64,000 nucleotides of DNA, taken from Methylocystis rosea SV97. GTDB lineage: Bacteria; Pseudomonadota; Alphaproteobacteria; Rhizobiales; Beijerinckiaceae. Below are positions 1-64,000 of this stretch, piece by piece (positions within the stretch are counted from its first letter, which is position 1; the number at the start of each line of letters is the position of its first letter). The translations under genes were made by a program, and so were the position numbers. Below the pieces are notes generated by a model. The model had not been told where the DNA came from and ran no database searches. It was given only the letters and a program-made list of their open reading frames with translations. The DNA lies in the NCBI RefSeq assembly GCF_000372845.1, contig NZ_KB889963.1:1360146-1424145 (forward strand), read 5' to 3'.

Positions 1-3000
1 TGTCGATGATCGCGATCTGCTCATAGCCGCCCTGAAAGGTCATCCTCCAGATTGCGAGCGGACCGGGCCAGGGATCGGCGAAGGCCGCGACATAGGAGAG
101 CGCTTCTTCGTCGCGCCAGAGCGCCAGGTCGAGGATTTCGACTCTCGGCGGTCCGACCATCTTCGGTGAGACGACATTCGCGCGTCCAAGCTGCGGCGCG
201 GCCGCGTCATAGACGGAAGCGTCCGCCGCGCGCGCGCTTATCTGTCGCGCGGCGCCGTCCGTGATGCGCTGAATTTGAAACAGCCGGCCGCCGCCGGCTG
301 CGCCGAGCCGCACCAGATCGCCGGGCTGCAAGGCGAGAAGGCCAGGCCGCAGCGAAAATTCGGCGGTTTCGCGTCCGATCCACAAGTCCTGAAGCCAGCT
401 CTCCGCAAGCGACTGCGCATTGGCGCGATGCGTCATCACCGCGGCTTGCGCTTCACTCTGGCGCGCCGAGCGGCCCTCGAGTCTGCGGGATATGACTCGC
501 GCCATCTGAAAGTCGTTCTCGGAATCGGAGAAGGAGAGCGCGATTTCCTGTGGCAGTTCGCTTTCTTGCGCCCGCGTCAGCGTCACGAGCGAGGCGGTTT
601 TTCCGGAGACGAGATCGTCTTCGTCAATTTCGCGCACGGACTTTCCGCGCCGATCCGCGAAGCGCAAGGCGCCGCCGCTCGCAACGGCGTCGAAGCCGAA
701 GAGCGCGGCAAGAGGATCGATCGCCTCGCGCGGCGACATCGGCCGCTCCAGCACATAGCCGTCAAGAAAGCCGGCGACGTTTGGCCGCTGTGTGACAATT
801 TCAGGCGCGGAAACGGCGCCGGCGAGCGCCGGCAGGAGGCGGTCGAGCGGCGCGCCTTCGAGGCGTCCGTTCAACCAATGGCCCGTCTCCCAATTGGGGG
901 CGTCGCTCCATGCGTCGGTCTGCGTCGGAAAGGCCGGAAAGGGGCGCGCATCCCAGCACCATATGTGCAGGCGCGCCGGATCAACCATCGGCCCGGCGTA
1001 GAGGTCGGACGTCGGGTTGCGCGCCGCGCCGCCGGGCGCCGCCGGATCGAAATGCGCGATCATCGCTTCGATGAATCGCGCCTGTATGAGATCGTCGCGG
1101 CCGTTGCGCGAAAAATAGGGCAGACCGCCGTCGCTCGAACGCGGGTCTGGAAAAACATTCGGCGCATTGGCGCCGCGATCCACCGCCGCACATCCGGTCT
1201 CGACGATCCAGATCGGTTTCGACTGCGGAACCCATGCCGTCGGCGTCCCCAGCTCAGCGCCGCCGACGCGCTCGTAATGCGGTTGCGACCACCACGATAG
1301 AAAATCCTTCTGGCGGAAGATCCAAGGCTTGCCGAGTCCGTCGCTGATCGGCGTGCGATCTTGCGCGAGGCGCGCATTTGCGTCGGCGTAATGCCAATCA
1401 TAGGCCTCGCCCGAGGCGACGCCAGACTTGAGATAGTCGAGATCATAAATGCTCGACGCTTGCTGCGCGTCGAGATGGGCGTGGCCGTCGCGCCAGTCGG
1501 AGAGCGGCCAATAGACGTCGACGCCGATGAAGTCGACGGCGCTTGACGCCCACAGCGGATCGAGCGGAAAGCGCGCTTCGCCGCTTGCAGGAACATGCGC
1601 GCCATATTCGGTCCAGTCGGCGGCGTAAGAGATTTTTGTTTGGGCGCCAAGGATCGCCTTCACGTCCGCGGCGAGAGTCATCAGCGCCGCGACGGCGGGA
1701 TATTCGCCTGGCGCGGAGCGCACGCGCGTCAGGCCGATCAACTCGGAGCCGATGAGGAAGGCGTCGACCCCGCCGGCCGCGACGCAAAGATCGGCGTAAT
1801 GCAGAATGAAGGCGCGATAGCGCGCAAAAAAAGCATCGAGCTGCGCCGCTGCAGTCGCGGTTGTATCAGGCGAACCGGGCCGGCCCGGCGCAGGATCGCA
1901 CGTGATGCGTCCGCGCCAGGGAAACGCCGGCTGTTCGACGGCGCCCGTGTAAGGATTGGACAGCGCATTGCCCGGCGGCACGTCCATCATCACGAAGGGA
2001 TAGAAAGTCACCGCAAGGCCACGCGCCGTGAGGTCGGCGATTGCGGCCATCACCGACGCGTCGCTGGGCGTTCCGCCATAGGCCGAGCGTCCGTCGATTT
2101 GCGACACAAGCCGCGCCGTCGAGCGAACGAGTCCGGCGACAGACCAATCCGGCGGCCAGAAGCCGCCCAGAATGAAGTTGAACTGACCGATGGTCTTGAA
2201 TGTAGCGTCGACGCGCGGCGCGATCGTGCAATGTTCGGCGCGAAGATCGTCGCCGAACCAGGCGACGACGAGCGCGACGCTTTCGAGATTGGGGCAAAGC
2301 GCCTGCAGGGCGTCGAGCGACGCGGTCCAGTCCGTCGCCGCTGTCCGCTGATGGCGATTTTCCGCCGCCGTGGCGCCGGGCGAGTAGAAGTTGAGCTTGA
2401 GGGCAGGGTGATAGCCGGCCTCCGTCGCGCCGGGAATGAGGTCGACGGCGCGGATCATCTCGCCGAGTCCGTCAACGGGCTTCACGACTTCGAACGTAAA
2501 TTGCGGAATGCGATTGCCGAAGGGCGCGAGCGCAAGATCCTCGAAAACAATATAGGCGAGGCCGCGATAGGCGGGCGCGTTTTCAGTCCCTTCCTTGGCG
2601 ACGATCAGCGGATCAGGCTCCTGATCCTCGCTCCCGCGATAAATGCGGATCGGCAGCGTCGTCATGTCGAGCTCTGACCCGTCAGCCCAGATGCGTCGAA
2701 CGAAGGCGACAGGCCCTTCGCACAGCGCGATCGCAAAATTCGCCGAATAGGAATAGGTGAAATGGATGTTCTGAGAGCCGCCGCCGCCTTTGCTCTGATG
2801 CTGCGTCTGTTCGAAAGAGACGTTGACGCGTTCGAGAAAGCGCGTCGCCCAGATCATCTGTCCGCCGATGCGCGCGCGGCCATAGATTCGCGGCACGCCG
2901 GCGCCTTCCGTTGAGGTGATCCCGTCCATCGATTTCAGCCGCGGGCCGATCGAATAGCGGGGCGATGCATGCGGTTGCAGCGCCGCGTCGACGAAGGAGC

Positions 3001-3100
3001 CGCCAAAGCCGCCGAGCACGCGGCCGATAGAGGAACCGACAGGTCCGCCGATCGCGCCGCCGGCGACAGAGCCGACCGTCTGCAGAACAAGAGTGGCCAT
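1..3100 (-). CDS. GTA host-specificity / baseplate protein (gp15-like), 3' end beyond window
   Basis: This is the last gene of the GTA cluster. The minus frame starts at an ATG (complement of 3098-3100) and stays open to base 2, giving at least 1033 residues with the C-terminus outside the window. The N-terminus is MATLVLQTVGSVAGGAIGG, a glycine/alanine hydrophobic stretch typical of gp15 proteins. The middle holds the GTA TIM-barrel-like region, with a readable WIVETGCAAVD segment, followed by phage-tail_3-like sequence. R. capsulatus gp15 is about 1300 residues, so roughly the last quarter is missing. By analogy the protein forms the central tail fibre or hub that contacts the recipient cell. 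It is separated from gp14 by about 127 bp containing a degenerate palindromic repeat, the largest gap in the tail module. Confidence 0.9.
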   Translation of the reverse strand, partial: MATLVLQTVGSVAGGAIGGPVGSSIGRVLGGFGGSFVDAALQPHASPRYSIGPRLKSMDGITSTEGAGVPRIYGRARIGGQMIWATRFLERVNVSFEQTQHQSKGGGGSQNIHFTYSYSANFAIALCEGPVAFVRRIWADGSELDMTTLPIRIYRGSEDQEPDPLIVAKEGTENAPAYRGLAYIVFEDLALAPFGNRIPQFTFEVVKPVDGLGEMIRAVDLIPGATEAGYHPALKLNFYSPGATAAENRHQRTAATDWTASLDALQALCPNLESVALVVAWFGDDLRAEHCTIAPRVDATFKTIGQFNFILGGFWPPDWSVAGLVRSTARLVSQIDGRSAYGGTPSDASVMAAIADLTARGLAVTFYPFVMMDVPPGNALSNPYTGAVEQPAFPWRGRITCDPAPGRPGSPDTTATAAAQLDAFFARYRAFILHYADLCVAAGGVDAFLIGSELIGLTRVRSAPGEYPAVAALMTLAADVKAILGAQTKISYAADWTEYGAHVPASGEARFPLDPLWASSAVDFIGVDVYWPLSDWRDGHAHLDAQQASSIYDLDYLKSGVASGEAYDWHYADANARLAQDRTPISDGLGKPWIFRQKDFLSWWSQPHYERVGGAELGTPTAWVPQSKPIWIVETGCAAVDRGANAPNVFPDPRSSDGGLPYFSRNGRDDLIQARFIEAMIAHFDPAAPGGAARNPTSDLYAGPMVDPARLHIWCWDARPFPAFPTQTDAWSDAPNWETGHWLNGRLEGAPLDRLLPALAGAVSAPEIVTQRPNVAGFLDGYVLERPMSPREAIDPLAALFGFDAVASGGALRFADRRGKSVREIDEDDLVSGKTASLVTLTRAQESELPQEIALSFSDSENDFQMARVISRRLEGRSARQSEAQAAVMTHRANAQSLAESWLQDLWIGRETAEFSLRPGLLALQPGDLVRLGAAGGGRLFQIQRITDGAARQISARAADASVYDAAAPQLGRANVVSPKMVGPPRVEILDLALWRDEEALSYVAAFADPWPGPLAIWRMTFQGGYEQIAIID

Positions 3101-3116
3101 GAAGATCTCGTCGAAT

Positions 3117-3216
3117 GTCATTCCCGACGCGCGCATTGCGCGCGATCGAGAACCTTGCAGAGACTCGCGTGAGCGGTTCTGGATTCCTGGTCAGGCCTTC
3201 GGCCTGCCGGGAGTGA
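3117..3216. repeat. Degenerate copy of the dispersed palindromic repeat
   Basis: This sits between the gp14 and gp15 genes. It begins GTCATTCCCGACGCGCG and ends with GTCAGGCCTTCGGCCTG then CCGGGAGTGAA, which matches the arms of the about 104-bp repeat found intact at 17474, 17656, 18085 and 23856, here in the opposite orientation and diverged. It would fold as a hairpin in the GTA transcript just before gp15. Confidence 0.6.
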
Positions 3217-3227
3217 ATTGGAAGAAT

Positions 3228-3659
3228 TCAGTCAGTAACGCCCGGAAAGGCGAAGGCGGCGACAAGCTTCTTGCCCCAATGCGGGCCGATCGCGACCTCC
3301 GCGACGCAGGCGCCGGCATGAGCGTGAATTATATGCGTGGACGAAATTGCGATGCCCAGATGTTTCGCCGGGAGATGTTCACGAAAGCGAAACAGCAGAA
3401 CGTCGCCTTCACGAAAATCGCTTAAAGCCACCGCTCTGAAATGGCGATGGGCGGCGTCGAGCAATGTCTCGGCGCTCAAGGCTTCGGCCCAGTCGGGCGT
3501 ATAGGGCGGCGCCGTCTCCGGCTCGTCGCCGATGATGTCACGCCAGACGCCGCGCACGAGCCCGAGGCAGTCGCAGCCGACATGGATGAGCGAAGCTTGA
3601 TGCACATAAGGCGTGCCACGCCAGCGCCGCGCCGCCGCGACAATGTCGGCGCGGGTCAT
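3228..3659 (-). CDS. NlpC/P60 family peptidase (GTA gp14-like)
   Basis: The protein has 143 residues. It is a cell-wall peptidase of the NlpC/P60 superfamily carried on the GTA tail and thought to cut recipient peptidoglycan during entry. The catalytic Cys lies in the DCLGLV motif (Cys31), with the general-base His in PAKHLGI (His100) and further His at the HIIHAH stretch. The length is normal for GTA gp14. Its start overlaps the stop of the gp13-like gene by 4 bases (ATGA), so translation is probably coupled. Confidence 0.9.
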   Translation of the reverse strand: MTRADIVAAARRWRGTPYVHQASLIHVGCDCLGLVRGVWRDIIGDEPETAPPYTPDWAEALSAETLLDAAHRHFRAVALSDFREGDVLLFRFREHLPAKHLGIAISSTHIIHAHAGACVAEVAIGPHWGKKLVAAFAFPGVTD

Positions 3660-4549
3660 TTAAAAAAACTCCCGCCGTCCATCGCCGGCGCAAGCGAACT
3701 CGGATAGGCGATGATCCGGTCATTGCCCGGCATATGCGGAAACCCGCGGAAGTTGACGATATTGTCGAACTTGGCGCGGCAGCTCGTCGGCGACTTGTCG
3801 CAGCCCGCTGTCATGAGAACGGCGTCTCCGGCGATGATCGCGCCGCCTGGCGGCGTCCACAGCGTGACGCTCGCCCGCAGATTTTCTTGCCGATGCGATT
3901 TGACGGTCTGGCGGGCGTTTTCGTTTGCGCCGCTCGTAAAGGTTAGCGCGCCGCCTGTGAAAAAGCCGCTGTCGAATGTTTCCGAAAGATCGATGTCGAT
4001 TGCGCCGCCGACGAAGGCGGCGACGACGCCCGTCGCGTGAAAACCGGGCGCCATGACGTCAAGACCGCAGCGCGCGTCGCCGAAATCAGCCGAACAGCTG
4101 CGTTGAAAGGCGCGGCCCTGCTGCTGATCGAAGACATGGGCGCTCGAGCGCAGCTCCGCAGAGAAGGCGTTCTCGCCGCGGCGAATCTCGCCGATCGTCG
4201 CGATATCCAGCAAAGCGCGATCAGTAACATTCGTCCAATCGACGAGCCATGTCTCGACCGAGGCGCTGTCATAGAGGCCGTTCAGCAGATCGGTCTCGGA
4301 GAGGCTCTCGTCGCTCAAGGCGCCGGCCGCTTCGCCCGTTCCCGGCGCAAAGCCGACGCTCGATTCGAGTTGCGACGCTGAGAGACCGGTGTTTGCGCGA
4401 AAGGTCACGCCATTGAACGTCAGATCGCGATCATGATCAGTAAAGCCCATCGTTGTCGCATCGTTGCGCGCAACGCGCCAACAATGGCAGAAGGTGGTGG
4501 CGCGCTGATCGAGCTTCGCCTGCATCGAAGGAGAGAGCGAGAGCATCAT
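3656..4549 (-). CDS. DUF2163 tail protein (GTA gp13-like, hub)
   Basis: The protein has 297 residues from the first of two adjacent ATG codons (MMLSLSPSMQAKLD). The upstream open frame to 5056 overlaps the DUF2460 gene and is not used. It contains the DUF2163 N-terminal region (TTFCHCWRVAR, then TMGFTDHDRDL) and the C-terminal Cys-containing region (CDKSPTSCRAKFDN, GFPHMPGNDRI). This is one of the GTA baseplate or hub proteins, with several conserved Cys that in gp13 bind an iron-sulfur cluster. It lies between the DUF2460 and NlpC genes in the canonical order. Confidence 0.9.
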   Translation of the reverse strand: MMLSLSPSMQAKLDQRATTFCHCWRVARNDATTMGFTDHDRDLTFNGVTFRANTGLSASQLESSVGFAPGTGEAAGALSDESLSETDLLNGLYDSASVETWLVDWTNVTDRALLDIATIGEIRRGENAFSAELRSSAHVFDQQQGRAFQRSCSADFGDARCGLDVMAPGFHATGVVAAFVGGAIDIDLSETFDSGFFTGGALTFTSGANENARQTVKSHRQENLRASVTLWTPPGGAIIAGDAVLMTAGCDKSPTSCRAKFDNIVNFRGFPHMPGNDRIIAYPSSLAPAMDGGSFFK

Positions 4550-4650
4550 TGTCTTCCAATTTTCAACGTCATTGCGAACCGCGCCGTTTTGCGGCAATTC
4601 AGCATGAGTGAGGCGCCACTGAATGGCTTCGCTTCGCGCTTTTTCGACGG

Positions 4651-5289
4651 CTAGGGAACGATTTCGACGATCGGAATATGCGGGATCGCCCCGGCATCGA
4701 AGGCGTGCATGTCGATTTCGAGAAAATCCGTATCGAAGCGCGCAGGCACGTCGAAGAAAAAGCCGGCCGTGACGACTGCTCCAACCGCAGGAATGGCGCC
4801 CGGCGCGAAGGTCACGATTCCTGTCGTGACGTCGACGCTCACATCCGGCGTGAACTTCTCGACGCCATCGGCCGCGACCCGCACTGTTCCAGCGGCGGGC
4901 TTTACGATGTCGCGCGCATAAGCGGAAAATGCGCCTCCGTACGTCTTCACCAGCTGGAATGCGGCGCGCGCGCCATCCCCCATTCCTATTGTTTGATCCG
5001 TTCGGCTTGGGGTCGCGCCCGGCGCGCAGGAGGCGCAATCGGCGCGGTCGCGCCATCGAAAGCCATACAGCCGGCCGCGCCGCTCTTCGAAAAATTCGAT
5101 GATCTGCGAGAGCTGCGTGAGACTCTTGACGCCGTAGCCAGCTTCATAGCGGCGCCGAGAATGCGCCCAGCGGGCGTTTCGCGCCTCGCGATTGGAGCCG
5201 AGCGTCACGATCTCGGTGCGCCGCTCCGGTCCGCCGCGCCCGCCGAGCGAGACATCAAGCGGAAAGCGGATCTCGTGAAAATCGCTCAT
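4651..5289 (-). CDS. DUF2460 distal tail protein (GTA gp12-like)
   Basis: The protein has 212 residues, a typical length for the TIGR02217/DUF2460 family. The N-terminal signature FHEIRFPLDVSLGGRGGPERRTEIVTL is recognisable in outline, followed by an aromatic region (YGFRWRDRADCASC). It caps the tail tube in GTA particles. The next gene starts about 100 bases downstream. Confidence 0.9.
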   Translation of the reverse strand: MSDFHEIRFPLDVSLGGRGGPERRTEIVTLGSNREARNARWAHSRRRYEAGYGVKSLTQLSQIIEFFEERRGRLYGFRWRDRADCASCAPGATPSRTDQTIGMGDGARAAFQLVKTYGGAFSAYARDIVKPAAGTVRVAADGVEKFTPDVSVDVTTGIVTFAPGAIPAVGAVVTAGFFFDVPARFDTDFLEIDMHAFDAGAIPHIPIVEIVP

Positions 5290-5304
5290 GCCGGCTGCGC
5301 CCGC

Positions 5305-5898
5305 TTAGAGGTTGCGTTGGCCGCGCGCGACAGCCCGCGCCAGGGCGCCCGTGATTTGCGCCTCCGAACGGCGGAAGCTCTCGATATCCTGCGCGGCGAT
5401 GTTGACCGTGACCGACACCGGACGCGCGCCGGCGCTCTGCGCGACGACGCCGAGCCGGCCATCCGCGCCGCGCGCAAGCGGCATGATCGCCTCGGCGCCG
5501 CGCTCGCCCATCAGCCCCATTGCGCCGCCGCTCGCAAAATAGGTTGGACTTGCGACGACTCCGCCCTGCGCAAAAGGCGCAACGGTCCCGGAGCCGCCGA
5601 AGGCCCCGGAAAACATGCCGCTCAATCCGCTCACCAGTCCTTCGGCGAGCGCCTTGGTTCCCGTGCGCAACGCCATGCGCGTCAGCGACTGTGCGATCGT
5701 CGAGAGCACATCGTTGAAGCTGCGGCCGCTCGCCGCCGCCGAGCCGAAACCCAGGTGAAGCGTCTTCGTGACATTTCCTGCCGAGACGTTGATCTGATCG
5801 AGCAGCAGTTTCGTCGCTTGCAGGTTAGCTGTCGCGATACGGTCATTCGCCCCGGGCGCGTTGAAAGGATCGGGAAAGGCGTCGAAATCTGTCATCAT
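5305..5898 (-). CDS. Short tail tape-measure protein (GTA gp11-like)
   Basis: The protein has 197 residues. A helical first half is followed by a glycine-rich stretch and then the GGVVASPTYFASGGAMGLMGERG motif that marks lambda-type tape-measure C-termini. It ends in a beta-rich segment (PVSVTVNIAA) and a final helix. Its small size fits the very short GTA tail. The start ATG overlaps the stop of the chaperone gene at 5895. Confidence 0.85.
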   Translation of the reverse strand: MMTDFDAFPDPFNAPGANDRIATANLQATKLLLDQINVSAGNVTKTLHLGFGSAAASGRSFNDVLSTIAQSLTRMALRTGTKALAEGLVSGLSGMFSGAFGGSGTVAPFAQGGVVASPTYFASGGAMGLMGERGAEAIMPLARGADGRLGVVAQSAGARPVSVTVNIAAQDIESFRRSEAQITGALARAVARGQRNL

Positions 5899-6068
5899 GT
5901 CGATCCTTGAGAATCGGGAAATTGGCGCATCATGTCTTCAAGCGCCGCGCGCGTCGGCGCGCCCGGCGCTAAGCCGTAAACGCCCTCCGCCGCGCAAAAG
6001 AGTTCGCGCGGCGTCATCGACCAGAACTCGCGAGATGAAAGCCGCAGGACGCCGAGCCCGAAGGCCAT
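5895..6068 (-). CDS. Small tail assembly chaperone (DUF2376, GTA gp10.1-like)
   Basis: This is a short gene of at least 57 residues, starting MAFGLGVLRLSSREFW and containing SMTPRELFCAAEGVYG, which matches the DUF2376 tail chaperone family (GTA gp10.1). Family members usually start further upstream with a FPW-type segment. The same frame does encode HRAPFPFARA just before this ATG, with no ATG, GTG or TTG that would allow a normal longer start, so the true start may be a CTG near the stop of gp10 or the ATG given here. The stop overlaps the tape-measure start (ATGA). Confidence 0.75.
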   Translation of the reverse strand: MAFGLGVLRLSSREFWSMTPRELFCAAEGVYGLAPGAPTRAALEDMMRQFPDSQGST

Positions 6069-6130
6069 GGCGCGCGCAAAAGGAAAGGGCGCGCGATGGG
6101 AGGAGTCGCACGCTTCTTCTTCCGCCTGCG

Positions 6131-6499
6131 TCAGGCGTCCTGCGGCGTCGGAGGGTTTGCGGTCGCGCTTCGCTCCGGCGCATCGCCGAAGGTCGCGGCG
6201 AGGAGTTCGGCCGCGATGCGCACATAGCCCGCAAGACCTTCCGAAACTTTCATTCTGGCGACGTCTTCGTCGGTTATGTCGTTGCCCGCTCCGCGCAGCC
6301 CGCAGCCGATGATGCGCAGTATGTCGCGTGCGGAAAGCCGTCGTTCCTCAAAGCGGCTGGCGAGCCCGACAAGGTCGTTTGCGCCAAAGCCGCTTTCGAG
6401 TTCGGCGAGCGCGCCTAGCGTCAGGCAAAGCGTGTAACTCCTGCCGTCAATCGTCGCGTCGATTTCGCCGCGCTTGCCATTGGCCATCTTCTTCCTCAC
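6131..6499 (-). CDS. GTA gp10-like tail chaperone
   Basis: The protein has 122 residues (118 if MANGKRGEID is the start). It matches the gene transfer agent gp10 family: a beta-rich start (GEIDATIDGRSYTLCLTLGALAELE) followed by GFGANDLVGLASRF and ARDILRIIGCGLRGAG. It is a probable tail-tube chaperone. The start overlaps the tail tube gene stop by 4 bases. The C-terminal tail is Pro/Thr-rich. Confidence 0.9.
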   Translation of the reverse strand: MRKKMANGKRGEIDATIDGRSYTLCLTLGALAELESGFGANDLVGLASRFEERRLSARDILRIIGCGLRGAGNDITDEDVARMKVSEGLAGYVRIAAELLAATFGDAPERSATANPPTPQDA

Positions 6500-6906
6500 A
6501 ACGCCGCGAAGGCGAGCGCGCCCGCCGATTCGAGCGAAATATCGAAGGTCACTTCGGCCGAATATTCACCGCGGTAATCGAGATTGGCGATCTGGAACAG
6601 GCCGGAGAGAAGGCCAAAATCCGGAATGACGATCTGCCATTCGCGCAGCAGCCCGTCGAAGAAGGTCTGGCGCAGGAGCGCATCCGACGACTGATCCTTG
6701 AACACGCCTGTCCCGGAAATGCTGGCGCGCTTCAAGCCGGCGCCGTCGAGCAGTTCGCGCCAGCGGCCGCTGGATTCGGCGTCGGTGACGTCGACCGTGT
6801 CGGCGTTCAGCGCGAGGCGTCGCGTGCGCAAGCCAGCGACCGTGACGAAGCTCGTGCCGTCATGAATTTTCAAAAGCAGATCCTTGCCTTTCTGGGCGGC
6901 CATCAT
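6496..6906 (-). CDS. Major tail tube protein, TP901-1 type (GTA gp9-like)
   Basis: The protein has 136 residues. The KGKDLLLKIHDG start, the DTVDVTDAESSGRWRELL segment and the LRQTFFDGLLREWQI stretch are typical of the TP901-1 major tail protein family. It builds the tail tube of the GTA particle. The start overlaps the upstream gene stop by 4 bases. Confidence 0.92.
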   Translation of the reverse strand: MMAAQKGKDLLLKIHDGTSFVTVAGLRTRRLALNADTVDVTDAESSGRWRELLDGAGLKRASISGTGVFKDQSSDALLRQTFFDGLLREWQIVIPDFGLLSGLFQIANLDYRGEYSAEVTFDISLESAGALAFAAL

Positions 6907-7322
6907 TGAGCTCCGTTAAAGAATTCGGTCGTGGCGCGAAAGCGCAGATTGACCCGCGCAAAGCGGCCACTTTGCTCGCGACGCGTTTCCATGGTGAGGA
7001 AGCGCAAGTCGATCAGCCGATGCCCCTCAAGACTGAGCGGCGCCTCATCGAGGAGATCGGCGATGCGCTGGGCCAGTTGGAGCGCCTCGCTTAGCCCCCG
7101 CATCGTCGATGTGACGCCGATCGTAAAGAGCTGCTCTGCGCCCGGCGAGAGATCGGCGGACCAGTCGCGCAGCTGCGCTTCGCCAAAAAGCGCATAGGGC
7201 GGTTCGGTTCCGTGCGGCGTCTCGTCGTAAAGCTTTTGGCCGAACGCGGCGGCGAAACCCGCATCCGCGAGCAGATAGGCGCGGATCGCTTTGCGAAGCG
7301 CGATGACCGGTGAAGCGCTCAT
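6903..7322 (-). CDS. DUF3168 tail terminator (GTA gp8-like)
   Basis: The protein has 139 residues of the DUF3168 family. It contains LYDETPHGTEPPYALFGEAQLRDWS, in which the PPYALFGE core is the family signature, and ends in a beta strand region (VNLRFRATTE). By family it closes the tail tube at the head-tail junction. Confidence 0.9.
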   Translation of the reverse strand: MSASPVIALRKAIRAYLLADAGFAAAFGQKLYDETPHGTEPPYALFGEAQLRDWSADLSPGAEQLFTIGVTSTMRGLSEALQLAQRIADLLDEAPLSLEGHRLIDLRFLTMETRREQSGRFARVNLRFRATTEFFNGAQ

Positions 7323-7332
7323 GGCGAGTCCT

Positions 7333-7659
7333 TTAAGTGATCTCTTCGCACGCGCAGATCAGAAGTCGCCGACGCTCGTCGGGATCGAGAGCCGATTGGA
7401 TGCGCAGCCTGCGGCCACGATGAACGAAGCGCAGGTCCTTTGTGACGTCGTTACGCCAACGAATCATCACGACATAGTTCGTGGCCTGTTCGGCGCGCTG
7501 CTCGACGAAGTCCTCGCGCGCGCCTGAAGGCGCGATGCGCGCCCAGAGGCTCGCGACCGGGGCGAAGCTGCGCGTAAATCCGCCGGCGCCATCCGGCGCG
7601 TCGATGGGCGCCTCGAGCGTCACGCGATGGCGAAGCGCGCCGATAGGGAGGCCGCTCAC
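7333..7659 (-). CDS. Phage head closure / head-tail adaptor (GTA gp7-like)
   Basis: The protein has 108 residues. The pattern IGALRHRVTLEAP, then LWARIAPSGAREDFVEQR, then YVVMIRWR is the head-tail joining protein family (gp16-type, TIGR01563-like). It overlaps the connector gene stop by 4 bases. It seals the portal-connector channel. Confidence 0.9.
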   Translation of the reverse strand: MSGLPIGALRHRVTLEAPIDAPDGAGGFTRSFAPVASLWARIAPSGAREDFVEQRAEQATNYVVMIRWRNDVTKDLRFVHRGRRLRIQSALDPDERRRLLICACEEIT

Positions 7660-8231
7660 AGCAGCCGCCCCCGCCGAAACGGCGCTGCAAGTTGCGCGAC
7701 CGTTTTGGGCAAAGCGTCGTCGCCGCTATCGCCGCGGTGTTCGCGCCAATGCGCGACGAGCGTCAAAATCGCTTGACGCAGCGGTTGCGGCGCGTCGCTC
7801 GCGAGCGAGCCATAGCCGACGTCAAAGTCGATCTCGATTCCATCGCTCGCGCGTTCAGGCGCCGGCGGCGCCGATGTAAAGTTGATGCGGCCGCCCTCGG
7901 TCGAGTTTGGCGCGCGATAGGCCGCGGCATTGAGCGTCTGCGGCGCGTTGCTTGCGTCGAACACGCGGATCGCCGTCACCGACTGAAATGGCGCGAAGGG
8001 AATGCGGAGCGTCGCAATCGAGGCGACCGAAGTCGGCCAGCAGTCGAAAACCAGGCGCCAGCTTTGCGTGACGAAGAAGCGCCGCGTATAGGCCTCGAGC
8101 GTCATGCGCGCGGCGACGATCAGCGCCTGGATCAATTCATCCTCTTCGACGCCGTCTTCACGCAGCCATGATTTTGCGTCGGCGAGCGAGACGGGCTCGA
8201 TCGCCGGCGCGCCGATGAGCATCGGTCGCAT
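7656..8231 (-). CDS. Head-tail connector protein (GTA gp6-like)
   Basis: The protein has 191 residues from MRPMLIGAPAIEPVSLADAK, which has a good upstream AGGAAG. The open frame continues up to 8288 but the N-terminus there looks non-coding. EPVSLADAKSWLR and EDELIQALIVAARMTLEAYTRRFF are the classic gp6-type connector signature. It sits directly after the capsid gene as expected. Confidence 0.9.
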   Translation of the reverse strand: MRPMLIGAPAIEPVSLADAKSWLREDGVEEDELIQALIVAARMTLEAYTRRFFVTQSWRLVFDCWPTSVASIATLRIPFAPFQSVTAIRVFDASNAPQTLNAAAYRAPNSTEGGRINFTSAPPAPERASDGIEIDFDVGYGSLASDAPQPLRQAILTLVAHWREHRGDSGDDALPKTVAQLAAPFRRGRLL

Positions 8232-8301
8232 CGCGCTTCCTAGGTTGTGGTGAGCAGATGGCCGCGACCTTTCTCGTCGCGGCCTCAACGGGGCCGGCTG
8301 A

Positions 8302-9528
8302 TTACGACGCAGCGAATTTCAACAGCTTGATCGCCTCGAAATTCTGCACGCCGCCGCCGACCCGCTTCGTCGTGTAGAAAAGGACGTAGGGCTTGGCCGA
8401 GTAGGGATCGCGCAGCACGCGAATGCCGACGCGGTCCACCACCACATAGCCGCGCTCGAAATCACCGAAGGCGATGGAGAGAGAATTCGCGGCTGGGTCC
8501 GGCATGTCCTCGGCTTCGATGACGGGGAAGTTCATCAGCGAGGCGCCGGCGTCGGCGGTTGCAGGCGGCGCCCAGATGTAGTCGCCCGTCGTCGTCTTGA
8601 ACTGTCGCACGAGCGACTGTGCGCGCCGACCCATCACGAATTTGCCGTTCTGGCGGAAGCCGGCGCGCAGCGCATAGACGAGATTGACCAGCGCGTCGGA
8701 AGGATCGCTCGCCGCGAAAGCGCCGGCGGCGCCCGTCGCCACATAGCCGATATTGCCCCAGGTCCAGCTCGCATCGGCGACGCTTGTATAGGAGACAAAG
8801 CCCTTCGGCTTATTGACGCCGTCGCCGCTGACGAAGGCCGCGCCTTCTTGTTCGGCGAAGGCGGTTTGCACCTCCTCGGCGATCCATTGCTCGATATCGA
8901 CGACGGCGTCGTCGAGCAGCGCCTGTGTCGCCGCCGGCATCGCGTAAAGCTCCATCGCCGGGAAGGTCATGTCGGCGAGCTGCTGATTGTTGGTCTGCGG
9001 GCGCGGATCGGCTTCCGCGACCCAGCCGGCGGCGGGTCCCGTCGTGGAGAAGGCGCGGCGTAGCGAGGCGCCGGAGATTTCGCGCACGCTGGAAATGGCG
9101 CGGATCGGCGAGAACTTCGCGAGTCTGCGCAGAACTTCCCGCTCGGTCGGCAGCGGCACGAGATAGCCGCCGTCAGGGCCCGACCCGCGCGACAGCGCCT
9201 TGGCTTCGAGCGCCTTGAGGCCGCTGGCTTCGCCCGAACGCATGTAGTGATTGAAGGCGCTCTTGTGCTCGCGCCCGCTGTGGTCGTCGACGAGCTTGCC
9301 GCCAATACGCGGCCGCGACATTTCGAGCGCCAAGCGATCGAGCCGGCTCTTGGTGTCGTCAAGCGCCTGGTCGATGCGCGCGAGCTTCTCTTCGGTCACG
9401 ACGTCGGCGCCGAAGCGGTTCTCAAGCTGCGTCAGACGCTCGTCGTTCGTCTCCTTGAAGGCGCTGAAAGCGCGATTGAGATCGGCGAGAATGTCGTCGC
9501 CGGCGGATTTGGTTTCAACTGCTGACAT
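8302..9528 (-). CDS. Major capsid protein, HK97 fold (GTA gp5-like)
   Basis: The protein has 408 residues. The first about 110 residues are a helical, charged delta/scaffold domain that the gp4 protease would remove. The mature capsid begins about residue 115-130 (the GGYLVPLPTEREV region) and follows the HK97 fold: N-arm, P-domain, and a C-terminal segment with RVGGGVQNFEAIKLLKFA. The start ATG has a GAGG eight bases upstream. An open frame continues to 9735 but overlaps the protease gene and is not used. Confidence 0.93.
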   Translation of the reverse strand: MSAVETKSAGDDILADLNRAFSAFKETNDERLTQLENRFGADVVTEEKLARIDQALDDTKSRLDRLALEMSRPRIGGKLVDDHSGREHKSAFNHYMRSGEASGLKALEAKALSRGSGPDGGYLVPLPTEREVLRRLAKFSPIRAISSVREISGASLRRAFSTTGPAAGWVAEADPRPQTNNQQLADMTFPAMELYAMPAATQALLDDAVVDIEQWIAEEVQTAFAEQEGAAFVSGDGVNKPKGFVSYTSVADASWTWGNIGYVATGAAGAFAASDPSDALVNLVYALRAGFRQNGKFVMGRRAQSLVRQFKTTTGDYIWAPPATADAGASLMNFPVIEAEDMPDPAANSLSIAFGDFERGYVVVDRVGIRVLRDPYSAKPYVLFYTTKRVGGGVQNFEAIKLLKFAAS

Positions 9529-9682
9529 GTTTAGAGCCTCGTGTTTGAGCCGGCGCGCGGAAAGGCGCCCCGCGGCTGTAGCCGTTGGAAGAACTTTGTG
9601 CGCTTTGGAAAGACCGTCTCGAAAGTTGCGTTCGCGCTCGACGGCAAGAGCGCGGGTCAAGGCAATAAATAGATCCGCCTGG

Positions 9683-10294
9683 TCAGGACGACCCGGACAG
9701 CCGGCGCAGCGCGTTGGAAAATTCAAGCGCCGCATGTTGCGCCTTGAGCCGGGCGAGTCTTACGCCGAACGCGTCCATGCGGGATACGCCGCTGCGACTT
9801 TGCTTCACTGCGCCGATGCGCGCCTGCGGCAGCATCGGAAAGGTGACGATGGAGATCTCCCACAGATCGATTTCGTGCAGGCGGCGCACGCCGCTCGATT
9901 TTTCCGTCGTGGCGCGCCGTGTGCGAAAGCCGATGGAGAGGCCGTCGATCGCGCCTTTGCGCATCAGCGACAGCGCCTCGCGCGCCCGCGCCACCGATAA
10001 ATCGAGACGGCCTTCGACTTTGAGACCTCGGGTATCTTCGACGATGGAGGCCCACATCCCGATCGGCTCGGCCGCCTGATGCTGCCACAGCATTTTTACG
10101 CCCTGGGCGCCGCGCTTGATCAGCGAGCGCGCGAAGGCGCCAGCCATCACCATGTCGCCGCCTGAATCGACCACGCCGAAGAGACTGGCATAGCCCGAGA
10201 AGGCGCCGGCTTCGTTGGCCTGTAGCAACGGCAGTTCGGCGCGCTTGATTTCCGGCGCGCCCGCGCTCGTCGTCGTCTTTCGCAGCGCCTTCAT
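9683..10294 (-). CDS. HK97 family prohead protease (GTA gp4-like)
   Basis: The protein has 203 residues of the peptidase U35/S78 family. The catalytic His is in LWQH (His72) and the nucleophile Ser in DGLSIGF (Ser120), with the usual FSGYASLFGVVDSGGD and WEISIVTFPM blocks. It matures the capsid protein by trimming its N-terminus. It could in principle also cut the toxin-bearing portal extension, which is speculation. The start overlaps the upstream small gene stop. Confidence 0.92.
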   Translation of the reverse strand: MKALRKTTTSAGAPEIKRAELPLLQANEAGAFSGYASLFGVVDSGGDMVMAGAFARSLIKRGAQGVKMLWQHQAAEPIGMWASIVEDTRGLKVEGRLDLSVARAREALSLMRKGAIDGLSIGFRTRRATTEKSSGVRRLHEIDLWEISIVTFPMLPQARIGAVKQSRSGVSRMDAFGVRLARLKAQHAALEFSNALRRLSGSS

Positions 10295-10470
10295 CAGCCT
10301 TTCTCCGCCTGAGCATTAATTGGCGTATGGCTCGCCGCGCGGGCGTCGGCGCGCAATTGCGCCAGCAATTCGACAAAGGTCTTGAACACGGCGGAAGGAT
10401 CGTCCCGCATGCGCGCATGGCGCGCGCGCGGACGCTTGAAGAAATGCGGCAGCCAATTGTTCTGACTCAT
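10294..10470 (-). CDS. Small hypothetical protein between portal and protease
   Basis: The protein has 58 residues, starting MSQNNWLPHFFKRPRARH, with no family recognised. It is likely real because an AGGAG lies 7 bases before its ATG, its start overlaps the stop of the preceding gene (ATGA), and its stop overlaps the protease start. The first 25 residues are strongly basic and the rest forms a helix (VFKTFVELLAQLRAD). Its position corresponds to small open frames seen between gp3 and gp4 in other GTA clusters. Confidence 0.6.
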   Translation of the reverse strand: MSQNNWLPHFFKRPRARHARMRDDPSAVFKTFVELLAQLRADARAASHTPINAQAEKG

Positions 10471-10697
10471 TGATCGCTCCTGCAGCGTCGGTTGAAGCGC
10501 GCGAGTTCGCGCACAAAGGCGTCAAGGCGGCGCGTCGCTTCGCCGAGTTCGCGCAACGCGAGATAGGCTTGCGCAGTGGCGGCGCAGGCCCACAAAAACA
10601 GCGCGAGATGCGCGAGATCGCCGCGCTCCAAGATGGCGTTCAGAATGTCGGACATGGGCGGTTTCGTATTTCCGGCCGGCGGCGCGTTGTCAGTCAT
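10467..10697 (-). CDS. Small hypothetical protein with one membrane helix
   Basis: The protein has 76 residues from the ATG of MTDNAPPAGN. The central stretch LAHLALFLWACAATAQAYLA is a likely membrane helix, followed by a charged helix (LRELGEATRRLDAFVRELARF). The family is not recognised. The same frame is open upstream into a scrap of portal sequence (10704-10878), so a portal scrap is now fused in frame in front of this gene. The native portal stop and gene start were probably close together before the toxin cassettes arrived. Confidence 0.55.
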   Translation of the reverse strand: MTDNAPPAGNTKPPMSDILNAILERGDLAHLALFLWACAATAQAYLALRELGEATRRLDAFVRELARFNRRCRSDQ

Positions 10698-10703
10698 TCC
10701 CGA

Positions 10704-10878
10704 CGCGAAGCCCGGCTGCAGCCAGGCCTGAAAGCTCTTCTGGACGCGCGCGACGAGTGGCAGCACCGTTTGCCGCCAGAAGGCGCGATTGGCCTCGGCG
10801 TAATTGCTGAAGGTGTTGTCGCCGGGAAGACCCAGCAGCGGCGGCACGCCAAAGGCGAGCGCGATCTCGCGCGCGGCG
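10704..10878 (-). pseudogene. Portal gene remnant closing the toxin array
   Basis: This segment encodes AAREIALAFGVPP through KSFQAWLQPGF and matches residues about 285-341 of the intact portal protein (13605-15410), except for one missing Leu codon in PPLLLGL. It starts immediately after the third immunity gene stop and ends at the MTDN gene. It has no start signal of its own apart from a GTG inside FGVPP. It is a third partial copy of the portal 3' region and shows where the array was inserted or duplicated. Confidence 0.85.
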
Positions 10879-10885
10879 TCCCAGG

Positions 10886-11203
10886 TCAGGACGGCGGAAT
10901 GAGTTCGTAGTTGAGATCGAACACCAATACCTTATCGCGTCCGAAGGACTCGTACATGACGCGGGGGATTTCTGGAATGTATTCAGCTCCGCCTTCCTTA
11001 TTCCACTGAATGAGGAAGCCGCTTTTGGCTGTGACGCCGTGTTCCGCTGCTCGCTCCCGTTCGTGCTCCAAGGGCTCGCCGACTTCCGAAATCCAGAAGT
11101 GCTTTAAAATGTCGTGATAGCGATCGTCCGCTTGGGCTATTTTCTGACGAGCTTCTTCAGGGGAATAGGCGCTCGAACATGTTACAAAAATTGACATCAC
11201 CAT
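10886..11203 (-). CDS. Putative immunity protein for the tRNase-type toxin (cassette 3)
   Basis: The protein has 105 residues (103 if the second Met is used). The start ATG lies inside the last codons of the toxin gene and overlaps its stop, with AAAGGGGG just upstream, so the two are translationally coupled. No family was recognised from sequence. It is acidic and rich in aromatic residues, and base composition is visibly more AT-rich than the GTA backbone. The immunity function is inferred only from its position directly after a CdiA-type nuclease domain. Confidence 0.65.
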   Translation of the reverse strand: MVMSIFVTCSSAYSPEEARQKIAQADDRYHDILKHFWISEVGEPLEHERERAAEHGVTAKSGFLIQWNKEGGAEYIPEIPRVMYESFGRDKVLVFDLNYELIPPS

Positions 11204-11781
11204 CCCCCCTTTAAGTAAAATAGCTTGCCGTCGCGATCGATAACCCAGAGTCGATTCAAGCCGTCTATCTGATACCTTCGAAATTGCGCTTCCACTTCCG
11301 CAGTTGAAATGGAACTGTCGCGTAGGTTGATAATTATGCTTGAAGCTTGCTTGCGCGCAACCTTTCCCGCGACATTGTCCCACACGTTCCGCACGCTGCC
11401 CGTTACTGGAGCGTAATTGTCAAACACCTCGCCATCGATCCGATAATCGGGTCGTTTCGGACCAGGAACATCCGGCTTTTGTTCGACGTTGTGGCCGTTG
11501 AGCCAAAGAATGTCGGCAGACTGATTTTCTCGCTCGGCGCCGCGCCTCGTCTCAGGATCGTCTTGTCGCCGCACCAGTGCGCGCGGTCCCGTGAGATCGC
11601 CTCTCGGGGCGCTGTCCCGCTGGTCAGGCAATGCGAGGTTTCTATAGAGTTCTCGCAAGTGCTCCGAATAGCGCGCGTTCGCCTGTCGCGTTGCGCTTTC
11701 ATTGCGAGCGATGCGCGCCTCGATGTTGTTTGGATCGATGAGCGCGGGTTCGGGTTTCCAGCTTGGATCGATTTCGCGCAC
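11197..11781 (-). CDS. CdiA-CT tRNase-like toxin domain, orphan (cassette 3)
   Basis: The GTG-initiated frame gives 194 residues, and coding-like sequence in the same frame extends upstream to a TGA at 11893. The C-terminal about 110 residues have the layout of the CdiA_C_tRNase family: REN near the start, GHNVEQKPDVPGPKRPDYRI, then FDNYAPVTGSVRNVW, KVARKQASSIIINL, and a final GLNRLWVIDRDGKLFYL. This fold is a PD-(D/E)xK-like nuclease that cuts tRNA in known CDI toxins. The N-terminal helix (ATPSQLDRLEDTARLAREAE) is a linker. It is not joined to a portal: a short deletion has put the adjacent portal remnant out of frame. Confidence 0.8.
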   Translation of the reverse strand: MREIDPSWKPEPALIDPNNIEARIARNESATRQANARYSEHLRELYRNLALPDQRDSAPRGDLTGPRALVRRQDDPETRRGAERENQSADILWLNGHNVEQKPDVPGPKRPDYRIDGEVFDNYAPVTGSVRNVWDNVAGKVARKQASSIIINLRDSSISTAEVEAQFRRYQIDGLNRLWVIDRDGKLFYLKGGW

Positions 11782-11892
11782 GCGGGTCTCGGCTTCCCTC
11801 GCCAGGCGCGCCGTATCTTCCAGTCGATCGAGTTGCGAAGGAGTCGCTTCGCCGGGTCCGCTGAAACGTCCGCCTCTGCCTCGGCCGCTCGT

Positions 11893-11953
11893 TCAAAGCC
11901 CATCCCCGGAATTTCACGCGCGGTTGATCCGGGCTATAGCGGCGCTCCAGCGC
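11893..11953 (-). pseudogene. 39-bp portal scar and broken junction of cassette 3
   Basis: Bases 11915-11953 encode ALERRYSPDQPRV, identical to residues 399-411 of the intact portal protein, and start a few bases after the stop of the second immunity gene. In the other two cassettes this is followed by PAG-x-GG-(Q/R)WT. Here about 7 bases corresponding to CCGGCGG are missing and the frame shifts, so the toxin frame meets a TGA at 11893-11895. The cassette looks like a silent or decaying orphan. Confidence 0.75.
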
Positions 11954-11958
11954 GTTTC

Positions 11959-12201
11959 TCAGTCGGAGTGACTCTCGATAAGGTGAAACAGTTTTGTTTC
12001 GTCTGTTTCGACATCCTCATGGCCCGTAAAATAACTGTACTCCATGTGGTCTGCAAAAAAAGTCACTTCGAGTCGATAGCCGACGAGCGCGAAGGAAACC
12101 TCCAGCCCATCGTCGACCTGCTGCTCAATTCGATACATGATCTTCTTTTTACGCAGATAGGCAAGGAACTCGAGCATTCCTTCGAGACCGTGGCGCGTCA
12201 T
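11959..12201 (-). CDS. Putative immunity protein of cassette 2
   Basis: The protein has 80 residues, starting 9 bases after the toxin-2 stop with a GGGGA before the ATG. The pattern LEGMLEFLAYLRKKKIMYRIEQ-x-DDGLEVSFALVGYRLEVTFFADHMEYSYF resembles small proteins often found after Rhs/CDI-type toxins (helix, then a four-stranded sheet with W/R-x-E-V-x-F-F-x-D). That resemblance is from memory and not checked. The gene is AT-richer than neighbours. Confidence 0.6.
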   Translation of the reverse strand: MTRHGLEGMLEFLAYLRKKKIMYRIEQQVDDGLEVSFALVGYRLEVTFFADHMEYSYFTGHEDVETDETKLFHLIESHSD

Positions 12202-12210
12202 TGGTGTCCC

Positions 12211-13032
12211 CTATGGCTTTCTGAACCGATCCTGCCCCAGCAACTTCTTGCACTTGTTTGCAGCGATGCTTCCACTCTTGGCTTGTTCAAGGACCTCTTT
12301 GACCGTCGCGCTGAGAAACTGGCTTGGCAGCTCGCTATTTATCGAGCCTTTGCAGAAGTTGGAAACAAAGTCTTGCACTGACATATCCAATTGTTCCGGA
12401 GTAAATCCACCAGCAACCTCGAAAGAGCGGAATCCTCCATTTTGAGGCCTATGGTCTCCGAGAGGTTTCCATCCCCCGTCCGCGTCGCTCGCCACTTTCG
12501 GATCTGTGTTCTGCGCAGTCTGGACGCGGCCCCCCACATCTCGCGCCTCGCCAAACCCGACTCCCGAATCTCCGCCGCCTCCGCCGCTCGTCCATCGCCC
12601 GCCATCGGAATTTCCCGCCGGCACGCGCGGCTGATCCGGGCTGTAGCGGCGCTCCAGCGCAAGATCGCGTTTGGCGACGAGCGCTTCTTTCGGCGCCGGG
12701 CCATAGCCCAGCGCCTCGCGCTGTTCGTCGAGCGTGAGGAAGGCGGCCTTGCCGACGCGCTCCCATTCGGCGGCGCGCTCGCTCGCCAATGCTTCGAGAC
12801 GGTCGGCGTTATAGTCGAGACGGAAGGAACCGAAGCCCGGCTGCAGCCAGGCCTGAAAACTCTTCTGCACGCGCGCGACGAGCGGCAGCACGGTCTGGCG
12901 CCAGAAGGCGCGATTGGCCTCGGCGTAATTGCTGAACGTATTGTCGCCGAGCAGACCCAGCAGCAGCGGCGGCACGCCGAAGGCGAGCGCGATCTCGCGC
13001 GCCGCGCCGGCTTTCGACTCGGTAAAATCCAT
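12211..13032 (-). CDS. Portal fragment fused to an unknown C-terminal toxin (cassette 2)
   Basis: This frame reads 273 residues from MDFTESKAGAAR. Residues 1 to about 142 are near-identical to the intact portal (residues 275-414) up to YSPDQPRVPAG, then NSDGGRWTSGGGGG, then a Gly/Asp-rich linker. The last about 70 residues (from GFTPEQLDMSVQDF to GQDRFRKP) form a helical domain with two Cys and a basic end. No toxin family is recognised. Portal homology continues upstream of the first ATG to about 13259, and no good ribosome site precedes MDFTES, so the gene is probably not expressed as it stands. Its function as a toxin is inferred from the cassette layout. Confidence 0.65.
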   Translation of the reverse strand: MDFTESKAGAAREIALAFGVPPLLLGLLGDNTFSNYAEANRAFWRQTVLPLVARVQKSFQAWLQPGFGSFRLDYNADRLEALASERAAEWERVGKAAFLTLDEQREALGYGPAPKEALVAKRDLALERRYSPDQPRVPAGNSDGGRWTSGGGGGDSGVGFGEARDVGGRVQTAQNTDPKVASDADGGWKPLGDHRPQNGGFRSFEVAGGFTPEQLDMSVQDFVSNFCKGSINSELPSQFLSATVKEVLEQAKSGSIAANKCKKLLGQDRFRKP

Positions 13033-13259
13033 GTCCTTTGGCGAAAGCGACAGCGCTTTCCAGTCGAGCCCGCCTTCGAGCAGCAGCGGCCGTCCGGCGT
13101 TTGTCGCGCCGGAGAAATTCTCTTCCAGCTCTTCCTTCAGCCTCGAGAACTGCTCGTCATTGAGATGCGCGCCTTCCGGCCCGGCATAGACGAGGGCGCC
13201 GGAAGGCCGCGCGGAATTGTCGAGCAGCGCCTTGTTCCAGAAACTCGCGGCGTTATGCG
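12596..13259 (-). pseudogene. Truncated duplicate of the portal 3' half
   Basis: This region repeats the portal gene from the HNAASFWNK codons (parent residue 200) to PRVPAG (parent about residue 414), about 660 bp, differing from the parent mainly by silent changes plus a few residues (LLGLLGDN for LLGLPGDN, GSFRL for GAFRL). It begins some 25 bp after the stop of the first immunity gene. A block this long and this similar is a ready substrate for homologous recombination with the parent gene at 13605-15410. Confidence 0.88.
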
Positions 13260-13285
13260 CTCGTCCTCTTTCGCCGAGCGGTTCT

Positions 13286-13588
13286 TCACTCCCCTTGCGG
13301 AGAGCCTTCAGCTTTCAGTCGTCGCCATATCTCTTCAAGATAAACTCGATAGTGTTGTTGATCGGCAAAGCCAACGCGTGCGCCGCCGTCAAACCAAACA
13401 GCCTCCAATTCCGTGTCGCTGGGATCGCCCGTCAAGATTTCAGTAAGAAAATCCTTGACGATCTGCTTTTCTTCGGCACTGAGATGTCCGATCGCGTACG
13501 AGATGTCGTCCGAGCCTTCTGGAATGTTTTCCTCGAGCTCGAGGTCGAACCAACCGCACATCTCGTAGAATGCGTCGGGTACCTTCAT
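13286..13588 (-). CDS. Putative immunity protein for the portal-fused RNase A-like toxin
   Basis: The protein has 100 residues (MKVPDAFYEMCGWFD...). An AAGGAA precedes the ATG and the gene starts 16 bases after the toxin stop. It is strongly acidic (ELEENIPEGSDD, SAEEKQIVKDFL, DPSDTELE), which suits an inhibitor of a nucleic-acid-binding enzyme. No family was recognised. The role is inferred from its position after a CdiA-CT-type RNase domain and from the toxin-immunity arrangement repeated twice more downstream. Confidence 0.7.
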   Translation of the reverse strand: MKVPDAFYEMCGWFDLELEENIPEGSDDISYAIGHLSAEEKQIVKDFLTEILTGDPSDTELEAVWFDGGARVGFADQQHYRVYLEEIWRRLKAEGSPQGE

Positions 13589-13604
13589 GACAAATTTCCT
13601 TCGT

Positions 13605-15410
13605 CTACTCGAGTGGGCGCGGGTTCATGGGAAATGCGGTTAGTACTCTGTAGCCTTTTTCAGCCTTAGAATCCCTTATTATGATAACACGCGCGCCAAA
13701 TGTCTGTCGGATAACAGGATCTGAAATTCCTGATGCCAAATAAGCTTCCTTGCCGGTGCGATATCCGAATATGCGCTCAAGCTTTGCTTCAGGCGACTTT
13801 CCCTCGGCAACTGCATCCACCAGGTCCTTGTTGGCCTCCAACACACGGTTGACGAAGTCGTTCGCCGATTCATGGGAATCAAATGAGCCAACAGCCCGCA
13901 GATACTTTACGACACGCACAGCGGCCGTTCGTGTCGTTGTTCGCTCTTTCTCAATTGCAGCGAGCAACTCATCATCACGTTTGCCGACGTGCCGCTCAAT
14001 TGTGTGGCCGTAACCTTCTTCGTCTTTCAGTTTGACGACGTAGCGATCACGACTCTCGTTTTGTGCCGTTCTAAACCTCGGCGCAATGGTTGAACTATCG
14101 GCCGAATCATTGCTTTCGCTCCTATCGCCGCCGCCCCCGTCGCCCGTCCATTGCCCGGCGCCGAAACTGCCCGCCGGGACGCGCGGCTGATCCGGGCTGT
14201 AGCGGCGCTCCAGCGCAAGATCGCGTTTGGCGAAGAGCGCCTCTTTCGGCGCCGGGCCGTAGCCCAGCGCCTCGCGCTGTTCGTCGAGGGTGAGGAAGGC
14301 GGCCTTGCCGACGCGCTCCCATTCGTTTGCGCGTTCGCTCGCCAATGCTTCGAGACGGTCGGCGTTATAGTCGAGACGAAAGGCGCCGAAGCCCGGTTGC
14401 AGCCAGGCCTGAAAACTCTTCTGCACGCGCGCGACGAGTGGCAGCACCGTTTGCCGCCAGAAGGCGCGATTGGCCTCGGCGTAATTGCTGAACGTATTGT
14501 CGCCGGGCAGGCCCAGTAGCAGCGGCGGCACGCCGAAGGCGAGCGCGATCTCGCGCGCGGCGCCCGCCTTAGACTCGGTAAAATCCATGTCTTTTGGCGA
14601 CAGCGACAGCGCTTTCCAGTCGAGCCCGCCTTCGAGCAGCAGCGGCCTTCCCGCGTTGGTCGCGCCGGAGAAATTCTCCTCCAGCTCTTCCTTTAAACGC
14701 GAGAATTGCTCGTCGGTAAGATGCGCGCCTTCCGGCCCCGCATAGACAAGGGCGCCGGAAGGGCGCGCGGAATTGTCGAGCAGCGCCTTGTTCCAGAAAC
14801 TCGCGGCGTTATGCGTGTCGAGCGCCACCTGCGCGGCGGCGAGCGGCGGAAAGCCGTAATAATCGTCGAGCGGGTTGAAGAATTTGATGTGCAGGATCGG
14901 CTCGATCCCTTCGCCGCGCATCTCGTAGCGCGCTTCCTGTCCCAGCGCGCGATAGATGAAGGCCGCGGGCCAGCCGTTGCGCCCCGCCTCAATGCTCATG
15001 CGGTCGGGCCGCAGCGCATAGAGTTCGCGCAGCTCCTCGTCGATGACGACGGATTCGATATAGGCGTTGCCGTAAAGCAGCAGATTGGCGCAGATCGCCT
15101 CGATGAAGGAGGCGCTGGTGTCGAGCGGATTGGGCCGCTCGATGAGAGAGATCAGCGGATGGTCGATCGCCTCGTCGCGGCCCTCGTAGACGAGCCAGGG
15201 CACGGAGGCGGCGGCCTCCGCCACCATGCGCACGCAGCGATGGCAGACGGCGTTGCGCTCATAGCCTTCGCGCGTCAGCACCGTCGAATTGCGCGCGCTC
15301 CAATGCGGCTGTCCAAGCGCATGCATGGCGAGGAGCTTCGCCGCGCGCGAATATTTGGTTTCGCGCGCCGGCGCGACCGCGCTGACTAAGCGCGAGAGCA
15401 GAGAGGGCAT
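13605..15410 (-). CDS. GTA portal protein (gp3-like) with C-terminal RNase A-like toxin domain
   Basis: The protein has 601 residues from MPSLLSRLVSAVAPARETK, with AAGGA placed correctly before the ATG. Residues 1 to about 395 are a complete HK97-family portal (NAVCHRCVRMVAEAAASVPW, NLLLYGNAYIE, GFPPLAAAQVALDTHNAASFW, GDNTFSNYAEANRAFWRQTVLP), the normal portal length of about 400. Then come YSPDQPRVPAG and GAGQWT, a Gly/Ser/Asp linker, and a C-terminal domain at about 456-601 with GYGHTIERHVGKRDDEL (466-482), an NRVLEANKD helix and a final beta region. That domain matches the RNase A-like CdiA-CT family, whose catalytic His lies in the GHT-x-x-RHVGK region. Portal C-termini face the capsid interior, so the toxin would be packaged. 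A likely immunity gene follows at once. Confidence 0.88.
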   Translation of the reverse strand: MPSLLSRLVSAVAPARETKYSRAAKLLAMHALGQPHWSARNSTVLTREGYERNAVCHRCVRMVAEAAASVPWLVYEGRDEAIDHPLISLIERPNPLDTSASFIEAICANLLLYGNAYIESVVIDEELRELYALRPDRMSIEAGRNGWPAAFIYRALGQEARYEMRGEGIEPILHIKFFNPLDDYYGFPPLAAAQVALDTHNAASFWNKALLDNSARPSGALVYAGPEGAHLTDEQFSRLKEELEENFSGATNAGRPLLLEGGLDWKALSLSPKDMDFTESKAGAAREIALAFGVPPLLLGLPGDNTFSNYAEANRAFWRQTVLPLVARVQKSFQAWLQPGFGAFRLDYNADRLEALASERANEWERVGKAAFLTLDEQREALGYGPAPKEALFAKRDLALERRYSPDQPRVPAGSFGAGQWTGDGGGGDRSESNDSADSSTIAPRFRTAQNESRDRYVVKLKDEEGYGHTIERHVGKRDDELLAAIEKERTTTRTAAVRVVKYLRAVGSFDSHESANDFVNRVLEANKDLVDAVAEGKSPEAKLERIFGYRTGKEAYLASGISDPVIRQTFGARVIIIRDSKAEKGYRVLTAFPMNPRPLE

Positions 15411-15449
15411 GAATGGTCCTTGAGAGAAGCGTTCAATGGGGCGCGCGTT

Positions 15450-15574
15450 CACCCTCCCCTTGATGGGGAGGTCGAACCGCGAAGCGGTTCGGGGTGGGGT
15501 GACCAATGGAAACGATAAGGAACCCACCCCACCCCGCGACTTCGTCGCGACCCTCCCCGTCGAGGGGAGGGTGG
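15450..15574. repeat. Inverted pair of CCTCCCC-type palindromic repeats
   Basis: Two facing copies lie between the terminase and portal genes. The left copy reads ACCCTCCCCTTGATGGGGAG, then CGAACCGCGAAGCGGTTCGG and GGTGGGGTG. The right copy (15522-15574) is its inverse with CGCGACTTCGTCGCG in the centre. This family is common between genes of Hyphomicrobiales. It would form a large hairpin in the GTA transcript and may lower or protect portal mRNA, which is inference. Confidence 0.7.
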
Positions 15575-15585
15575 GATGCGCTCTT

Positions 15586-17001
15586 TCACACTCTCCGCAT
15601 GCGCGGCTCGGGCGCCTTCGGCGTCAGCGCCAAAGCCGTGATCGCCCAGACCAGCGCGTCGAGACGATCGGGACTTCGCCCCGACGAAAGTCCGTCGGCG
15701 CCGAAATCGCACATCTCGTCTTCGAGCGCCGGAAAGGCGCCGACATGTCTGACGCGGCCCTGTTCGTAAAGCTGCGCGACCGGCGCGGCGCGCAAATATT
15801 TGCCGCGCGTCGCGCGCGCCATCGTCACCGGCGCCGAGGGATCGGCTTCGTTGAGCACGGCGCGCACCATTTCGCCGCCCTGATTGACTTCGGCGACAAG
15901 CGCGTCGGCCGAAAGCCTGTGATAGAGCGCGATCGCCGCGCGCGCCCATTGCGCCGGCCGCGCCGCCGACACTGTCGCGTCGGCGAGAACGTAAAGCGTC
16001 CCTGCCTCTTCAATCCCTGCGGCGACGAGGCCGCAATTGTCGGCGCGTTTGCCCGAACTCGCCGGCGGATCGACGGCGACGACGATGCGCTTCAAGGGCG
16101 GCGCCTCATGGACCCGCGCGCGCTCCAGCATGTCGCGCGTCCACAGCGCATCCTTGCGCTCGTCGAGGATCTCGCCGTCGAGCTCCTGGCGACCCAATCG
16201 CGTGCCGGCATATTGCGCGACGACGCTTTCCAGAAACGACGGCGCAAGATTGGCGGCGTTCTCGCGCGTCAAGGCGCGGGTCACGACGCTCGCCGGATGG
16301 GCGATCAGCTCTTTCAAAAGCGGCAGCGGACGCGGCGTCGTGGTCACCAGCTGACGCGGCCAGTCGCCGAGACGCAGGCCGAATTGCAGCATGTCCCATG
16401 TCTCCCTGGCGTAGCGCCATTTGGCGAGCTCGTCGCACCAGGCGGCGTGAAACTGCGGCCCGCGCAGGCTTTCCGGATCTTCCGCCGAAAACGCCTGCGC
16501 CACGGCGCCCGAGTCCCAGACGACACGCTTTCGCGTCGTCTCCCAGCGTGGCCGCTCGCGCCTTCCATGCACCGCGAGCAATCCTGAGACGCCTTCGACC
16601 ATCACTTCGCGAACGTCAGCCGCCGTCTCGCCGACAAGCGCGATGCGCCCGAGCGGGCGCATTGAAAATTGCGCGCGTCCGAGCGCCAGCGCTTTCACCC
16701 ATTCGGCGCCGGCGCGAGTCTTGCCCGCGCCGCGTCCGCCAAGGATCAGCCATGTGCGCCAAGGCGCGCCGCTCGCGGCCAAATGCGGCGGCCATTGATC
16801 ACGCCGCGCGACGAATTCCCACTCGTCGAGAAGCCGCGCCAGTTCTCGCGCGCTGAAACTTTCGAGCGCCTCATTCAGTCGGCCCTGCGCCGCGCAGGCG
16901 CTCAAGCCGTCGAGCAAGCTCCGCGCGGAGTTCGGCCAATTCACGGGGCGGCGCGTCGCCGCCTCCTTCGCTCGCGTCTCCGACGGATTGGTCGCTGTCA
17001 T
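15586..17001 (-). CDS. Terminase large subunit (GTA gp2-like)
   Basis: The protein has up to 471 residues. Walker A is GGRGAGKTRAG (near residue 88-98) and Walker B FHAAWCDELA, followed by a C-terminal nuclease domain with VAVDPPASSGKRADNCG and RSPDRLDALVWA. It packages host DNA headfully in GTAs. The given start overlaps the small terminase by 131 bases. The true start may be nearer 16880-16930, where only TTG/CTG codons exist in this frame (for example in GLSACAAQG), so the start is uncertain. The order small terminase, large terminase, portal is canonical. Confidence 0.92.
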   Translation of the reverse strand: MTATNPSETRAKEAATRRPVNWPNSARSLLDGLSACAAQGRLNEALESFSARELARLLDEWEFVARRDQWPPHLAASGAPWRTWLILGGRGAGKTRAGAEWVKALALGRAQFSMRPLGRIALVGETAADVREVMVEGVSGLLAVHGRRERPRWETTRKRVVWDSGAVAQAFSAEDPESLRGPQFHAAWCDELAKWRYARETWDMLQFGLRLGDWPRQLVTTTPRPLPLLKELIAHPASVVTRALTRENAANLAPSFLESVVAQYAGTRLGRQELDGEILDERKDALWTRDMLERARVHEAPPLKRIVVAVDPPASSGKRADNCGLVAAGIEEAGTLYVLADATVSAARPAQWARAAIALYHRLSADALVAEVNQGGEMVRAVLNEADPSAPVTMARATRGKYLRAAPVAQLYEQGRVRHVGAFPALEDEMCDFGADGLSSGRSPDRLDALVWAITALALTPKAPEPRMRRV

Positions 17002-17413
17002 CGTCTGCGTCGTTCTTCTTGTCCTCGCTCTCGCGCCGCATGCGCTTCAACTCGGCGAGCGTTTTGACGAGGCTTGCAAGCGTACGTGCGCTCGCCTCGA
17101 TGGTCTTTGGCGCATGTTTGGCGAGCGCTGCTTCGGCGCGGGCGAATTCCTGCTCGACCGCGTCTTCGAGCCGCGCGATGAGTCGCCCCGCGTCGCGCGG
17201 CCTCTTTGCGGCGAGCGCAGCCTCTTGAGGCTTTTTCGGCGCGCAGGCGGAGGCGCGTAGCGGCCAGCCGTGATGTTCGCGAAAGCGGCGGAACTGCCCG
17301 ACGCTCATGCCGAGCAGTTCGAGAATTTCGCCGATGGGCGTGACGCCCGAGTCGTAGAGAAGCTTCGCCTGCGCGATCTTTTCATCGCACGGCGGCGCGG
17401 ATTTGGCTCGCAT
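16871..17413 (-). CDS. Terminase small subunit-like protein (GTA gp1-like)
   Basis: The protein has 180 residues. The N-terminus carries a helix-turn-helix-like segment (KLLYDSGVTPIGEILELLGMSVGQFRRFREHHGW), a long helical middle (ARLEDAVEQEFARAEAALAKHA, SARTLASLVKTLAELKRM) and an acidic tail (KKNDADDDSDQS). This matches the gp1 small terminase of GTAs, which recognises DNA weakly. It is the first gene of the cluster; upstream are only palindromic repeats. Confidence 0.8.
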   Translation of the reverse strand: MRAKSAPPCDEKIAQAKLLYDSGVTPIGEILELLGMSVGQFRRFREHHGWPLRASACAPKKPQEAALAAKRPRDAGRLIARLEDAVEQEFARAEAALAKHAPKTIEASARTLASLVKTLAELKRMRRESEDKKNDADDDSDQSVGDASEGGGDAPPRELAELRAELARRLERLRGAGPTE

Positions 17414-17473
17414 CTGCGAGTCTCCGAAAGGTTGGCGACTTATCGGGTTGCACCGCTAAAGCAGTGGGGCTTT

Positions 17474-17577
17474 GTCATTCCCGACAGGCCGCAGGCCTGA
17501 TCGGGAATCCAGAGTCGCAACGATCGTGTTTGACTTTGCCCTGGATTCCCGATCGCGCTCCGCGCGTCGGGAATGAC
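17474..17577. repeat. Dispersed palindromic repeat, copy A
   Basis: A 104-bp element bounded by GTCATTCCCGAC and its inverse GTCGGGAATGAC, with internal AGGCCGCAGGCCTGATCGGG and CCCGATCGCGCTCCGCGCG arms. It lies just upstream of the GTA cluster. Sequence differs slightly from copies B and C. Confidence 0.85.
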
Positions 17578-17655
17578 AGCCGGGGAACGAATTGAGCGAG
17601 ATGTTCACTTTTTGAAAAGCTCTATATTGCTCTTCAATAGTGGCCGCTGCGCAGT

Positions 17656-17760
17656 GTCATTCCCGACAGGCCGAAGGCCTGATCGGGAATCCAGAGTCAC
17701 ACCAATCATGCTTGATCTTGCCCCTGGATTCCCGATCGCGCTTCGCGCGTCGGGAATGAC
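17656..17760. repeat. Dispersed palindromic repeat, copy B
   Basis: A 105-bp element, same ends as copy A. It is identical to copy C at 18085 apart from one C, including the unpaired centre (CACACCAATCATGCTTGATC). It ends 19 bases before the GIY-YIG gene. Near-identity of B and C, with A and D diverged, suggests a recent duplication or co-movement with the gene. Confidence 0.88.
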
Positions 17761-17779
17761 AGCAGTGGAAGCATCGAAG

Positions 17780-18073
17780 ATGGAGAAGACCTTTTTTGTC
17801 TATATCCTCGCGAGTGCGCGAAACGGCACTCTTTACGCCGGCGTGACCAATGATTTAGCCAGGCGCATTCACGAGCATAAAACGAAACAGGTCCCCGGTT
17901 TCACGTCGCGATACAATGTCCACATGCTCGTCTGGTACGAAACCTACGGCGATGTGAACGAAGCCATTGCGCGCGAGAAGCAGCTGAAGAAATGGGAGAG
18001 ACGCTGGAAGCTCGAGTTAATCGAGACCCTTAATCCCGAATGGAAGGACCTCTATTTCGACCTTAATAATTAA
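17780..18073 (+). CDS. GIY-YIG nuclease superfamily protein (YhbQ/UPF0213-like)
   Basis: The protein has 97 residues from MEKTFFVYILASARNGTLYAG. The GIY-YIG core appears as VYILAS and LYAGVTND, with the catalytic Arg in LARRIHEHK and the following AIAREKQLKKWERRWKLELIE motif typical of this single-domain family. The catalytic Glu position cannot be fixed by eye. The frame is open further upstream but that part is the translated repeat. The gene sits exactly between two near-identical palindromic repeats, which is unusual and suggests the nuclease and the repeats move or persist together. Confidence 0.85.
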   Translation: MEKTFFVYILASARNGTLYAGVTNDLARRIHEHKTKQVPGFTSRYNVHMLVWYETYGDVNEAIAREKQLKKWERRWKLELIETLNPEWKDLYFDLNN

Positions 18074-18084
18074 TCGTCGGGCGT

Positions 18085-18188
18085 GTCATTCCGACAGGCC
18101 GAAGGCCTGATCGGGAATCCAGAGTCACACCAATCATGCTTGATCTTGCCCCTGGATTCCCGATCGCGCTTCGCGCGTCGGGAATGAC
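18085..18188. repeat. Dispersed palindromic repeat, copy C
   Basis: A 104-bp element 11 bases after the GIY-YIG stop, in direct orientation with copy B and differing from it by the loss of one C near the start (GTCATTCCGACAGG). Both outer arms and the central AGAGTCACACCAATC segment are conserved. Confidence 0.88.
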
Positions 18189-18243
18189 AATGTGGAAGCT
18201 CTCGCCCACGTCGGGTGAGAGGCGCGGTCCTTTCCCGCGCTCC

Positions 18244-18291
18244 AAAAAAATCCCCTCGGCTCAAGACGCAAGCGTCTCGAAGCGCGAGGGG
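18244..18291 (-). terminator. Rho-independent terminator on the minus strand
   Basis: On the minus strand CCCCTCG pairs with CGAGGGG around an inner AGACGC/GCGTCT hairpin and is followed by ATTTTTTT. It lies about 160 bp after the YcgN-like gene and probably ends that transcript. The rest of 18189-18448 shows only a second GC-rich inverted repeat (about 18293-18340) and no gene I can support. Confidence 0.7.
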
Positions 18292-18448
18292 CCAGGCGGG
18301 CGCGGGGGAACGGGAGGAGAGGACGCCCGCGCCGGTAAAGTCGTTCGCGCCGCTCAAGCGCAATTTTGGAGCATGGCGTTTTTCTATAGGATCATCGTCC
18401 GGCTGTCAAGGAATAAATACCTACAGACAGAAAAATCTCAGGCGCCCG

Positions 18449-19066
18449 TCACCACCGCGCCTTCTTCGGCCAGCGCTTTGGCCACAGCCTGATGAAGTCC
18501 GGGAGATCGTCGGTTTCGACGTCGTCCTCGCCGGCCTCGATCCGCCCTTGAGCCGACACGCCGGCGCGCGCGACGCTTTCCGCATCGCCGGAGATCAGCG
18601 GATGCCAGGGCGGCAGCGGCTTGCCCTGATGCCGCAGGACATAGGCGCAGGTCGGCGGCAGCCAGGTAATATCCGCAAGCTTCTCCAGCGTGAGACGCAC
18701 GCAGTCCGGGACGTAGCGGCGTCGCCGCGGATAGTCGCCGCAGCGGCAGCTCTGCTGGTCCAGCAATTTGCAGGCGACGCTCGTGTGATAGATCGCGCCC
18801 GTGTCCTCGTCTTCGAGCTTCACCAGACAGCAGCGGCCGCAGCCGTCGCAGAGCTGTTCCCACTCGGCGCGGGTGAGGTCCGAAAGCGGCTGTTCCCAGA
18901 ACGGCGCCTCGGTCTGCGCGGTCCCTTCCTGGCGGCGCTGCGAAAAACTGGAGAGAGGTTTTTCGGCGCGCTCCAGACTTTTGGACCCCGTCCCGTTCTT
19001 CGGAGTCCCGCGGTTCCAGCCGCCTGCAGCGTGATCTGGGGCATTTTCGCCTTTTTTTAACGCCAT
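18449..19066 (-). CDS. YcgN family cysteine-cluster protein
   Basis: The protein has 205 residues from MALKKGENAP. A longer frame starts at 19105; the ribosome site of either start is poor. The family mark is CDGCGRCCLVKLEDE, then TSVACKLLD and CRCGDYPRRR-x-x-VPDC, a UPF0260 zinc/iron-sulfur-like Cys cluster. A disordered, basic and Gln/Ser-rich N-terminal extension precedes the domain. Biochemical role unknown for the family. Confidence 0.85.
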   Translation of the reverse strand: MALKKGENAPDHAAGGWNRGTPKNGTGSKSLERAEKPLSSFSQRRQEGTAQTEAPFWEQPLSDLTRAEWEQLCDGCGRCCLVKLEDEDTGAIYHTSVACKLLDQQSCRCGDYPRRRRYVPDCVRLTLEKLADITWLPPTCAYVLRHQGKPLPPWHPLISGDAESVARAGVSAQGRIEAGEDDVETDDLPDFIRLWPKRWPKKARW

Positions 19067-19207
19067 CCTTCTCTTTCGGCTTGCGCTTTGCGCGACAGAA
19101 ACCATAACGCAGTGTGGGTCGCGCGGACTGTCGTCAAGATGGTTTAAAAAGTGTTAAAGTCCAAGCAGCGCCGGTAAGTTTTGCCGGCCGCGGGAGGCAT
19201 TTGAGCT

Positions 19208-21442
19208 GTGTTGGAGCGTTTCCAGGCTTCTGCTTTCGCCAAGCGCTTGCGGCGCATCCTGCTCGCGATCGATGCGCGCATCGATTCCGCCATGTACCAG
19301 AGTGGCCGGCGCGCCCGCGAACTCTATGAGGATTTTTCGACCTTCATGGAGCGGTTCCATGTCTCCGGCCTTGCCCGGGTCGGCGTGGAGCTCTCCTGCG
19401 AGGCGCTGACTCTTGGTCTGGGCGCCGGCATCGTCGCCATGGCGCTCGCGTCCTCGGCCTTCCAGATGACCAGTGACGAGAACTGGCTTAAGCAGACCGA
19501 TCTCGCGGTCACCTTCCTCGATCGCTACGGCGCGGAAGTCGGCCAGCGCGGCATCAAGCATGACGACGCCGTGCCGCTCGATCAATATCCCGATTATCTT
19601 ATCAAGGCGGTGCTGGCGACGGAAGACCGCCGCTTCTACGAACATTTCGGCATCGACGTGATCGGCACGCTGCGGGCGCTCACCGTCAACGCCCGGTCAT
19701 CGGGCGTGGTGCAAGGCGGCTCCTCCATCAGCCAGCAGCTCGCCAAGAATCTTTTCCTGTCGAATGAGCGCACCATCACCCGCAAGATCAATGAGGCCTT
19801 TCTCGCGCTGTGGCTCGAGCACCATCTGACCAAGCGGGAAATCCTCAAGCTCTATCTCGATCGCGTCTATATGGGCGGCGGCGCTTTCGGCATTCAGGCG
19901 GCGGCCGAATTCTATTTCGGCAAGTCGGTCAAAGACGTCACGCTCTCCGAGGCGGCGATGCTCGCGGGCCTCTTCAAGGCGCCGACCAAATATGCGCCGC
20001 ACGTCAATCTGCCGGCGGCGCGCGCGCGCGCCAATGACGTCTTGAACAATCTGGTCGACTCCGGCTTCATGACCGATAGCCAGATCATCGCGGCGCAGCG
20101 CAGTCCGGCGACGCCGATCGACCGCGCCCGCGAGACGAGCCCCGACTGGTATCTCGATTACGCCTATGGCGAAATCCGCAAGTTCGCGCAGGAAGGCAAA
20201 CTCGGCGACAACCGTGTGCTCAGCGTGCGCACCACGCTCGATTCCAATGTCCAGAAGCGCGCCGAAGACGTCATCGAAACCAATCTGCGCGAGCAGGGCC
20301 GCAGCTTCCATGTCAAGCAGAGCGCCGCGGTCGTCATGGAGCCCGACGGCGCCGTGCGCGCCATCGTCGGCGGACGGGATTATGGCGCCAGCCAGTTCAA
20401 TCGCGCGACCGACGCCGCACGCCAGCCGGGCTCCTCCTTCAAGCCCTACGTCTATCTCACCGCGCTGATGACCGGCCGTTTCAAGCCGACGACCATCGTC
20501 ACCGACCGGCCGACCTGCATCGGCAATTACTGCGTCCATAACTACAGCGGCGGCTATGCCGGCTCCATGCCGCTCGCCATGGCCCTGGCGAAATCCTTGA
20601 ACACGGTCGCCATTCAACTGTCGCAGGCGATCGGCAAGGGCGATTCGCGCATCGGCCGCGCCAAAATTATTGAAACCTGCCGGCGGCTCGGCATCACCAC
20701 GCCGCTCGAGGACACGCCCTCGCTTCCGGTCGGACAGAGCGACGTGATCCTGCTCGAACATTCGGCGGGCTATGGGGCTTTCGTCAACGGCGGCAAAAAG
20801 GTCACGCCTTACGCCGCCGTCGAGATCCGCAATCGTCAGGGCGATCTGCTCTATCGCCACGACCGCGACGCGCCGCCGCAAGCGCAGGCGGTGCCGCTCG
20901 ACAAGGTCGTCGAACTCGCCGGCATGATGAAGAAGGTCGTCGAGGAAGGCACCGGCAAGCGCGCGCAGCTCGGCGAGGGCATCGACGTCATCGGCAAGAC
21001 CGGCACCACAAATGGCTATAAGGACGCCTGGTTCTGCGGCTATTCAGGAACGATGGGCGGCTGCGTGTGGTACGGCAATGACGACAACGCCCCGATGAAC
21101 AACATGACCGGCGGCACGCTGCCGGCAGGCACCTGGCACGACATCATGGCCTATGCGCATCAGGGCGCGATCCTGAAGCCCATTGTCGGCTTGAAGCCGG
21201 ATCCCAAGGGCGCGACCGCCGCCGTGAACGCCAATGTCGTCAAGCCGCTCGAACTTGGCGCGCCGCAGCGTCCCGCGACCCTGTCCAAGGGCGCGATGCA
21301 GGCGCTGGAATCGCTTCAAACGAAGATCAAAGCGGTCGGCGGCGACAAGCAGAGCGCGCTCGAAGCGCCTGACCCGGCCGCATCCGACGCTGTGCGGCGC
21401 GAGGCGCAGCGCGCGAGCGGCGCCGACGGCGTCATCCGTTAA
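19208..21442 (+). CDS. Class A penicillin-binding protein (PBP1A type)
   Basis: The protein has 744 residues and starts at GTG. It polymerises and cross-links peptidoglycan at the inner membrane. A cytoplasmic tail precedes a membrane helix at about 67-85. The glycosyltransferase (GT51) domain has catalytic Glu139 in ATEDRRFYEHFGID and the GGSSISQQLAKN motif at 170-181. The transpeptidase has Ser409 in SSFK, SLN at 463-465 and KTGT at 597-600. The C-terminal 80 residues are low-complexity Ala-rich. Followed at 17 bases by the DUF1214 gene. Confidence 0.94.
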   Translation: MLERFQASAFAKRLRRILLAIDARIDSAMYQSGRRARELYEDFSTFMERFHVSGLARVGVELSCEALTLGLGAGIVAMALASSAFQMTSDENWLKQTDLAVTFLDRYGAEVGQRGIKHDDAVPLDQYPDYLIKAVLATEDRRFYEHFGIDVIGTLRALTVNARSSGVVQGGSSISQQLAKNLFLSNERTITRKINEAFLALWLEHHLTKREILKLYLDRVYMGGGAFGIQAAAEFYFGKSVKDVTLSEAAMLAGLFKAPTKYAPHVNLPAARARANDVLNNLVDSGFMTDSQIIAAQRSPATPIDRARETSPDWYLDYAYGEIRKFAQEGKLGDNRVLSVRTTLDSNVQKRAEDVIETNLREQGRSFHVKQSAAVVMEPDGAVRAIVGGRDYGASQFNRATDAARQPGSSFKPYVYLTALMTGRFKPTTIVTDRPTCIGNYCVHNYSGGYAGSMPLAMALAKSLNTVAIQLSQAIGKGDSRIGRAKIIETCRRLGITTPLEDTPSLPVGQSDVILLEHSAGYGAFVNGGKKVTPYAAVEIRNRQGDLLYRHDRDAPPQAQAVPLDKVVELAGMMKKVVEEGTGKRAQLGEGIDVIGKTGTTNGYKDAWFCGYSGTMGGCVWYGNDDNAPMNNMTGGTLPAGTWHDIMAYAHQGAILKPIVGLKPDPKGATAAVNANVVKPLELGAPQRPATLSKGAMQALESLQTKIKAVGGDKQSALEAPDPAASDAVRREAQRASGADGVIR

Positions 21443-21459
21443 GCGGCGGGAGCGCACCC

Positions 21460-22050
21460 TTGGACCTCAAGCCTTACGCAAATTATCTGCGCGCCGCCTC
21501 GGCGATGATCGCCGGCGTCGGCATCGGCCTGTTTGCGACCATCCTGTCGCTCAACGCCGGCTATGGCTTCAATTCATTGCGCGCCGGGCCGTGGACCGCC
21601 TGGCCGCATATCGGCGGCGCCGATATCGACCCTTATGCGCGGGCGGTCATCTCGCGTTCTGGAGAAGCGCCGCTCGGCCGCGATCAGGGACTGGCCTTCA
21701 TCGCGCGCGCCGACTCCAATGGCGCGCCGCTGAGCGCCGAATGCGAATATCGGATTATCGATCCCTTGCCCGCCGCGCGCTTCTGGACGATCGCGCTGGC
21801 GAACCCCCACGGCCGGCTCCTCGCCAATCCCACCGAGCGCTACGGCTATTCCTCGGTCGACGTTCTGCGCAAGGAGGGCGGCGCCTTTGAGATCGACGTC
21901 GCGCGCGAGGCGCGGCCCGGCAATTGGCTGTCGCCGGGCGCCGCGAAAGACTTTGTCGTCATGCTGCGGCTCTATGATACGCCGCTCGACATCGAGTCGG
22001 CTCCAGATCCAGATTCCTTTCCAAAAATTGTGAAACTCGGATGCGCCTGA
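21460..22050 (+). CDS. DUF1214 domain protein
   Basis: The protein has 196 residues with a TTG start. A membrane helix at about 13-33 (SAMIAGVGIGLFATILSLNAG) anchors a periplasmic DUF1214 domain (YARAVISRSGEAPLGRDQGLAFIA, RFWTIALANPHGRLLANP, GNWLSPG). In this family DUF1214 and DUF1254 proteins occur as pairs; here the partner starts inside its 3' end. Role unknown; envelope location inferred. Position after a penicillin-binding protein suggests one transcript. Confidence 0.85.
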   Translation: MDLKPYANYLRAASAMIAGVGIGLFATILSLNAGYGFNSLRAGPWTAWPHIGGADIDPYARAVISRSGEAPLGRDQGLAFIARADSNGAPLSAECEYRIIDPLPAARFWTIALANPHGRLLANPTERYGYSSVDVLRKEGGAFEIDVAREARPGNWLSPGAAKDFVVMLRLYDTPLDIESAPDPDSFPKIVKLGCA

Positions 22051-22643
22051 ACATTCCCGATCGCTATCTCGACCTTTTGCCGTGGCTGTTCGCGACGCTG
22101 CTTGTCGCGGGGATCGTGCATATCGTTTCGGTGCTGCTGATGCCGACCTTGGCGCCGAACGACGCGCTCGCGCGACTCGCGTCCTATGTGAAGAGCGCCG
22201 CGCCGGCGGAAGGCCTGGTGATGTTGCCGCAAATGGCGCCCGGCGCCGAAACGCTGCCCTTCGAGGACCCGGCCTTCGCGGAGGCGGTCTGCGTCTATGA
22301 TCTCGCCAAGGGTCCGCTGCGGGTCAAGACGAGCGTCGACGGCGAGGATTTTCTCGGGCTCTCATTTCACGGCGTCGCCGGACGCATCTATCATTCCATG
22401 ACCGATCGTTCGGCGATCAAGGGCAAGATCGACATCGTCGTCGGCGACGCGCGCCAGATCGACGCGCTGACGAGCGCCGATGAGGGCGACGCGCCGCCGC
22501 CGCAGGAAGTGCGGCTCACGGCGCCGGCGAAGCGCGGCTTCATTCTGATACGCTCCTTGGCCAAGCGCGCCTCCGATCAGGAGCGGGCGCGCAGCCGGTT
22601 GAGCGCGATCAGCTGCCAGCGTTTCGACCTGCCGCAGGGGTAG
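22041..22643 (+). CDS. DUF1254 domain protein, partner of the DUF1214 gene
   Basis: The protein has 200 residues. An N-terminal helix (LPWLFATLLVAGIVHIVSVLLM) is followed by the DUF1254 region (EDPAFAEAVCVYDLAKGPLRVK, LGLSFHGVAGRIYHSMTDR). It overlaps the DUF1214 gene by 10 bases, as is usual for this couple in Hyphomicrobiales. Function unknown; likely a membrane-anchored periplasmic protein. Confidence 0.85.
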   Translation: MRLNIPDRYLDLLPWLFATLLVAGIVHIVSVLLMPTLAPNDALARLASYVKSAAPAEGLVMLPQMAPGAETLPFEDPAFAEAVCVYDLAKGPLRVKTSVDGEDFLGLSFHGVAGRIYHSMTDRSAIKGKIDIVVGDARQIDALTSADEGDAPPPQEVRLTAPAKRGFILIRSLAKRASDQERARSRLSAISCQRFDLPQG

Positions 22644-22669
22644 CGCGGTTTCCCGCCCAAAGCGGTTTA

Positions 22670-22694
22670 TTGGCGACCGGCTTTCGGTCGCCAA
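22670..22694. terminator. Hairpin between convergent genes
   Basis: TTGGCGACCG and CGGTCGCCAA form a perfect 10-bp stem with a GCTTT loop between two convergent genes. There is no strong T-run on either side, so it is a candidate bidirectional terminator or mRNA end stabiliser rather than a classical terminator. Confidence 0.55.
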
Positions 22695-22710
22695 CCCTAA
22701 AGACGCGCCG

Positions 22711-23244
22711 TCAGGCGGGCATCCGTTTATCGTATTCCTTCTGCAGCTGGCTCCAGCCTTCCCAGAATGGCGCCGGCTTCCTGCCTGTCGCTCGGGCGAC
22801 CAGGATGTCGAGGTGCATGTGCCAGCCGGCGCCGACCTTCAACAGTGTTGCGCGGTCGGGCAGACGTCGATGGATCACGGTCAGCAACACATGATCGCCC
22901 CTTGGCTCGAGCTCGAAAGAAACGTCGCCGCTGCCTTGCCATGCGAAGGCAAGTTTGCGGGGCGGATCGACCTCGGTGATGCGGCTTTGCATCCGGTGCT
23001 CGTCGCCAAAGCCGGTTGGCCGCTGGCCAGGCGGATCGGTCAGTTCGTCGTTGCGCCAGACGAACTCGAAGGGCGCGCCGACCTTCATCTCCATCGGCCC
23101 CGCCGCCAGCCATTTGCGGCGCAGTTCGCTCTCCGTGAGATAGGCCCATACGCGCTCTATGGGGCCGGGGAGAAGGCGCTCGATCGTCAAGGTGGCGGGT
23201 TCGGTAAGCGCGCCAAAAGCATTTGGCGTTGCAAGATCGGTCAT
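22711..23244 (-). CDS. SRPBCC (AHSA1-like) domain protein
   Basis: The protein has 177 residues from MTDLATPNAFG. It has the AHSA1/START-like pattern: LTIERLLPGPIERVWAYLTESELRRKWLA, GAPFEFVWRNDEL, PRKLAFAWQGSGDVSFEL and LLKVGAGWHMHLDIL. It is the second gene of an ArsR-led pair with a 4-base overlap, a common arrangement in which the ligand-binding SRPBCC protein and the repressor are coexpressed. Ligand unknown. Confidence 0.88.
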   Translation of the reverse strand: MTDLATPNAFGALTEPATLTIERLLPGPIERVWAYLTESELRRKWLAAGPMEMKVGAPFEFVWRNDELTDPPGQRPTGFGDEHRMQSRITEVDPPRKLAFAWQGSGDVSFELEPRGDHVLLTVIHRRLPDRATLLKVGAGWHMHLDILVARATGRKPAPFWEGWSQLQKEYDKRMPA

Positions 23245-23606
23245 GAGTCGTCTCCTTTGCAGGCGTCGGAACGGCGTGTGTCCTCCGTCAGGAGGAGGCC
23301 TTCGAGCGCATCCAGACGGTCTGTCCAAAAGCGCGCGTAGAAATTCAGCCACTCGTGGGCGCTGGCGAGCGGACCAGGAGCGAGGCGGCAGATATGGGCG
23401 CGGCCGCGCACTTCGCGCCGGATCAGCCCTGCATTCTCAAGCGCCTTGACGTGCTTCGAGGCGGCCGCGAGCGACATCGCGAAAGGTTCCGCAAGCTGGC
23501 CGACGGTTCGTTCGCTCTTGGCGAGATCGCGAAGCATCCGCCGGCGCGTGGCGTCGCCGAGCGCGTGAAAGACGGCGTCGAGTTGAGGCGCTTCTAATTC
23601 AATCAT
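23241..23606 (-). CDS. ArsR family repressor
   Basis: The protein has 121 residues with the winged-helix signature FHALGDATRRRMLRDLAKSERTVGQLAEPFAMSLAAASKHVKALENAGLI. It lacks the CVC metal site of ArsR/CadC, so it probably senses something other than arsenic. A palindrome covers its start codon and a second lies 35 bases upstream, consistent with self-repression. Neighbour: SRPBCC gene, translationally coupled. Confidence 0.9.
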   Translation of the reverse strand: MIELEAPQLDAVFHALGDATRRRMLRDLAKSERTVGQLAEPFAMSLAAASKHVKALENAGLIRREVRGRAHICRLAPGPLASAHEWLNFYARFWTDRLDALEGLLLTEDTRRSDACKGDDS

Positions 23607-23652
23607 ATGGTTGAATATATCGGCTCATCCGGGAATGTCAACCAATTGGTTG
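23600..23652 (-). promoter_or_regulatory. Two palindromic operator candidates for the ArsR repressor
   Basis: CAACCAATTGGTTG at 23639-23652 is a perfect 14-bp palindrome. CAATCATATGGTTG at 23600-23613 is an imperfect copy that spans the ATG. Both are centred on the arsR promoter region, 39 bp apart, which suits two repressor dimers on almost the same face of the helix. Operator function is inferred. Confidence 0.6.
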
Positions 23653-23855
23653 AATGACTGATTATGGGCGCTTTTCAATTGCTTTGTTCGTTTTTCGATG
23701 GCGGGCGCCATATTAACGCTCAATCGTACGGACATCGTTATGCTCGACGCTTGAGAGCCGGCTTCGACGCAAAGCCCATTTCATTCGGGCGTCGGTTCTT
23801 GCACGGATGGACGCGATGTTTTTTTGCGTGTGGCAATGACGACTCAGATTGCCGT

Positions 23856-23990
23856 GTCATTCCCGACAGGCCGAAGGCCTGATCGGGAATCCAGGGCAAC
23901 GCCATGCACGATTGGTTTTTTCTGGATTCCCGATCGCGCTTCGCGCGTCGGGAATGACAGCGCGCAGAGGCTCTGCGCGTCGGGAATGAC
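23856..23990. repeat. Dispersed palindromic repeat, copy D, with a partial second arm
   Basis: Bases 23856-23958 are another copy of the about 104-bp repeat, with a diverged centre (CACGATTGGTTTTTTC). An extra arm GCGCGTCGGGAATGAC follows at 23975-23990. The stretch 23653-24030 contains this repeat and no gene I can support; short open frames across it are translated repeat. Confidence 0.85.
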
Positions 23991-24030
23991 ATCAGGCGAG
24001 GCTTGCATTTAACGGCGCGACAGGCGCGCG

Positions 24031-24429
24031 CTAATTGCTGTCGCTGGGCAGACCCGGGATCGGCAGAATTTCGATTCCCTCTTCGAGCAGCGCCTTCGCT
24101 TCTTCGAATGTGGCGCGGCCGCGGATCGCGCGTCGCTCCGTCTCGCCGTCCTCCATGGCGCGCACCTCCTCGGGGAAGCGGTCGCCGACGTCTTCGGTAT
24201 GCGCGACCACCGTGTCGTGCAGCTCGCGCAGCTTCACGCGCAGATCATGCGCCGCGTCGTCGCGCGGCTTGGCGATATGGGGCGCCATGACGTCGCGCGT
24301 AATCTTCGTCGAGTCGCAGAAGGGGCAGGCGATCTGTCCTTCGGCCGCCTGTTTTTCAAATCCCGCGCTGTCGCGAAACCAGCTGTCGAAGCTGTGCCCG
24401 GCGTCGCAGATGAGGGAGTAACGGATCAT
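24031..24429 (-). CDS. DUF1178 family protein
   Basis: The protein has 132 residues from MIRYSLICDAGHSFDSWF. A short zinc-ribbon-like start (C-x-x-GH and CPFCDSTKITRDVMAP) precedes a helical body (HDLRVKLRELHDTVVAHTEDVGDRFPEEVRAMEDGE), the DUF1178 signature. It overlaps the glutaredoxin gene by 4 bases. The comF-grxC-DUF1178 order is conserved in Alphaproteobacteria. Function unknown. Confidence 0.9.
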   Translation of the reverse strand: MIRYSLICDAGHSFDSWFRDSAGFEKQAAEGQIACPFCDSTKITRDVMAPHIAKPRDDAAHDLRVKLRELHDTVVAHTEDVGDRFPEEVRAMEDGETERRAIRGRATFEEAKALLEEGIEILPIPGLPSDSN

Positions 24430-24698
24430 GGCGTCGCTCCGCTGGCGAGAAGCGCGTCGAGCTTTCCCTCGCCTTCGAGCGCGTGTAGCTCGTCGCAGCC
24501 GCCGATGTGCTTGTCGTCGATGAAGATCTGCGGAACGGTCGAGCGGCCATTGGCGCGCTGGGTCATGCGGCGGCGTCCGAGCGGGTCCCACGCCACCGAG
24601 ATTTCTTCAAAGGCGGCGCCCTTTTGCGTCAGCAGTCGCTTCGCGGCAAGGCAATAGGGGCAGGTCGGCGTGGTGTAGATTTCGATGCGGGGGGCCAT
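24426..24698 (-). CDS. grxC: Glutaredoxin 3
   Basis: The protein has 90 residues with the CPYC redox motif (Cys13, Cys16), TVPQIFIDDKHIGGCDEL glutathione-binding region and the normal GrxC length. A dithiol glutaredoxin reducing protein disulfides with glutathione. It lies 21 bp after comF and overlaps the DUF1178 gene. Confidence 0.95.
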   Translation of the reverse strand: MAPRIEIYTTPTCPYCLAAKRLLTQKGAAFEEISVAWDPLGRRRMTQRANGRSTVPQIFIDDKHIGGCDELHALEGEGKLDALLASGATP

Positions 24699-24719
24699 GG
24701 CGCGCTTATACGCCTGCGC

Positions 24720-25487
24720 CTAGGCGCTTGTCACGGCCCGCGCGAAGACGAGGAGATCAACGCGCGCCGCGCCCGCCTTGAGCAAAGCGCGAGTCGCGGC
24801 GTTGGCGGTCGCCCCGGTGGTCAGCACATCGTCCACCAGCACCACATTGCGCCCGTGGATGCCGTCCGTCCGCTCCGGGTCGACGCGAAAGGCGCCGGAG
24901 AGATTGGCGGCGCGCTGCGCCCGCGTCAGTCCGACCTGCGGCGCCGTCGGCTTGACGCGCTGCAGCGCCATGGTCTCCACCGGCACGGCGCTCTCGCGCG
25001 CGATCGCCTGCGCCAGGGCCGCCGACTGGTTGAACCGCCGCGCGAGAATACGCAGCCGGTGTAAGGGGATGGGCACGATGACGTCCGCGTCGGCGAGGAG
25101 TTCGGCGCCGGCCCGCGCCATCCAGCGGCCCATCGGCTCGGCGAGCTCCAGCCGGTCGTAATATTTCAGCCGGTGCGCCAAAGCGCGGGCCTTGTCGCTG
25201 TCGTAGCGCGCGACGGCCCTGGCGCGGCCGAAGGCCGGCGGGTTGGCGGCCGCTTCCAGCGAGATCAGCCCCGGCTGCCCCAAATCGCGTTCGAACGGCG
25301 TGCCGAGCCGCTCGCAATAGGGGCGCTCGATGAAGGCGATGTCGCGCCAGCACTCGGGGCAGATCGCGCCATGGGCGGCGACCGCCCTTCGGCAGACGAG
25401 GCAGGATGGCGGATAAATGAGGTCGAGGAGCGCATGTCCCGCCCGCGCGAGGGGCCGAAGCAGACCCTCCTTCACGAGCCGCGTCAT
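24720..25487 (-). CDS. comF: ComF family phosphoribosyltransferase-like protein
   Basis: The protein has 255 residues from MTRLVKEGLLRP; the frame is open to 25529. Zinc-finger Cys pairs (PPSCLVCRRAV, AICPECW, PYCERLG) precede a type I phosphoribosyltransferase domain with the PRPP loop VVLVDDVLTTGATANA. It includes the family block RRFNQSAALAQAIARES. ComF homologues take part in DNA uptake in competent bacteria; in Alphaproteobacteria they are also needed for entry of GTA DNA, which is notable beside a GTA cluster. Confidence 0.93.
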   Translation of the reverse strand: MTRLVKEGLLRPLARAGHALLDLIYPPSCLVCRRAVAAHGAICPECWRDIAFIERPYCERLGTPFERDLGQPGLISLEAAANPPAFGRARAVARYDSDKARALAHRLKYYDRLELAEPMGRWMARAGAELLADADVIVPIPLHRLRILARRFNQSAALAQAIARESAVPVETMALQRVKPTAPQVGLTRAQRAANLSGAFRVDPERTDGIHGRNVVLVDDVLTTGATANAATRALLKAGAARVDLLVFARAVTSA

Positions 25488-25665
25488 GGCCGAAATCCGC
25501 TCAAATGAATCTGCGCGCGCGCTTCGCAAAATAATTCAGGGCTTGAGCGCAGGCGGAATCCTATCGCATCGTAAGGCTCAGGAAAAGAATCATCCGTCGG
25601 AGTCGGACCGCCGGCGCGCCCCCGTTACAGCGCGAAGCGAAGCCCCTTAGGAGATTGACGCCCCC

Positions 25666-26982
25666 ATGAGCGAATTCCACACGATCTTCGTCATCTCCTG
25701 CATCGCCGTGCTCGCGCCGCTGCTCAACAGAGTTCCGGCTTTTGCGCGCGCGCCGATCGTCGCCATCGAACTGTTGCTGGGCATGCTCGTCGGTCCAAGC
25801 GGGGCGGGGCTGGTGGCGGGGGATGGCGCCGTCAATTTTTTGATGGAGTTTGGACTGGTCTATTTGTTTTTTCAGGCGGGCTTCGAGTTCAACCAAAAGG
25901 AAATAAGCGGAAAGCCGCTTCGACTGGGACTGTTCGCATGGCTCGTTTCATTGAGCCTCTCGGTCGTTATTTCCGGACTGCTTTATCTCGTTGGACTCGT
26001 GGAGGCGCCGCTTCTCGTTGCGCTGATCTTGCCGACCACGGCGTTTGGCATATTGATCCCTGTTTTGCGGCAGTCGGGAGATCTCGATAATGAATTCGGA
26101 CGCTACGTCCTTGGCGTGGCGGCTGTCAGCGAACTCGGACCGCTCATACTCGCCTCGATCGTTCTGGCGCAGCACAATCATCATCTGCACCAGACGCTGT
26201 TAAGCGCGCTTTTCATCGTGCTCGGACTGGCCGCGATCTTTTTTCTCAAGACCGTGCGTTCGGACCGACTCGCCGAAAGCATTGTGTATTGGCTTGGCGA
26301 CGGCGAGCTTCTGCCTATCCGAATCGCGCTCGTCGTCTTGCTTGGCTTCGTCTCATTCGCCGACAGGCTGGGGATGGAGCTTGTGGTTGGCTCCTATATG
26401 GCGGGCATGGCCGTCGCGGTCCTGGTGCGGGGCACCAAGGCCGAAATCCTCAAGGATCGTTTAACCGCCATCGGCTCCGGTTTTTTGATTCCGCTGTTTT
26501 TTATCGAGAGCGGCGCGTCATTTGACTTTGTGGCGCTCGTCAGGAGCCCGGCGACCGTCGCGCTCTTCGCGTTTTTTTGCGTCGCCTTCCTGCTCATTCG
26601 TCTCGCGCCGCTGAATCTTTTTCGCGGGACGCTGCCCGAGCGGGACATTCCGGCGTTGGGGCTGTTGTCGTCGACCACCCTGCCGCTTGTCGTCGCGCTC
26701 ACCTATCTGGGCGTCGGGAGGGGACAGATGGCGCCAGAGACGGCTTCCGCGCTTGTCGGCGCCGCGATGGTGACCGTCACGGCGTTCCCGACGCTGGCCT
26801 TCTGGCTGCGTGGAACGCGTCAGCCGTCGCGCCTTGAGAGCAGCATATCGTCCATCGCTCACGCCGTCGCCGATTGGTTCTCTTCGCAAGCGGTCGGCGT
26901 ATTCGCCAAACTGCCGACTCGATGGATCGAGACGCTCCAGAACGCCGAGCGTCGCGTCTCAGATCTGTTCAACCGCCCATAG
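25666..26982 (+). CDS. Cation:proton antiporter, CPA2 (Kef) type
   Basis: The protein has 438 residues, nearly all hydrophobic, with about 12 membrane helices, and PIVAIELLLGMLVGPSG, FQAGFEFNQKEI and SGASFDFVALV matching CPA2 antiporters. The C-terminus ends after a short cytoplasmic helix and lacks a TrkA-N (KTN) domain. The antiported ion cannot be told from sequence. It is divergent from comF, and no partner genes are seen. Confidence 0.85.
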   Translation: MSEFHTIFVISCIAVLAPLLNRVPAFARAPIVAIELLLGMLVGPSGAGLVAGDGAVNFLMEFGLVYLFFQAGFEFNQKEISGKPLRLGLFAWLVSLSLSVVISGLLYLVGLVEAPLLVALILPTTAFGILIPVLRQSGDLDNEFGRYVLGVAAVSELGPLILASIVLAQHNHHLHQTLLSALFIVLGLAAIFFLKTVRSDRLAESIVYWLGDGELLPIRIALVVLLGFVSFADRLGMELVVGSYMAGMAVAVLVRGTKAEILKDRLTAIGSGFLIPLFFIESGASFDFVALVRSPATVALFAFFCVAFLLIRLAPLNLFRGTLPERDIPALGLLSSTTLPLVVALTYLGVGRGQMAPETASALVGAAMVTVTAFPTLAFWLRGTRQPSRLESSISSIAHAVADWFSSQAVGVFAKLPTRWIETLQNAERRVSDLFNRP

Positions 26983-27093
26983 AGCGCTTCCCGATCACAT
27001 GGAATCATGTGATCGATAAGGAATCGCTCAAAATCAAAATGGTGGAGCAGGTTCTCATCGAAAAAGTCTGTCAACTTTTTCGGAACCTGATCT
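26983..27093. repeat. Intergenic repeat with two hairpins
   Basis: A GATCACATG-GAAT-CATGTGATC perfect 9-bp stem (26993-27014) is followed by GGAGCAGGTTCTCATCGAAA and an AAAAGTC/GACTTTTT-like pair, ending CGGAACCTGATCTAG. This arrangement (AGCGCTTCCCGATC ... GAACCTGATCTAG) is a familiar interspersed element of Hyphomicrobiales intergenic regions. It lies between convergent genes and may end both transcripts. Confidence 0.7.
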
Positions 27094-28294
27094 AGCCGAA
27101 CAGGCCGCCCGCCCTGGGCGCAAGCGGATTGTCGGTGAGCGCCTGCGCGTCGGGACGGTCGGGCGCAGGGTGGTTGACGAGCGCGCCGTAGAGTCCGTGG
27201 ACGAAGCCTTCGTCGAGATCCTTGACGATGAAGACGATGCGCGTGCGCCTGTCCGCGTCGGGCCACGCGTCGAGGCGGTGCGGCGGGTGAAAGACATGCT
27301 GCACGCCATGGATCGCCACGGGGCGCGATGGATCGTCGGCGAGCGCGACGATTCCCTTCACGCGCAACATCCGCGGCCCGTGCGTGTGACGCAAAAGGTC
27401 GATGAAAATGTCGAAGGAGGCTGGCGTGAGCGGCGTCTCGGAGGAAAAGCAGAAGGCGCGGATATGTGCGTCATGCCGGTTCACGTCCTGACGATGGCCA
27501 TGCGTTTCGTGCTCATGATCATGGTGATGCCCATGGTCATGGTCATGGTCCGCGTGATCATGCGCCTGCGCTGTTTCCACCGCTTCGGCGTTGAGCCACT
27601 CTTTCACGCGCGGCGTCTTGGTCTCGGGGTCGTAAAGACCGCAGTTGATCAGCGCCCCGGGCGTCGCTTCGCCCTTGGCGGCGTCAAGCAGTAGGGCCCC
27701 CGGGTTGAGCCGCGCCAGCCGCGCCTTCAGCGCATCCACACGCTCGGCGCCTTGCGGCAGATCCGTCTTGGCGATGACGAGCCGATCCGCGACGGCGGCC
27801 TGTTTGACGGCTTCTTCATGCGCGTCGAGCGTCGCTTCGCCGTTCACCGCATCAATGAGCGTCACGACGCCGTCGAGCCGATAGCGCATCATCAGATAGG
27901 GGTGGGACATGATCGTGTGCAGGATCGGCGCCGGATCGGCGAGGCCCGTCGTTTCCAGCACGACGCGCTTGAACGGCTTGATCCGGCCGTTGTCGAGCCG
28001 CTTCAGCAGATCTTCGAGCGTGTTCACCAGATCGCCGCGGATGGAGCAGCACACGCAGCCCGAACTCATCATCACCATGTCGCCGTCGATCTTCTCGATG
28101 AAGAGATGATCGAGGCCGATCTCGCCGAATTCATTGATGAGGACGAGCGTCTCGGCGAGCGCCGGCGAGGCGAGCAGTCGGTTGAGCATCGTCGTCTTGC
28201 CGGCGCCAAGGAAGCCGGTGATGACGGTCAGCGGAATTGGCGGCGGCGCCGGGCGCGTCGCGCGACTCGCGGCGGCCTTGGTCAGATCGTTCAT
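27092..28294 (-). CDS. CobW/COG0523 family GTPase, probable metal chaperone
   Basis: The protein has 400 residues. The G1 loop GFLGAGKT (27-34), the metal-binding CVCC (Cys80, Cys82, Cys83) and the NKxD-like AKTD are present, and the C-terminal CobW_C domain has GIVALADDPSRPVAIHGVQHVFHPP. Between the domains, about residues 243-275, is a loop of alternating His and Asp (AHDHADHDHDHGHHH...), a store or sensor for Zn or another divalent metal. The gene stands alone with no Zur box seen. The substrate metalloprotein is unknown. Confidence 0.9.
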   Translation of the reverse strand: MNDLTKAAASRATRPAPPPIPLTVITGFLGAGKTTMLNRLLASPALAETLVLINEFGEIGLDHLFIEKIDGDMVMMSSGCVCCSIRGDLVNTLEDLLKRLDNGRIKPFKRVVLETTGLADPAPILHTIMSHPYLMMRYRLDGVVTLIDAVNGEATLDAHEEAVKQAAVADRLVIAKTDLPQGAERVDALKARLARLNPGALLLDAAKGEATPGALINCGLYDPETKTPRVKEWLNAEAVETAQAHDHADHDHDHGHHHDHEHETHGHRQDVNRHDAHIRAFCFSSETPLTPASFDIFIDLLRHTHGPRMLRVKGIVALADDPSRPVAIHGVQHVFHPPHRLDAWPDADRRTRIVFIVKDLDEGFVHGLYGALVNHPAPDRPDAQALTDNPLAPRAGGLFG

Positions 28295-28397
28295 TCAGCG
28301 AAACTCGCGCCGGAGCAGAAGAAATTTCCTGCTCGCGGAAGGCTCGCATCTTCGCCGAAAACGCTGTCCGTTTCCAGAACGAACGACCTTTGGGTTC

Positions 28398-29813
28398 TCA
28401 GCTCTTGCCCGGTTCGGCGGCGGAGTGCGCCTTCGAGGCCGCCGGCTTTTGCGCTGCGGCCGCTTTCGGCTTCGTGGCGCTTCTCGCCGCCTTGGCCTTG
28501 GGGGCTGGCTCCTCGGCGATGACGGCCTCGACCTTTACAGCGTCCGCCTTTGCCGCCTTGGCGGCGCGCGCCGCTTTCACGGCCTTGGCGTGTTTGGCGC
28601 GTCGCAGCGATACCGCGTCGGGCGCGGGCTTGCTGATCGGCGAGGCGCTGGCGTCGCCCGCCTCCGGCTGCGACGCATAGGCGGCAAGATCAGGCTGCTC
28701 GCCGACCGGCGCTCCAGGCGCGCGGGCTCGCGCCACCGGCCCGGCATAGCCCGGCGCGCGTCCGACATAGACGGACACGGGCTCAAAACGCGGGCGCGGC
28801 AGATGCGCGATCTCCTTGGCGTTCATTTGCTGCTGCGGAGCGCCGCCGAGCGTGTCGAGCAGCGGCACGCCCGAGCCGATTGGGACCGAGGCGTCCTCGA
28901 TCTCGGCCATGAATTCCGCAGCCGCCGGACCGCGGTGATGGCACACGGACTCGCGCAAGTCGGGCGCCGCCGTTGGGCCGGAGCTGGGCAGGGACGCCAA
29001 AGAGGCGACGGCCGCCCCGCTCTGAAAGCCGCGATCGAGCAGCGCCGCCGTCTTCGCCGTGCGCAGAATCGGATTGGGCGCGCCGAGGACGACGGCGATC
29101 AAACGCCGGCCGCCGCGCGTGGCGGAGGCGACAAGATTGAATCCCGCTGAACACGTGAACCCAGTCTTCATGCCGTCGGCGCCGGCGTAGCGGCCGAGAA
29201 GATGGTTATGCGTGGGGATGATCTGCTTGCCGAGCTGCATCGCGCCGATGTTGAACAGATTGGCGTGCTCGGGAAACTGCAGGTAAAGCGCGCGGCCGAG
29301 AATGGCGAGGTCGCGGGCCGACGTGACCTGCCGCGAATCGGGCAAGCCGTTGGGATTGACCCATATCGACTGGGTCATGCCGAGGGCGGCGGAGTGGCGG
29401 TTCATATCGTCGGCGAAGGCCTCGACCGAGCCGGACACGCCTTCGGCGATGGCGACGGCGATGTCATTGGCCGATTTCACCATCAGCATGACGAGCGCAT
29501 TTTGCAGGGTGACTTCCGAGCCGGGTCTGAAGCCCATCTTGGAAGGCGCCATGCTGCATGCGCGCGGCGACATCATCACCGGCGTCTCGAGCGAGATGCG
29601 TCCCTGGCGCACCGCTTCGAGCGCGACATAGGCCGTCATCAGCTTCGTCACGGAGGCGGGATACCAGGAGGCGGTCGCCTGATCATGCGAGAGCACGGCC
29701 CCCGACGCGACGTCGACGACGATCGACGGGGTCGCGCGGCTGGGCGCTGCGGCGCCAAACAGGATCAGCAATGCGCTGGCCGCTGCAACCAAAGTGGACT
29801 TCGAGAAGATCAT
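28398..29813 (-). CDS. D-alanyl-D-alanine carboxypeptidase (PBP5/6, DacA-like) with long Ala/Lys-rich tail
   Basis: The protein has 471 residues from MIFSKSTLVAAASALL; a longer open frame to 30026 is not credible. A signal peptide ends about ATPSIVVD. Active-site motifs are SVTK (Ser54-Lys57), SAND and DGMKTGFT. The domain is about 270 residues, followed by a low-complexity tail rich in Ala, Lys and Pro (about 410-471) not seen in E. coli DacA. It trims D-Ala from peptidoglycan stem peptides in the periplasm. Confidence 0.9.
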   Translation of the reverse strand: MIFSKSTLVAAASALLILFGAAAPSRATPSIVVDVASGAVLSHDQATASWYPASVTKLMTAYVALEAVRQGRISLETPVMMSPRACSMAPSKMGFRPGSEVTLQNALVMLMVKSANDIAVAIAEGVSGSVEAFADDMNRHSAALGMTQSIWVNPNGLPDSRQVTSARDLAILGRALYLQFPEHANLFNIGAMQLGKQIIPTHNHLLGRYAGADGMKTGFTCSAGFNLVASATRGGRRLIAVVLGAPNPILRTAKTAALLDRGFQSGAAVASLASLPSSGPTAAPDLRESVCHHRGPAAAEFMAEIEDASVPIGSGVPLLDTLGGAPQQQMNAKEIAHLPRPRFEPVSVYVGRAPGYAGPVARARAPGAPVGEQPDLAAYASQPEAGDASASPISKPAPDAVSLRRAKHAKAVKAARAAKAAKADAVKVEAVIAEEPAPKAKAARSATKPKAAAAQKPAASKAHSAAEPGKS

Positions 29814-29979
29814 CCGCCTAGCCCCGTTACCCGGCGCTGAACGCGCGGGATCGCATGAAAACGCCACATATATAATAGCGCCTGAGGCGCTCAGCCGGAA
29901 TAGGCGTGGAATTGGGCGATTCGGGGGCGGTTGTTGATAACCTGTTAACCATGACCTCAGGGAGAGGCGCGCGCCGCCG

Positions 29980-30540
29980 TCACGGCTGAAGCGGGTGGTT
30001 TCGACGCGCGAGCTCCGGCCCGACAAGGTGATATCTCATCAGGAACTTCAGCGCACGGGTCCACGACTGGTCGGTTTCCCCGCGCAGATCCGTTTGCGAG
30101 ATATGCGCCAGTTCTCCTGTGCGCGCGTCGCGAATGCGCAGTTCGAGATATTGCTCCATCACGCTGACTTTTCGGAAGAAGCACACGAAGGACAGGTCTG
30201 CCCCAAGCGTGCGCGCGATGTCGGCGTCGCAGCCGTTGCACTTTCGCAGCCAATGGTCCTTGACCCTTTGATCCGTCGCTGCGCTTCCGTCAATGATTTC
30301 GAACAGTCCGGATTGAGCTAAGAGCTCCCGCGCGAGCCCGGTCATTCGCTGGAGGCGCGCGGTTTCTTCCGGGCTTTCCCCGGCGATCGGCCCCCCGGCG
30401 GTGAAGTCGTCGAGCTCGATGTCGAAGACCGCGAGTTTCATCGGCGGCGAGGATTGAGCGCGGGCGCCGGTTGTTAAGGTCCCGGTCGCGATTGTGATGA
30501 GCGCCGATAACAAGATGTGTGTGAGCGTCCTCTTAAACAT
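29980..30540 (-). CDS. Secreted DUF2380 domain protein
   Basis: The protein has 186 residues. A signal peptide (MFKRTLTHILLSALITIATGTLTTGARA) is followed by LAVFDIELDDFTAGG, the DUF2380/DUF3280-type start, then GLARELLAQSGLFEIIDG, CNGCDADIARTLGADLSFVCFFRKVS and a final helix. In methylotrophs such proteins often lie near methanol-oxidation and two-component genes; here a two-component pair follows on the same strand, about 100 bases upstream. Function unknown. Confidence 0.75.
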   Translation of the reverse strand: MFKRTLTHILLSALITIATGTLTTGARAQSSPPMKLAVFDIELDDFTAGGPIAGESPEETARLQRMTGLARELLAQSGLFEIIDGSAATDQRVKDHWLRKCNGCDADIARTLGADLSFVCFFRKVSVMEQYLELRIRDARTGELAHISQTDLRGETDQSWTRALKFLMRYHLVGPELARRNHPLQP

Positions 30541-30643
30541 CGCCAGGCTCCGCTGTTGCAGTTCAAGGCGTAGCTGCGCGAAGCGTCAGAAGCTTCGGCC
30601 TTTCGCCTGCGGCGGTCTGGGCAAATTTCCTTGGGGCCCCCGA

Positions 30644-31288
30644 TCAGGTCGCCGACGCGTCGCCGACAAGTCCCGCGCCGATGGCGAGCCAGACGAGATG
30701 GGCGTCGGTGCGCGCGCCGATCTTGGATTTGATCTGATAATGGTAGTTCTGAACGGTTTTCGGACTGAGATTTAAGATGCCGGCGATGTCCTCGGTCGTT
30801 CGGCCAGACGCCACGAGCCGCAAGATCTCCGTCTCTCTGGGGCCAAGCTCATCGACGAGCGCGCGGCCCTCGCCCAATCGCTCCGCGGCGATCTCTCTCG
30901 CGACGTCGTCGCTGAGCGCCCGGCCGCCCTTGGCGACGATCGCCACGGCGCGGAGCAGCTCCGCAGCGTCGCTGCTTTTGGTGACATAGCCGGACGCGCC
31001 GGCTTCGAAGGCTTTCAGCGCAAAGGCCGCGCCGCTGTGCATGGTGAAGATCAGAATGCGCGCGCCCTTGTCCCACTGCTTGATGTGGCGGACCGCTTCG
31101 ACGCCGCTCGCGCCGGGGAGAGAAAGGTCCATGATGACGATGTCGGGCGAAACCTTCCGATAGGCCTGGTAGGCCTCCGCGGCGTTGGCGGCTTCGGCGA
31201 CGATTCTGTAATCCGGCTGGCGCTCCAGGAGCCGCCGATATCCCTCCCGAACGATCGGGTGGTCGTCAACGAGAAGAATTGCGGTCAT
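30644..31288 (-). CDS. NarL/FixJ-type response regulator
   Basis: The protein has 214 residues. The receiver domain has acidic pocket DDH, phosphoacceptor Asp54 (VIMDLSLPG) and Lys in GYVTKSSD, and the LuxR-type DNA-binding domain has LGPRETEILRLVASGRTTEDIAGILNLSPKTVQNYHYQIKSKIGAR. It overlaps the sensor kinase gene by 4 bases. It resembles MoxX-type regulators linked to methanol oxidation in Paracoccus; that role is a guess from genomic setting. Confidence 0.9.
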   Translation of the reverse strand: MTAILLVDDHPIVREGYRRLLERQPDYRIVAEAANAAEAYQAYRKVSPDIVIMDLSLPGASGVEAVRHIKQWDKGARILIFTMHSGAAFALKAFEAGASGYVTKSSDAAELLRAVAIVAKGGRALSDDVAREIAAERLGEGRALVDELGPRETEILRLVASGRTTEDIAGILNLSPKTVQNYHYQIKSKIGARTDAHLVWLAIGAGLVGDASAT

Positions 31289-32685
31289 GCGGGCGCCAGA
31301 CCTTTCATCGGCGCGTTGTCGAAGGCGATAAGCGGGATGCGCGCGACGACGCGCACGCCTTTTGTGGCGTCGCTGATCGACAGACTTCCGCCAAAAGCCG
31401 CGATGCGCTCGCGAATTCCGAGAATGCCGTGGCCGGAGCCGGCGGCGAGGCGGGAGGCGTCGCCGCCGCCGTCATCCTCGACCGTCAGCGCGACGAGCCC
31501 GTCGTCTGACGCCGCGCGCTCGACGCGCAGATAGACATTTTTCGAGTCGCCATGCCGCATGGCGTTGGTCAGACATTCCTGCGCGATGCGATAGAGGCTC
31601 GTCGAAATCGTCTGAGGAAGGTCGGCGAGGTCGCCCGTGAGCCGCAGGTGGATGAGCGCCTTTCTCTCCGCTTTGGCGTTCCAGCTCGCCGCGAGCTGAA
31701 CGAGACAGGCTTCGAGCCCAAGTTCGTCGAGGTCTTGCGAGCGCAGCCGGGCAAGCGCGTCGCGCAGGGTCGTCATCATGCGTTTGGCGACGCGCGCGAT
31801 TGAGCGGGCGTCCTCGGCGACGCCGGGATCAATCCGGGCCGCCGCCGTCTCGATCGAGCCGGCGAAGGCGAGAGTCGCCGTCAGGCACTGGCCGAATTCG
31901 TCGTGGAGGTCGCGGGCGAGGGCGCGGCGCTCCTCCTCCTGGACTTCGAACAGCCGCTTCGTGAGCGCGGCGCGTTCCGCCGTCGTCCGCGCCAGCCGCT
32001 CGGCAAGGTCGTTGACCGCGCGCGCGATCAGGCCGAACTCGCCCTTTGTCAGCGCCTTAAGCCGGCTCGCGTAGTTTCCCTGCTCCAGCTGGCGCAGCCC
32101 GCAGACAATGGCTCGGGTCGGCGCCAGAGCATGGACGATGGCGGCTGCCGCCAGAAGGCAAATGCAGATCGCCATCGTGGCCGCAACGCCGACGATGATC
32201 GAGATCTGCCGCCAGGCTTGTCGGATGGCGGCGCCGGCGTCCGCCCTGACCAGGATTGCGCCGGTTTCCGGTTGCCGCACGGTCAAGGGTCGAACGATCG
32301 GCGCATGTGCGCCGAATATGCGCTCATAGGCCGCCGCAAACCATGTCGGCGCGGCGGAGCCGACGCCCTCGAGCTGACTGCAAAGGGTCCGCGGCTCTTC
32401 GTCGCCCGGCGCATAGCTGATGCAGACGCCCGGCGAAACGAGCTTCAAGGTCGAAAGCGACTCCCAGTCGGGAACGGGCAGAATCTTGTCGCGCCGCATG
32501 CTGCCCCGCCACAGGATGGCCTGCCAGTAGAGATTTTCGAGGTGATGCGCGACGCGCTCGGCGGACGTCGCCGCTTCCGTTTCGATTGCGCGGTGCGCGT
32601 CGACCATCACCCAGCCCGCGGTCAGCGTAAGGCAGATGAGAGTGATGCCGACAAGCTGCAGGACGAGCCGAACGATCAACCGCAT
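31285..32685 (-). CDS. HisKA_3-type sensor histidine kinase
   Basis: The protein has 466 residues: N-terminal membrane helix, periplasmic domain of about 115 residues, second membrane helix (about 167-187), HAMP-like region, dimerisation domain with the phosphoacceptor His in RALARDLHDEFGQ, and an HATPase with DDGGGDASRL and GHGILGIRERI. It is the upstream partner of the response regulator and MoxY-like in layout. Signal unknown. Confidence 0.9.
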   Translation of the reverse strand: MRLIVRLVLQLVGITLICLTLTAGWVMVDAHRAIETEAATSAERVAHHLENLYWQAILWRGSMRRDKILPVPDWESLSTLKLVSPGVCISYAPGDEEPRTLCSQLEGVGSAAPTWFAAAYERIFGAHAPIVRPLTVRQPETGAILVRADAGAAIRQAWRQISIIVGVAATMAICICLLAAAAIVHALAPTRAIVCGLRQLEQGNYASRLKALTKGEFGLIARAVNDLAERLARTTAERAALTKRLFEVQEEERRALARDLHDEFGQCLTATLAFAGSIETAAARIDPGVAEDARSIARVAKRMMTTLRDALARLRSQDLDELGLEACLVQLAASWNAKAERKALIHLRLTGDLADLPQTISTSLYRIAQECLTNAMRHGDSKNVYLRVERAASDDGLVALTVEDDGGGDASRLAAGSGHGILGIRERIAAFGGSLSISDATKGVRVVARIPLIAFDNAPMKGLAPA

Positions 32686-32925
32686 TGGCGCATTCCTCGA
32701 CGAAAAACCCGTCGCTCAGTAGAGCAGGATTCGAAACGAGGTCCAGCGCGCATCATGCGCTTGGGCCCTGATCGGGCAAATTGCCTGGGGGCGAGAGATT
32801 TGGATTCGTTTCAAAATTTCGGCGCGGCCTGGGCGGATATGCTAATGTGACGCCCATGCGGGTTGACGAAAGCGCCAGTGACGCTCTGGACGCTGCGTCC
32901 TGGCGACCCGTTTGTGGACTAGGTC

Positions 32926-33825
32926 GTGATCGACAAGCTTGAATTCCTTATCGCCGTCGCAAAAGAGAAGAGCTTTTCGCGCGCGGCGGAGATTTGCGGC
33001 GTCACCCAGCCCACGCTCTCGGCCGGCGTCAAGCAGCTCGAAGATTCGCTCGGCGTGTTGCTTGTCAATCGTTCCTCGCGCTTCCATGGACTGACCGCCG
33101 AGGGCGAGCGGGTGCTCGAATGGGCGAAGCGCATCGTTGGCGATGCGCGCGCGATGCGCCAGGAAGTTCGCACGCTCAGGGAAGGCCTTACCGGCCAGCT
33201 GAAGATCGCCGTCATCCCGACCGCGCTCGGCATCGTCTCGGCGCTGACGACGCCCTACCGCGAGAAGCATCCGGCGGTGCGCTTTTCCGTCATCTCCGCG
33301 TCGTCGAGCGAAGTGCTCACCATGCTCGACAATCTTGAGATCGACGCCGGCATCACTTATCTCGACAATGAGCCGCTTGGCCGCGTGCGCACCGTGCCGC
33401 TCTGCTCCGAACGCTACCGGCTGCTGACCTTCGCCGACAACCCACTGGGGAACCGCGACCGTGTGACATGGGCTGACGTGGGGCGCATCGATCTCTGTCT
33501 GCTCACGCCGGACATGCAGAACCGTCGCATCGTCGAGCAGCTCATTCGCAAGGGCGGGTCCGAACCCGTGCCGATCCTCGAGTCAAACGATGTCATCTTG
33601 CTGTTCGACCATGTGCGATCCGGCCGCTGGGCGACGGTGCTGCCGGAGAAGCTCGCGAAGACCCTGAACGTGGCGGCGCCGTTACGCTCGATTCCCATCG
33701 TTGAGCCGGAGGCTGTGCATGAAATCGGCCTTGTGGCGCCGCAGCGCGAACCGGTGATCCCGCTGGTCGCCGCCTTGGTCTCGGAGGCCAAAAAGCTGGC
33801 GGAAAGCCACACGCTGGACGGTTGA
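32926..33825 (+). CDS. LysR family regulator, probable FdsR
   Basis: The protein has 299 residues, GTG start. Winged helix EFLIAVAKEKSFSRAAEICGVTQPTLSAGVKQLEDSLGVLLVNRSSRFHGLT and a periplasmic-binding-like effector domain. It is encoded 95 bp upstream of the formate dehydrogenase operon on the same strand, the usual place of fdsR, so it likely controls that operon in response to formate or a related metabolite. No operator was resolved by eye. Confidence 0.85.
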   Translation: MIDKLEFLIAVAKEKSFSRAAEICGVTQPTLSAGVKQLEDSLGVLLVNRSSRFHGLTAEGERVLEWAKRIVGDARAMRQEVRTLREGLTGQLKIAVIPTALGIVSALTTPYREKHPAVRFSVISASSSEVLTMLDNLEIDAGITYLDNEPLGRVRTVPLCSERYRLLTFADNPLGNRDRVTWADVGRIDLCLLTPDMQNRRIVEQLIRKGGSEPVPILESNDVILLFDHVRSGRWATVLPEKLAKTLNVAAPLRSIPIVEPEAVHEIGLVAPQREPVIPLVAALVSEAKKLAESHTLDG

Positions 33826-33920
33826 TAGGATCGCCCTATCGCACAACGGATGGTCGCTATTGATCGCGCCTTGGATTTCCGGCACTGTTCTCGGAATTAG
33901 TCTAAATAGGACGACCGCAT

Positions 33921-34424
33921 ATGCGCAACGTCCAGGCTGAAAGGGAAGAAATGTCTGGCGCTGCTCAGTATAACGACGAGCGCGCGCGGGAGATCATCGC
34001 CGCCCATATGGGTCTCGAGGGGCCCGCGATGCCCATTCTGCACGCGCTTCAAAAAGAATTCGGCTATGTGCCCGACGCCGCCGTCAAGGAAATGGCAGAG
34101 GCGCTCAATATCTCTCGCGCCGAAATGCATGGCGTCGTCACCTTTTATCACGACTTTCACCGCGCCCCGCATGGGCGCCACACGCTGAAGATCTGCCGGG
34201 CCGAATCCTGCCAGTCGATGGGGGCGGAGCGACAGGCGCGGGCGTTTCTCGACAAATTGAAGCTCGACTGGGGCGGAACGACGCCGGACGGCGCCCTCTC
34301 GGTCGAGGCGGTGTATTGTTTGGGACTGTGCGCCCACAGCCCTTCAGCGCTCTACGATGGCGAGCCGATCGGCCGCGTTGACGCTGAAATGCTTGACGAA
34401 ATCGCCGCGGAGGCGCGCGACTGA
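33921..34424 (+). CDS. fdsG: NAD-dependent formate dehydrogenase gamma subunit (NuoE-like)
   Basis: The protein has 167 residues; a second possible start at 33951 (MSGAAQYNDE) also has a purine-rich site. It carries a thioredoxin-fold [2Fe-2S] centre: CRAESCQSMG and CLGLC supply the four Cys. With FdsB it forms the diaphorase part that passes electrons from formate to NAD. Overlaps fdsB by one base. Confidence 0.93.
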   Translation: MRNVQAEREEMSGAAQYNDERAREIIAAHMGLEGPAMPILHALQKEFGYVPDAAVKEMAEALNISRAEMHGVVTFYHDFHRAPHGRHTLKICRAESCQSMGAERQARAFLDKLKLDWGGTTPDGALSVEAVYCLGLCAHSPSALYDGEPIGRVDAEMLDEIAAEARD

Positions 34425-35974
34425 TGGTGAAGCTATACATCCCGTTGGACATGGCCGCCGTTGCGATGGGCGCCGACAGACTGGCCGCCGCCGTCGCACA
34501 AGAGGCCGCAGCCCGCGGCGAAACAATCGAGATCGTGAGAAACGGCTCGCGTGGAATGCTCTGGCTCGAGCCCCTGATCGAGGTGGAGACTCCCGCGGGC
34601 CGCGTCGGTTACGGGCCGGCCAAGGTCAAGGACGTCGCGTCGCTGTTTGACGCCGGGTTCCTGACCGGCGGCGCGCATCTGCTGAACATCGGGATCGTCG
34701 ACGAACATCCCTGGATGAAGAAGCAGAACCGCGTCACCTTCGTTCGTTGCGGCGTCATCGATCCGCTGTCGGTCGCCGAATATGAGGCGCATGACGGCTT
34801 CAAGGGACTGAAACGCGCCTTCGAGATCGGGCCCGTGGCCGTCGTCGAAGAGGTCACGAAGTCGGGCCTGCGCGGCCGCGGCGGCGCGGGCTTTCCGACG
34901 GGCATCAAATGGAAGACGGTGGCGGACTGTCCGCCGGGCCAAAAATACGTGGTCGTCAATGCCGACGAAGGCGATTCCGGCACTTTCGCCGACCGCATGA
35001 TCATGGAGGGCGATCCGCTCTCGCTGATCGAAGGCATGCTGATTTGCGGATACGCCGTCGGCGCCTCCAAGGGCTATATCTATCTGCGTTCCGAATATCC
35101 CATCGTCGCCAAGGTCTTTCAGGCGGCGATCGAGAAGGCGCTTGAGGCGGGCTGGCTCGGCAAGAACATCAAGGGCTCGGGTTTCGACTTCGACGTCGAA
35201 CTGCGCATCGGCGCCGGGGCCTATGTTTGCGGCGAGGAGACCTCGCTGCTCGAATCTCTCGAGGGCAAGCGCGGCATCGTGCGCGCCAAGCCGCCGTTGC
35301 CGGCGCATGTCGGGCTCTTCGGCAAGCCGACGGTCATTAACAATGTGCTGTCCATGGCCACGATCCCGATGATCATGGAGAAGGGCGCGAAGCATTACGC
35401 CGATCTCGGCGTCGGCCGCTCACGCGGCACTATGCCGCTGCAGATCGCCGGCAACGTCAAATATGGCGGCCTCTTTGAGACGGACTTCGGGATTCCGCTC
35501 GGCGTGGTCGTCAACGAGATTGGCGGCGGCACCCGCTCTGGTCGTCCCGTCCGGGCGGTTCAGGTCGGCGGTCCGCTCGGCGCCTATGTGCCCGTGTCGC
35601 TTTTCGACCTTCCGATCGACTATGAAGCCTTCGCTGCCAAGGACAGTCTCATCGGTCACGGCGGCCTCGTCGTTTTCGACGACACCGTCGACATGGCCTG
35701 GATGGCGCGCTTCGGCATGGAGTTCTGCGCCATCGAAAGCTGCGGCAAATGCACGCCGTGCCGGCTCGGATCGACGCGCGGCGTCGAGACCATCGACAAG
35801 ATTCGCAACGGCATGGACGTCGATGCGAATATCGAGCTCCTCAAGGACCTCTGCCACACGATGAAGTTTGGCTCGCTCTGTGCATTGGGCGGCTTCGCGC
35901 CGTATCCGGTCGAGAGCGCGCTTCGACATTTCCCCGAGGACTTCCGCAAGCCGGCCCTTGAAGCCGCCGAGTGA
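34424..35974 (+). CDS. fdsB: Formate dehydrogenase beta subunit (NuoF-like)
   Basis: The protein has 516 residues. FMN/NADH site GRGGAGFPTGIKW and GAGAYVCGEETSLLESLEGKRG, and a C-terminal [4Fe-4S] motif ESCGKCTPCR followed by a distant Cys (KDLCHTM). An N-terminal thioredoxin-like domain is fused in front (VKLYIPLDMAAVAMGADRL), typical of FdsB. It reduces NAD+ with electrons from FdsA. Confidence 0.94.
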   Translation: MVKLYIPLDMAAVAMGADRLAAAVAQEAAARGETIEIVRNGSRGMLWLEPLIEVETPAGRVGYGPAKVKDVASLFDAGFLTGGAHLLNIGIVDEHPWMKKQNRVTFVRCGVIDPLSVAEYEAHDGFKGLKRAFEIGPVAVVEEVTKSGLRGRGGAGFPTGIKWKTVADCPPGQKYVVVNADEGDSGTFADRMIMEGDPLSLIEGMLICGYAVGASKGYIYLRSEYPIVAKVFQAAIEKALEAGWLGKNIKGSGFDFDVELRIGAGAYVCGEETSLLESLEGKRGIVRAKPPLPAHVGLFGKPTVINNVLSMATIPMIMEKGAKHYADLGVGRSRGTMPLQIAGNVKYGGLFETDFGIPLGVVVNEIGGGTRSGRPVRAVQVGGPLGAYVPVSLFDLPIDYEAFAAKDSLIGHGGLVVFDDTVDMAWMARFGMEFCAIESCGKCTPCRLGSTRGVETIDKIRNGMDVDANIELLKDLCHTMKFGSLCALGGFAPYPVESALRHFPEDFRKPALEAAE

Positions 35975-35984
35975 GGTAGCCGCC

Positions 35985-38864
35985 ATGACGCTTATCAAAG
36001 AAATCGATTACGGCACGCCTGAGTCCCTATCCGTAAAATCGGTCACGCTGACCATTGACGGGAAGAGCGTCACCGTCCCCGAGGGCACCTCGATCATGCG
36101 CGCGGCGATGGAGGTTGGCACCGAGATCCCCAAGCTCTGCGCCACCGACAGCATCAAGGCGTTCGGCTCCTGCCGGCTCTGCGTCATCGAGGTCGAGGGC
36201 CGCAACGGCACGCCGGCCTCCTGCACGACGCCGGTTGCGCCCGGCATTTCCGTCAAGACGCAGACCCCACGCCTCGCCGCGATCCGCCGCGGCGTGATGG
36301 AGCTTTATATTTCCGACCATCCGCTCGATTGTCTGACCTGCGCGGCCAATGGCGACTGCGAACTGCAGGACATGGCGGGCGCGGTGGGCCTGCGCGACGT
36401 GCGCTATGGCTATGACGGCGCCAATCACGTCTTCGCCCGCAACAATGGCGAAGTGAATTTCGACTGGAAGCCGAAGGACGAATCGAACCCCTACTTCACC
36501 TTCGACTCGTCTAAATGCATCGTCTGTAACCGCTGCGTGCGCGCCTGCGAGGAAGTGCAGGGCACCTTCGCGTTGACGATATCGGGCCGCGGTTTCGAAT
36601 CGCGCGTTTCCGCCGGCATGGACGAAGCTTTCATGGAGTCGGAATGCGTGTCCTGCGGCGCCTGCGTTCAGGCCTGCCCGACCGCGACGCTGATCGAGAA
36701 GTCGGTGGTCGCCGTCGGTCAGCCGGAGCATTCCGAGGTCACGACCTGCGCCTATTGCGGCGTCGGCTGCACCTTCAAGGCTGAGATGCGCGGCGAGGAA
36801 GTCGTCCGCATGGTTCCCTGGAAGGACGGCAAGGCCAACCATGGCCATAGCTGCGTCAAGGGCCGCTTCGCCTACGGCTACGCCCATCACGGCGACCGAG
36901 TTCTTGATCCGATGATCCGCGAGTCGATCGACCAGCCCTGGCGCGTCGTCTCGTGGGACGAAGCGGTCGGCTTCGCCGCCGACCGGCTGAAAGCGGCGCA
37001 GGAGAAATACGGAAAGAACGCCGTCGGCGTGATCACCTCGTCGCGCTGCACCAATGAGGAAAGCTACCTCGTTCAGAAGCTCGCGCGTCAAGGCTTCCTC
37101 AACAACAACACCGACACCTGCGCGCGCGTCTGCCATTCGCCGACCGGTTACGGACTGGCGCAGGCCTTCGGCACCTCCGCCGGCACGCAGGATTTCGACT
37201 CGGTCGACGACGCCGACGTCATTCTGGTCATCGGCGCCAATCCGACCGACGCGCATCCGGTGTTCGGATCGCGCATGAAGAAGCGCCTGCGCGAGGGCGC
37301 CAAGCTGATCGTCATCGATCCGCGCCGCATCGACCTCGTGCGCTCGCCTCATGTCGAGGCGGACTATCATCTGCCGCTGAAGCCCGGCACCAATGTCGCG
37401 ATGGTTACGGCGCTGGCGCATGTGATCGTGAAGGAAAACCTCGTCAATCTCGACTTCGTCAAAGCGCGTTGCGACTGGGACGAATATCAGGATTGGGCAG
37501 CCTTCGTCGCGGACGACCGCTACAGCCCCGAGGCGCTTGAAAGCGTGCTGGGCGTGCCGGCCGCCGACATTCGCGGCGCTGCGCGTCTCTACGCCACCGG
37601 CGGCAACGGGGCGATCTACTACGGCCTCGGCGTGACGGAACATAGCCAAGGCTCCACCACGGTCATGGGCATCGCCAATCTCGCCATGGCGACCGGCAAT
37701 CTCGGCCGCCGCGGCGTCGGCGTGAATCCGCTGCGCGGCCAGAATAATGTGCAGGGCTCCTGCGACATGGGCTCGTTCCCGCACGAGCTGCCGGGCTATC
37801 GCCACATCTCTAACGATGCGGCGCGCCAGGCGTTCGAGAAGGATTGGGGCGTCTCCCTTGATCCGGAGCCGGGCCTGCGCATCCCCAACATGTTCGACGC
37901 GGCGATCGAAGGCACGTTCAAGGGACTTTACGTTCAGGGCGAGGACATTCTGCAGTCCGACCCCGACACGCGTCACGTGTCGCGCGCGCTGGCGAATATG
38001 GACATCGTCATCGTGCAGGATCTCTTCCTGGTCGAGACGGCGAACTACGCGCATGTCTTCCTGCCGGGCGCGACCTTCCTCGAGAAGGACGGCACCTTCA
38101 CCAACGCCGAGCGCCGCATCCAGCGCGTCACCAAGGTGATGTCGCCGAAGAATGGCTACGCCGACTGGGAAGTCACCCAGCTGCTCGCCAACAAGCTGGG
38201 ACTCAATTGGAACTACGCCAACGCCAGCGAGATCATGGACGAGATCGCTCGGCTGACGCCGTCCTTCGCGGGGGTGTCGTTCGAGCGTCTCGCCGAGGTC
38301 GGCTCCGTGCAGTGGCCGTGCAACGATCAGTCGCCGGAAGGCATGCCGATCATGCACACCGACGGCTTCGCGCGCGGCAAAGGCAAATTCGTCATCACCG
38401 AATATGTGCCGACCGAGGAGAAGGTGGGGCCGCGGTTCCCGCTGCTGCTCACCACCGGCCGCATCCTGTCGCAATACAATGTCGGCGCGCAGACGCGACG
38501 CACCGAAAACAGCCAGTGGCATCCTGAGGACGTCCTCGAGATCCACCCGCATGACGCAGAAGATCGCGGCGTGCGCGAGGGCGACTGGGTGAAGGTGGCG
38601 AGCCGCGCCGGCGAGACGACGTTGCGCGCTAAAATCACGGATCGCGTCGCGCCGGGCGTCGTCTATACGACGTTCCATCATCCCAACACCCAGGCCAATG
38701 TGGTCACGACCGATAATTCCGACTGGGCCACCAATTGTCCCGAATACAAGGTCACGGCGGTTCAGGTCTCGACCACCAACGGACCGACCGAGTGGCAGCA
38801 TCAATATCGCGAGCTGACGGAGCAGAGCCGTCGCATTGCGAGCACGATCGACGCGGCGGAATGA
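35985..38864 (+). CDS. fdsA: Formate dehydrogenase alpha subunit, molybdenum/tungsten enzyme
   Basis: The protein has 959 residues from MTLIKEIDYG, with a GAGG before the ATG. N-terminal [2Fe-2S] Cys52, 63, 66, 80; a His112/Cys116/119/125 cluster; ferredoxin-type clusters at Cys178-188 and 221-231; and the molybdopterin-domain cluster at Cys255, 258, 262, 290. The metal ligand is Cys383 followed by His384 in CARVCHSPT, so this is a cysteine, not a selenocysteine, enzyme. It oxidises formate to CO2 in the cytoplasm. A long open frame antisense to it is a composition artefact. Confidence 0.95.
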   Translation: MTLIKEIDYGTPESLSVKSVTLTIDGKSVTVPEGTSIMRAAMEVGTEIPKLCATDSIKAFGSCRLCVIEVEGRNGTPASCTTPVAPGISVKTQTPRLAAIRRGVMELYISDHPLDCLTCAANGDCELQDMAGAVGLRDVRYGYDGANHVFARNNGEVNFDWKPKDESNPYFTFDSSKCIVCNRCVRACEEVQGTFALTISGRGFESRVSAGMDEAFMESECVSCGACVQACPTATLIEKSVVAVGQPEHSEVTTCAYCGVGCTFKAEMRGEEVVRMVPWKDGKANHGHSCVKGRFAYGYAHHGDRVLDPMIRESIDQPWRVVSWDEAVGFAADRLKAAQEKYGKNAVGVITSSRCTNEESYLVQKLARQGFLNNNTDTCARVCHSPTGYGLAQAFGTSAGTQDFDSVDDADVILVIGANPTDAHPVFGSRMKKRLREGAKLIVIDPRRIDLVRSPHVEADYHLPLKPGTNVAMVTALAHVIVKENLVNLDFVKARCDWDEYQDWAAFVADDRYSPEALESVLGVPAADIRGAARLYATGGNGAIYYGLGVTEHSQGSTTVMGIANLAMATGNLGRRGVGVNPLRGQNNVQGSCDMGSFPHELPGYRHISNDAARQAFEKDWGVSLDPEPGLRIPNMFDAAIEGTFKGLYVQGEDILQSDPDTRHVSRALANMDIVIVQDLFLVETANYAHVFLPGATFLEKDGTFTNAERRIQRVTKVMSPKNGYADWEVTQLLANKLGLNWNYANASEIMDEIARLTPSFAGVSFERLAEVGSVQWPCNDQSPEGMPIMHTDGFARGKGKFVITEYVPTEEKVGPRFPLLLTTGRILSQYNVGAQTRRTENSQWHPEDVLEIHPHDAEDRGVREGDWVKVASRAGETTLRAKITDRVAPGVVYTTFHHPNTQANVVTTDNSDWATNCPEYKVTAVQVSTTNGPTEWQHQYRELTEQSRRIASTIDAAE

Positions 38865-39688
38865 CGGAGAGGCCGCCGCCGACACTACGGGTGGAATGCC
38901 TGGCGCGCCGTCACGATGTGACGGCGCGTTCTTCTCGCGTGATCCCCGAAGAGACGCCGGTCGCCTTCACCTTTGGCGGCTCCACTCATGCGGTGATGAT
39001 GGCGACGCCAGCGGATCTCGAGGATTTCGCGATCGGCTTCGCGCTCACGGAGGGGCTGATCGATTCGCCGGAGCAGGCAGGCGACGTCGAGATCGTCGTC
39101 TCCGACGCCGGCATTGAACTGCGCGCCTGGCTCAAGGGCGGACGGCAGGAAGCCTATGTCGAGCGGCGTCGGTCGATGGCGGGGCCGACCGGTTGCGGTC
39201 TTTGCGGCATTGAGAGTCTCGAGGCCGCGACGCGCATTCTGCCGACTCTCGACAATGCGCTGTCGGTGCGCGCCGACGCCTTGATCGAGGCGATGGAGCG
39301 TCTGCCCGCCGCTCAGAAATATAATCAGGAGACCCGCGCCATCCACGCCGCGGCCTTCTGGAATCCCGTCTCCGGGGCGCTGATCGCGCGCGAGGACGTC
39401 GGCCGCCATAACGCTCTCGACAAGCTCGCCGGCGCGCTGACGCGCCAAGCCATCGCCGCGGGGCAAGGCGTGGTGCTGATGACGAGCCGCGTTTCTGTCG
39501 AACTCGTGCAGAAGGCCGCGCGCATGGGCGCGCCGATCATCGCCGCCGTCTCGGCGCCGACCGCGCTCGCGGTGCGCAACGCGCAACACTGCGGCATGAC
39601 TCTCGTCGCCGTCATGCGCGGCCGGGACTTCGAAGTCTTCACCCATCCAGGACGCATCCTCGAACAGGTTTCCGCACATGTCGCATGA
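38861..39688 (+). CDS. fdhD: Formate dehydrogenase sulfurtransferase (FdsC/FdhD)
   Basis: The protein has 275 residues from MTERPPPTLRVE, overlapping fdsA by 4 bases (ATGA). It contains the two-Cys loop CGLCG (near residue 108-112), with EDVGRHNALDKL and SRVSVELVQKAARMGAPIIAAVSAPT, the FdhD core. It transfers sulfur to the molybdenum cofactor before insertion in FdsA, hence its place inside the operon. Confidence 0.94.
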   Translation: MTERPPPTLRVECLARRHDVTARSSRVIPEETPVAFTFGGSTHAVMMATPADLEDFAIGFALTEGLIDSPEQAGDVEIVVSDAGIELRAWLKGGRQEAYVERRRSMAGPTGCGLCGIESLEAATRILPTLDNALSVRADALIEAMERLPAAQKYNQETRAIHAAAFWNPVSGALIAREDVGRHNALDKLAGALTRQAIAAGQGVVLMTSRVSVELVQKAARMGAPIIAAVSAPTALAVRNAQHCGMTLVAVMRGRDFEVFTHPGRILEQVSAHVA

Positions 39689-39950
39689 TTCGGTCGATAA
39701 GCTCGTCAGAATGGCTAACCAGATCGGCACGTTCTTCGTGGCTCAGAAGCATCCCGAAGGCGTCGCGAGCATGACGGATCATTTGAAGAAGTTCTGGGAC
39801 CCGCGTATGCGGAACGCTATCGTCGCGCATGTCGATCATGGCGGCGCCGGCCTCGATCCGATCGCGATGGAGGCGGTGAAGCGCCTCAAAAATGCAGCGG
39901 GCGCCGCTGCTTCGGAATTGCGTCCCGGCGAAGGCGGTTCCGACGGCTGA
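39678..39950 (+). CDS. fdsD: Formate dehydrogenase delta subunit
   Basis: The protein has 90 residues, overlapping fdhD by 11 bases. It is FdsD-like: KLVRMANQIGTFFVAQKHPEGVASMTDHLKKFWDPRMRNAI. The small subunit is required for a stable Fds complex. A Gly/Asp-rich tail closes the protein, and the operon ends here. Confidence 0.92.
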   Translation: MSHDSVDKLVRMANQIGTFFVAQKHPEGVASMTDHLKKFWDPRMRNAIVAHVDHGGAGLDPIAMEAVKRLKNAAGAAASELRPGEGGSDG

Positions 39951-40065
39951 CGCACGCTCGATTGCTCGCACTCTCCATGTCGCAAAACATTGGACGTCGG
40001 CGCATTGGTCGCCTAGGTCTGAGACCCAGGCGCAGCCGCGCGATCATTCTTACTCCGACTGAGCG

Positions 40066-40581
40066 ATGACCGACCAGACATGTCCCTGCCGCGCGATGGA
40101 CGCGCAACAGCTTTCCTATGCGGCCTGCTGCGCCCGTTACATCGAAGAGAAACTGCCGGCGCCAAGCGCTGAAGCGCTCATGCGTTCGCGTTACACCGCC
40201 TTCGCATTGGGTGACATCGATTACCTTGTCGACTCCTTAGCGCCGGAGTCGCGTTACGATTTTGATCGCAAGGCCATCACGCATTGGTCGCGCAGCTCGC
40301 AATGGCTCGGGCTTGAGATCCTGTCGACGGAACAGGGGCTGCAGGGCGATGAAACCGGCTACGTCGAATTCGTCGCGCATTTCTCCAGCGAAGGCGAACG
40401 TTATGCGCATCGGGAGCGATCGCTGTTTCGACATGACGCGCAGGATGGCCGCTGGTATTTCCTTGAAGAGGCCAATCGCAAGAGCGCGCCCGTCGTTAAG
40501 GGCAAGCAGGCGGGCCGTAACGATCCATGTCCCTGCGGCTCCGGCAAGAAGTATAAGAAGTGCTGCGGCGCAGCCGCCTGA
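40066..40581 (+). CDS. YchJ family protein with SEC-C motif
   Basis: The protein has 171 residues. An N-terminal Cys-rich stretch ([21 protein letters not shown]) and [19 protein letters not shown] precede a NTF2-like YchJ domain; the C-terminus is a SEC-C zinc motif ([17 protein letters not shown]). Zinc-binding protein of unknown role. It has no obvious partner. The next gene has its own EcfG-type promoter. Confidence 0.9.
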
Positions 40582-40625
40582 GCGGCAATTCGCCTTTCGC
40601 TGCGATTCACCTGCCGCCAAATCCT

Positions 40626-40650
40626 GGAACAAAGCGGTTCCGCCCGCGTT
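40626..40650 (+). promoter_or_regulatory. EcfG-type promoter of the CsbD-like gene
   Basis: GGAAC-N16-CGTT, an exact match to the alphaproteobacterial general stress consensus, ending 41 bases before the ATG of the CsbD-like gene, which is a general stress protein in other bacteria. Confidence 0.8.
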
Positions 40651-40690
40651 GCGTCGGCGTGGAACATTCCTTGACCTTGGGAGAACGGCG

Positions 40691-40894
40691 ATGGACTGGA
40701 ACCGAGTCGAAGGCAACTGGAAGCAGTTCAAGGGCAAGGTAAGAGAGAAGTGGGCGGAGCTCACCGACGACGATCTCGCGCGCATGGACGGCAAGCGCGA
40801 ACAGTTTGAGGGCGTTCTCCAAGAGCGCTACGGCGAAGGGCGGGACCGCATTCGCGAAGAGGTCGACACCTGGCTGAAGACTCTAAACTCGTGA
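40691..40894 (+). CDS. CsbD family general stress protein
   Basis: The protein has 67 residues (MDWNRVEGNWKQFKGKVREKWAELTDDDLA...), the CsbD signature. A GGGAG lies 6 bases before the ATG. It is expected to be induced by general stress through the EcfG promoter at 40626-40650. Molecular role unknown. Confidence 0.92.
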   Translation: MDWNRVEGNWKQFKGKVREKWAELTDDDLARMDGKREQFEGVLQERYGEGRDRIREEVDTWLKTLNS

Positions 40895-41031
40895 GTTTTT
40901 AGCGCGTCGCGGGCTTAGCGTGACGCGTTCTGGCGCTTTTCGATCGGCCCGAACCTCAGGTGGCTTTTTTGTCGACGCCCAGCCAGTTCGCTGGGCGAAG
41001 AGCGGTGAGAACAGAGCTTTGCCGACATCTT

Positions 41032-41056
41032 GGAACATTCTTAAAAAGGCAGAGTT
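41032..41056 (+). promoter_or_regulatory. EcfG-type promoter of the 53-residue gene
   Basis: GGAAC-N17-GTT, ending 37 bases before the ATG at 41093, which is itself preceded by AAGGAGAG. Confidence 0.75.
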
Positions 41057-41092
41057 GTTTTCATACCCGTCTCCGTTGAAAGGAGAGCCGAA

Positions 41093-41254
41093 ATGAGTTC
41101 GAAGCCGAAACTTGGTGTAGACTGGCTGCGCACTGTGGAAGTTGTCCGCAAGATGCTGCTTTTGCCGCAAGTCGAAGCGCCGCGAAAGCGTTTCATCCAT
41201 GTTCGCGAACCGCGACAGGCGGAGATCGAGCAGTGGCTGCGCAGCCGAAAATGA
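41093..41254 (+). CDS. Small basic protein, probable stress-induced
   Basis: A 53-residue open frame (MSSKPKLGVDWLRTVEVVRK...) with AAGGAGAG 7 bases before its ATG, an EcfG-type promoter upstream and a strong terminator 25 bases downstream, so a complete monocistronic unit. The protein is rich in Arg and Lys, forms two likely helices and contains WLRTVEVVRKMLLLPQVE. No family recognised. It would be missed at usual length cut-offs. Confidence 0.7.
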   Translation: MSSKPKLGVDWLRTVEVVRKMLLLPQVEAPRKRFIHVREPRQAEIEQWLRSRK

Positions 41255-41278
41255 TTCCCTCGACCATAAACCCTTGAT

Positions 41279-41313
41279 GATTGCCTGTTGAACGACAGGC
41301 AATCATTTTTTTT
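41279..41313 (+). terminator. Rho-independent terminator
   Basis: GATTGCCTGT-TGAACG-ACAGGCAATC, a perfect 10-bp stem, followed by ATTTTTTTT. It ends the 53-residue gene on the plus strand and sits 76 bp from the 3' end of the NepR-like gene on the minus strand. Confidence 0.9.
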
Positions 41314-41388
41314 CATTTCTCGTCACTTAGCGTCTCAACTCAAGGCGCCAGTGCGCTTTCCGAGAACGGGAGCAACAACCGCTACAGC

Positions 41389-41676
41389 CTATTTGGCGAC
41401 CGACGTTGAAAGTCGCACCAGTAAGTCGAGAAACTTGTCAGGCATCGGTTCTAAGAGGCTCGTCGCGTATATGTCGCGCAGCCCGGAGGTCAATTCCCCA
41501 TCGATGCCAAGGAACGAGAGCTGGTGGGCAGCGTCACATCGCTGCGCCCCCGGCGCGCCCCGGCGGCCCTTCGAGATTTGCTTTTCAGCTTTCTTATTCA
41601 TGTCGAAGAGCCCTTGGGCGGCGCTCTGGATATCGGAGCCGTCGACTCCAATGAATACGGGCAGGTGAAGGGTCAT
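41389..41676 (-). CDS. NepR-like anti-sigma factor
   Basis: The protein has 95 residues from MTLHLPVFIGVDG. The C-terminal half (GLRDIYATSLLEPMPDKFLDLLVRL) fits the NepR core LR-x-x-Y-x4-EP-x-PD-(K/R)F-x-DLL, which clamps the EcfG sigma factor and is released by PhyR. The N-terminal half is not conserved in NepR and contains a basic KGRRGAPG stretch. An EcfG-type promoter lies just upstream. No PhyR or EcfG gene is in the window, so this is probably a paralogue. Confidence 0.65.
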   Translation of the reverse strand: MTLHLPVFIGVDGSDIQSAAQGLFDMNKKAEKQISKGRRGAPGAQRCDAAHQLSFLGIDGELTSGLRDIYATSLLEPMPDKFLDLLVRLSTSVAK

Positions 41677-41686
41677 GATTGAATTC

Positions 41687-41711
41687 AACAATGATCGAGC
41701 GCCAAAGTTCC
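41687..41711 (-). promoter_or_regulatory. EcfG-type promoter of the NepR-like gene
   Basis: On the minus strand GGAAC-N17-GTT ends 10 bases before the ATG at 41676, leaving a very short leader. Self-control by the stress sigma factor is the rule for nepR genes. Confidence 0.65.
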
Positions 41712-41758
41712 CTTTTGGAGCGCTAACCATCTTTTATCGTGGCGATTTGGGCGGAAGC

Positions 41759-41783
41759 GGAACGATGCATTCGACGGAGCGTT
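41759..41783 (+). promoter_or_regulatory. EcfG-type promoter of ku1
   Basis: GGAAC-N16-CGTT, an exact consensus match, ending 33 bases before the ku1 ATG; GGAGG lies 6 bases upstream of that ATG. It is divergent from the NepR-like promoter 50 bp away. Confidence 0.82.
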
Positions 41784-41816
41784 ATTGGAGAAGTTCCGGG
41801 CCCTCGGAGGGTTTAG

Positions 41817-42623
41817 ATGGCGCCGCGGTCATTCTGGAAAGGCTATTTGAAGCTTTCGCTTGTGACCTGTCCGGTCGCGATGACGCCCGCCACGACTGAA
41901 GGTGAAAAAGTTCGCTTCCACATCCTCAATCGGAACACTGGCAACCGCGTCGTCAGTCAATATGTCGACGCGGTCTCCGGCGCGCCGATTGGCGAAGACG
42001 ACGCGGCGAAAGGTTATCCCCGCAGCGAAGACGATTACGTGCTGCTTGAAGATGAAGAGCTTGACGCCTTAAGCCTCGAAAGCACGCGAACGATCGATAT
42101 CGAGACCTTTGCTCCGGCCGCGAGCCTCGACTGGATCTGGTTCGATAAGCCCCACTATCTCGTGCCCGACGATCCGATCGGCGTCGAGGCCTTTTCCGTC
42201 ATTCGCGACGCGATGAAGGCGACCGGCACAGTCGGCCTGTCGCGGCTGGTGATGTATCGACGCGAGCGCGCCGTGATGGTCGAGCCGCGCGACAAGGGGC
42301 TTGTCTTATGGACGCTGCGCTTCGCCGACGAAGTGCGCAATCCGAAGGACTACCTCGACAAGATCGGCGCCGAACCGCCGAACGCGAAAGCTCTCACCCT
42401 GATTTCCAAATTGATCGATGAGCGCAAGAGTCACTGGGACCCGGCGATGACCCATGATCCCGTTCAAGCGCAGTTGCTGGACATCATTTCCGGAAAGAAG
42501 AAGGAGCACAAACCCGCTCGCGGCGCAAAACAAGCGCCGGCGGCTCCGAGCAATGTCGTCAATATCATGGATGCGCTCCGCAAGAGCATCGATGCGGAAA
42601 AGCGCGGCTCCAAACGTCGCTAG
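41817..42623 (+). CDS. ku: Ku homologue 1, non-homologous end joining
   Basis: The protein has 268 residues: MAPRSFWKGYLKLSLVTCPVAMTPA, HILNRNTGNRV, EDYVLLEDEELDAL and FDKPHYLVPDD are Ku core signatures. It encircles DNA ends and recruits LigD. The C-terminus is a basic tail (KKKEHKPARGAKQ...). It is convergent with ligD, with the two stop codons overlapping by 4 bases. EcfG-type control fits induced end joining in starved or stressed cells. Confidence 0.94.
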   Translation: MAPRSFWKGYLKLSLVTCPVAMTPATTEGEKVRFHILNRNTGNRVVSQYVDAVSGAPIGEDDAAKGYPRSEDDYVLLEDEELDALSLESTRTIDIETFAPAASLDWIWFDKPHYLVPDDPIGVEAFSVIRDAMKATGTVGLSRLVMYRRERAVMVEPRDKGLVLWTLRFADEVRNPKDYLDKIGAEPPNAKALTLISKLIDERKSHWDPAMTHDPVQAQLLDIISGKKKEHKPARGAKQAPAAPSNVVNIMDALRKSIDAEKRGSKRR

Positions 42624-45181
42624 GCTTTTCTCTTCCTCCGCGTCGTCTTCGGCGTTTCGATCGGCGCCGCCGCTTGACGAAAGTCCCCCCACGGATCGCT
42701 CTGCAGCGACTCGAGGCGCGCAAGGGTCTTCACGATCGTGAAATAGTCAGGTCCGATCGCGGGACTAAGTTCGTCCCAGGCAAGCGGCATCGACACGGCG
42801 GCGCCGGGCCGGGCGCGCGTGGAATAGGGCGCGACAGCCGTCGCGCCGCGCTGATTGCGCAGATAGTCGACGAGTATCTTTCCGCGGCGCTTCGATTTCG
42901 TGATCGTTGCAACATATTTGCTCGGGCTGTCATGCGTCATCGCATCGGCGATTCTTTTGGTGAAAGCCTTCACCTCTGGCCATTCCGCTTTGGGCTTCAC
43001 GGGCGCCACCACATGAAGGCCCTTTCCTCCGGATGTTTTCACGAAGGCGGCGAGCCCAAGGTCTTGAAGTCGCTCCCGCGTTTCTTCCGCTGCGGCAATG
43101 ACGGACTCCCACGTAACCTGTTCGCCGGGATCGAGATCCATGATGATGACGTCAGGACGCTCCCAGTCCGACGCCGTCGAGCCCCATGGATGAATTTCCA
43201 GGGCCCCGGATTGAACGAGCGCGATCAGGCCGTTGAGGTCCTTGATGCTGAGCAAGGGCTCTTCTTCGCCTTTCGGGTCGTCGATGAGCACGATGTTCGG
43301 ATCGATGCCCTTCCAGGCATGCTTCTGGAAGAATTTCTCTCCCTCGACGCCGTTGGGGCAGCGCAGCAGCGCCAGCGGGCGATTGACGATGAAGGGCGCG
43401 ATATAGCGCCAGATTTCGGCGTAGTAATCCGCTAGGCCCTGTTTGGTGACGCCTTGATCCGGCCAATAGAGCCGATCGGGATGGGTGAGCCTCACGGTGC
43501 TTTGCTCCGCTCTCGCCGCTGTCGCCCGCTCAAGGGGCGGCGCCTTTTCGCGAACGACGTCGCGCGCGTCCTTATCTTCGCGCAGACCGCGAAAGGAGGC
43601 GTGCCGAAGAACCTGCTCGGCTGTCCAGCCGCGAAACTCCACCTCAGCGACCAGTTCGGGCCGAGCGTAGCGTACATTGCGCGCGGCCTCCGTACTGAGG
43701 CGCGCGCCGAAAGGGCTCGAGGGCGTGCGCATGGGATCGAGTTTCGTGAAAAGCTCATTCGCCATATCCGCCGTAAATCCCGTCCCGACGCGGCCAACAT
43801 GGCAAAGGACGCCGTTCTGGTAGACGCCAAGCACGAGGGCGCCGATCGCCCGGCGCGACACCGTCGATGGCGTATAGCCTGCGACGACGAATTCCTGCCG
43901 GGCGAAGCATTTGGCCTTTATCCAGCTCTTCACGCGGCCGGAGCGATAGGGCGAATCCCGCAGCTTCGACACTACGCCTTCGAGACCGAGCCGACACGCG
44001 TGCGACAGCACGACCGCGCCGCTGTCCTCAAAGTGAAGGCTCAGACGAACCCTGTCGCCGTTCTCAGCGCCTAAGAGCGCTCCCAGAAACCGTTTGCGTT
44101 CCAGCAAGGTCGCGCCGCGCAGATCATAGCCGTCGAGGTAAAGAAGATCGAAGACCCAATAGACGAAGCGATCGGTCCGCCCTGCGCTCAGATCGGCCTG
44201 CAGCCCGGAGAAATCCGATGCGCCTGAACTTGTCTCGACGACGATTTCGCCGTCGATGAGCCCGGCGCCGAGAGGCAGGGCGCGCAGCGCCGACGCAACC
44301 TCATCGCCAAATTTCTTCGTCCAATCGAGACCGCTGCGTGAGAGCAGCCGTACGCGTCCCGCCTCGATGCGCGCCTGCACGCGATAACCGTCGAATTTGA
44401 TTTCGTGTATCCATTCCTTGCTCGATGGCGCGGCGCCGGCACTGGCCTGCATCGGCGCAACGAATGTCGGCAGCGGCGCTTTCTTTGCGCCCTCGAGACG
44501 CGACGGGTCGATGTCGACCGCAGGCGCTTGCGTTGGCGTGATGGCGCTTGTCTTGATTGACCGGGGCGCCGCGGCCTGCTTTGGCGCGGCGGCCTTTTTC
44601 GAGCGCCGCGCCGGCTTGCCTTCTGCGACATCGCCGATCGTGCGCCCGGTGTCTACCGAACGCGGCATCTCGTCGAGTATGTCTTCATCCTTAGGCGTTC
44701 GCGCAAATACGTCTTCGCTTTTGATGAGAAGCCAATTGTCGTGCTTCTCGCGCGGCTTTCGCGCCATGCGCACGAGATGCCAACGGCCGCCGAGCTTCTC
44801 GCCGCGCAGCTCGAAATCGAGATGCCCCTTGGCATAGCCCTTGTGCGGATCGCCTTCGGGAATCCAGACGCCCTTGTCCCATACGATCACTTCGCCGGCG
44901 CCATATTGGCCTTCCGGAATGACGCCTTCGAAATTGCGATAGTCGAGAGGGTGGTCCTCGACGTGAACGGCGAGCCGCTTTTCGCCGGGCACGAGACTTG
45001 GGCCTCTGGTCACAGCCCAGCTTTTCAGAACGCCGTCCATCTCCAGGCGAAGATCGTAGTGAAGTCGCCTCGCGGCATGTTTCTGGACGACGAAGCTGCT
45101 GCCGGTCTTTCGAGCGCCTCGCCCCTTCGGCTCGCGCGTCGCCCCAAAATCGCGCTTCTTGCGGTAGTCGGCAAGCGACAT
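42620..45181 (-). CDS. ligD: Multidomain DNA ligase D
   Basis: The protein has 853 residues with the three modules in the order phosphoesterase, ligase, polymerase. 3'-phosphoesterase about 25-150 (VVQKHAARRLHYDLRLE; His35, His41, Asp43). Ligase about 235-530, nucleotidyl Lys262 in EIKFDGYR. Polymerase about 565-840, with IIMDLDPGEQVTW and KTSGGKGLHV. A Lys/Ala/Pro linker joins the first two. It fills, processes and seals broken ends with Ku. It lies just after ku2 with a 6-bp gap. Confidence 0.95.
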   Translation of the reverse strand: MSLADYRKKRDFGATREPKGRGARKTGSSFVVQKHAARRLHYDLRLEMDGVLKSWAVTRGPSLVPGEKRLAVHVEDHPLDYRNFEGVIPEGQYGAGEVIVWDKGVWIPEGDPHKGYAKGHLDFELRGEKLGGRWHLVRMARKPREKHDNWLLIKSEDVFARTPKDEDILDEMPRSVDTGRTIGDVAEGKPARRSKKAAAPKQAAAPRSIKTSAITPTQAPAVDIDPSRLEGAKKAPLPTFVAPMQASAGAAPSSKEWIHEIKFDGYRVQARIEAGRVRLLSRSGLDWTKKFGDEVASALRALPLGAGLIDGEIVVETSSGASDFSGLQADLSAGRTDRFVYWVFDLLYLDGYDLRGATLLERKRFLGALLGAENGDRVRLSLHFEDSGAVVLSHACRLGLEGVVSKLRDSPYRSGRVKSWIKAKCFARQEFVVAGYTPSTVSRRAIGALVLGVYQNGVLCHVGRVGTGFTADMANELFTKLDPMRTPSSPFGARLSTEAARNVRYARPELVAEVEFRGWTAEQVLRHASFRGLREDKDARDVVREKAPPLERATAARAEQSTVRLTHPDRLYWPDQGVTKQGLADYYAEIWRYIAPFIVNRPLALLRCPNGVEGEKFFQKHAWKGIDPNIVLIDDPKGEEEPLLSIKDLNGLIALVQSGALEIHPWGSTASDWERPDVIIMDLDPGEQVTWESVIAAAEETRERLQDLGLAAFVKTSGGKGLHVVAPVKPKAEWPEVKAFTKRIADAMTHDSPSKYVATITKSKRRGKILVDYLRNQRGATAVAPYSTRARPGAAVSMPLAWDELSPAIGPDYFTIVKTLARLESLQSDPWGDFRQAAAPIETPKTTRRKRKA

Positions 45182-45187
45182 GCGCGG

Positions 45188-46048
45188 TCAGCTCGCTTTC
45201 CGGCGTGTCGCGGCTGTTCGGGTCTTGCGAGGCTGGGCGGCTCGCTTCTTGGTTGCAGCTTTGTCGCTCTGCTCGGAAAGCGCCGCGCTCTCGCGCAGCG
45301 CCTCGAGCAGATTAACGACCTTGGCTTCGCGAGCCTTACGCGGCGGCGCGACTGGCGTGCCTTCCAGCTTCGCTTTTACAAACTCGGCGAGGGCGGACTC
45401 ATAGCGGTCTTCGAACGTAGATGGGTCGAAGGCGCCCCGCTTGGTGTCAATAATGTGCTTGGCCAGCTGAAACATTTCGCCTTGAACTTTAACCTCGGGC
45501 ACTTCGTCGAACGCCTGTTGCGCCGAGCGCACCTCATAATCGAAGTTCAGAGTCGTCGCGAGAAGCCCGTCGCCATAAGCGCTGATCAGAACGGTGCGCG
45601 CGCGCCTGAAGAGCACCGTCTTCGCGAGGGCTGCGACTCTGTTCTTGCGCATGCCTTCGCGTATCAGAACGAAAAGTTCGTTCGCGTCGCTTTGCGCGGG
45701 GGAGAGATAGTAGGGCTTGTCGAAATAGACGGCGTCGATCTCGCCGCAATCCACAAATGTCTCGATGGCGAGAGTTTTGTCGCTTTTCGGCGTCGCCTGC
45801 GCGACTTCCTCGGGTTCGAGAACGACATATTCGTTCTTACCGACTTCATAGCCTTTGACTTGATCGCCGGATTCCACAGGTTCGCCGGTGTCGCTATCGA
45901 CAAAGGTCCGCCGCACGCGGTGACCGGTGGATCGGTTGATCGTGTGGAACGCGATCCTGTCAGACGTTGAGGTCGCGGAGTAGAGCGCCACCGGACAGGT
46001 AAGCTCCGCTATCTTCAGAGAGCCCTTCCAGTTCGCTCTTGGCGCCAA
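45188..46048 (-). CDS. ku: Ku homologue 2, non-homologous end joining
   Basis: The protein has 286 residues, TTG start with AAGAGG before it (MAPRANWKGSLKIAELTCPVALYSA). Ku core as in ku1 but clearly different, and the C-terminus is basic with Lys/Arg/Ala repeats (KKRAAQPRKTRTAATRRKAS). It is the first gene of the ku2-ligD transcript. Two Ku paralogues may act as homodimers or a heterodimer, as in Sinorhizobium. No EcfG-type promoter was found before it. Confidence 0.93.
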   Translation of the reverse strand: MAPRANWKGSLKIAELTCPVALYSATSTSDRIAFHTINRSTGHRVRRTFVDSDTGEPVESGDQVKGYEVGKNEYVVLEPEEVAQATPKSDKTLAIETFVDCGEIDAVYFDKPYYLSPAQSDANELFVLIREGMRKNRVAALAKTVLFRRARTVLISAYGDGLLATTLNFDYEVRSAQQAFDEVPEVKVQGEMFQLAKHIIDTKRGAFDPSTFEDRYESALAEFVKAKLEGTPVAPPRKAREAKVVNLLEALRESAALSEQSDKAATKKRAAQPRKTRTAATRRKAS

Positions 46049-46066
46049 CGCAAACCTCTTACGCTC

Positions 46067-46091
46067 GCGGGCGAGCTGAACGCTCGCCCGC
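46067..46091 (-). terminator. Hairpin after the membrane-protein gene
   Basis: GCGGGCGAGC-TGAAC-GCTCGCCCGC, a perfect 10-bp stem a few bases after the stop of the 46095-46592 gene and before ku2. No T-run follows, so it may be an attenuated terminator or a stem near the ku2 leader. Confidence 0.5.
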
Positions 46092-46094
46092 TGA

Positions 46095-46592
46095 TTACGC
46101 TTCCGGAGACTTCATATTGTCAAGCTTTTCGGAGAGTTTTGACGCAAGCATCAGTCCGACGGCGGCGCCGATGATCAGATGGAGGTTTGGCGCAACGCGT
46201 TCGGCCACTGCTTTCGCCGCGACAGGAGCCATCGAGCCGATGGAGGAGCTGATCGAGCGCACCAGATTTCCATCCGGCTTGAGCAGCTGATCAAGGAAGG
46301 GGAGCTGCGAAAAGCTGCTCTGTTCGACTTCGGGTGCTGGAGCTTGAGTCTCCAGTGAGACTGATTCCTTTGTCGCCAGATAGACAACGAGCGCCGCGAA
46401 GAGAAAGGCTCCGGCAATGACGAGGTTGCCGGCGATCTCTCCCCACGTCCTCATGGCGTAAGCATGGGCGGCGGCCGTTGCGAAGCCGAGCGCGAGCAGC
46501 GCGAGGGTCGCGACGATGGCGAGGCGCGACGCGCCTCGCGTCGCGTTCGCGATACTCTCGTCAACCCGATGGAATAGCGGATCCAGCATCAT
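46095..46592 (-). CDS. Membrane protein of unknown family (holin-like topology)
   Basis: The protein has 165 residues from MMLDPLFHRVDESIANATRG; the frame is open to 46664. Two membrane helices (about 23-45 and 57-77) lie in the N-terminal half, a linker follows, then an amphipathic segment with AAVGLMLASKLSE. Its position after the DUF883 gene, 20 bases downstream, suggests one stress-controlled transcript. No function assigned. Confidence 0.6.
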   Translation of the reverse strand: MMLDPLFHRVDESIANATRGASRLAIVATLALLALGFATAAAHAYAMRTWGEIAGNLVIAGAFLFAALVVYLATKESVSLETQAPAPEVEQSSFSQLPFLDQLLKPDGNLVRSISSSIGSMAPVAAKAVAERVAPNLHLIIGAAVGLMLASKLSEKLDNMKSPEA

Positions 46593-46611
46593 GATCTTGC
46601 CCCGCCAGAGA

Positions 46612-46932
46612 TTAGCTGCGGCCCTTCCACATGGCCCCGATGAGAAATCCTCCCGCGACGGCAAGCAACAGCGCCGTCACCGGCTGTTCGCGCACCGCGC
46701 CTTCGACCGTTGTCTTGAGCCCTTCGCCTGCCGACCTGGCCTTCTCCGCGATTTCCCGGGACTGCTCGCCCACTGTCGTCAAAGCGGCGTCAGCCCTCTC
46801 CATGGTTTCATCAACCTTTGCGCTGACGTCGTCAGCCATCGAGGCCGCCTTCGCGGCGGCGTTCGCCGACGCCTTGGTCACGGCGTCTTGGGCCTCCTGG
46901 ACCTTGTTCGTGACTTGCGATGTTATGCTCAT
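46612..46932 (-). CDS. DUF883 / ElaB-like membrane-anchored protein
   Basis: The protein has 106 residues from MSITSQVTNKVQEAQDAV. A long amphipathic helix rich in Ala, Lys and Glu is followed by a C-terminal membrane helix (PVTALLLAVAGGFLIGAM), the DUF883/YqjD layout, whose members bind ribosomes at the membrane in stationary phase in E. coli. An EcfG-type promoter lies 42 bases upstream. Confidence 0.85.
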   Translation of the reverse strand: MSITSQVTNKVQEAQDAVTKASANAAAKAASMADDVSAKVDETMERADAALTTVGEQSREIAEKARSAGEGLKTTVEGAVREQPVTALLLAVAGGFLIGAMWKGRS

Positions 46933-46973
46933 GCCCTCTTCTCCGCTGGTACTGCCCCGCTGGGCGAAGACTG

Positions 46974-46998
46974 AACTTCCAGATCGGTTGATTGTTCC
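46974..46998 (-). promoter_or_regulatory. EcfG-type promoter of the DUF883 gene
   Basis: GGAAC-N17-GTT on the minus strand, 42 bases before the ATG at 46932. Confidence 0.75.
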
Positions 46999-47021
46999 TC
47001 GCCGCGTCCCACTGGGGCACG

Positions 47022-48077
47022 CTACTCGGGAAGATTGATCTCGTGCTGAGGGAACAGGTGGCTGAAGGTCACTGTTCCGGCGATGAGCAGAGGCGTCGCG
47101 AGAATTGCGCCGACCGGCCCCCAGAGCCATGTCCAGAACACGAGTCCCAGGAAGACTAGTCCGGGATTCAAAGTCAGTCGGCGGCCGATGACGCTCGGCG
47201 ATACGACATTGGCCTCTAACGTATCTGCGACGAGAAGAATGAGCGGGGCGACGAACGCCTGCGAAAGTGATCCGAACGTAGCGAAGCCGACCAGAAACAA
47301 TGCGACGTAGATCGCGATCGGGCCGACATAAGGGATAAATTCGAGAGCGAAGGCGACGATGCCCCATAGCAGCGGATTTGGAAGGCCGACAGCAAAAGCG
47401 GTCACGGCGACGATCAGCGCCAGAACGAGGTTGATGGCGGCGACCACCGCCATATAGCTCTTGAGATCTCGTTCGATGTTGTTCAGAAGCCGCAGCGTGC
47501 GCAGTCGCGTTTCCTTGTCATCGAAGACGAAGACAAGGTAGCGGCGCAGCTCCTCTCGTCCGGACAAGGAGAAGAACAAGGCCGCGAGAAATACAATCAA
47601 CTCGCCAATGGTCGGAGTAAGAAAATTCATCGTTGATTGCAGGACTGCCGCCGCGTCAAGGGAGCCGCCCCCGGTTCGTGCGAATGTGCTTTGCAGCCGC
47701 TCCAGCGAAAACGCCGGGCCAAACGCCGATCGCAGCTTATCGCTGAACGAGGTCAACAGTTCGGGTGCGCGACCAACCCAGTCGACGGCGATCGTCGAGC
47801 CCTGAACAATCGCTGCATGAATAATCAATAACGCGCCAAAGACGACAGCAGCTGCAAAAACGCTGGGCGGCAAGCCCCATTTTCGCAGAGTGGTCACCCA
47901 CGGCCCGAGCATGAAAGCGAGCACGCCTGCCGAAACGAGCGGCACCAACAGGGTCTGAGCCAGGCTCATCGCGACGGCGAGCATCAGCACGAACATGCCA
48001 ATGAGCGCCCAGGATGAGATTCTCTGGAGATCGAGCGAGGATTCCAGCGGCTGGTCTTGGACCGTCTTCGTCGGCAA
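47022..48077 (-). CDS. AI-2E family transporter (PerM/TqsA-like)
   Basis: The protein has 351 residues with about 8 membrane helices. The C-terminal family block is FIPYVGPIAIYVALFLVGF, then LEANVVSPSVIGRRLTLNPGLVFLGLVFWTWLWGPVGAILATPL. Family members export small molecules; the substrate here is unknown. A GGAAC-N18-GTT sequence at 48117-48142 upstream is close to, but off, the EcfG spacing. Confidence 0.88.
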   Translation of the reverse strand: MPTKTVQDQPLESSLDLQRISSWALIGMFVLMLAVAMSLAQTLLVPLVSAGVLAFMLGPWVTTLRKWGLPPSVFAAAVVFGALLIIHAAIVQGSTIAVDWVGRAPELLTSFSDKLRSAFGPAFSLERLQSTFARTGGGSLDAAAVLQSTMNFLTPTIGELIVFLAALFFSLSGREELRRYLVFVFDDKETRLRTLRLLNNIERDLKSYMAVVAAINLVLALIVAVTAFAVGLPNPLLWGIVAFALEFIPYVGPIAIYVALFLVGFATFGSLSQAFVAPLILLVADTLEANVVSPSVIGRRLTLNPGLVFLGLVFWTWLWGPVGAILATPLLIAGTVTFSHLFPQHEINLPE

Positions 48078-48178
48078 GTTGAGCCCCGGGAAAGCGCGAC
48101 AATTCGGCGGAGACGTAACTCAACGGCGCACGCCAATGTTCCACTGCGCCCACGCGCCAGCTTGCGGGCAATCGCTTT

Positions 48179-48574
48179 TTACAGTCCCGGGAAGATGTCC
48201 TTGCCGTCTTCGGCAAGCTTCGCTTCGCCTATCGATTTTTGAAATTCACCAACGACGATCTGCGCCAGTCCGGTCAGCGTGAGATGGGTCGACTGCGTCG
48301 CGAGTCCAAGAGTCAACTTGGTCTTGCCCATGGCCTCGTTGGCATAGCCGCGCATTTGATCGGTCGCGCCCGATTGCACAAGGTTGTCGAGCGCCTCCCA
48401 CATCGAATCCTTCACTTGGGCGACCGAGTAGCGCGCCCGAGTTGAGCGCTCCAGATCGACAGAATTTTCCTCCGCGCTCGCTGGTGGATTCGATGCATCG
48501 CCAGAACGGCGTTCTTCATCGGCACAGATAATGGGGGACCCGCCATTTTCAGTTAACGCATCCATCGATTCCAT
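48179..48574 (-). CDS. CsbD-like stress protein, longer form
   Basis: The protein has about 131 residues; the start is uncertain among Met1, 6 and 9 of a slightly longer frame. Residues about 80-128 (GYANEAMGKTKLTLGLATQSTHLTLTGLAQIVVGEFQKSIGEAK) match the CsbD domain; the N-terminal half is a low-complexity acidic and Ser-rich tail. It is near the EcfG cluster and a GGAAC-N18-GTT lies at 48626-48651, one base too wide for consensus. Confidence 0.7.
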   Translation of the reverse strand: MESMDALTENGGSPIICADEERRSGDASNPPASAEENSVDLERSTRARYSVAQVKDSMWEALDNLVQSGATDQMRGYANEAMGKTKLTLGLATQSTHLTLTGLAQIVVGEFQKSIGEAKLAEDGKDIFPGL

Positions 48575-48739
48575 GCTCCCAAATCTCAATCCCTGGGTTC
48601 GGCCAATGCCGCCCGCCAGGATGAAAACTGATTTGAAGGGTTCTATGTTCCGAGGGTTCGCGCAGTCGCGTATTGCGCAGCTCGAGGCTCGGAGCGGCTG
48701 CTAAATAAAAAGCGGCGTAACGAAATGGCGATGCGTAAT

Positions 48740-49297
48740 TTACTTGAACGGCTTCTCGACGCCTGGCGGCAATGCGACGTGGAACCCCTGGTTGATCGCC
48801 GAAAACATCTGATAAAAACCCGACAGGACGACGAGTTCGATAAACCCTTCGACGCCGAACGCCTTGATGGCTTCGTCCTGAACGCTCTGCGGAATATTTC
48901 GCCAGGACAATGTCGACGCCAGCACCTCAGTGACGAGATCATAGGGCGATGAAGCGACGGCGCCTAAGTCTTCGTCTCTTTCCAGGGCGCTGATCAGCGA
49001 GGATGGAACGCCCGCCGCTTCGGCGTGCTGAACATGATCAGCCCATTCGAAGGCGGCTCCGGTCCGACGCGCGACGAACAGCACAATGAACTGATAGACC
49101 TCACGGGGCAGATGGCCCTGGAACTTCAAATAATAGCCGAGGTCCTCGATTTTTTCGCAAAGCTGCGGATGGTTCATCAGGGCGGCGTACGGGCCGCCGA
49201 AGCCTGCGCCTTGCGCCTTCCGCCGTTCGACCATGCGGTCGTAGCGCGCACGATCGGCCGGCGACAGCGTTGAAGGATCAAAAGGCAACTGAGCCAT
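48740..49297 (-). CDS. Carboxymuconolactone decarboxylase-like protein
   Basis: The protein has 185 residues from MAQLPFDPSTL. It contains CMD-type helices (PREVYQFIVLFVARRTGAAFEWADHVQHAEAAGV) but the redox CxxC of peroxidase-like members is absent. It lies directly after the TPP enzyme gene (15 bp), so the two probably work together on a small acid or keto substrate. Specific reaction unknown. Confidence 0.8.
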   Translation of the reverse strand: MAQLPFDPSTLSPADRARYDRMVERRKAQGAGFGGPYAALMNHPQLCEKIEDLGYYLKFQGHLPREVYQFIVLFVARRTGAAFEWADHVQHAEAAGVPSSLISALERDEDLGAVASSPYDLVTEVLASTLSWRNIPQSVQDEAIKAFGVEGFIELVVLSGFYQMFSAINQGFHVALPPGVEKPFK

Positions 49298-49311
49298 CGG
49301 CGCGTCCCTTG

Positions 49312-51036
49312 TCACTCGTGGTAGGAATAGGCCGCAATGGCCTCGGCCCAGTCCTTGACGGGCGTCGTGAAGGCCTTGTCGGCTTTAACGTCGATGAGGC
49401 AGGGGCCCACGCCCTGTAAGGCTCTTTCGAAAGCGGCGGCGAGATCGCCCGGAGAACGCACGGTTTCGGCGCGAGAGCCCAGGGCCCGTGCGAACCCTGC
49501 CCAGTCGTGATCCGGCAATCGCGTCAATTCGTCGGGCGTTGGACCGAGTCCATGCGCGCGCAACCAGACATTGCCAAGCGCGGCATTGTTGATGACGACA
49601 TAGATCACCGGCAGCTGGTAGCGCGCCGCGGTCGCGATTTCCATGCCGCCCATGCGCATGCATCCATCGCCCGTGACGACCGCCACGCGGCGGTGCGGCT
49701 GCGCGCATTGGACGCCGATCGCAGCGCTGATCGCCCAGCCCATCGGGCCCAGATTGGTGGCGGATACATAGGTCTTGGGTTCGTAAGCCTCCCAGTAATG
49801 GCCGGCGAAAGCGCGATGCGCGCCGGAATCCACCACAAGAACGCCGTCGCGCGGGAATGCCTTTCTGAGTTCGCTGATGACGCGCGCCGGATGAATCGGA
49901 GCCGCATCGCTCTCGCAGTTTTCCGGATCCTGCAGGCGGGGTTGGGAGCGGATCTCGGACACCCAAGCCGCGCGTGCGGAGAGCGTCGGTTCGAGAGCCG
50001 CGCGCAATTTATCACCTTGGTCGAGCAGATAGCCAAGATAGGCGCCGCAGCTGCCAACGATCCCGCCGTCTTGGACATGCGTCCCGATTGCGGAGGGCAG
50101 CAAATTCACGCAGATCGTTTTATTGGGTTTGACTTGCAGCGCCCAATGCATCGTGTCGCGCTCGTTCAGTCCCGACCCCAAAATGATCAGCAGATCGAGC
50201 GAAGGGTCCATCAGCGCGGCGCGGGAGTGGTGCGTCCCCGCATAGCCGAACACGCCGAGCGAAAGCGGATGGTCCTCCGGGAAGACGCCCTTTCCGCGCA
50301 GCGTCGTCGCGACGGGAATGCGCCAGGTCTCGGCGAATTCCTTCAGCGCATGGGCGGCTTTCGAGTGCTCAACGCCCGCGCCGGCCAATATGGCGATCTT
50401 GACAGGCGGCTTGCCGCCAGGACCGCCATGAAAATGTTCGAGCGACGACTCGGCGGCCGCCATAGACAGCGCGTTGTAATCGACCAAGGCCCGATCAATC
50501 GGCGTATGGCTGACGGAAATCTCGGCGGCCAGGCAGTCGCCTGGCAAGGAGAGATGTACGGGCGCAGCAGGACGGGTACGAAGATGTAGCAGGGCGTGCT
50601 CAAACAGATGCGGCATATTCTTCGGATTGTCGACGGAAGAAGAATAGCGCGTCAGCGGCTTCATGATCGCGACGTCATCCAGCGTCTGGGGGCTTGCGTC
50701 CTGAAATACGCCCAAGCCCTCGAGGACAGTCGCCACTTCGCCGCTCATCAGAAGAAGCGGCGAGCCATCGGATTGCGCGGTCGCCACTGCGGTGACCGTA
50801 TTGGTGAGTCCGGGGCCGCCGATGCAAAGCGCGGCGCCAAAATTTCCGCTCGCGCGTGCGTAGCCGTCCGCCATATAGGCGGCGCCGCCCTCTTGCGCCG
50901 CCACGATCGGCGTCAGCGCCTTCTGTCTTCCCAAGGCGGGGAGAAAGGGATCAACGAGGCCGCCCGGGACCATGAACACATGGTCGAGTCCTTCGCGCGC
51001 CAGCGCTTCGAGGATGAAGTCGACCCCTAGATGCAT
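49312..51036 (-). CDS. Thiamine-pyrophosphate-dependent enzyme (acetolactate synthase-like)
   Basis: The protein has 574 residues from MHLGVDFILEALAREGLDHVFMVPGG, with GGAG 6 bases upstream; open frame starts exist at 51048 and 51159. The catalytic Glu is in AAQEGGAAYMADGYARASG. TPP-binding GDG-x25-30-N is at GDGCMRMGGMEIATAARYQLPVIYVVINNAALGN. It belongs to the AHAS/oxalyl/benzoylformate group but cannot be assigned to one; it lacks a regulatory-subunit neighbour. Downstream partner is the CMD-like gene. Confidence 0.85.
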   Translation of the reverse strand: MHLGVDFILEALAREGLDHVFMVPGGLVDPFLPALGRQKALTPIVAAQEGGAAYMADGYARASGNFGAALCIGGPGLTNTVTAVATAQSDGSPLLLMSGEVATVLEGLGVFQDASPQTLDDVAIMKPLTRYSSSVDNPKNMPHLFEHALLHLRTRPAAPVHLSLPGDCLAAEISVSHTPIDRALVDYNALSMAAAESSLEHFHGGPGGKPPVKIAILAGAGVEHSKAAHALKEFAETWRIPVATTLRGKGVFPEDHPLSLGVFGYAGTHHSRAALMDPSLDLLIILGSGLNERDTMHWALQVKPNKTICVNLLPSAIGTHVQDGGIVGSCGAYLGYLLDQGDKLRAALEPTLSARAAWVSEIRSQPRLQDPENCESDAAPIHPARVISELRKAFPRDGVLVVDSGAHRAFAGHYWEAYEPKTYVSATNLGPMGWAISAAIGVQCAQPHRRVAVVTGDGCMRMGGMEIATAARYQLPVIYVVINNAALGNVWLRAHGLGPTPDELTRLPDHDWAGFARALGSRAETVRSPGDLAAAFERALQGVGPCLIDVKADKAFTTPVKDWAEAIAAYSYHE

Positions 51037-51272
51037 TCCAAGCTCCATTGACGCGTCAGGCGCGCATGAAAAAAGCGCATTCGCCAGCACTTCATATAGT
51101 CGAGCGCAAGCTTGAGGATCAATGGAGGATTTTGACCGCGACAGGCGCGGCGGGAGCAAGCGCCGTCGCGAACTCGGCCGTCGCCGGAAGTGAATCCGTG
51201 CGACCGAGTTCCTATTTATGCTGTCGGCGCTGTTCCAAGACGCGCCGAGGCGCTTTTCACATCTTCGGCTAG

Positions 51273-52301
51273 ATGACCAAGGATCTGATCGTTCCCGTCG
51301 CAGAGGGCCTCTACTGCCCTCCTGGAAATTTCCACATCGACCCGTGGCGCCCGGCGGCTCTGGCGGTGATTACGCACGGCCATTCTGATCACGCGCGATG
51401 GGGCAGCGGCGCCTATCTCTGTCACGAGGATTGCGCGCCGATCCTGCGCAGACGACTCGGCGACGTTCGCATCGAGACGCTGCGTTATGGCGAGAGCCGA
51501 GACATCGGCGAGGTGCGGCTCTCGCTGCATCCCGCCGGCCATGTCATCGGCTCGGCGCAGGTGCGCATCGAGCATCGCGGCGAGGTCTGGGTCGCCTCCG
51601 GCGACTACAAGCTCGAAACGGACGGCGTCAGTGCACCTTTTGAGCCCGTCCCGTGCGACGTCTTCATCACCGAATCGACCTTCGGTCTGCCGATCTATCG
51701 CTGGCGCCCGCAAGCCGAAGTGATGGCCGACATCAATTCATGGTGGGCGGAAAATGCGCGCGCGGGACGGGCCAGCGTCATGCAGGCCTACGGGCTTGGC
51801 AAAGCGCAGCGCCTGCTCAAACATCTCGACGCGAATATCGGCCCGATCGTCTGCCATGGCGCGATCGAACCGCTCAATCAGATTCATCGCGATCTCGGCA
51901 TAGCGCTGCCACCCACCTTCAACGTCGGCGCGCTCGACAAGCCGGGGCTTTCGCGCTGCTTTGCGCTGGCGCCGCCCCACGCCGTGCAAAGCGGGTGGAT
52001 TAGACGCTTTGGCGATCATTCGGACGCCTTCGCCAGCGGATGGATGCGGCTGCGCGGCAATCGGCGACGCCGCGGCGTCGATCAAGGCTTCGCGCTTTCG
52101 GATCACGCCGACTGGCCGGGTCTGTTGCAGGCGATCGCCGCAACCGGCGCGGAGCGTATCCTTGTCACGCATGGAAGCGGGGAGGCGCTTTCGCGCTATC
52201 TGCGCGAAAAAGGATATGACGCGCGGCCGATGGCGACCGAATATGGCGACGAAGAGGGCGAGGCGGAGCCGAACGTCGACGCCGACACAGACGGCGCATG
52301 A
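51273..52301 (+). CDS. Ligase-associated DNA damage response exonuclease (metallo-beta-lactamase fold)
   Basis: The protein has 342 residues. HGHSDHARW is the metallo-beta-lactamase metal motif, HPAGHVIGSAQV and SGDYKLETDG follow, and beta-CASP signatures include SDHADWPGLL. Conserved first member of the four-gene repair set with a DNA ligase, a helicase and PdeM, found in many bacteria. It overlaps the ligase by 4 bases. Confidence 0.9.
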   Translation: MTKDLIVPVAEGLYCPPGNFHIDPWRPAALAVITHGHSDHARWGSGAYLCHEDCAPILRRRLGDVRIETLRYGESRDIGEVRLSLHPAGHVIGSAQVRIEHRGEVWVASGDYKLETDGVSAPFEPVPCDVFITESTFGLPIYRWRPQAEVMADINSWWAENARAGRASVMQAYGLGKAQRLLKHLDANIGPIVCHGAIEPLNQIHRDLGIALPPTFNVGALDKPGLSRCFALAPPHAVQSGWIRRFGDHSDAFASGWMRLRGNRRRRGVDQGFALSDHADWPGLLQAIAATGAERILVTHGSGEALSRYLREKGYDARPMATEYGDEEGEAEPNVDADTDGA

Positions 52302-54028
52302 AGACCTTCGCCACGCTCTACCGGCGCATCGACGCCGCCACGTCGACGCAGCATAAGAGACAGGCGCTGATCGACTATCTGCGCCTTGCGGTCGGCGATC
52401 CGGAGCAATACGCCAGCGCCGCCTGGACAGTCTATTTTCTCGCCGGCGGCAAGCCGCGCCAGATGATCTCGACCAAGCTCCTGCGCCAGCTCGCCTTGGA
52501 GGCGACGGATCTGCCCGAGTGGCTCCTCGACGAGTGCTATCACAGCGTCGGCGATCTCGCCGAGACTTTGGCGCTTTTGCTGCCGCCGCCGACCCGGGTG
52601 GAAGACGCGCCGCTCGATCTTTGGATGAACGAACGGCTACTGCCCTTGCGCGAGCGCGATGACGCTGAGCGGCTCGCGGCGCTACGCGGCTGGCTCGACG
52701 CTATGCCATCCGACGACCGCTTGCCGTTTTTCAAGCTCGTCACCGGCGAAATGCGCATCGGCGTCTCGAAGCTGCAAATGACTCAGGCGATCGCCCAGGC
52801 GACCGAGCTTGACGCCAAGCTCGTCGCGCAGCGGATGATGGGCTACACGCAGGCGAATCGCGCGCCTCAGGCGCAGGATTTCGTCGCGCTCGTTGCGCCA
52901 GCCGAAGCGGGCGAAGACGGCCGCCCTCTGCGTGGTCAGCCTTATCCGTTCTTTCTCGCGCACCCGCTTCAGGCGCCGCTTTCGGCCTTTCCAGAACTGC
53001 TCGGCCCCGTCGATGACTGGCTCGTTGAATGGAAATTCGATGGCATACGCGCGCAGTTCATTCATCGCGCCGGAGAGTGGTGGCTGTGGTCTCGCGGCGA
53101 AGAGCTTGTCAGCGACAGCTTTCCGGAGCTCGCCGCGCTCGTCGATTTTCTCCCCGACGATATTGTTCTCGATGGCGAGCTCATCGTCGTCGCGCCCCGT
53201 TCGGACGCGCGTTCCGCGGTGGACGATCTTAGCGATCTGCGTCCCTTTTCAGAATTGCAGCAGCGTCTCGGACGCAAGGTTCTCACGCCAAAAATGTTGC
53301 GCGACAGGCCAGTGGCGCTGATCGCTTATGACCTTCTCGAGAAAGACGGCCACGATCTTCGCGAAAAGCCGCAGAGGGAGCGTCGCGTGCTCCTCGAAGA
53401 GGTCGTGTCGCGCGCGCATTCCTGCGCGATGCAGGTCGGCGCCGATTTGCCCCTGCGGCTCAGCCCGGCGCTGACGCAACCCGATTGGGAGTCCTTTGCA
53501 AGACAGCGCGAGGAGGCCCGGGCGCGCGGCGCCGAAGGCATGATGCTGAAGGCGATGAACGCGCCTTATGGCGTCGGCCGCCAGAAGAGCGGCGCCAATC
53601 TGTGGTGGAAATGGAAGCTCGATCCGATGAGCGTCGACGCGGTGCTGATCTACGCCGCGCGGGGTCATGGGCGCCGTTCGGGAGTTTACAGCGACTACAC
53701 ATTCGGGGTGTGGAGCGGCCCGCCGGAGCAGACGGACCGCACGCTGCTGCCCTTCGCCAAGGCCTATTCCGGACTTTCCGACGAGGAGATGCGCAAGGTC
53801 GACGCGACGATCAGAAGGACGACGATCGAGAATTTCGGGCCAGTGCGCAGCGTGCGTCCGACGATGGTTTTCGAACTCGGCTTTGAGGGAATTGGCGCCA
53901 GCAACCGTCACAAAAGCGGCATCGCCGTGCGATTTCCGCGCATGTTGCGCTGGCGACAGGACAAGCCCGTGGAGGACGCCGACACGATCGAGGCGCTACG
54001 CGCGCTGTTGCCTGGCGGCGGCGCATGA
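52298..54028 (+). CDS. ATP-dependent DNA ligase of the ligase-associated set
   Basis: The protein has 576 residues. N-terminal DNA-binding domain about 1-220, nucleotidyl Lys246 in [11 protein letters not shown], motifs [15 protein letters not shown] and the OB-fold [12 protein letters not shown]-like end. Reported family members act in repair of replication or crosslink damage. It is translationally coupled with its neighbours on both sides. Confidence 0.92.
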
Positions 54029-56505
54029 GCGGACGACGCGCGAAACATTCCGCCGTGAAGAGCTTACTCGCGGAGCGCGGCTGGAAGGCGTTTCGCTTCC
54101 AGCAAGAAGTGTGGCGCGAAATGGCGGAGGGACGCAGCGGCCTGCTGCACGCGACGACTGGCGCCGGCAAAACTCTGGCCGTTGCGCTCGGCGCCTGGAA
54201 GGCCCTCGCGGATGACGCGGAAGAGCCGCCACGACTCTGTGTTCTCTGGATCACGCCGATGCGCGCCCTCGCCGCGGATACCGCCAAGGCGCTCAACGAG
54301 GCGTTCGACGGTCTCTCCGCGCATGGCCAGCGATGGACGGTCGGCGTTCGCAGCGGTGATACGCCCCCAGCCGAGCGCGCCCGGCAGGCGCGTCGTCCGC
54401 CCAGCGTGTTGATCACGACGCCGGAGAGCCTGTCGCTCATGCTCTCGCGCGCCGACGCTCGCGACTATCTCGGCGCGATCAGATGCGTTGTCGTCGACGA
54501 GTGGCACGAACTCCTCGGCAATAAGCGCGGCGTGCAGACGCAGCTTGCGCTCGCGCGGTTGAAGCGCTGGCGACCGGATCTGTTGATTTGGGGCATGTCG
54601 GCGACGCTTGGCGATCTTGAAGAAGCAAAGCGCGTCCTGCTCGGTCCAACCGATGCGCCGCGCGGTGCGATCGTCGCGGGCGGCTTGCGCAAAGATATCG
54701 TCATCGACACGCTGTTGCCGGAAGATTTCGCGCGCTTTCCCTGGGCCGGGCATCTTGGAATTAGAATGGCGCCGCAGGTGGTCGCGGAGATCGAGCAATC
54801 TCCGACGTCGCTCATTTTCACCAACACGCGCTCCCAGGCGGAAATCTGGTATCACAATCTCTTGCGCGCCCGGCCGGACTGGGCGGGACTCATCGCAGTT
54901 CATCACGGCTCGCTGGCGCGCGAGTCGCGCGACTGGGTTGAGGATGGACTTAAGCTCGGCAAGCTTAAAGCCGTCGTCTGCACGTCCAGCCTCGATCTTG
55001 GCGTGGATTTTCTTCCCGTCGAACGCATCCTGCAGGTCGGCTCGCCCAAGGGCGTCGCGCGCCTTCTGCAGCGTGCCGGCCGCAGCGGCCATGCTCCCGG
55101 GCGCACGTCGCGCATCACGCTTGTGCCGAGCCATGCACTCGAGCTTGTCGAATCGTCGGCCGTGCAGCAGGCGGTGCGGGAGGGCCGCATCGAAAGCCGC
55201 CGCACGCCGATCGCGCCGCTCGACGTGCTGGTGCAACATCTTGTCACCATCGGACTGGGCGGCGGCTTCAGGCCTGACGAATTGCTCGAGGAAATTCGTT
55301 CGACGGCGTCCTATGAATATCTTCCCGAAGAGAATTGGCGCTGGTGTCTCGACTTCGTGAGCGGCGGCGGACCGAGCCTTTCCGCCTATCCCGAATATCG
55401 CCGCTGCGGTCCTGACGCGGGCGGCGTGTGGCGCGTCGTGAGCAAGCAGATCGCTCTGCGCCATCGACTCAACATCGGGACGATCACCGCGGACGCGAGC
55501 GTTCTCGTTCAATACGGACCCGCGCCGCCGGGTCAAAAGCTCGGCGTCGTGGAGGAAAGCTTTATCGCGCGGCTCAAGCCAGGCGACAGCTTTTGGTTTG
55601 CGGGTCGGATTCTCGAATTCGTGCGCTTGCGCGACCTTGTCGCCTATGTGCGGCCGGCGAAGGCGCGAAGCGGCGCGGTTCCGCGCTGGGACGGCGGGCG
55701 AATGCCGCTTTCGACGACTCTGGCCGACGCCATGGTCGAGCAATTGCAGCGCGCGGCCGAGGGGCGTTATGACACGCCGGAGCTGCGGGCGGCTGAGAAA
55801 ATGCTGAGATTGCAAGCGCGCTGGTCGCACCTGCCGACGCCGACGACGCTGCTTGCCGAAACATTGAAAAGCCGCGACGGCTGGCATTTGTTCCTCTATC
55901 CCTTTGCGGGCCGGAATGCGCATATCGGCATGGCGAGCCTCATCGCCTGGCGGGCGGCGCAGGAGACTGCGAGCACGTTCTCGATCGCCGTGAATGATTA
56001 CGGCTTCGAGCTTTTGAGCGCCGACCCGCGCGACTGGGACGCCATGCTGCCGGAACTGATTGCGCCGCGCGCCATTGATGACCTGACGCATGAAACGCTC
56101 GCGAGCCTGAACGCTGCGGAGCTGGCGCGCCGACGTTTTCGTGACATTGCGCAGATCGCCGGTCTCGTCGTGACGACCTATCCCGGACAACATAAGAGCA
56201 TGCGCCAGTTGCAGGCCTCTTCGAGCCTGTTCTACGACGTCTTTCGCAAATTCGATCCGGAAAACGGGTTGTTGCGCCAGGCTGAGCGCGAGGTCCTGGA
56301 AGACGCGCTCGACATCGCGCGTCTTGCCGAAAGCTTCGAGCGGCTGCAAAATAGAGAGATTGTCCATGTCGCGCTGCAGCGCTGCTCGCCGCTCGCCTTT
56401 CCGCTGATGGTCGAGAGAATGCGCGAGCGCCTCAGCAATGAGACGCTCGCGGCGCGCATCGAGCGCATGATTTCGCAGCTGGAGCGCGCCGCGGACAAAT
56501 GTTAG
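54025..56505 (+). CDS. Ligase-associated DEXH-box helicase (Lhr-like)
   Basis: The protein has 826 residues. Walker A TTGAGKT (44-50), DEWH in [20 protein letters not shown], and helicase C motifs [38 protein letters not shown]-terminal region of about 400 residues carries Lhr-like winged-helix and DUF4942-type sequence. It probably unwinds or anneals ends for the exonuclease and ligase. Overlaps both neighbours. Confidence 0.92.
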
Positions 56506-57197
56506 AGCCTGAAAAGACGTTGCAGAGAGAAGGTGCCGGCCTCGTCTCCTCTCACGAGCATCGCGGCCTGGTTTTGCTGCCGCAGCGCGCCGTGTGGCGC
56601 GTTGAGACTCGCACGCTGTTTGTCGCCGACGCGCATCTTGGCAAGGCGGCGACATTTCGTACGCTCGGACAACCGGCGCCGAAGGGAACGACGCGCGACA
56701 ATCTCGACCGGCTCGACGCGCTCATAGATCGATTCAATCCCACCCGGCTCGTTTTCTTGGGCGATTTGTTTCACGCGCGGCAGGCGCATGCGCCGAGGGT
56801 GGCGGCCTCCTTTCTCGACTGGCGCAGGCGTCACGCCGCGTTGCGCCTCACGCTCGTGCGCGGCAATCATGATCGGCGCGCAGGCGATCCGTCGGAACAG
56901 TTGGGGATCGAGCTTGTCGACGAGCCCTACGACGCAGAAGGGATTGTCCTACGTCACCACCCGCTTGCGTCCGACGAATGCGAAGGGCAGGGGGCGACCA
57001 TTCTTGCGGGGCATCTTCACCCATGTGTCCGGCTGAGGGGGGCGGCGCGCGACAGCGTTCGTCTTCCCTGCTTTGTGCTGCAAGAGCGACAGGTCGTGCT
57101 GCCCGCCTTCGGCGCGTTCACGGGCGGCGCGCTGGTGCGTGGGCGCGATATTCGAACCTGTGCGATCGTCGATGAACGATGGCTCGTTGCCGGCTAG
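56499..57197 (+). CDS. pdeM: Ligase-associated phosphoesterase PdeM
   Basis: The protein has 232 residues, calcineurin-like: [26 protein letters not shown] and HHP, GHLHP. Starts 7 bases inside the helicase gene. It is the fourth gene of the repair set and ends convergent with the ATP-grasp gene, sharing 4 bases at the stops. Confidence 0.92.
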
Positions 57198-58552
57198 CTG
57201 CGCGTTGCATGAAGCGTGGTGACAGGTGGCGAGGGCGGATGACCGTGCAATTTGATTTCGTCTCCCAGCAGGCCAAGCGCTTTCACTTTGGCGTAATGCG
57301 CCGCGATCAATTGTTCTCCGATGTCGCGCCGGTAACGCATGTTGGGGATATGCACGCGCTCAATCAGCCGATAAGTGTCGCGGCGCGCGCTCTGGATCGT
57401 TCGCCCGCAGCCCGTCGCCACCATCGTCCAGCCATAGGCGCCCTCGGTGACCAGCTGGCCGTTGTCGAGAGCCACTTCGCAATAGTGCAGATGTTCCTGG
57501 TCCCTGCGGGACAATGCGCCGTCAAAGAGGATCGGCATGCCGATTGGCTCTTCCGCCTGTCGTCGCGAATAGGGGAAAGGCGGGACCGTTAGGACAACGC
57601 CGACCGAGAACCCCTCATCGACGTCCAGATGATCCCTGTCGCGGCGGACCATCGCCTCAAACAATTCCGCCCAGGACGTTCGCTGTAACGGCGACAGAAT
57701 GGCGAAGCCCGGATAGCCGAACCTGCAGGTGAATTCGAGCGGCCAAATGCCCTGCTCATTGACGATGGTGTTGAGGTTCACATAGCCGCAATGGCCGTGT
57801 CGCCTGAGCAAAGGCTCGATCCTCGCCAAAGTTTTCTCAAAGAAGAGGGTCGAGTTCTCGAATGTAGCGACGGTGCCCATTTCTCCTGTCAGCTCGCCAA
57901 GGTCGCCCGGGAAGAAGCGCTTGTGCTCCCAGTCGAGACAGGCAGGCCGCAAAAACTTCTCGCCGTCGAAATAAGCGCCGACGCCCATCTCGACGCCATC
58001 TATGAAATCCATCAGGACGAAGCCGGCTTCGTCCGCCGGAGTGTCCGGCAGATTTTGCAGCAGCGCGGAAATGTCGCGTCCGTCGGCGAGACCGCCGGCG
58101 AAGTTGCGATGCGCCAAATCGGGCGAGTTGAATTTTAGGACATAGCGTCCGGGGCGCTCGCGAAGGAAGCTTAAGCCCTCCTGCCTTTTCGAAAAATGGC
58201 GGGTATCCGCGGTTGAGAGGCCGAGTTCAGCAAGAAGGCTCTGCGCATAGGCGCGGTCGATTTCGAGCCGGTCGCCGAAGGCGCTCCCGCCGATGACATT
58301 GAATCCATCCTTTCGCAACTCGTCCTGCAAGCCGCCGCACGAGACGTTTTCGAATAGGATGATTCCCTCGCTGCCGGCGCTTTTCACCCAATGCAGTTGC
58401 GAACGCCAGTCATCCGTCTTGGGGATCATCCCGTTCAGAATGTTCTGACAAAGCGGCGCGTCGATGAAGACTTTGACCTCATGTCCTTGCGCGGAAAGTC
58501 GAAGATAGAGCGCGGCGAGGTCGCAGTAGTTCCCAATCCCCAGAACCCGCAT
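57194..58552 (-). CDS. GARS-like ATP-grasp enzyme of unknown substrate
   Basis: The protein has 452 residues from MRVLGIGNYCDLAALYLRLSAQGHEVKVFI. It follows the ATP-grasp layout of PurD (phosphoribosylglycinamide synthetase): N-domain, YVLKFNSPDLAH, FVLMDFIDGVEMGVGAYFDG, EFTCRFGYPGFAILSP. The genuine PurD signatures and purine gene context are absent, and upstream are a heme-oxygenase-like gene and a methyltransferase. It likely forms an amide or peptide bond on an unknown compound. AGGAG precedes the start. Confidence 0.75.
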   Translation of the reverse strand: MRVLGIGNYCDLAALYLRLSAQGHEVKVFIDAPLCQNILNGMIPKTDDWRSQLHWVKSAGSEGIILFENVSCGGLQDELRKDGFNVIGGSAFGDRLEIDRAYAQSLLAELGLSTADTRHFSKRQEGLSFLRERPGRYVLKFNSPDLAHRNFAGGLADGRDISALLQNLPDTPADEAGFVLMDFIDGVEMGVGAYFDGEKFLRPACLDWEHKRFFPGDLGELTGEMGTVATFENSTLFFEKTLARIEPLLRRHGHCGYVNLNTIVNEQGIWPLEFTCRFGYPGFAILSPLQRTSWAELFEAMVRRDRDHLDVDEGFSVGVVLTVPPFPYSRRQAEEPIGMPILFDGALSRRDQEHLHYCEVALDNGQLVTEGAYGWTMVATGCGRTIQSARRDTYRLIERVHIPNMRYRRDIGEQLIAAHYAKVKALGLLGDEIKLHGHPPSPPVTTLHATRS

Positions 58553-58560
58553 GGACGCTC

Positions 58561-59484
58561 CTAGGCCGCTTCTCGCGGCGGCTCCATTCGCAGCCGGAAG
58601 TGACGTCGGTAGCGCTCGAAGCATCGCGCGCCGTGCCAGAGCCGAAGAACCGCGCCCTCACCGATCGCCTGCGCGCGTCGCGGATCTTCCTCAACGAGAG
58701 GGCGCAGAACTTCGCGATTCCACGCCTCGGAGTGTTTGACGTCGAGAATCGCGTGCAGCGAAAAATACTGGCGCTGTTTGCCGGGAACTTTGAGCCGCCG
58801 CAGCCCGCATTCGACATGGATCGCGCGTCCCGGCGCCGTCATCTCGATGGCGCCAAGCGCGCCGATCGAATGGAAGGCGTAGCGACGATTGCTGGCGAGC
58901 GCCACCATCGTATTGCCGAGCGCGAGCGACTCGGGGCAGACGCGCTCCGGCCGCGCGTCGATGCCGAAAAAGGCGGCGAGCCGCGTCAGCATCGGTCCGT
59001 GCATGCCCTGCGCATTGCCCCGGCCCATTTCGTCCCAGTAATTTCGCGCCATTTCGAGCTTGGGCGTCTGCGGCATCTTGATCTGGGTGAGCGCGACGAG
59101 ATCGTCGAACCCTGCTTCGCCGGACACTTCCTGCTCAAGAAACCATTTCATGTCCTCGAAGCTCGCCCGTCGCTCGAGCCAGGGGAACAGCGGATCTTTC
59201 TGGCCTGGCCCCTTCTCGGCAAGGCGCTCATACCAGGCCAGGAAGGCGTCGGCGTCGCTTGGAATATCGGCGACAAAGGGCGCGATCGCCGCGCGAGCGC
59301 TCTCCACATAGGCGATTTCAGCCTCCGCGAGCGCGGCGCGCTCTTGCACGTCTTCACGCCAGTCGCCGGACGGAGTCAGAGGCTCTAGCCGAACGCCATT
59401 GCGTCGGCAAAGCTCTCTCTGGAAGCGCTCAAAGGCCGCGCCGTCTAGCGCCGGAGCCAGGTCGATCCAATCGGGATCACGCAT
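58561..59484 (-). CDS. Iron-containing redox enzyme, heme-oxygenase-like fold (HDO family)
   Basis: The protein has 307 residues, mainly helical, with family features EDMKWFLEQEVSGEAGFDD, EMARNYWDEMGRGN and HVECGLRR plus DVKHSEAWN, which suit the four to six Glu/Asp/His ligands of the diiron HDO (PqqC/TenA-related) superfamily. Members cleave C-C or C-N bonds or oxidise small molecules. It sits between the methyltransferase and the ATP-grasp gene, 3 and 8 bases apart. Confidence 0.75.
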   Translation of the reverse strand: MRDPDWIDLAPALDGAAFERFQRELCRRNGVRLEPLTPSGDWREDVQERAALAEAEIAYVESARAAIAPFVADIPSDADAFLAWYERLAEKGPGQKDPLFPWLERRASFEDMKWFLEQEVSGEAGFDDLVALTQIKMPQTPKLEMARNYWDEMGRGNAQGMHGPMLTRLAAFFGIDARPERVCPESLALGNTMVALASNRRYAFHSIGALGAIEMTAPGRAIHVECGLRRLKVPGKQRQYFSLHAILDVKHSEAWNREVLRPLVEEDPRRAQAIGEGAVLRLWHGARCFERYRRHFRLRMEPPREAA

Positions 59485-59487
59485 ATG

Positions 59488-60495
59488 TCAGCCTTCTTTC
59501 TTGATGTTGAGGAAGACTGCGGCGATGCGGTCAACATTGTCGTAGGCAGAGCGCTTCAGCTCTTCGCCGAAGACGTCGGGGTCGACCTCGTCGTAATCGA
59601 AGGTTACCGGCGAGGCGTCCAGGATTGGCGTCACGGCTGCAAAAAACTGATCGACGCCGCCAACGATCGGCGAGCCGGTATAGAGCAGCAGTCTTCCGCT
59701 TTCCGTCAGACGCGGGATGCCCTCCCGTACAATGTCGACGGATAGGGCTATGCCGAACTCGCCGCCCCCATGGCGATAGAGACGTTGGTAGTCATCGACG
59801 AGATAGGGCGGATTGGCGATGATATAGTCGAACAGGCCGCCAGCGTTCTGGAAGAGATCGCTGTGAATCGCCTGTGTGCGTTTTAATCCGTTCAACGCAG
59901 CGTTGACTCGCGCATATCGCACCGCTTGGGGATTGATGTCGGCGAGCAGCAGCCCGACGCCGGGTCTCATCAGGCTCGCCGCGAAAATCCCGCCCGCGCC
60001 GCTGCCGCACCCGATGTCGACGAAACGGCCGGGCGCCGAGGCTGAGAGAGGCTGCGAATTGAGGACAGATTCGACGCAGCGCGCGAAACGGTACGTGTCA
60101 GGTCCGAAAAAAACTGAATCGGCGGCGTCCGTGGGAAAGGCCGAGTGCGCAAAGAGCTGGTTCTTAAGAGTCGAGAAGCGGACCTTGCTGCGCAAGAGTC
60201 CGTTGCAATGCGCCAGCGCCTTAGCCTCCGCGAGTGCGCGCAGCACCGGCGCCGGCAGATCGCTCGCAGAAAATGGCAGACTCCATCCGAATGCGCGCGC
60301 CAAATTCGATCCATCCACCGCCGGACGTTGCACGACGCGGTTATGCGTCAGCGGCGTCGTCGTCGTGAAGCGGTAGTTCTGGTCCCGAAGGAACGCGCCC
60401 AGCCGTAGCAGCGCCTCGTCCGCGACGCTCAGACCTTGGTGAGTAGCCGTCGACGGCCCGGTAGCCGTCTCGTCAGAGCAGAGATCCAGTTGCAT
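59488..60495 (-). CDS. SAM-dependent methyltransferase (PrmC/HemK-like, NPPY)
   Basis: The protein has 335 residues. SAM loop VDIGCGSGAGGIFAA and the catalytic-type ANPPYLVDD motif of N5-glutamine and related N-methyltransferases. The N-terminal about 150 residues differ from PrmC. It is the first gene of the three-gene cassette, so it probably modifies the cassette product rather than a ribosomal protein or release factor, which is inference. Confidence 0.75.
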   Translation of the reverse strand: MQLDLCSDETATGPSTATHQGLSVADEALLRLGAFLRDQNYRFTTTTPLTHNRVVQRPAVDGSNLARAFGWSLPFSASDLPAPVLRALAEAKALAHCNGLLRSKVRFSTLKNQLFAHSAFPTDAADSVFFGPDTYRFARCVESVLNSQPLSASAPGRFVDIGCGSGAGGIFAASLMRPGVGLLLADINPQAVRYARVNAALNGLKRTQAIHSDLFQNAGGLFDYIIANPPYLVDDYQRLYRHGGGEFGIALSVDIVREGIPRLTESGRLLLYTGSPIVGGVDQFFAAVTPILDASPVTFDYDEVDPDVFGEELKRSAYDNVDRIAAVFLNIKKEG

Positions 60496-60613
60496 CCATC
60501 GCCCCAAGCGCCAAGAGAGGTCTCAACTCACGGCGATGACGATAGTTCCGATACGTTTGTGCTTGCGCCAAAGTTGGATCGTAAAGCCTGCGGCAAGCGG
60601 CGAGAGCGGATAG

Positions 60614-61399
60614 CTAACTCTTGGCGTCGATCGCGCGCAGTTCTCCCGATGGAAGCGTATCGGCTTCGTCTTTGAGATCGACGCCGGTCAGCTGGCGTCG
60701 ACGCGCTTCGTTGCAAAGATAAAGCAGCTTGTGCGCGGCGTCGGCGTAGGAAAGACCTTGCGGGCGGATATTCGAGAGGCAGTTGCGCTCGGCGTCGGTG
60801 CGGCCGACGCGCGGCGCAAATGTGAGATAGACGCCCATGCTGTCCGGCGAGGAGAGTCCGGGTCGTTCGCCGATGAAAACCGCCACAAGCCTTGCCCCAA
60901 GCGTTTCGCCGATATCGTCGCCGAGCGCCACGCGCCCCTGTTCGGCGAGAACGATCGGCGCGATTTTCCACGATGTTTGGCCGAGAGATTGCAGCGCTCT
61001 TTCGAGCACCGGAAGTGCGTGCCGGGCGATCGCGCGGGCGGAAAGTCCTTCGGCGATGACGAACACAAGATCGTAGTCGCCTGCCAAGGGCTTGAGATGC
61101 TCGCGGGAATCGTCGTCCAGTTTTCGACCAAGGTCGGGACGCAGCAGAAAGCTTCGCCGATCGCGGGCGGCGCTCTTCACGCGGACGGCCGTCAGCCCGC
61201 GCGAGGTCAGCGCGTTGAAGAGCCGGTCGGCGTCGAGCCGCTCTTCCACCGCATCCCGCGCTTCGGCATGCGCCAGCTGGAAATCGAGAGTAGCGCGCGT
61301 CGTCAGCGCCGGCCCGGCGCGTGGCAGGAAAATTCTTGCCGGCGTCGCCGAACGCAGCATCGAAATCTTGTCGAGAGGCGTCGGGCGATCATCGGCCAT
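60614..61399 (-). CDS. eutC: Ethanolamine ammonia-lyase light chain
   Basis: The protein has 261 residues. It contains AHAEARDAVEERLDA and the cobalamin-contacting C-terminal LIYLCNEARRRQLTGVDLKDE, both usual in EutC. With EutB it forms the adenosylcobalamin enzyme that splits ethanolamine into acetaldehyde and ammonia. The gene follows eutB by 2 bases. No microcompartment genes are present. Confidence 0.92.
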   Translation of the reverse strand: MADDRPTPLDKISMLRSATPARIFLPRAGPALTTRATLDFQLAHAEARDAVEERLDADRLFNALTSRGLTAVRVKSAARDRRSFLLRPDLGRKLDDDSREHLKPLAGDYDLVFVIAEGLSARAIARHALPVLERALQSLGQTSWKIAPIVLAEQGRVALGDDIGETLGARLVAVFIGERPGLSSPDSMGVYLTFAPRVGRTDAERNCLSNIRPQGLSYADAAHKLLYLCNEARRRQLTGVDLKDEADTLPSGELRAIDAKS

Positions 61400-61401
61400 C
61401 C

Positions 61402-62781
61402 TCAGGCTCTTTCGAGAAGCGGCGCAAAGGATGCAGGCAGCGCCAGCGGCTGCAATTCGCCACGCGCGTCCGTCAAACCGACGTCAGCGAGCCATTGCGC
61501 AAATTCGGGAGCGGGCGCCAGGTTCAGCATGCGCCGAACGGCAACCACGTCATGATAGGAGGTGCTCTGGTAATTCAGCATGATGTCGTCCGCGCCGGGG
61601 ACGCCCATGACGTAATTAACGCCGGCGACGGCGAGCAGCGTCAGCAGATCATCCATATCATTCTGGTCGGCTTCGGCGTGGTTCGTGTAACACACGTCGC
61701 AGCCCATCGGCAGTCCAAGCAGCTTGCCGCAGAAGTGGTCTTCGAGCGCCGCCCGCGTAATCTGCTTGCCGTCGAACAGATATTCAGGGCCGATGAACCC
61801 GACGACGGTGTTGACCAGCAGAGGATCGAACATCCGCGCCACGCCATAGGCGCGGGCTTCCAGCGTCTGTTGATCGCAATTCCAGTGGGCACTGGCCGAA
61901 AGCGCGCTGCCCTGGCCAGTCTCAAAATACATGACATTGTCGCCGATCGTTCCGCGTCTGAGCGCAAGCGCCGCCTCGCGCGACTCGCGCAACACCGCGA
62001 GGTCGATCCCAAAGCTGGTATTGGCGGCCTGCGTGCCGCCGATCGATTGAAACACCAAATCGACGGGCGCACGTCGCTCCATCAGCTGCAGCGTCGTCGT
62101 GACATGGGCGAGCACGCAGGATTGCGTCGGGATGCTGAGCGTCTCGCGCAGCTCATCGAGAAGGCTCAGGAGTTCGTAGCACTGCTCCGGACTGTCGGAC
62201 GCGGGATTGACGCCGATGACTGCGTCGCCATTGCCGAGCAGAAGCCCGTCGATGGCGCTTGCGAGGACGCCGCGCGCATCATCGGTCGGATGGTTGGGCT
62301 GAATGCGCGATGACAGTCGTCCGCGCAGGCCGAGCGTATTGCGAAATTTCGTGACGACGCGCCGCTTGGCGGCGATCAGGATCAGGTCCTGGTTGCGGCA
62401 GATCTTCGAGACCGCCGCGGCCATTTCCGGCGTCAGGCCGAAGGTCAAGGCGGCGAGCTTGTCCTCATCGACGGCGTCGGAGAGAAGCCAGTCGCGAAAT
62501 TCTCCGACGGTCAGCGAGGCGATCGGCGCAAAGGCGTTTCGGTCGTGGCCGTCGAGGATCAGTCGCGTGACCTCGTCCTCTTCGTAGGGGACAAGCGCTT
62601 CGTTCAAGAACACGCTCAAGGGCAGATCGGCGAGGGTCATCTGCGCAGCGACGCGCTCCGCGGCGCTCGTCGCCGCAATGCCGGCGAGGCAATCCCCGGA
62701 ACGCAAGGGGGTCGCCTTCGCCATCAGCGTTTTAAGGTCTGGAAACCTGTAGCTCGTTCCACGTATCGTCGTTGCATACAT
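61402..62781 (-). CDS. eutB: Ethanolamine ammonia-lyase heavy chain
   Basis: The protein has 459 residues, the normal EutB length. The TIM-barrel features include FIGPEYLFDGKQITRAALEDHFCGKLLGLPMGCDVCYTNHAEADQND and ADDIMLNYQSTSYHD, both EutB signatures. It binds substrate and the upper face of B12. Promoter must lie in 62782-62946, shared divergently with the kinase-like gene. Confidence 0.94.
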   Translation of the reverse strand: MYATTIRGTSYRFPDLKTLMAKATPLRSGDCLAGIAATSAAERVAAQMTLADLPLSVFLNEALVPYEEDEVTRLILDGHDRNAFAPIASLTVGEFRDWLLSDAVDEDKLAALTFGLTPEMAAAVSKICRNQDLILIAAKRRVVTKFRNTLGLRGRLSSRIQPNHPTDDARGVLASAIDGLLLGNGDAVIGVNPASDSPEQCYELLSLLDELRETLSIPTQSCVLAHVTTTLQLMERRAPVDLVFQSIGGTQAANTSFGIDLAVLRESREAALALRRGTIGDNVMYFETGQGSALSASAHWNCDQQTLEARAYGVARMFDPLLVNTVVGFIGPEYLFDGKQITRAALEDHFCGKLLGLPMGCDVCYTNHAEADQNDMDDLLTLLAVAGVNYVMGVPGADDIMLNYQSTSYHDVVAVRRMLNLAPAPEFAQWLADVGLTDARGELQPLALPASFAPLLERA

Positions 62782-62946
62782 GGGGCCAGACCTCGAAAGA
62801 CCTTCTCACAGGCTATGGCGCCCCAGCGGACATGTCACTGTCCGCGCGTAAGGTTTTCCCCAAGGCCCTTCGTAGCCCATGGCCTTTGCGCGCCAGCCGC
62901 ATATATTAGCTCAGTCAGAGTTTGTTACATTGCCCCGCCGGAGCCG

Positions 62947-63837
62947 ATGTCAGCCCATACCGCAGATCCAGAAGCCCTGATACGCGCGCTTCCGCTCTGG
63001 CGCGGCCAGATCGAGATCGCGCCGTTGCTCGGCGGCATCACCAACAAAAATTATATCGTCAAGGATGGCGATCGATCCGTCGTCGTTCGCCTTGGCGGTG
63101 ACATTCCGGTTCATGGCGTCATGCGCTTTAACGAATTGGCGGCGAGCAGGGCCGCGGGCGCCGCCGGCATATCGCCGAAAGTTCTGCATGCCGCGCCGAT
63201 GGCGATGGCGCTCGAATTTATCTCGGGCCGCACCTATGAGCCGGAAGACATGCGGGCGAACCGCAGACGCTGCGTCGATCTCATCAAGCGCGTTCATCGT
63301 GAGGTTGCGCCGCATTTGCGCGGGCCGACCCTGGCGTTCAACGTCTTCCATATCATTCGCGACTACGCCCATACGCTGATCGAGGACAAAAGCCGGATGT
63401 CGGCGAATTTGCCGCGCTTGCTCGCGGCGAGCGAGAATTTGGAAAAAGCGATGGGCCCGATCGACCTCGTCTTCGGTCATAATGATCTCCTTGCCGCCAA
63501 TTTCATCGACGACGGGCGTCGGCTTTGGCTGGTCGACTGGGACTATGCCGGATGGAATACGCCGCTGTTCGATCTTGGCGGACTCTCCTCGAACAATGGT
63601 TATTACGCCGCGGACGACGACGCGATGCTCGAGGACTATTTCGAAGCGGCGCCATCCGATGCGTTGCGGCGCCACTTCAAAGCGATGCTTTGCGCCTCGC
63701 TGTTGCGCGAAGCGTTGTGGAGCCTTGTCTCAGAGAGTCGGTCGTCGATTGATTTCGATTACGTCGCTTACTCAGAACAAAATCTGACGCGCTTCGATGA
63801 CGCCTGGGCGGCGTTCCAGCAGATGGAAAGAGCATGA
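62947..63837 (+). CDS. Choline/ethanolamine kinase-like phosphotransferase (APH fold)
   Basis: The protein has 296 residues from [14 protein letters not shown]. It contains [10 protein letters not shown], the Brenner motif [12 protein letters not shown] (catalytic Asp) and [18 protein letters not shown], as in choline kinase-like APH enzymes. Substrate unknown; a role with ethanolamine or choline is suggested by the adjacent eutBC. Its frame is open upstream to 62545 antisense to eutB, but only this start is credible. It overlaps the next gene by 4 bases. Confidence 0.85.
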
Positions 63838-64000
63838 CGGATCTCCCGCGAAGCGCCCAGATCGTCATCATCGGCGGCGGCATCGTTGGCTGCTCCGTCG
63901 CTTACCACCTCGCCAAGCGTGGCGTGGAGACGCTGCTGCTTGAACGACATCAACTGTCCTCTGGTTCGACCTGGCATGCGGCGGGACTGATCGGTCAATT
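63834..64000 (+). CDS. FAD-dependent oxidoreductase (dimethylglycine/sarcosine dehydrogenase type), 5' fragment
   Basis: Only the first 55 codons are in the window ([20 protein letters not shown]). The dinucleotide-binding loop [36 protein letters not shown] and the histidyl-FAD type of HAAGL are typical of the GcvT-containing dehydrogenases acting on dimethylglycine or sarcosine. It overlaps the kinase-like gene by 4 bases and runs off the right edge. Confidence 0.85.

Follow-up and report, generated by a model that had tools for sequence, protein, structure and literature searches.

What does the compact group of three genes at positions 57194 to 60495 of the window make, and from which substrate? 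The window is the whole stretch of DNA that was analysed, 64,000 nucleotides of Methylocystis rosea SV97. The three open reading frames lie on the minus strand with intergenic gaps of 3 bp and 8 bp, which agrees with the tight spacing given in the initial annotation. They are referred to here as MT, HDO and ATPG:

MT, 59488 to 60495, minus strand: 335 aa, start codon ATG at 60495; MTS methyltransferase (Pfam) with an NPPY motif
HDO, 58561 to 59484, minus strand: 307 aa; heme-oxygenase-like diiron oxygenase; PF14518; E152, H162, E214, H244, D248, H251
ATPG, 57194 to 58552, minus strand: 452 aa; ATP-grasp protein derived from PurD but lacking its GGREH loop; proposed ligase
eutC (60614 to 61399) and eutB (61402 to 62781), together 60614 to 62781, minus strand: same strand as MT, with the end of eutC 118 bp upstream of it
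eutC–MT gap, 60496 to 60613, no strand: 118 bp

On the other side pdeM is convergent to ATPG, and the two overlap by 4 bp. Pfam matches confirm three separate enzymes (a methyltransferase, an HDO and an ATP-grasp protein) of the families originally named. Literature searches found no paper on the HDO/MT/ATPG cassette, which is a real, widely shared and uncharacterised mini-pathway.

HDO matches Haem_oxygenas_2 (PF14518) at 133.6 bits against a Pfam cut-off of 28.9, and this domain alone is found over its 307 aa. Alignment of the metal ligands, which had been proposed as a check, showed that all six (E152, H162, E214, H244, D248 and H251, in the pattern E...H...E...HxxxDxxH) are invariant in 54/54 aligned HDOs. 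The AF2 model (mean pLDDT 91.5) has the heme-oxygenase fold. HrmI ranks first among its fold matches (chain 9n1a, TM-score 0.84 by query length) and RohS second, and HrmI, an N-oxygenase, is also the best PDB sequence match (E 1e-28). HDO belongs by homology, ligands and predicted fold to the HDO superfamily with the 3H/3C ligand type, and it would act as a diiron/O2 enzyme. SznF has a C-terminal cupin domain, whereas Pfam found none in the 307 aa of HDO; N-nitrosation of the SznF kind is therefore not supported.

The AF2 model of MT (mean pLDDT 89.8) is closest to gentamicin N-MT, AerE and PrmC, and its fold is nearest to N-methyltransferases. MT is a class I SAM-dependent methyltransferase with the MTS fold, and it is proposed to methylate an sp2 nitrogen. 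ATPG was described as a GARS-like ATP-grasp protein, and this can be made more precise. It matches GARS_A (38.0 bits) and GARS_C (38.3 bits), both above the Pfam cut-offs, but it scores 112.3 bits with the NCBIfam purD model TIGR00877, for which the cut-off is 288. The full-strength PurD of the genome is encoded elsewhere (GARS_A 256 bits) and retains the N-terminal GGREH loop, which has a phosphate-binding role in PurD. This loop is missing from the ATPG type in 16/16 aligned proteins, and the EYN of PurD is replaced by an invariant EFT. ATPG is thus a PurD paralogue and not a PurD equivalog.

The cassette is more than a chance grouping, because its relatives recur together in many genomes, in shuffled orders and across many lineages. 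In a sample of 289 genomes of the class, where window-type HDO was defined by E<=1e-90, HDO and MT were found in the same five genomes, the genome of the window included. ATPG is present in four of the five; in the fifth a fragment of ATPG lies where a contig ends. The HDO and ATP-grasp genes share one neighbourhood in the class genomes and are co-inherited. MT directly adjoins HDO in 37/84 loci, in both gene orders. With the ligands present and the three families co-occurring elsewhere, neither of the two results named beforehand as speaking against a shared pathway was obtained. MT seemed to be confined to genomes with window-type HDO in the class sample, but this was overturned by a phylum sample of 398 genomes, in which MT occurs in 18, HDO in 6 and both in 3.

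Other parts of the initial annotation fared less well. A link with eutBC had been suggested as a check, but among 89 loci EutB/EutC matches (E<=1e-10) are limited to the Methylocystis-type loci L023–L026, so eutBC as a part of the pathway was rejected; it is probably a neighbour only. The biosynthetic interpretation held for the families, the ligands and the co-occurrence; a natural product or metallophore as the outcome stays conjectural. In the window neither an NRPS nor an export gene was seen next to the cassette, and many genomes have HDO without MT or ATPG; where MT does not adjoin HDO, 28/44 genomes have no MT anywhere (E<=1e-20). This argues for a small metabolite or accessory metabolic step as at least as well supported as a dedicated product cluster. 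A common amino acid is a plausible precursor.

Which amino acid could this be? The main clue to the substrate of HDO and MT is an exchange of partners beside MT. In the phylum sample 15/398 genomes carry MT without window-type HDO. A distant HDO subfamily adjoins MT in 13 of these 15. In one (locus L186) a YqcI/YcgG protein lies beside MT and scores 236 bits against a GntA cut-off of 145, while locus L182 has MT without window-type HDO, the second HDO subfamily or a YqcI/YcgG partner. When the second subfamily, HDO-B, is aligned with HDO, four of the ligands (E, H, H and D) match. A Q stands opposite E214, with an E at the preceding residue, and the spacing of the final His differs (HxxxDx5H). 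According to the accessible part of PMC12866846, the YqcI/YcgG family consists of heme-dependent guanidine N-H hydroxylases.

The neighbours of HDO and MT also include arginine-related genes. Arginine deiminase/DDAH-type genes lie near HDO or MT in four genomes, once fused to MT (L014) and once 1.8 kb from it (L141). For two of the four the matches to named families are weak, and in the HDO tree the four rows correspond to 4 changes, with clustering no greater than shuffled. No arginine gene was recognised in ATPG-type loci, the type of the window itself. Cyanophycin synthetase, which makes an Asp-Arg polymer, is encoded in 12/86 HDO loci. Across 79 HDO genomes there are 16 such genes, 11 of them within the HDO locus. 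In L012 the genes cphA, isoaspartyl peptidase, cyanophycinase, MT and HDO follow each other on one strand, with a 4-bp overlap between cyanophycinase and MT. Cyanophycin synthetase occurs in 0/19 genomes with ATPG and in 16/60 others (Fisher p 0.009, lineage uncontrolled, 14 of the 60 without a genome-wide ATPG search); a strict mutual exclusion of the two is suggestive only. Taken together, HDO appears to sit at the centre, with MT as the step that usually follows; third place can go to ATPG or, alternatively, to a cyanophycin operon. In other lineages the region upstream of HDO is enriched in an EcfG-type promoter (GGAAC-N15-18-CGTT), which was found there in 16/86 loci, against 10/441 for the other genes of these loci. 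No such motif was found upstream of MT or eutB in the window, and EcfG control of the window cassette was rejected; no sigma-70-like promoter was found at 57000–63000 either. LigD/Ku genes were seen near HDO in a Legionella plasmid.

The reading that is tentatively favoured, at somewhat less than an even chance, is a small tailoring pathway in which HDO oxidises, MT methylates and ATPG couples arginine or an arginine derivative. It is favoured because HDO and MT are inherited together, because HDO has the six invariant ligands and the N-oxygenase HrmI as its best match, because the fold of MT is nearest to N-methyltransferases, because of the partner exchange beside MT and because of the arginine and cyanophycin neighbours. 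The gene content, linkage, co-inheritance, ligands, predicted folds and partner exchange are observations, whereas the substrate, the order of the steps and the product are inferred. HDO, with its diiron site and O2, would N-hydroxylate the guanidine group, MT would then N-methylate the hydroxylated product, and ATPG, with its changed substrate end, would join the product to a second molecule. Against arginine, HrmI, the closest solved enzyme, acts on lysine, only one genome provides the YqcI/YcgG case, L182 lacks all of these partners, and the arginine-hydrolase genes are scattered, with no arginine gene recognised in ATPG-type loci. HDO is also without a cupin, and MT is missing from those 28/44 HDO genomes. 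Could the substrate be lysine or ornithine instead, with HDO oxidising the side-chain amine as HrmI does before MT and ATPG methylate and couple the product? HrmI is closest by both sequence and fold, and 5/17 ATPG loci contain a small gene for a SET-domain protein, whose family is associated chiefly with the methylation of lysine. However, the invariants specific to the HDO clade differ from those of HrmI-like proteins (e.g. R147, W114, N256, E258 and E276), the HrmI-type neighbours are missing and the partner genes indicate guanidine chemistry; this substrate is considered unlikely. A little less likely still is that HDO catalyses no N-oxygenation but the cleavage, desaturation or rearrangement of a carbon skeleton, the chemistry of BesC, PolF or MboA, and that MT and ATPG tailor the result. 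The accessible text of PMC13108848 describes HDOs that have the same ligand set and differ widely in reaction, and that of PMC13185094 describes the acetylenase MboA as also encoded with ATP-grasp ligases; however, the nearest sequences and folds to HDO are N-oxygenases, and one genome has exchanged HDO for a YqcI/YcgG family member.

The neighbours themselves may be uninformative on the substrate. The cyanophycin linkage could be a shared stress island, and it is possible, although rather improbable, that the cyanophycin and stress neighbours reflect only common EcfG control and genome islands, as the promoter counts and the LigD/Ku genes would suggest. The single-strand run from cphA to HDO with its overlap in L012, and the fusion of MT to an arginine-hydrolase-like domain in L014, are not explained by such an effect. 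It is highly improbable that HDO and ATPG are mere neighbours of MT and that MT itself, in the manner of PrmC or RsmC, has protein or RNA as its substrate. PrmC/HemK models give its best scores, but these are far under the NCBIfam cut-offs (64.4 bits against 199.1 for TIGR03534), so that MT was rejected as a PrmC or RsmC equivalog; moreover, MT pairs with three kinds of oxygenase and in the class sample occurs only in HDO genomes.

A broader version of the arginine pathway is doubtful: a conserved, stress-linked metabolite of the N-hydroxy-N-methyl-arginine kind, with the arginine in some lineages drawn from cyanophycin. Three oxygenases that are unrelated or only distantly related (two HDO subfamilies and the heme enzyme YqcI/YcgG) would supply the N-hydroxyguanidine to one MT family, and the product would be finished alternatively by ligases of PurD-derived or cyanophycin type and by arginine hydrolases. 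If the arginine reading is right, guanidine N-oxidation plus methylation of arginine, known from a small number of specialised antibiotics and metallophores, would be common in ordinary alphaproteobacteria, and the second HDO subfamily would extend it to genomes in other classes of the phylum. Two unassigned HDO subfamilies, a family of methyltransferases and one of PurD-like ligases would gain functions, and general stress control could be linked to a new small molecule.

How does the cassette compare with known systems? The lysine N-oxygenases HrmI and BelK share with HDO the ligands plus N148, W150, D151, N191, R200, Y240, W255 and R281, but they have ~30% identity to it and different clade-specific residues, and the HrmI-like loci examined carry 2OG dioxygenase and dapF genes, neither of which is in the window locus. 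The guanidine N-hydroxylases of the YqcI/YcgG family (GntA, AglA), one of which replaces HDO beside the same MT in L186, have a heme protein fold unrelated to HDO, and none is encoded in the window. SznE and SznF of streptozotocin biosynthesis likewise combine a methyltransferase with an HDO, and guanidine N chemistry is proposed for both systems. The SznF ligands are E215, H225, E281, H311, D315 and H318 (PMC11705231), and their correspondence to the six in HDO was deduced from where a weak phmmer match (E 0.5) begins and ends. SznE is an arginine guanidine methyltransferase, to which MT is likened by description and not by sequence. Methylation comes first in SznE/SznF, whereas the gene distribution suggests that oxygenation comes first in the window cassette. 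PurD (GAR synthetase) shares the GARS_A and GARS_C domains and the HKR and CRFG motifs with ATPG and differs in the loop, the EFT and the purD score described above. As far as the accessible part of PMC13185094 goes, there are at least 25 types of clusters with an HDO and an ATP-grasp protein, the mangotoxin mboABCDEF type being one, and the window cassette may be among them; unlike the mbo type, its ATP-grasp protein is PurD-derived and its constant partner is an NPPY methyltransferase.

Three consecutive genes with gaps of 3 bp (MT-HDO) and 8 bp (HDO-ATPG) were confirmed where the initial annotation had described them as a cassette:

59488-60495, minus strand, NPPY methyltransferase (MT), first gene
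58561-59484, minus strand, heme-oxygenase-like diiron protein (HDO), middle gene
57194-58552, minus strand, ATP-grasp protein (ATPG), last gene of the cassette

Upstream, 118 bp separate the end of eutC from MT, and a convergent pdeM shares a 4-bp overlap with ATPG. The ligase-associated DNA repair genes at 52298-57197 encode a cisplatin-response ATP-dependent ligase, a DEXH helicase and PdeM, and all three score over their NCBIfam cut-offs. A choline kinase-like gene at 62944-63837 is divergent from eutB; its top NCBIfam match, GntI, lies far below the cut-off (144 vs 357 bits). The nearest outside loci among the best 80 of 425 relatives are Methylocystis/Methylocystaceae records (HDO identity 86-93%), and judged by these sequences the source genome is Methylocystis-like.

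The cassette is real and conserved. The expectation that its genes recur together was borne out in a class sample of 289 genomes, own genome included (thresholds E ≤ 0.001 for HDO, E ≤ 1e-20 for MT and E ≤ 1e-50 for ATPG). HDO matches occur in 10 of these genomes; five are window-type (E ≤ 1e-90) and the remaining five are at E 3e-32 or weaker. MT was found in exactly the five genomes with window-type HDO, a coincidence with p = 6e-11 assuming independent genomes, which they are not. ATPG was found in four of the five, and the fifth, G147, has an ATPG fragment at a contig end. A contig scan gave 425 confirmed relatives, and the best 80, five plasmid loci and one genome locus form a set of 86 HDO loci, of which 41 contain MT and 17 contain ATPG. 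MT immediately adjoins HDO in 37 of 84 loci (25 upstream, 12 downstream). The gene orders include MT-HDO-ATPG, ATPG-MT-HDO, and divergent and split forms; such shuffling is the expected trace of selection for linkage. A suggested co-occurrence with eutBC did not hold, as eutBC adjoins the cassette only in loci L023-L026 among the 89 examined.

The genes are also found apart. MT is not next to HDO in 44 HDO genomes; 16 of these carry it at another place and 28 lack it at E ≤ 1e-20. ATPG is present in 4 of 50 HDO genomes searched; one is the local copy of locus L078, leaving three with ATPG elsewhere. A phylum sample of 398 genomes has window-type HDO in 6, MT in 18 and both in 3. MT is thus not required for HDO to act, nor window-type HDO for MT. 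A small SET-domain gene adjoins the cassette in 5 of the 17 ATPG loci (L040, L043, L047, L048 and L075), and likewise on a Sphingomonas daechungensis plasmid (L196). A haloarchaeal plasmid has a lone ATPG relative with 35% identity (L195:7980-9296); no HDO or MT was found among its annotated neighbours.

HDO, the one PF14518 protein in its own genome, is by sequence an intact superfamily member. All six metal ligands anticipated for it are present (E152, H162, E214, H244, D248 and H251) and invariant across 54/54 aligned relatives. The same six are common to HrmI and four HrmI-like plasmid proteins, and they correspond, judged by phmmer match end points, to the SznF ligands named in the available text of PMC11705231. 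HrmI is the closest solved sequence (E 1e-28), with SznF only at E 0.5. The fold matches of the AF2 model (pLDDT 91.5) are, in order, HrmI (Foldseek E 2e-12), RohS, 3bjd, FlcD, CADD and SznF. According to PDB titles or the available text of PMC13108848, HrmI, RohS and SznF are N-oxygenases and FlcD and CADD are not. Invariant residues peculiar to this clade, including R147, W114, T216, N256, E258, E276, C288 and Y292, make it probable that HDO and HrmI have different substrates.

NPPY enzymes bind a planar nitrogen. The MT model (pLDDT 89.8) is nearest to gentamicin N-methyltransferase, then AerE and PrmC, with carbamoyl N-methyltransferase lower among the matches, and a guanidine nitrogen would fit MT. 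The alignment of ATPG with PurD spans most of its length, and the PurD motifs HKR and CRFG are kept. The GGREH loop is absent in 16/16 ATPG relatives, in which PurD EYN has become an invariant EFT. The genome encodes a separate, ordinary PurD. We read ATPG as a predicted ligase, derived from PurD, that would use another amine partner.

MT is found with other oxygenases. MT without window-type HDO occurs in 15 genomes of the phylum sample. The neighbourhoods read spanned 16 kb or less in 14 of them and 3.9 kb in the remaining one. A second, distant HDO subfamily (~440-480 aa) lies directly beside MT in 13 of the 15 (12 of the 14 neighbourhoods and L170), most from one family (f182), and the independent cases number fewer than 13. 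Three examples checked score 93-95 bits to PF14518; blastp against the window HDO gave no significant match (best E 0.03). These loci (L173-L185 except L182, and L170) are from genomes outside the window's class, and a YbdK-type carboxylate-amine ligase or zinc alcohol dehydrogenase gene is often nearby. The L182 neighbourhood has neither this HDO nor a YqcI/YcgG-type partner. In L186, whose genome belongs to the same family as the window, three genes share one strand (L186:6517-9393): a YqcI/YcgG protein (236 bits against the GntA model, cut-off 145), MT in the middle, and a methyltransferase of EgtD-like type (307 bits, cut-off 290.9), with gaps of 24 and 39 bp. The available text of PMC12866846 describes YqcI/YcgG enzymes as heme-dependent guanidine N-H hydroxylases. 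Most simply, the exchanged oxygenases would all provide MT with one type of substrate, and the pattern makes the function testable.

Arginine-related genes accompany some relatives. A DDAH/arginine-deiminase-type gene is fused in front of MT on a Legionella sainthelensi plasmid (L014) and lies beside HDO in L099; both score over Pfam cut-offs and are closest to arginine dihydrolases or dimethylargininases. Two similar genes score below NCBIfam cut-offs: the one in L034 immediately follows HDO, and the one in L141 lies 1.8 kb away from MT. Cyanophycin synthetase occurs in 12 of the 86 loci (best 80 of 425 plus six), with cyanophycinase in 12/12 and isoaspartyl peptidase in 6, and cyanophycin genes occur again in an independent genome (L188). 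In L012 they share one strand with MT and HDO, with a 4-bp overlap between cyanophycinase and MT. Of 79 HDO genomes, 16 have the synthetase (E ≤ 1e-150), 11 of them inside the HDO locus vs ~0.1 expected by position alone (binomial 1.5e-21, ignoring relatedness). Label changes on the 84-row HDO tree number 5 for cyanophycin, 7 for ATPG and 4 for arginine hydrolase, the last no better than shuffled labels. Just upstream of MT in L137 (7052-7557), isoaspartyl peptidase and cyanophycinase are matched partially, over short stretches, perhaps a decayed cyanophycin operon. A dicarboxylate/amino-acid symporter gene adjoins HDO or MT in L012, L055, L070, L074, L090, L146, L192 and L193.

Stress islands may be the reason for some of these neighbours, because a motif of the EcfG general-stress promoter form (GGAAC-N15-18-CGTT; available text of PMC6599016 and PMC7083833) is enriched upstream of HDO. 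It precedes HDO in 16/86 loci and MT in 4/41 (same best 80 plus six), vs 10/441 other genes of these loci (Fisher p 1e-7, related loci each counted singly) and 1.2% of random windows. No such motif was found upstream of the window cassette. The neighbour-gene searches recognised no arginine gene in ATPG-type loci, a gap in the arginine argument for the window itself. The best supported reading, held tentatively at somewhat under an even chance, is that HDO would N-hydroxylate arginine or a derivative, MT would N-methylate it and ATPG would couple it to another molecule. The analysis establishes the gene content, the linkage, the ligands and the predicted folds; the substrate, the order of steps and the product are inferred.

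Among the 18 MT genomes of the 398, 17 have window-type HDO, the second-type HDO beside MT, or a YqcI/YcgG protein, and HDO without MT is commoner than MT without any oxygenase. Oxygenation would thus come first and methylation second, since MT seldom lacks an oxygenase while HDO often lacks MT. This is the reverse of streptozotocin, where, in the available text of PMC11705231, methylation is followed by oxygenation. A literature search, in which subscription journals were thinly covered, found no paper on the MT/HDO/ATPG cassette. Clusters of HDO and ATP-grasp genes are a recognised kind, with 1447 HDOs near an ATP-grasp gene and at least 25 cluster types reported (available text of PMC13185094).
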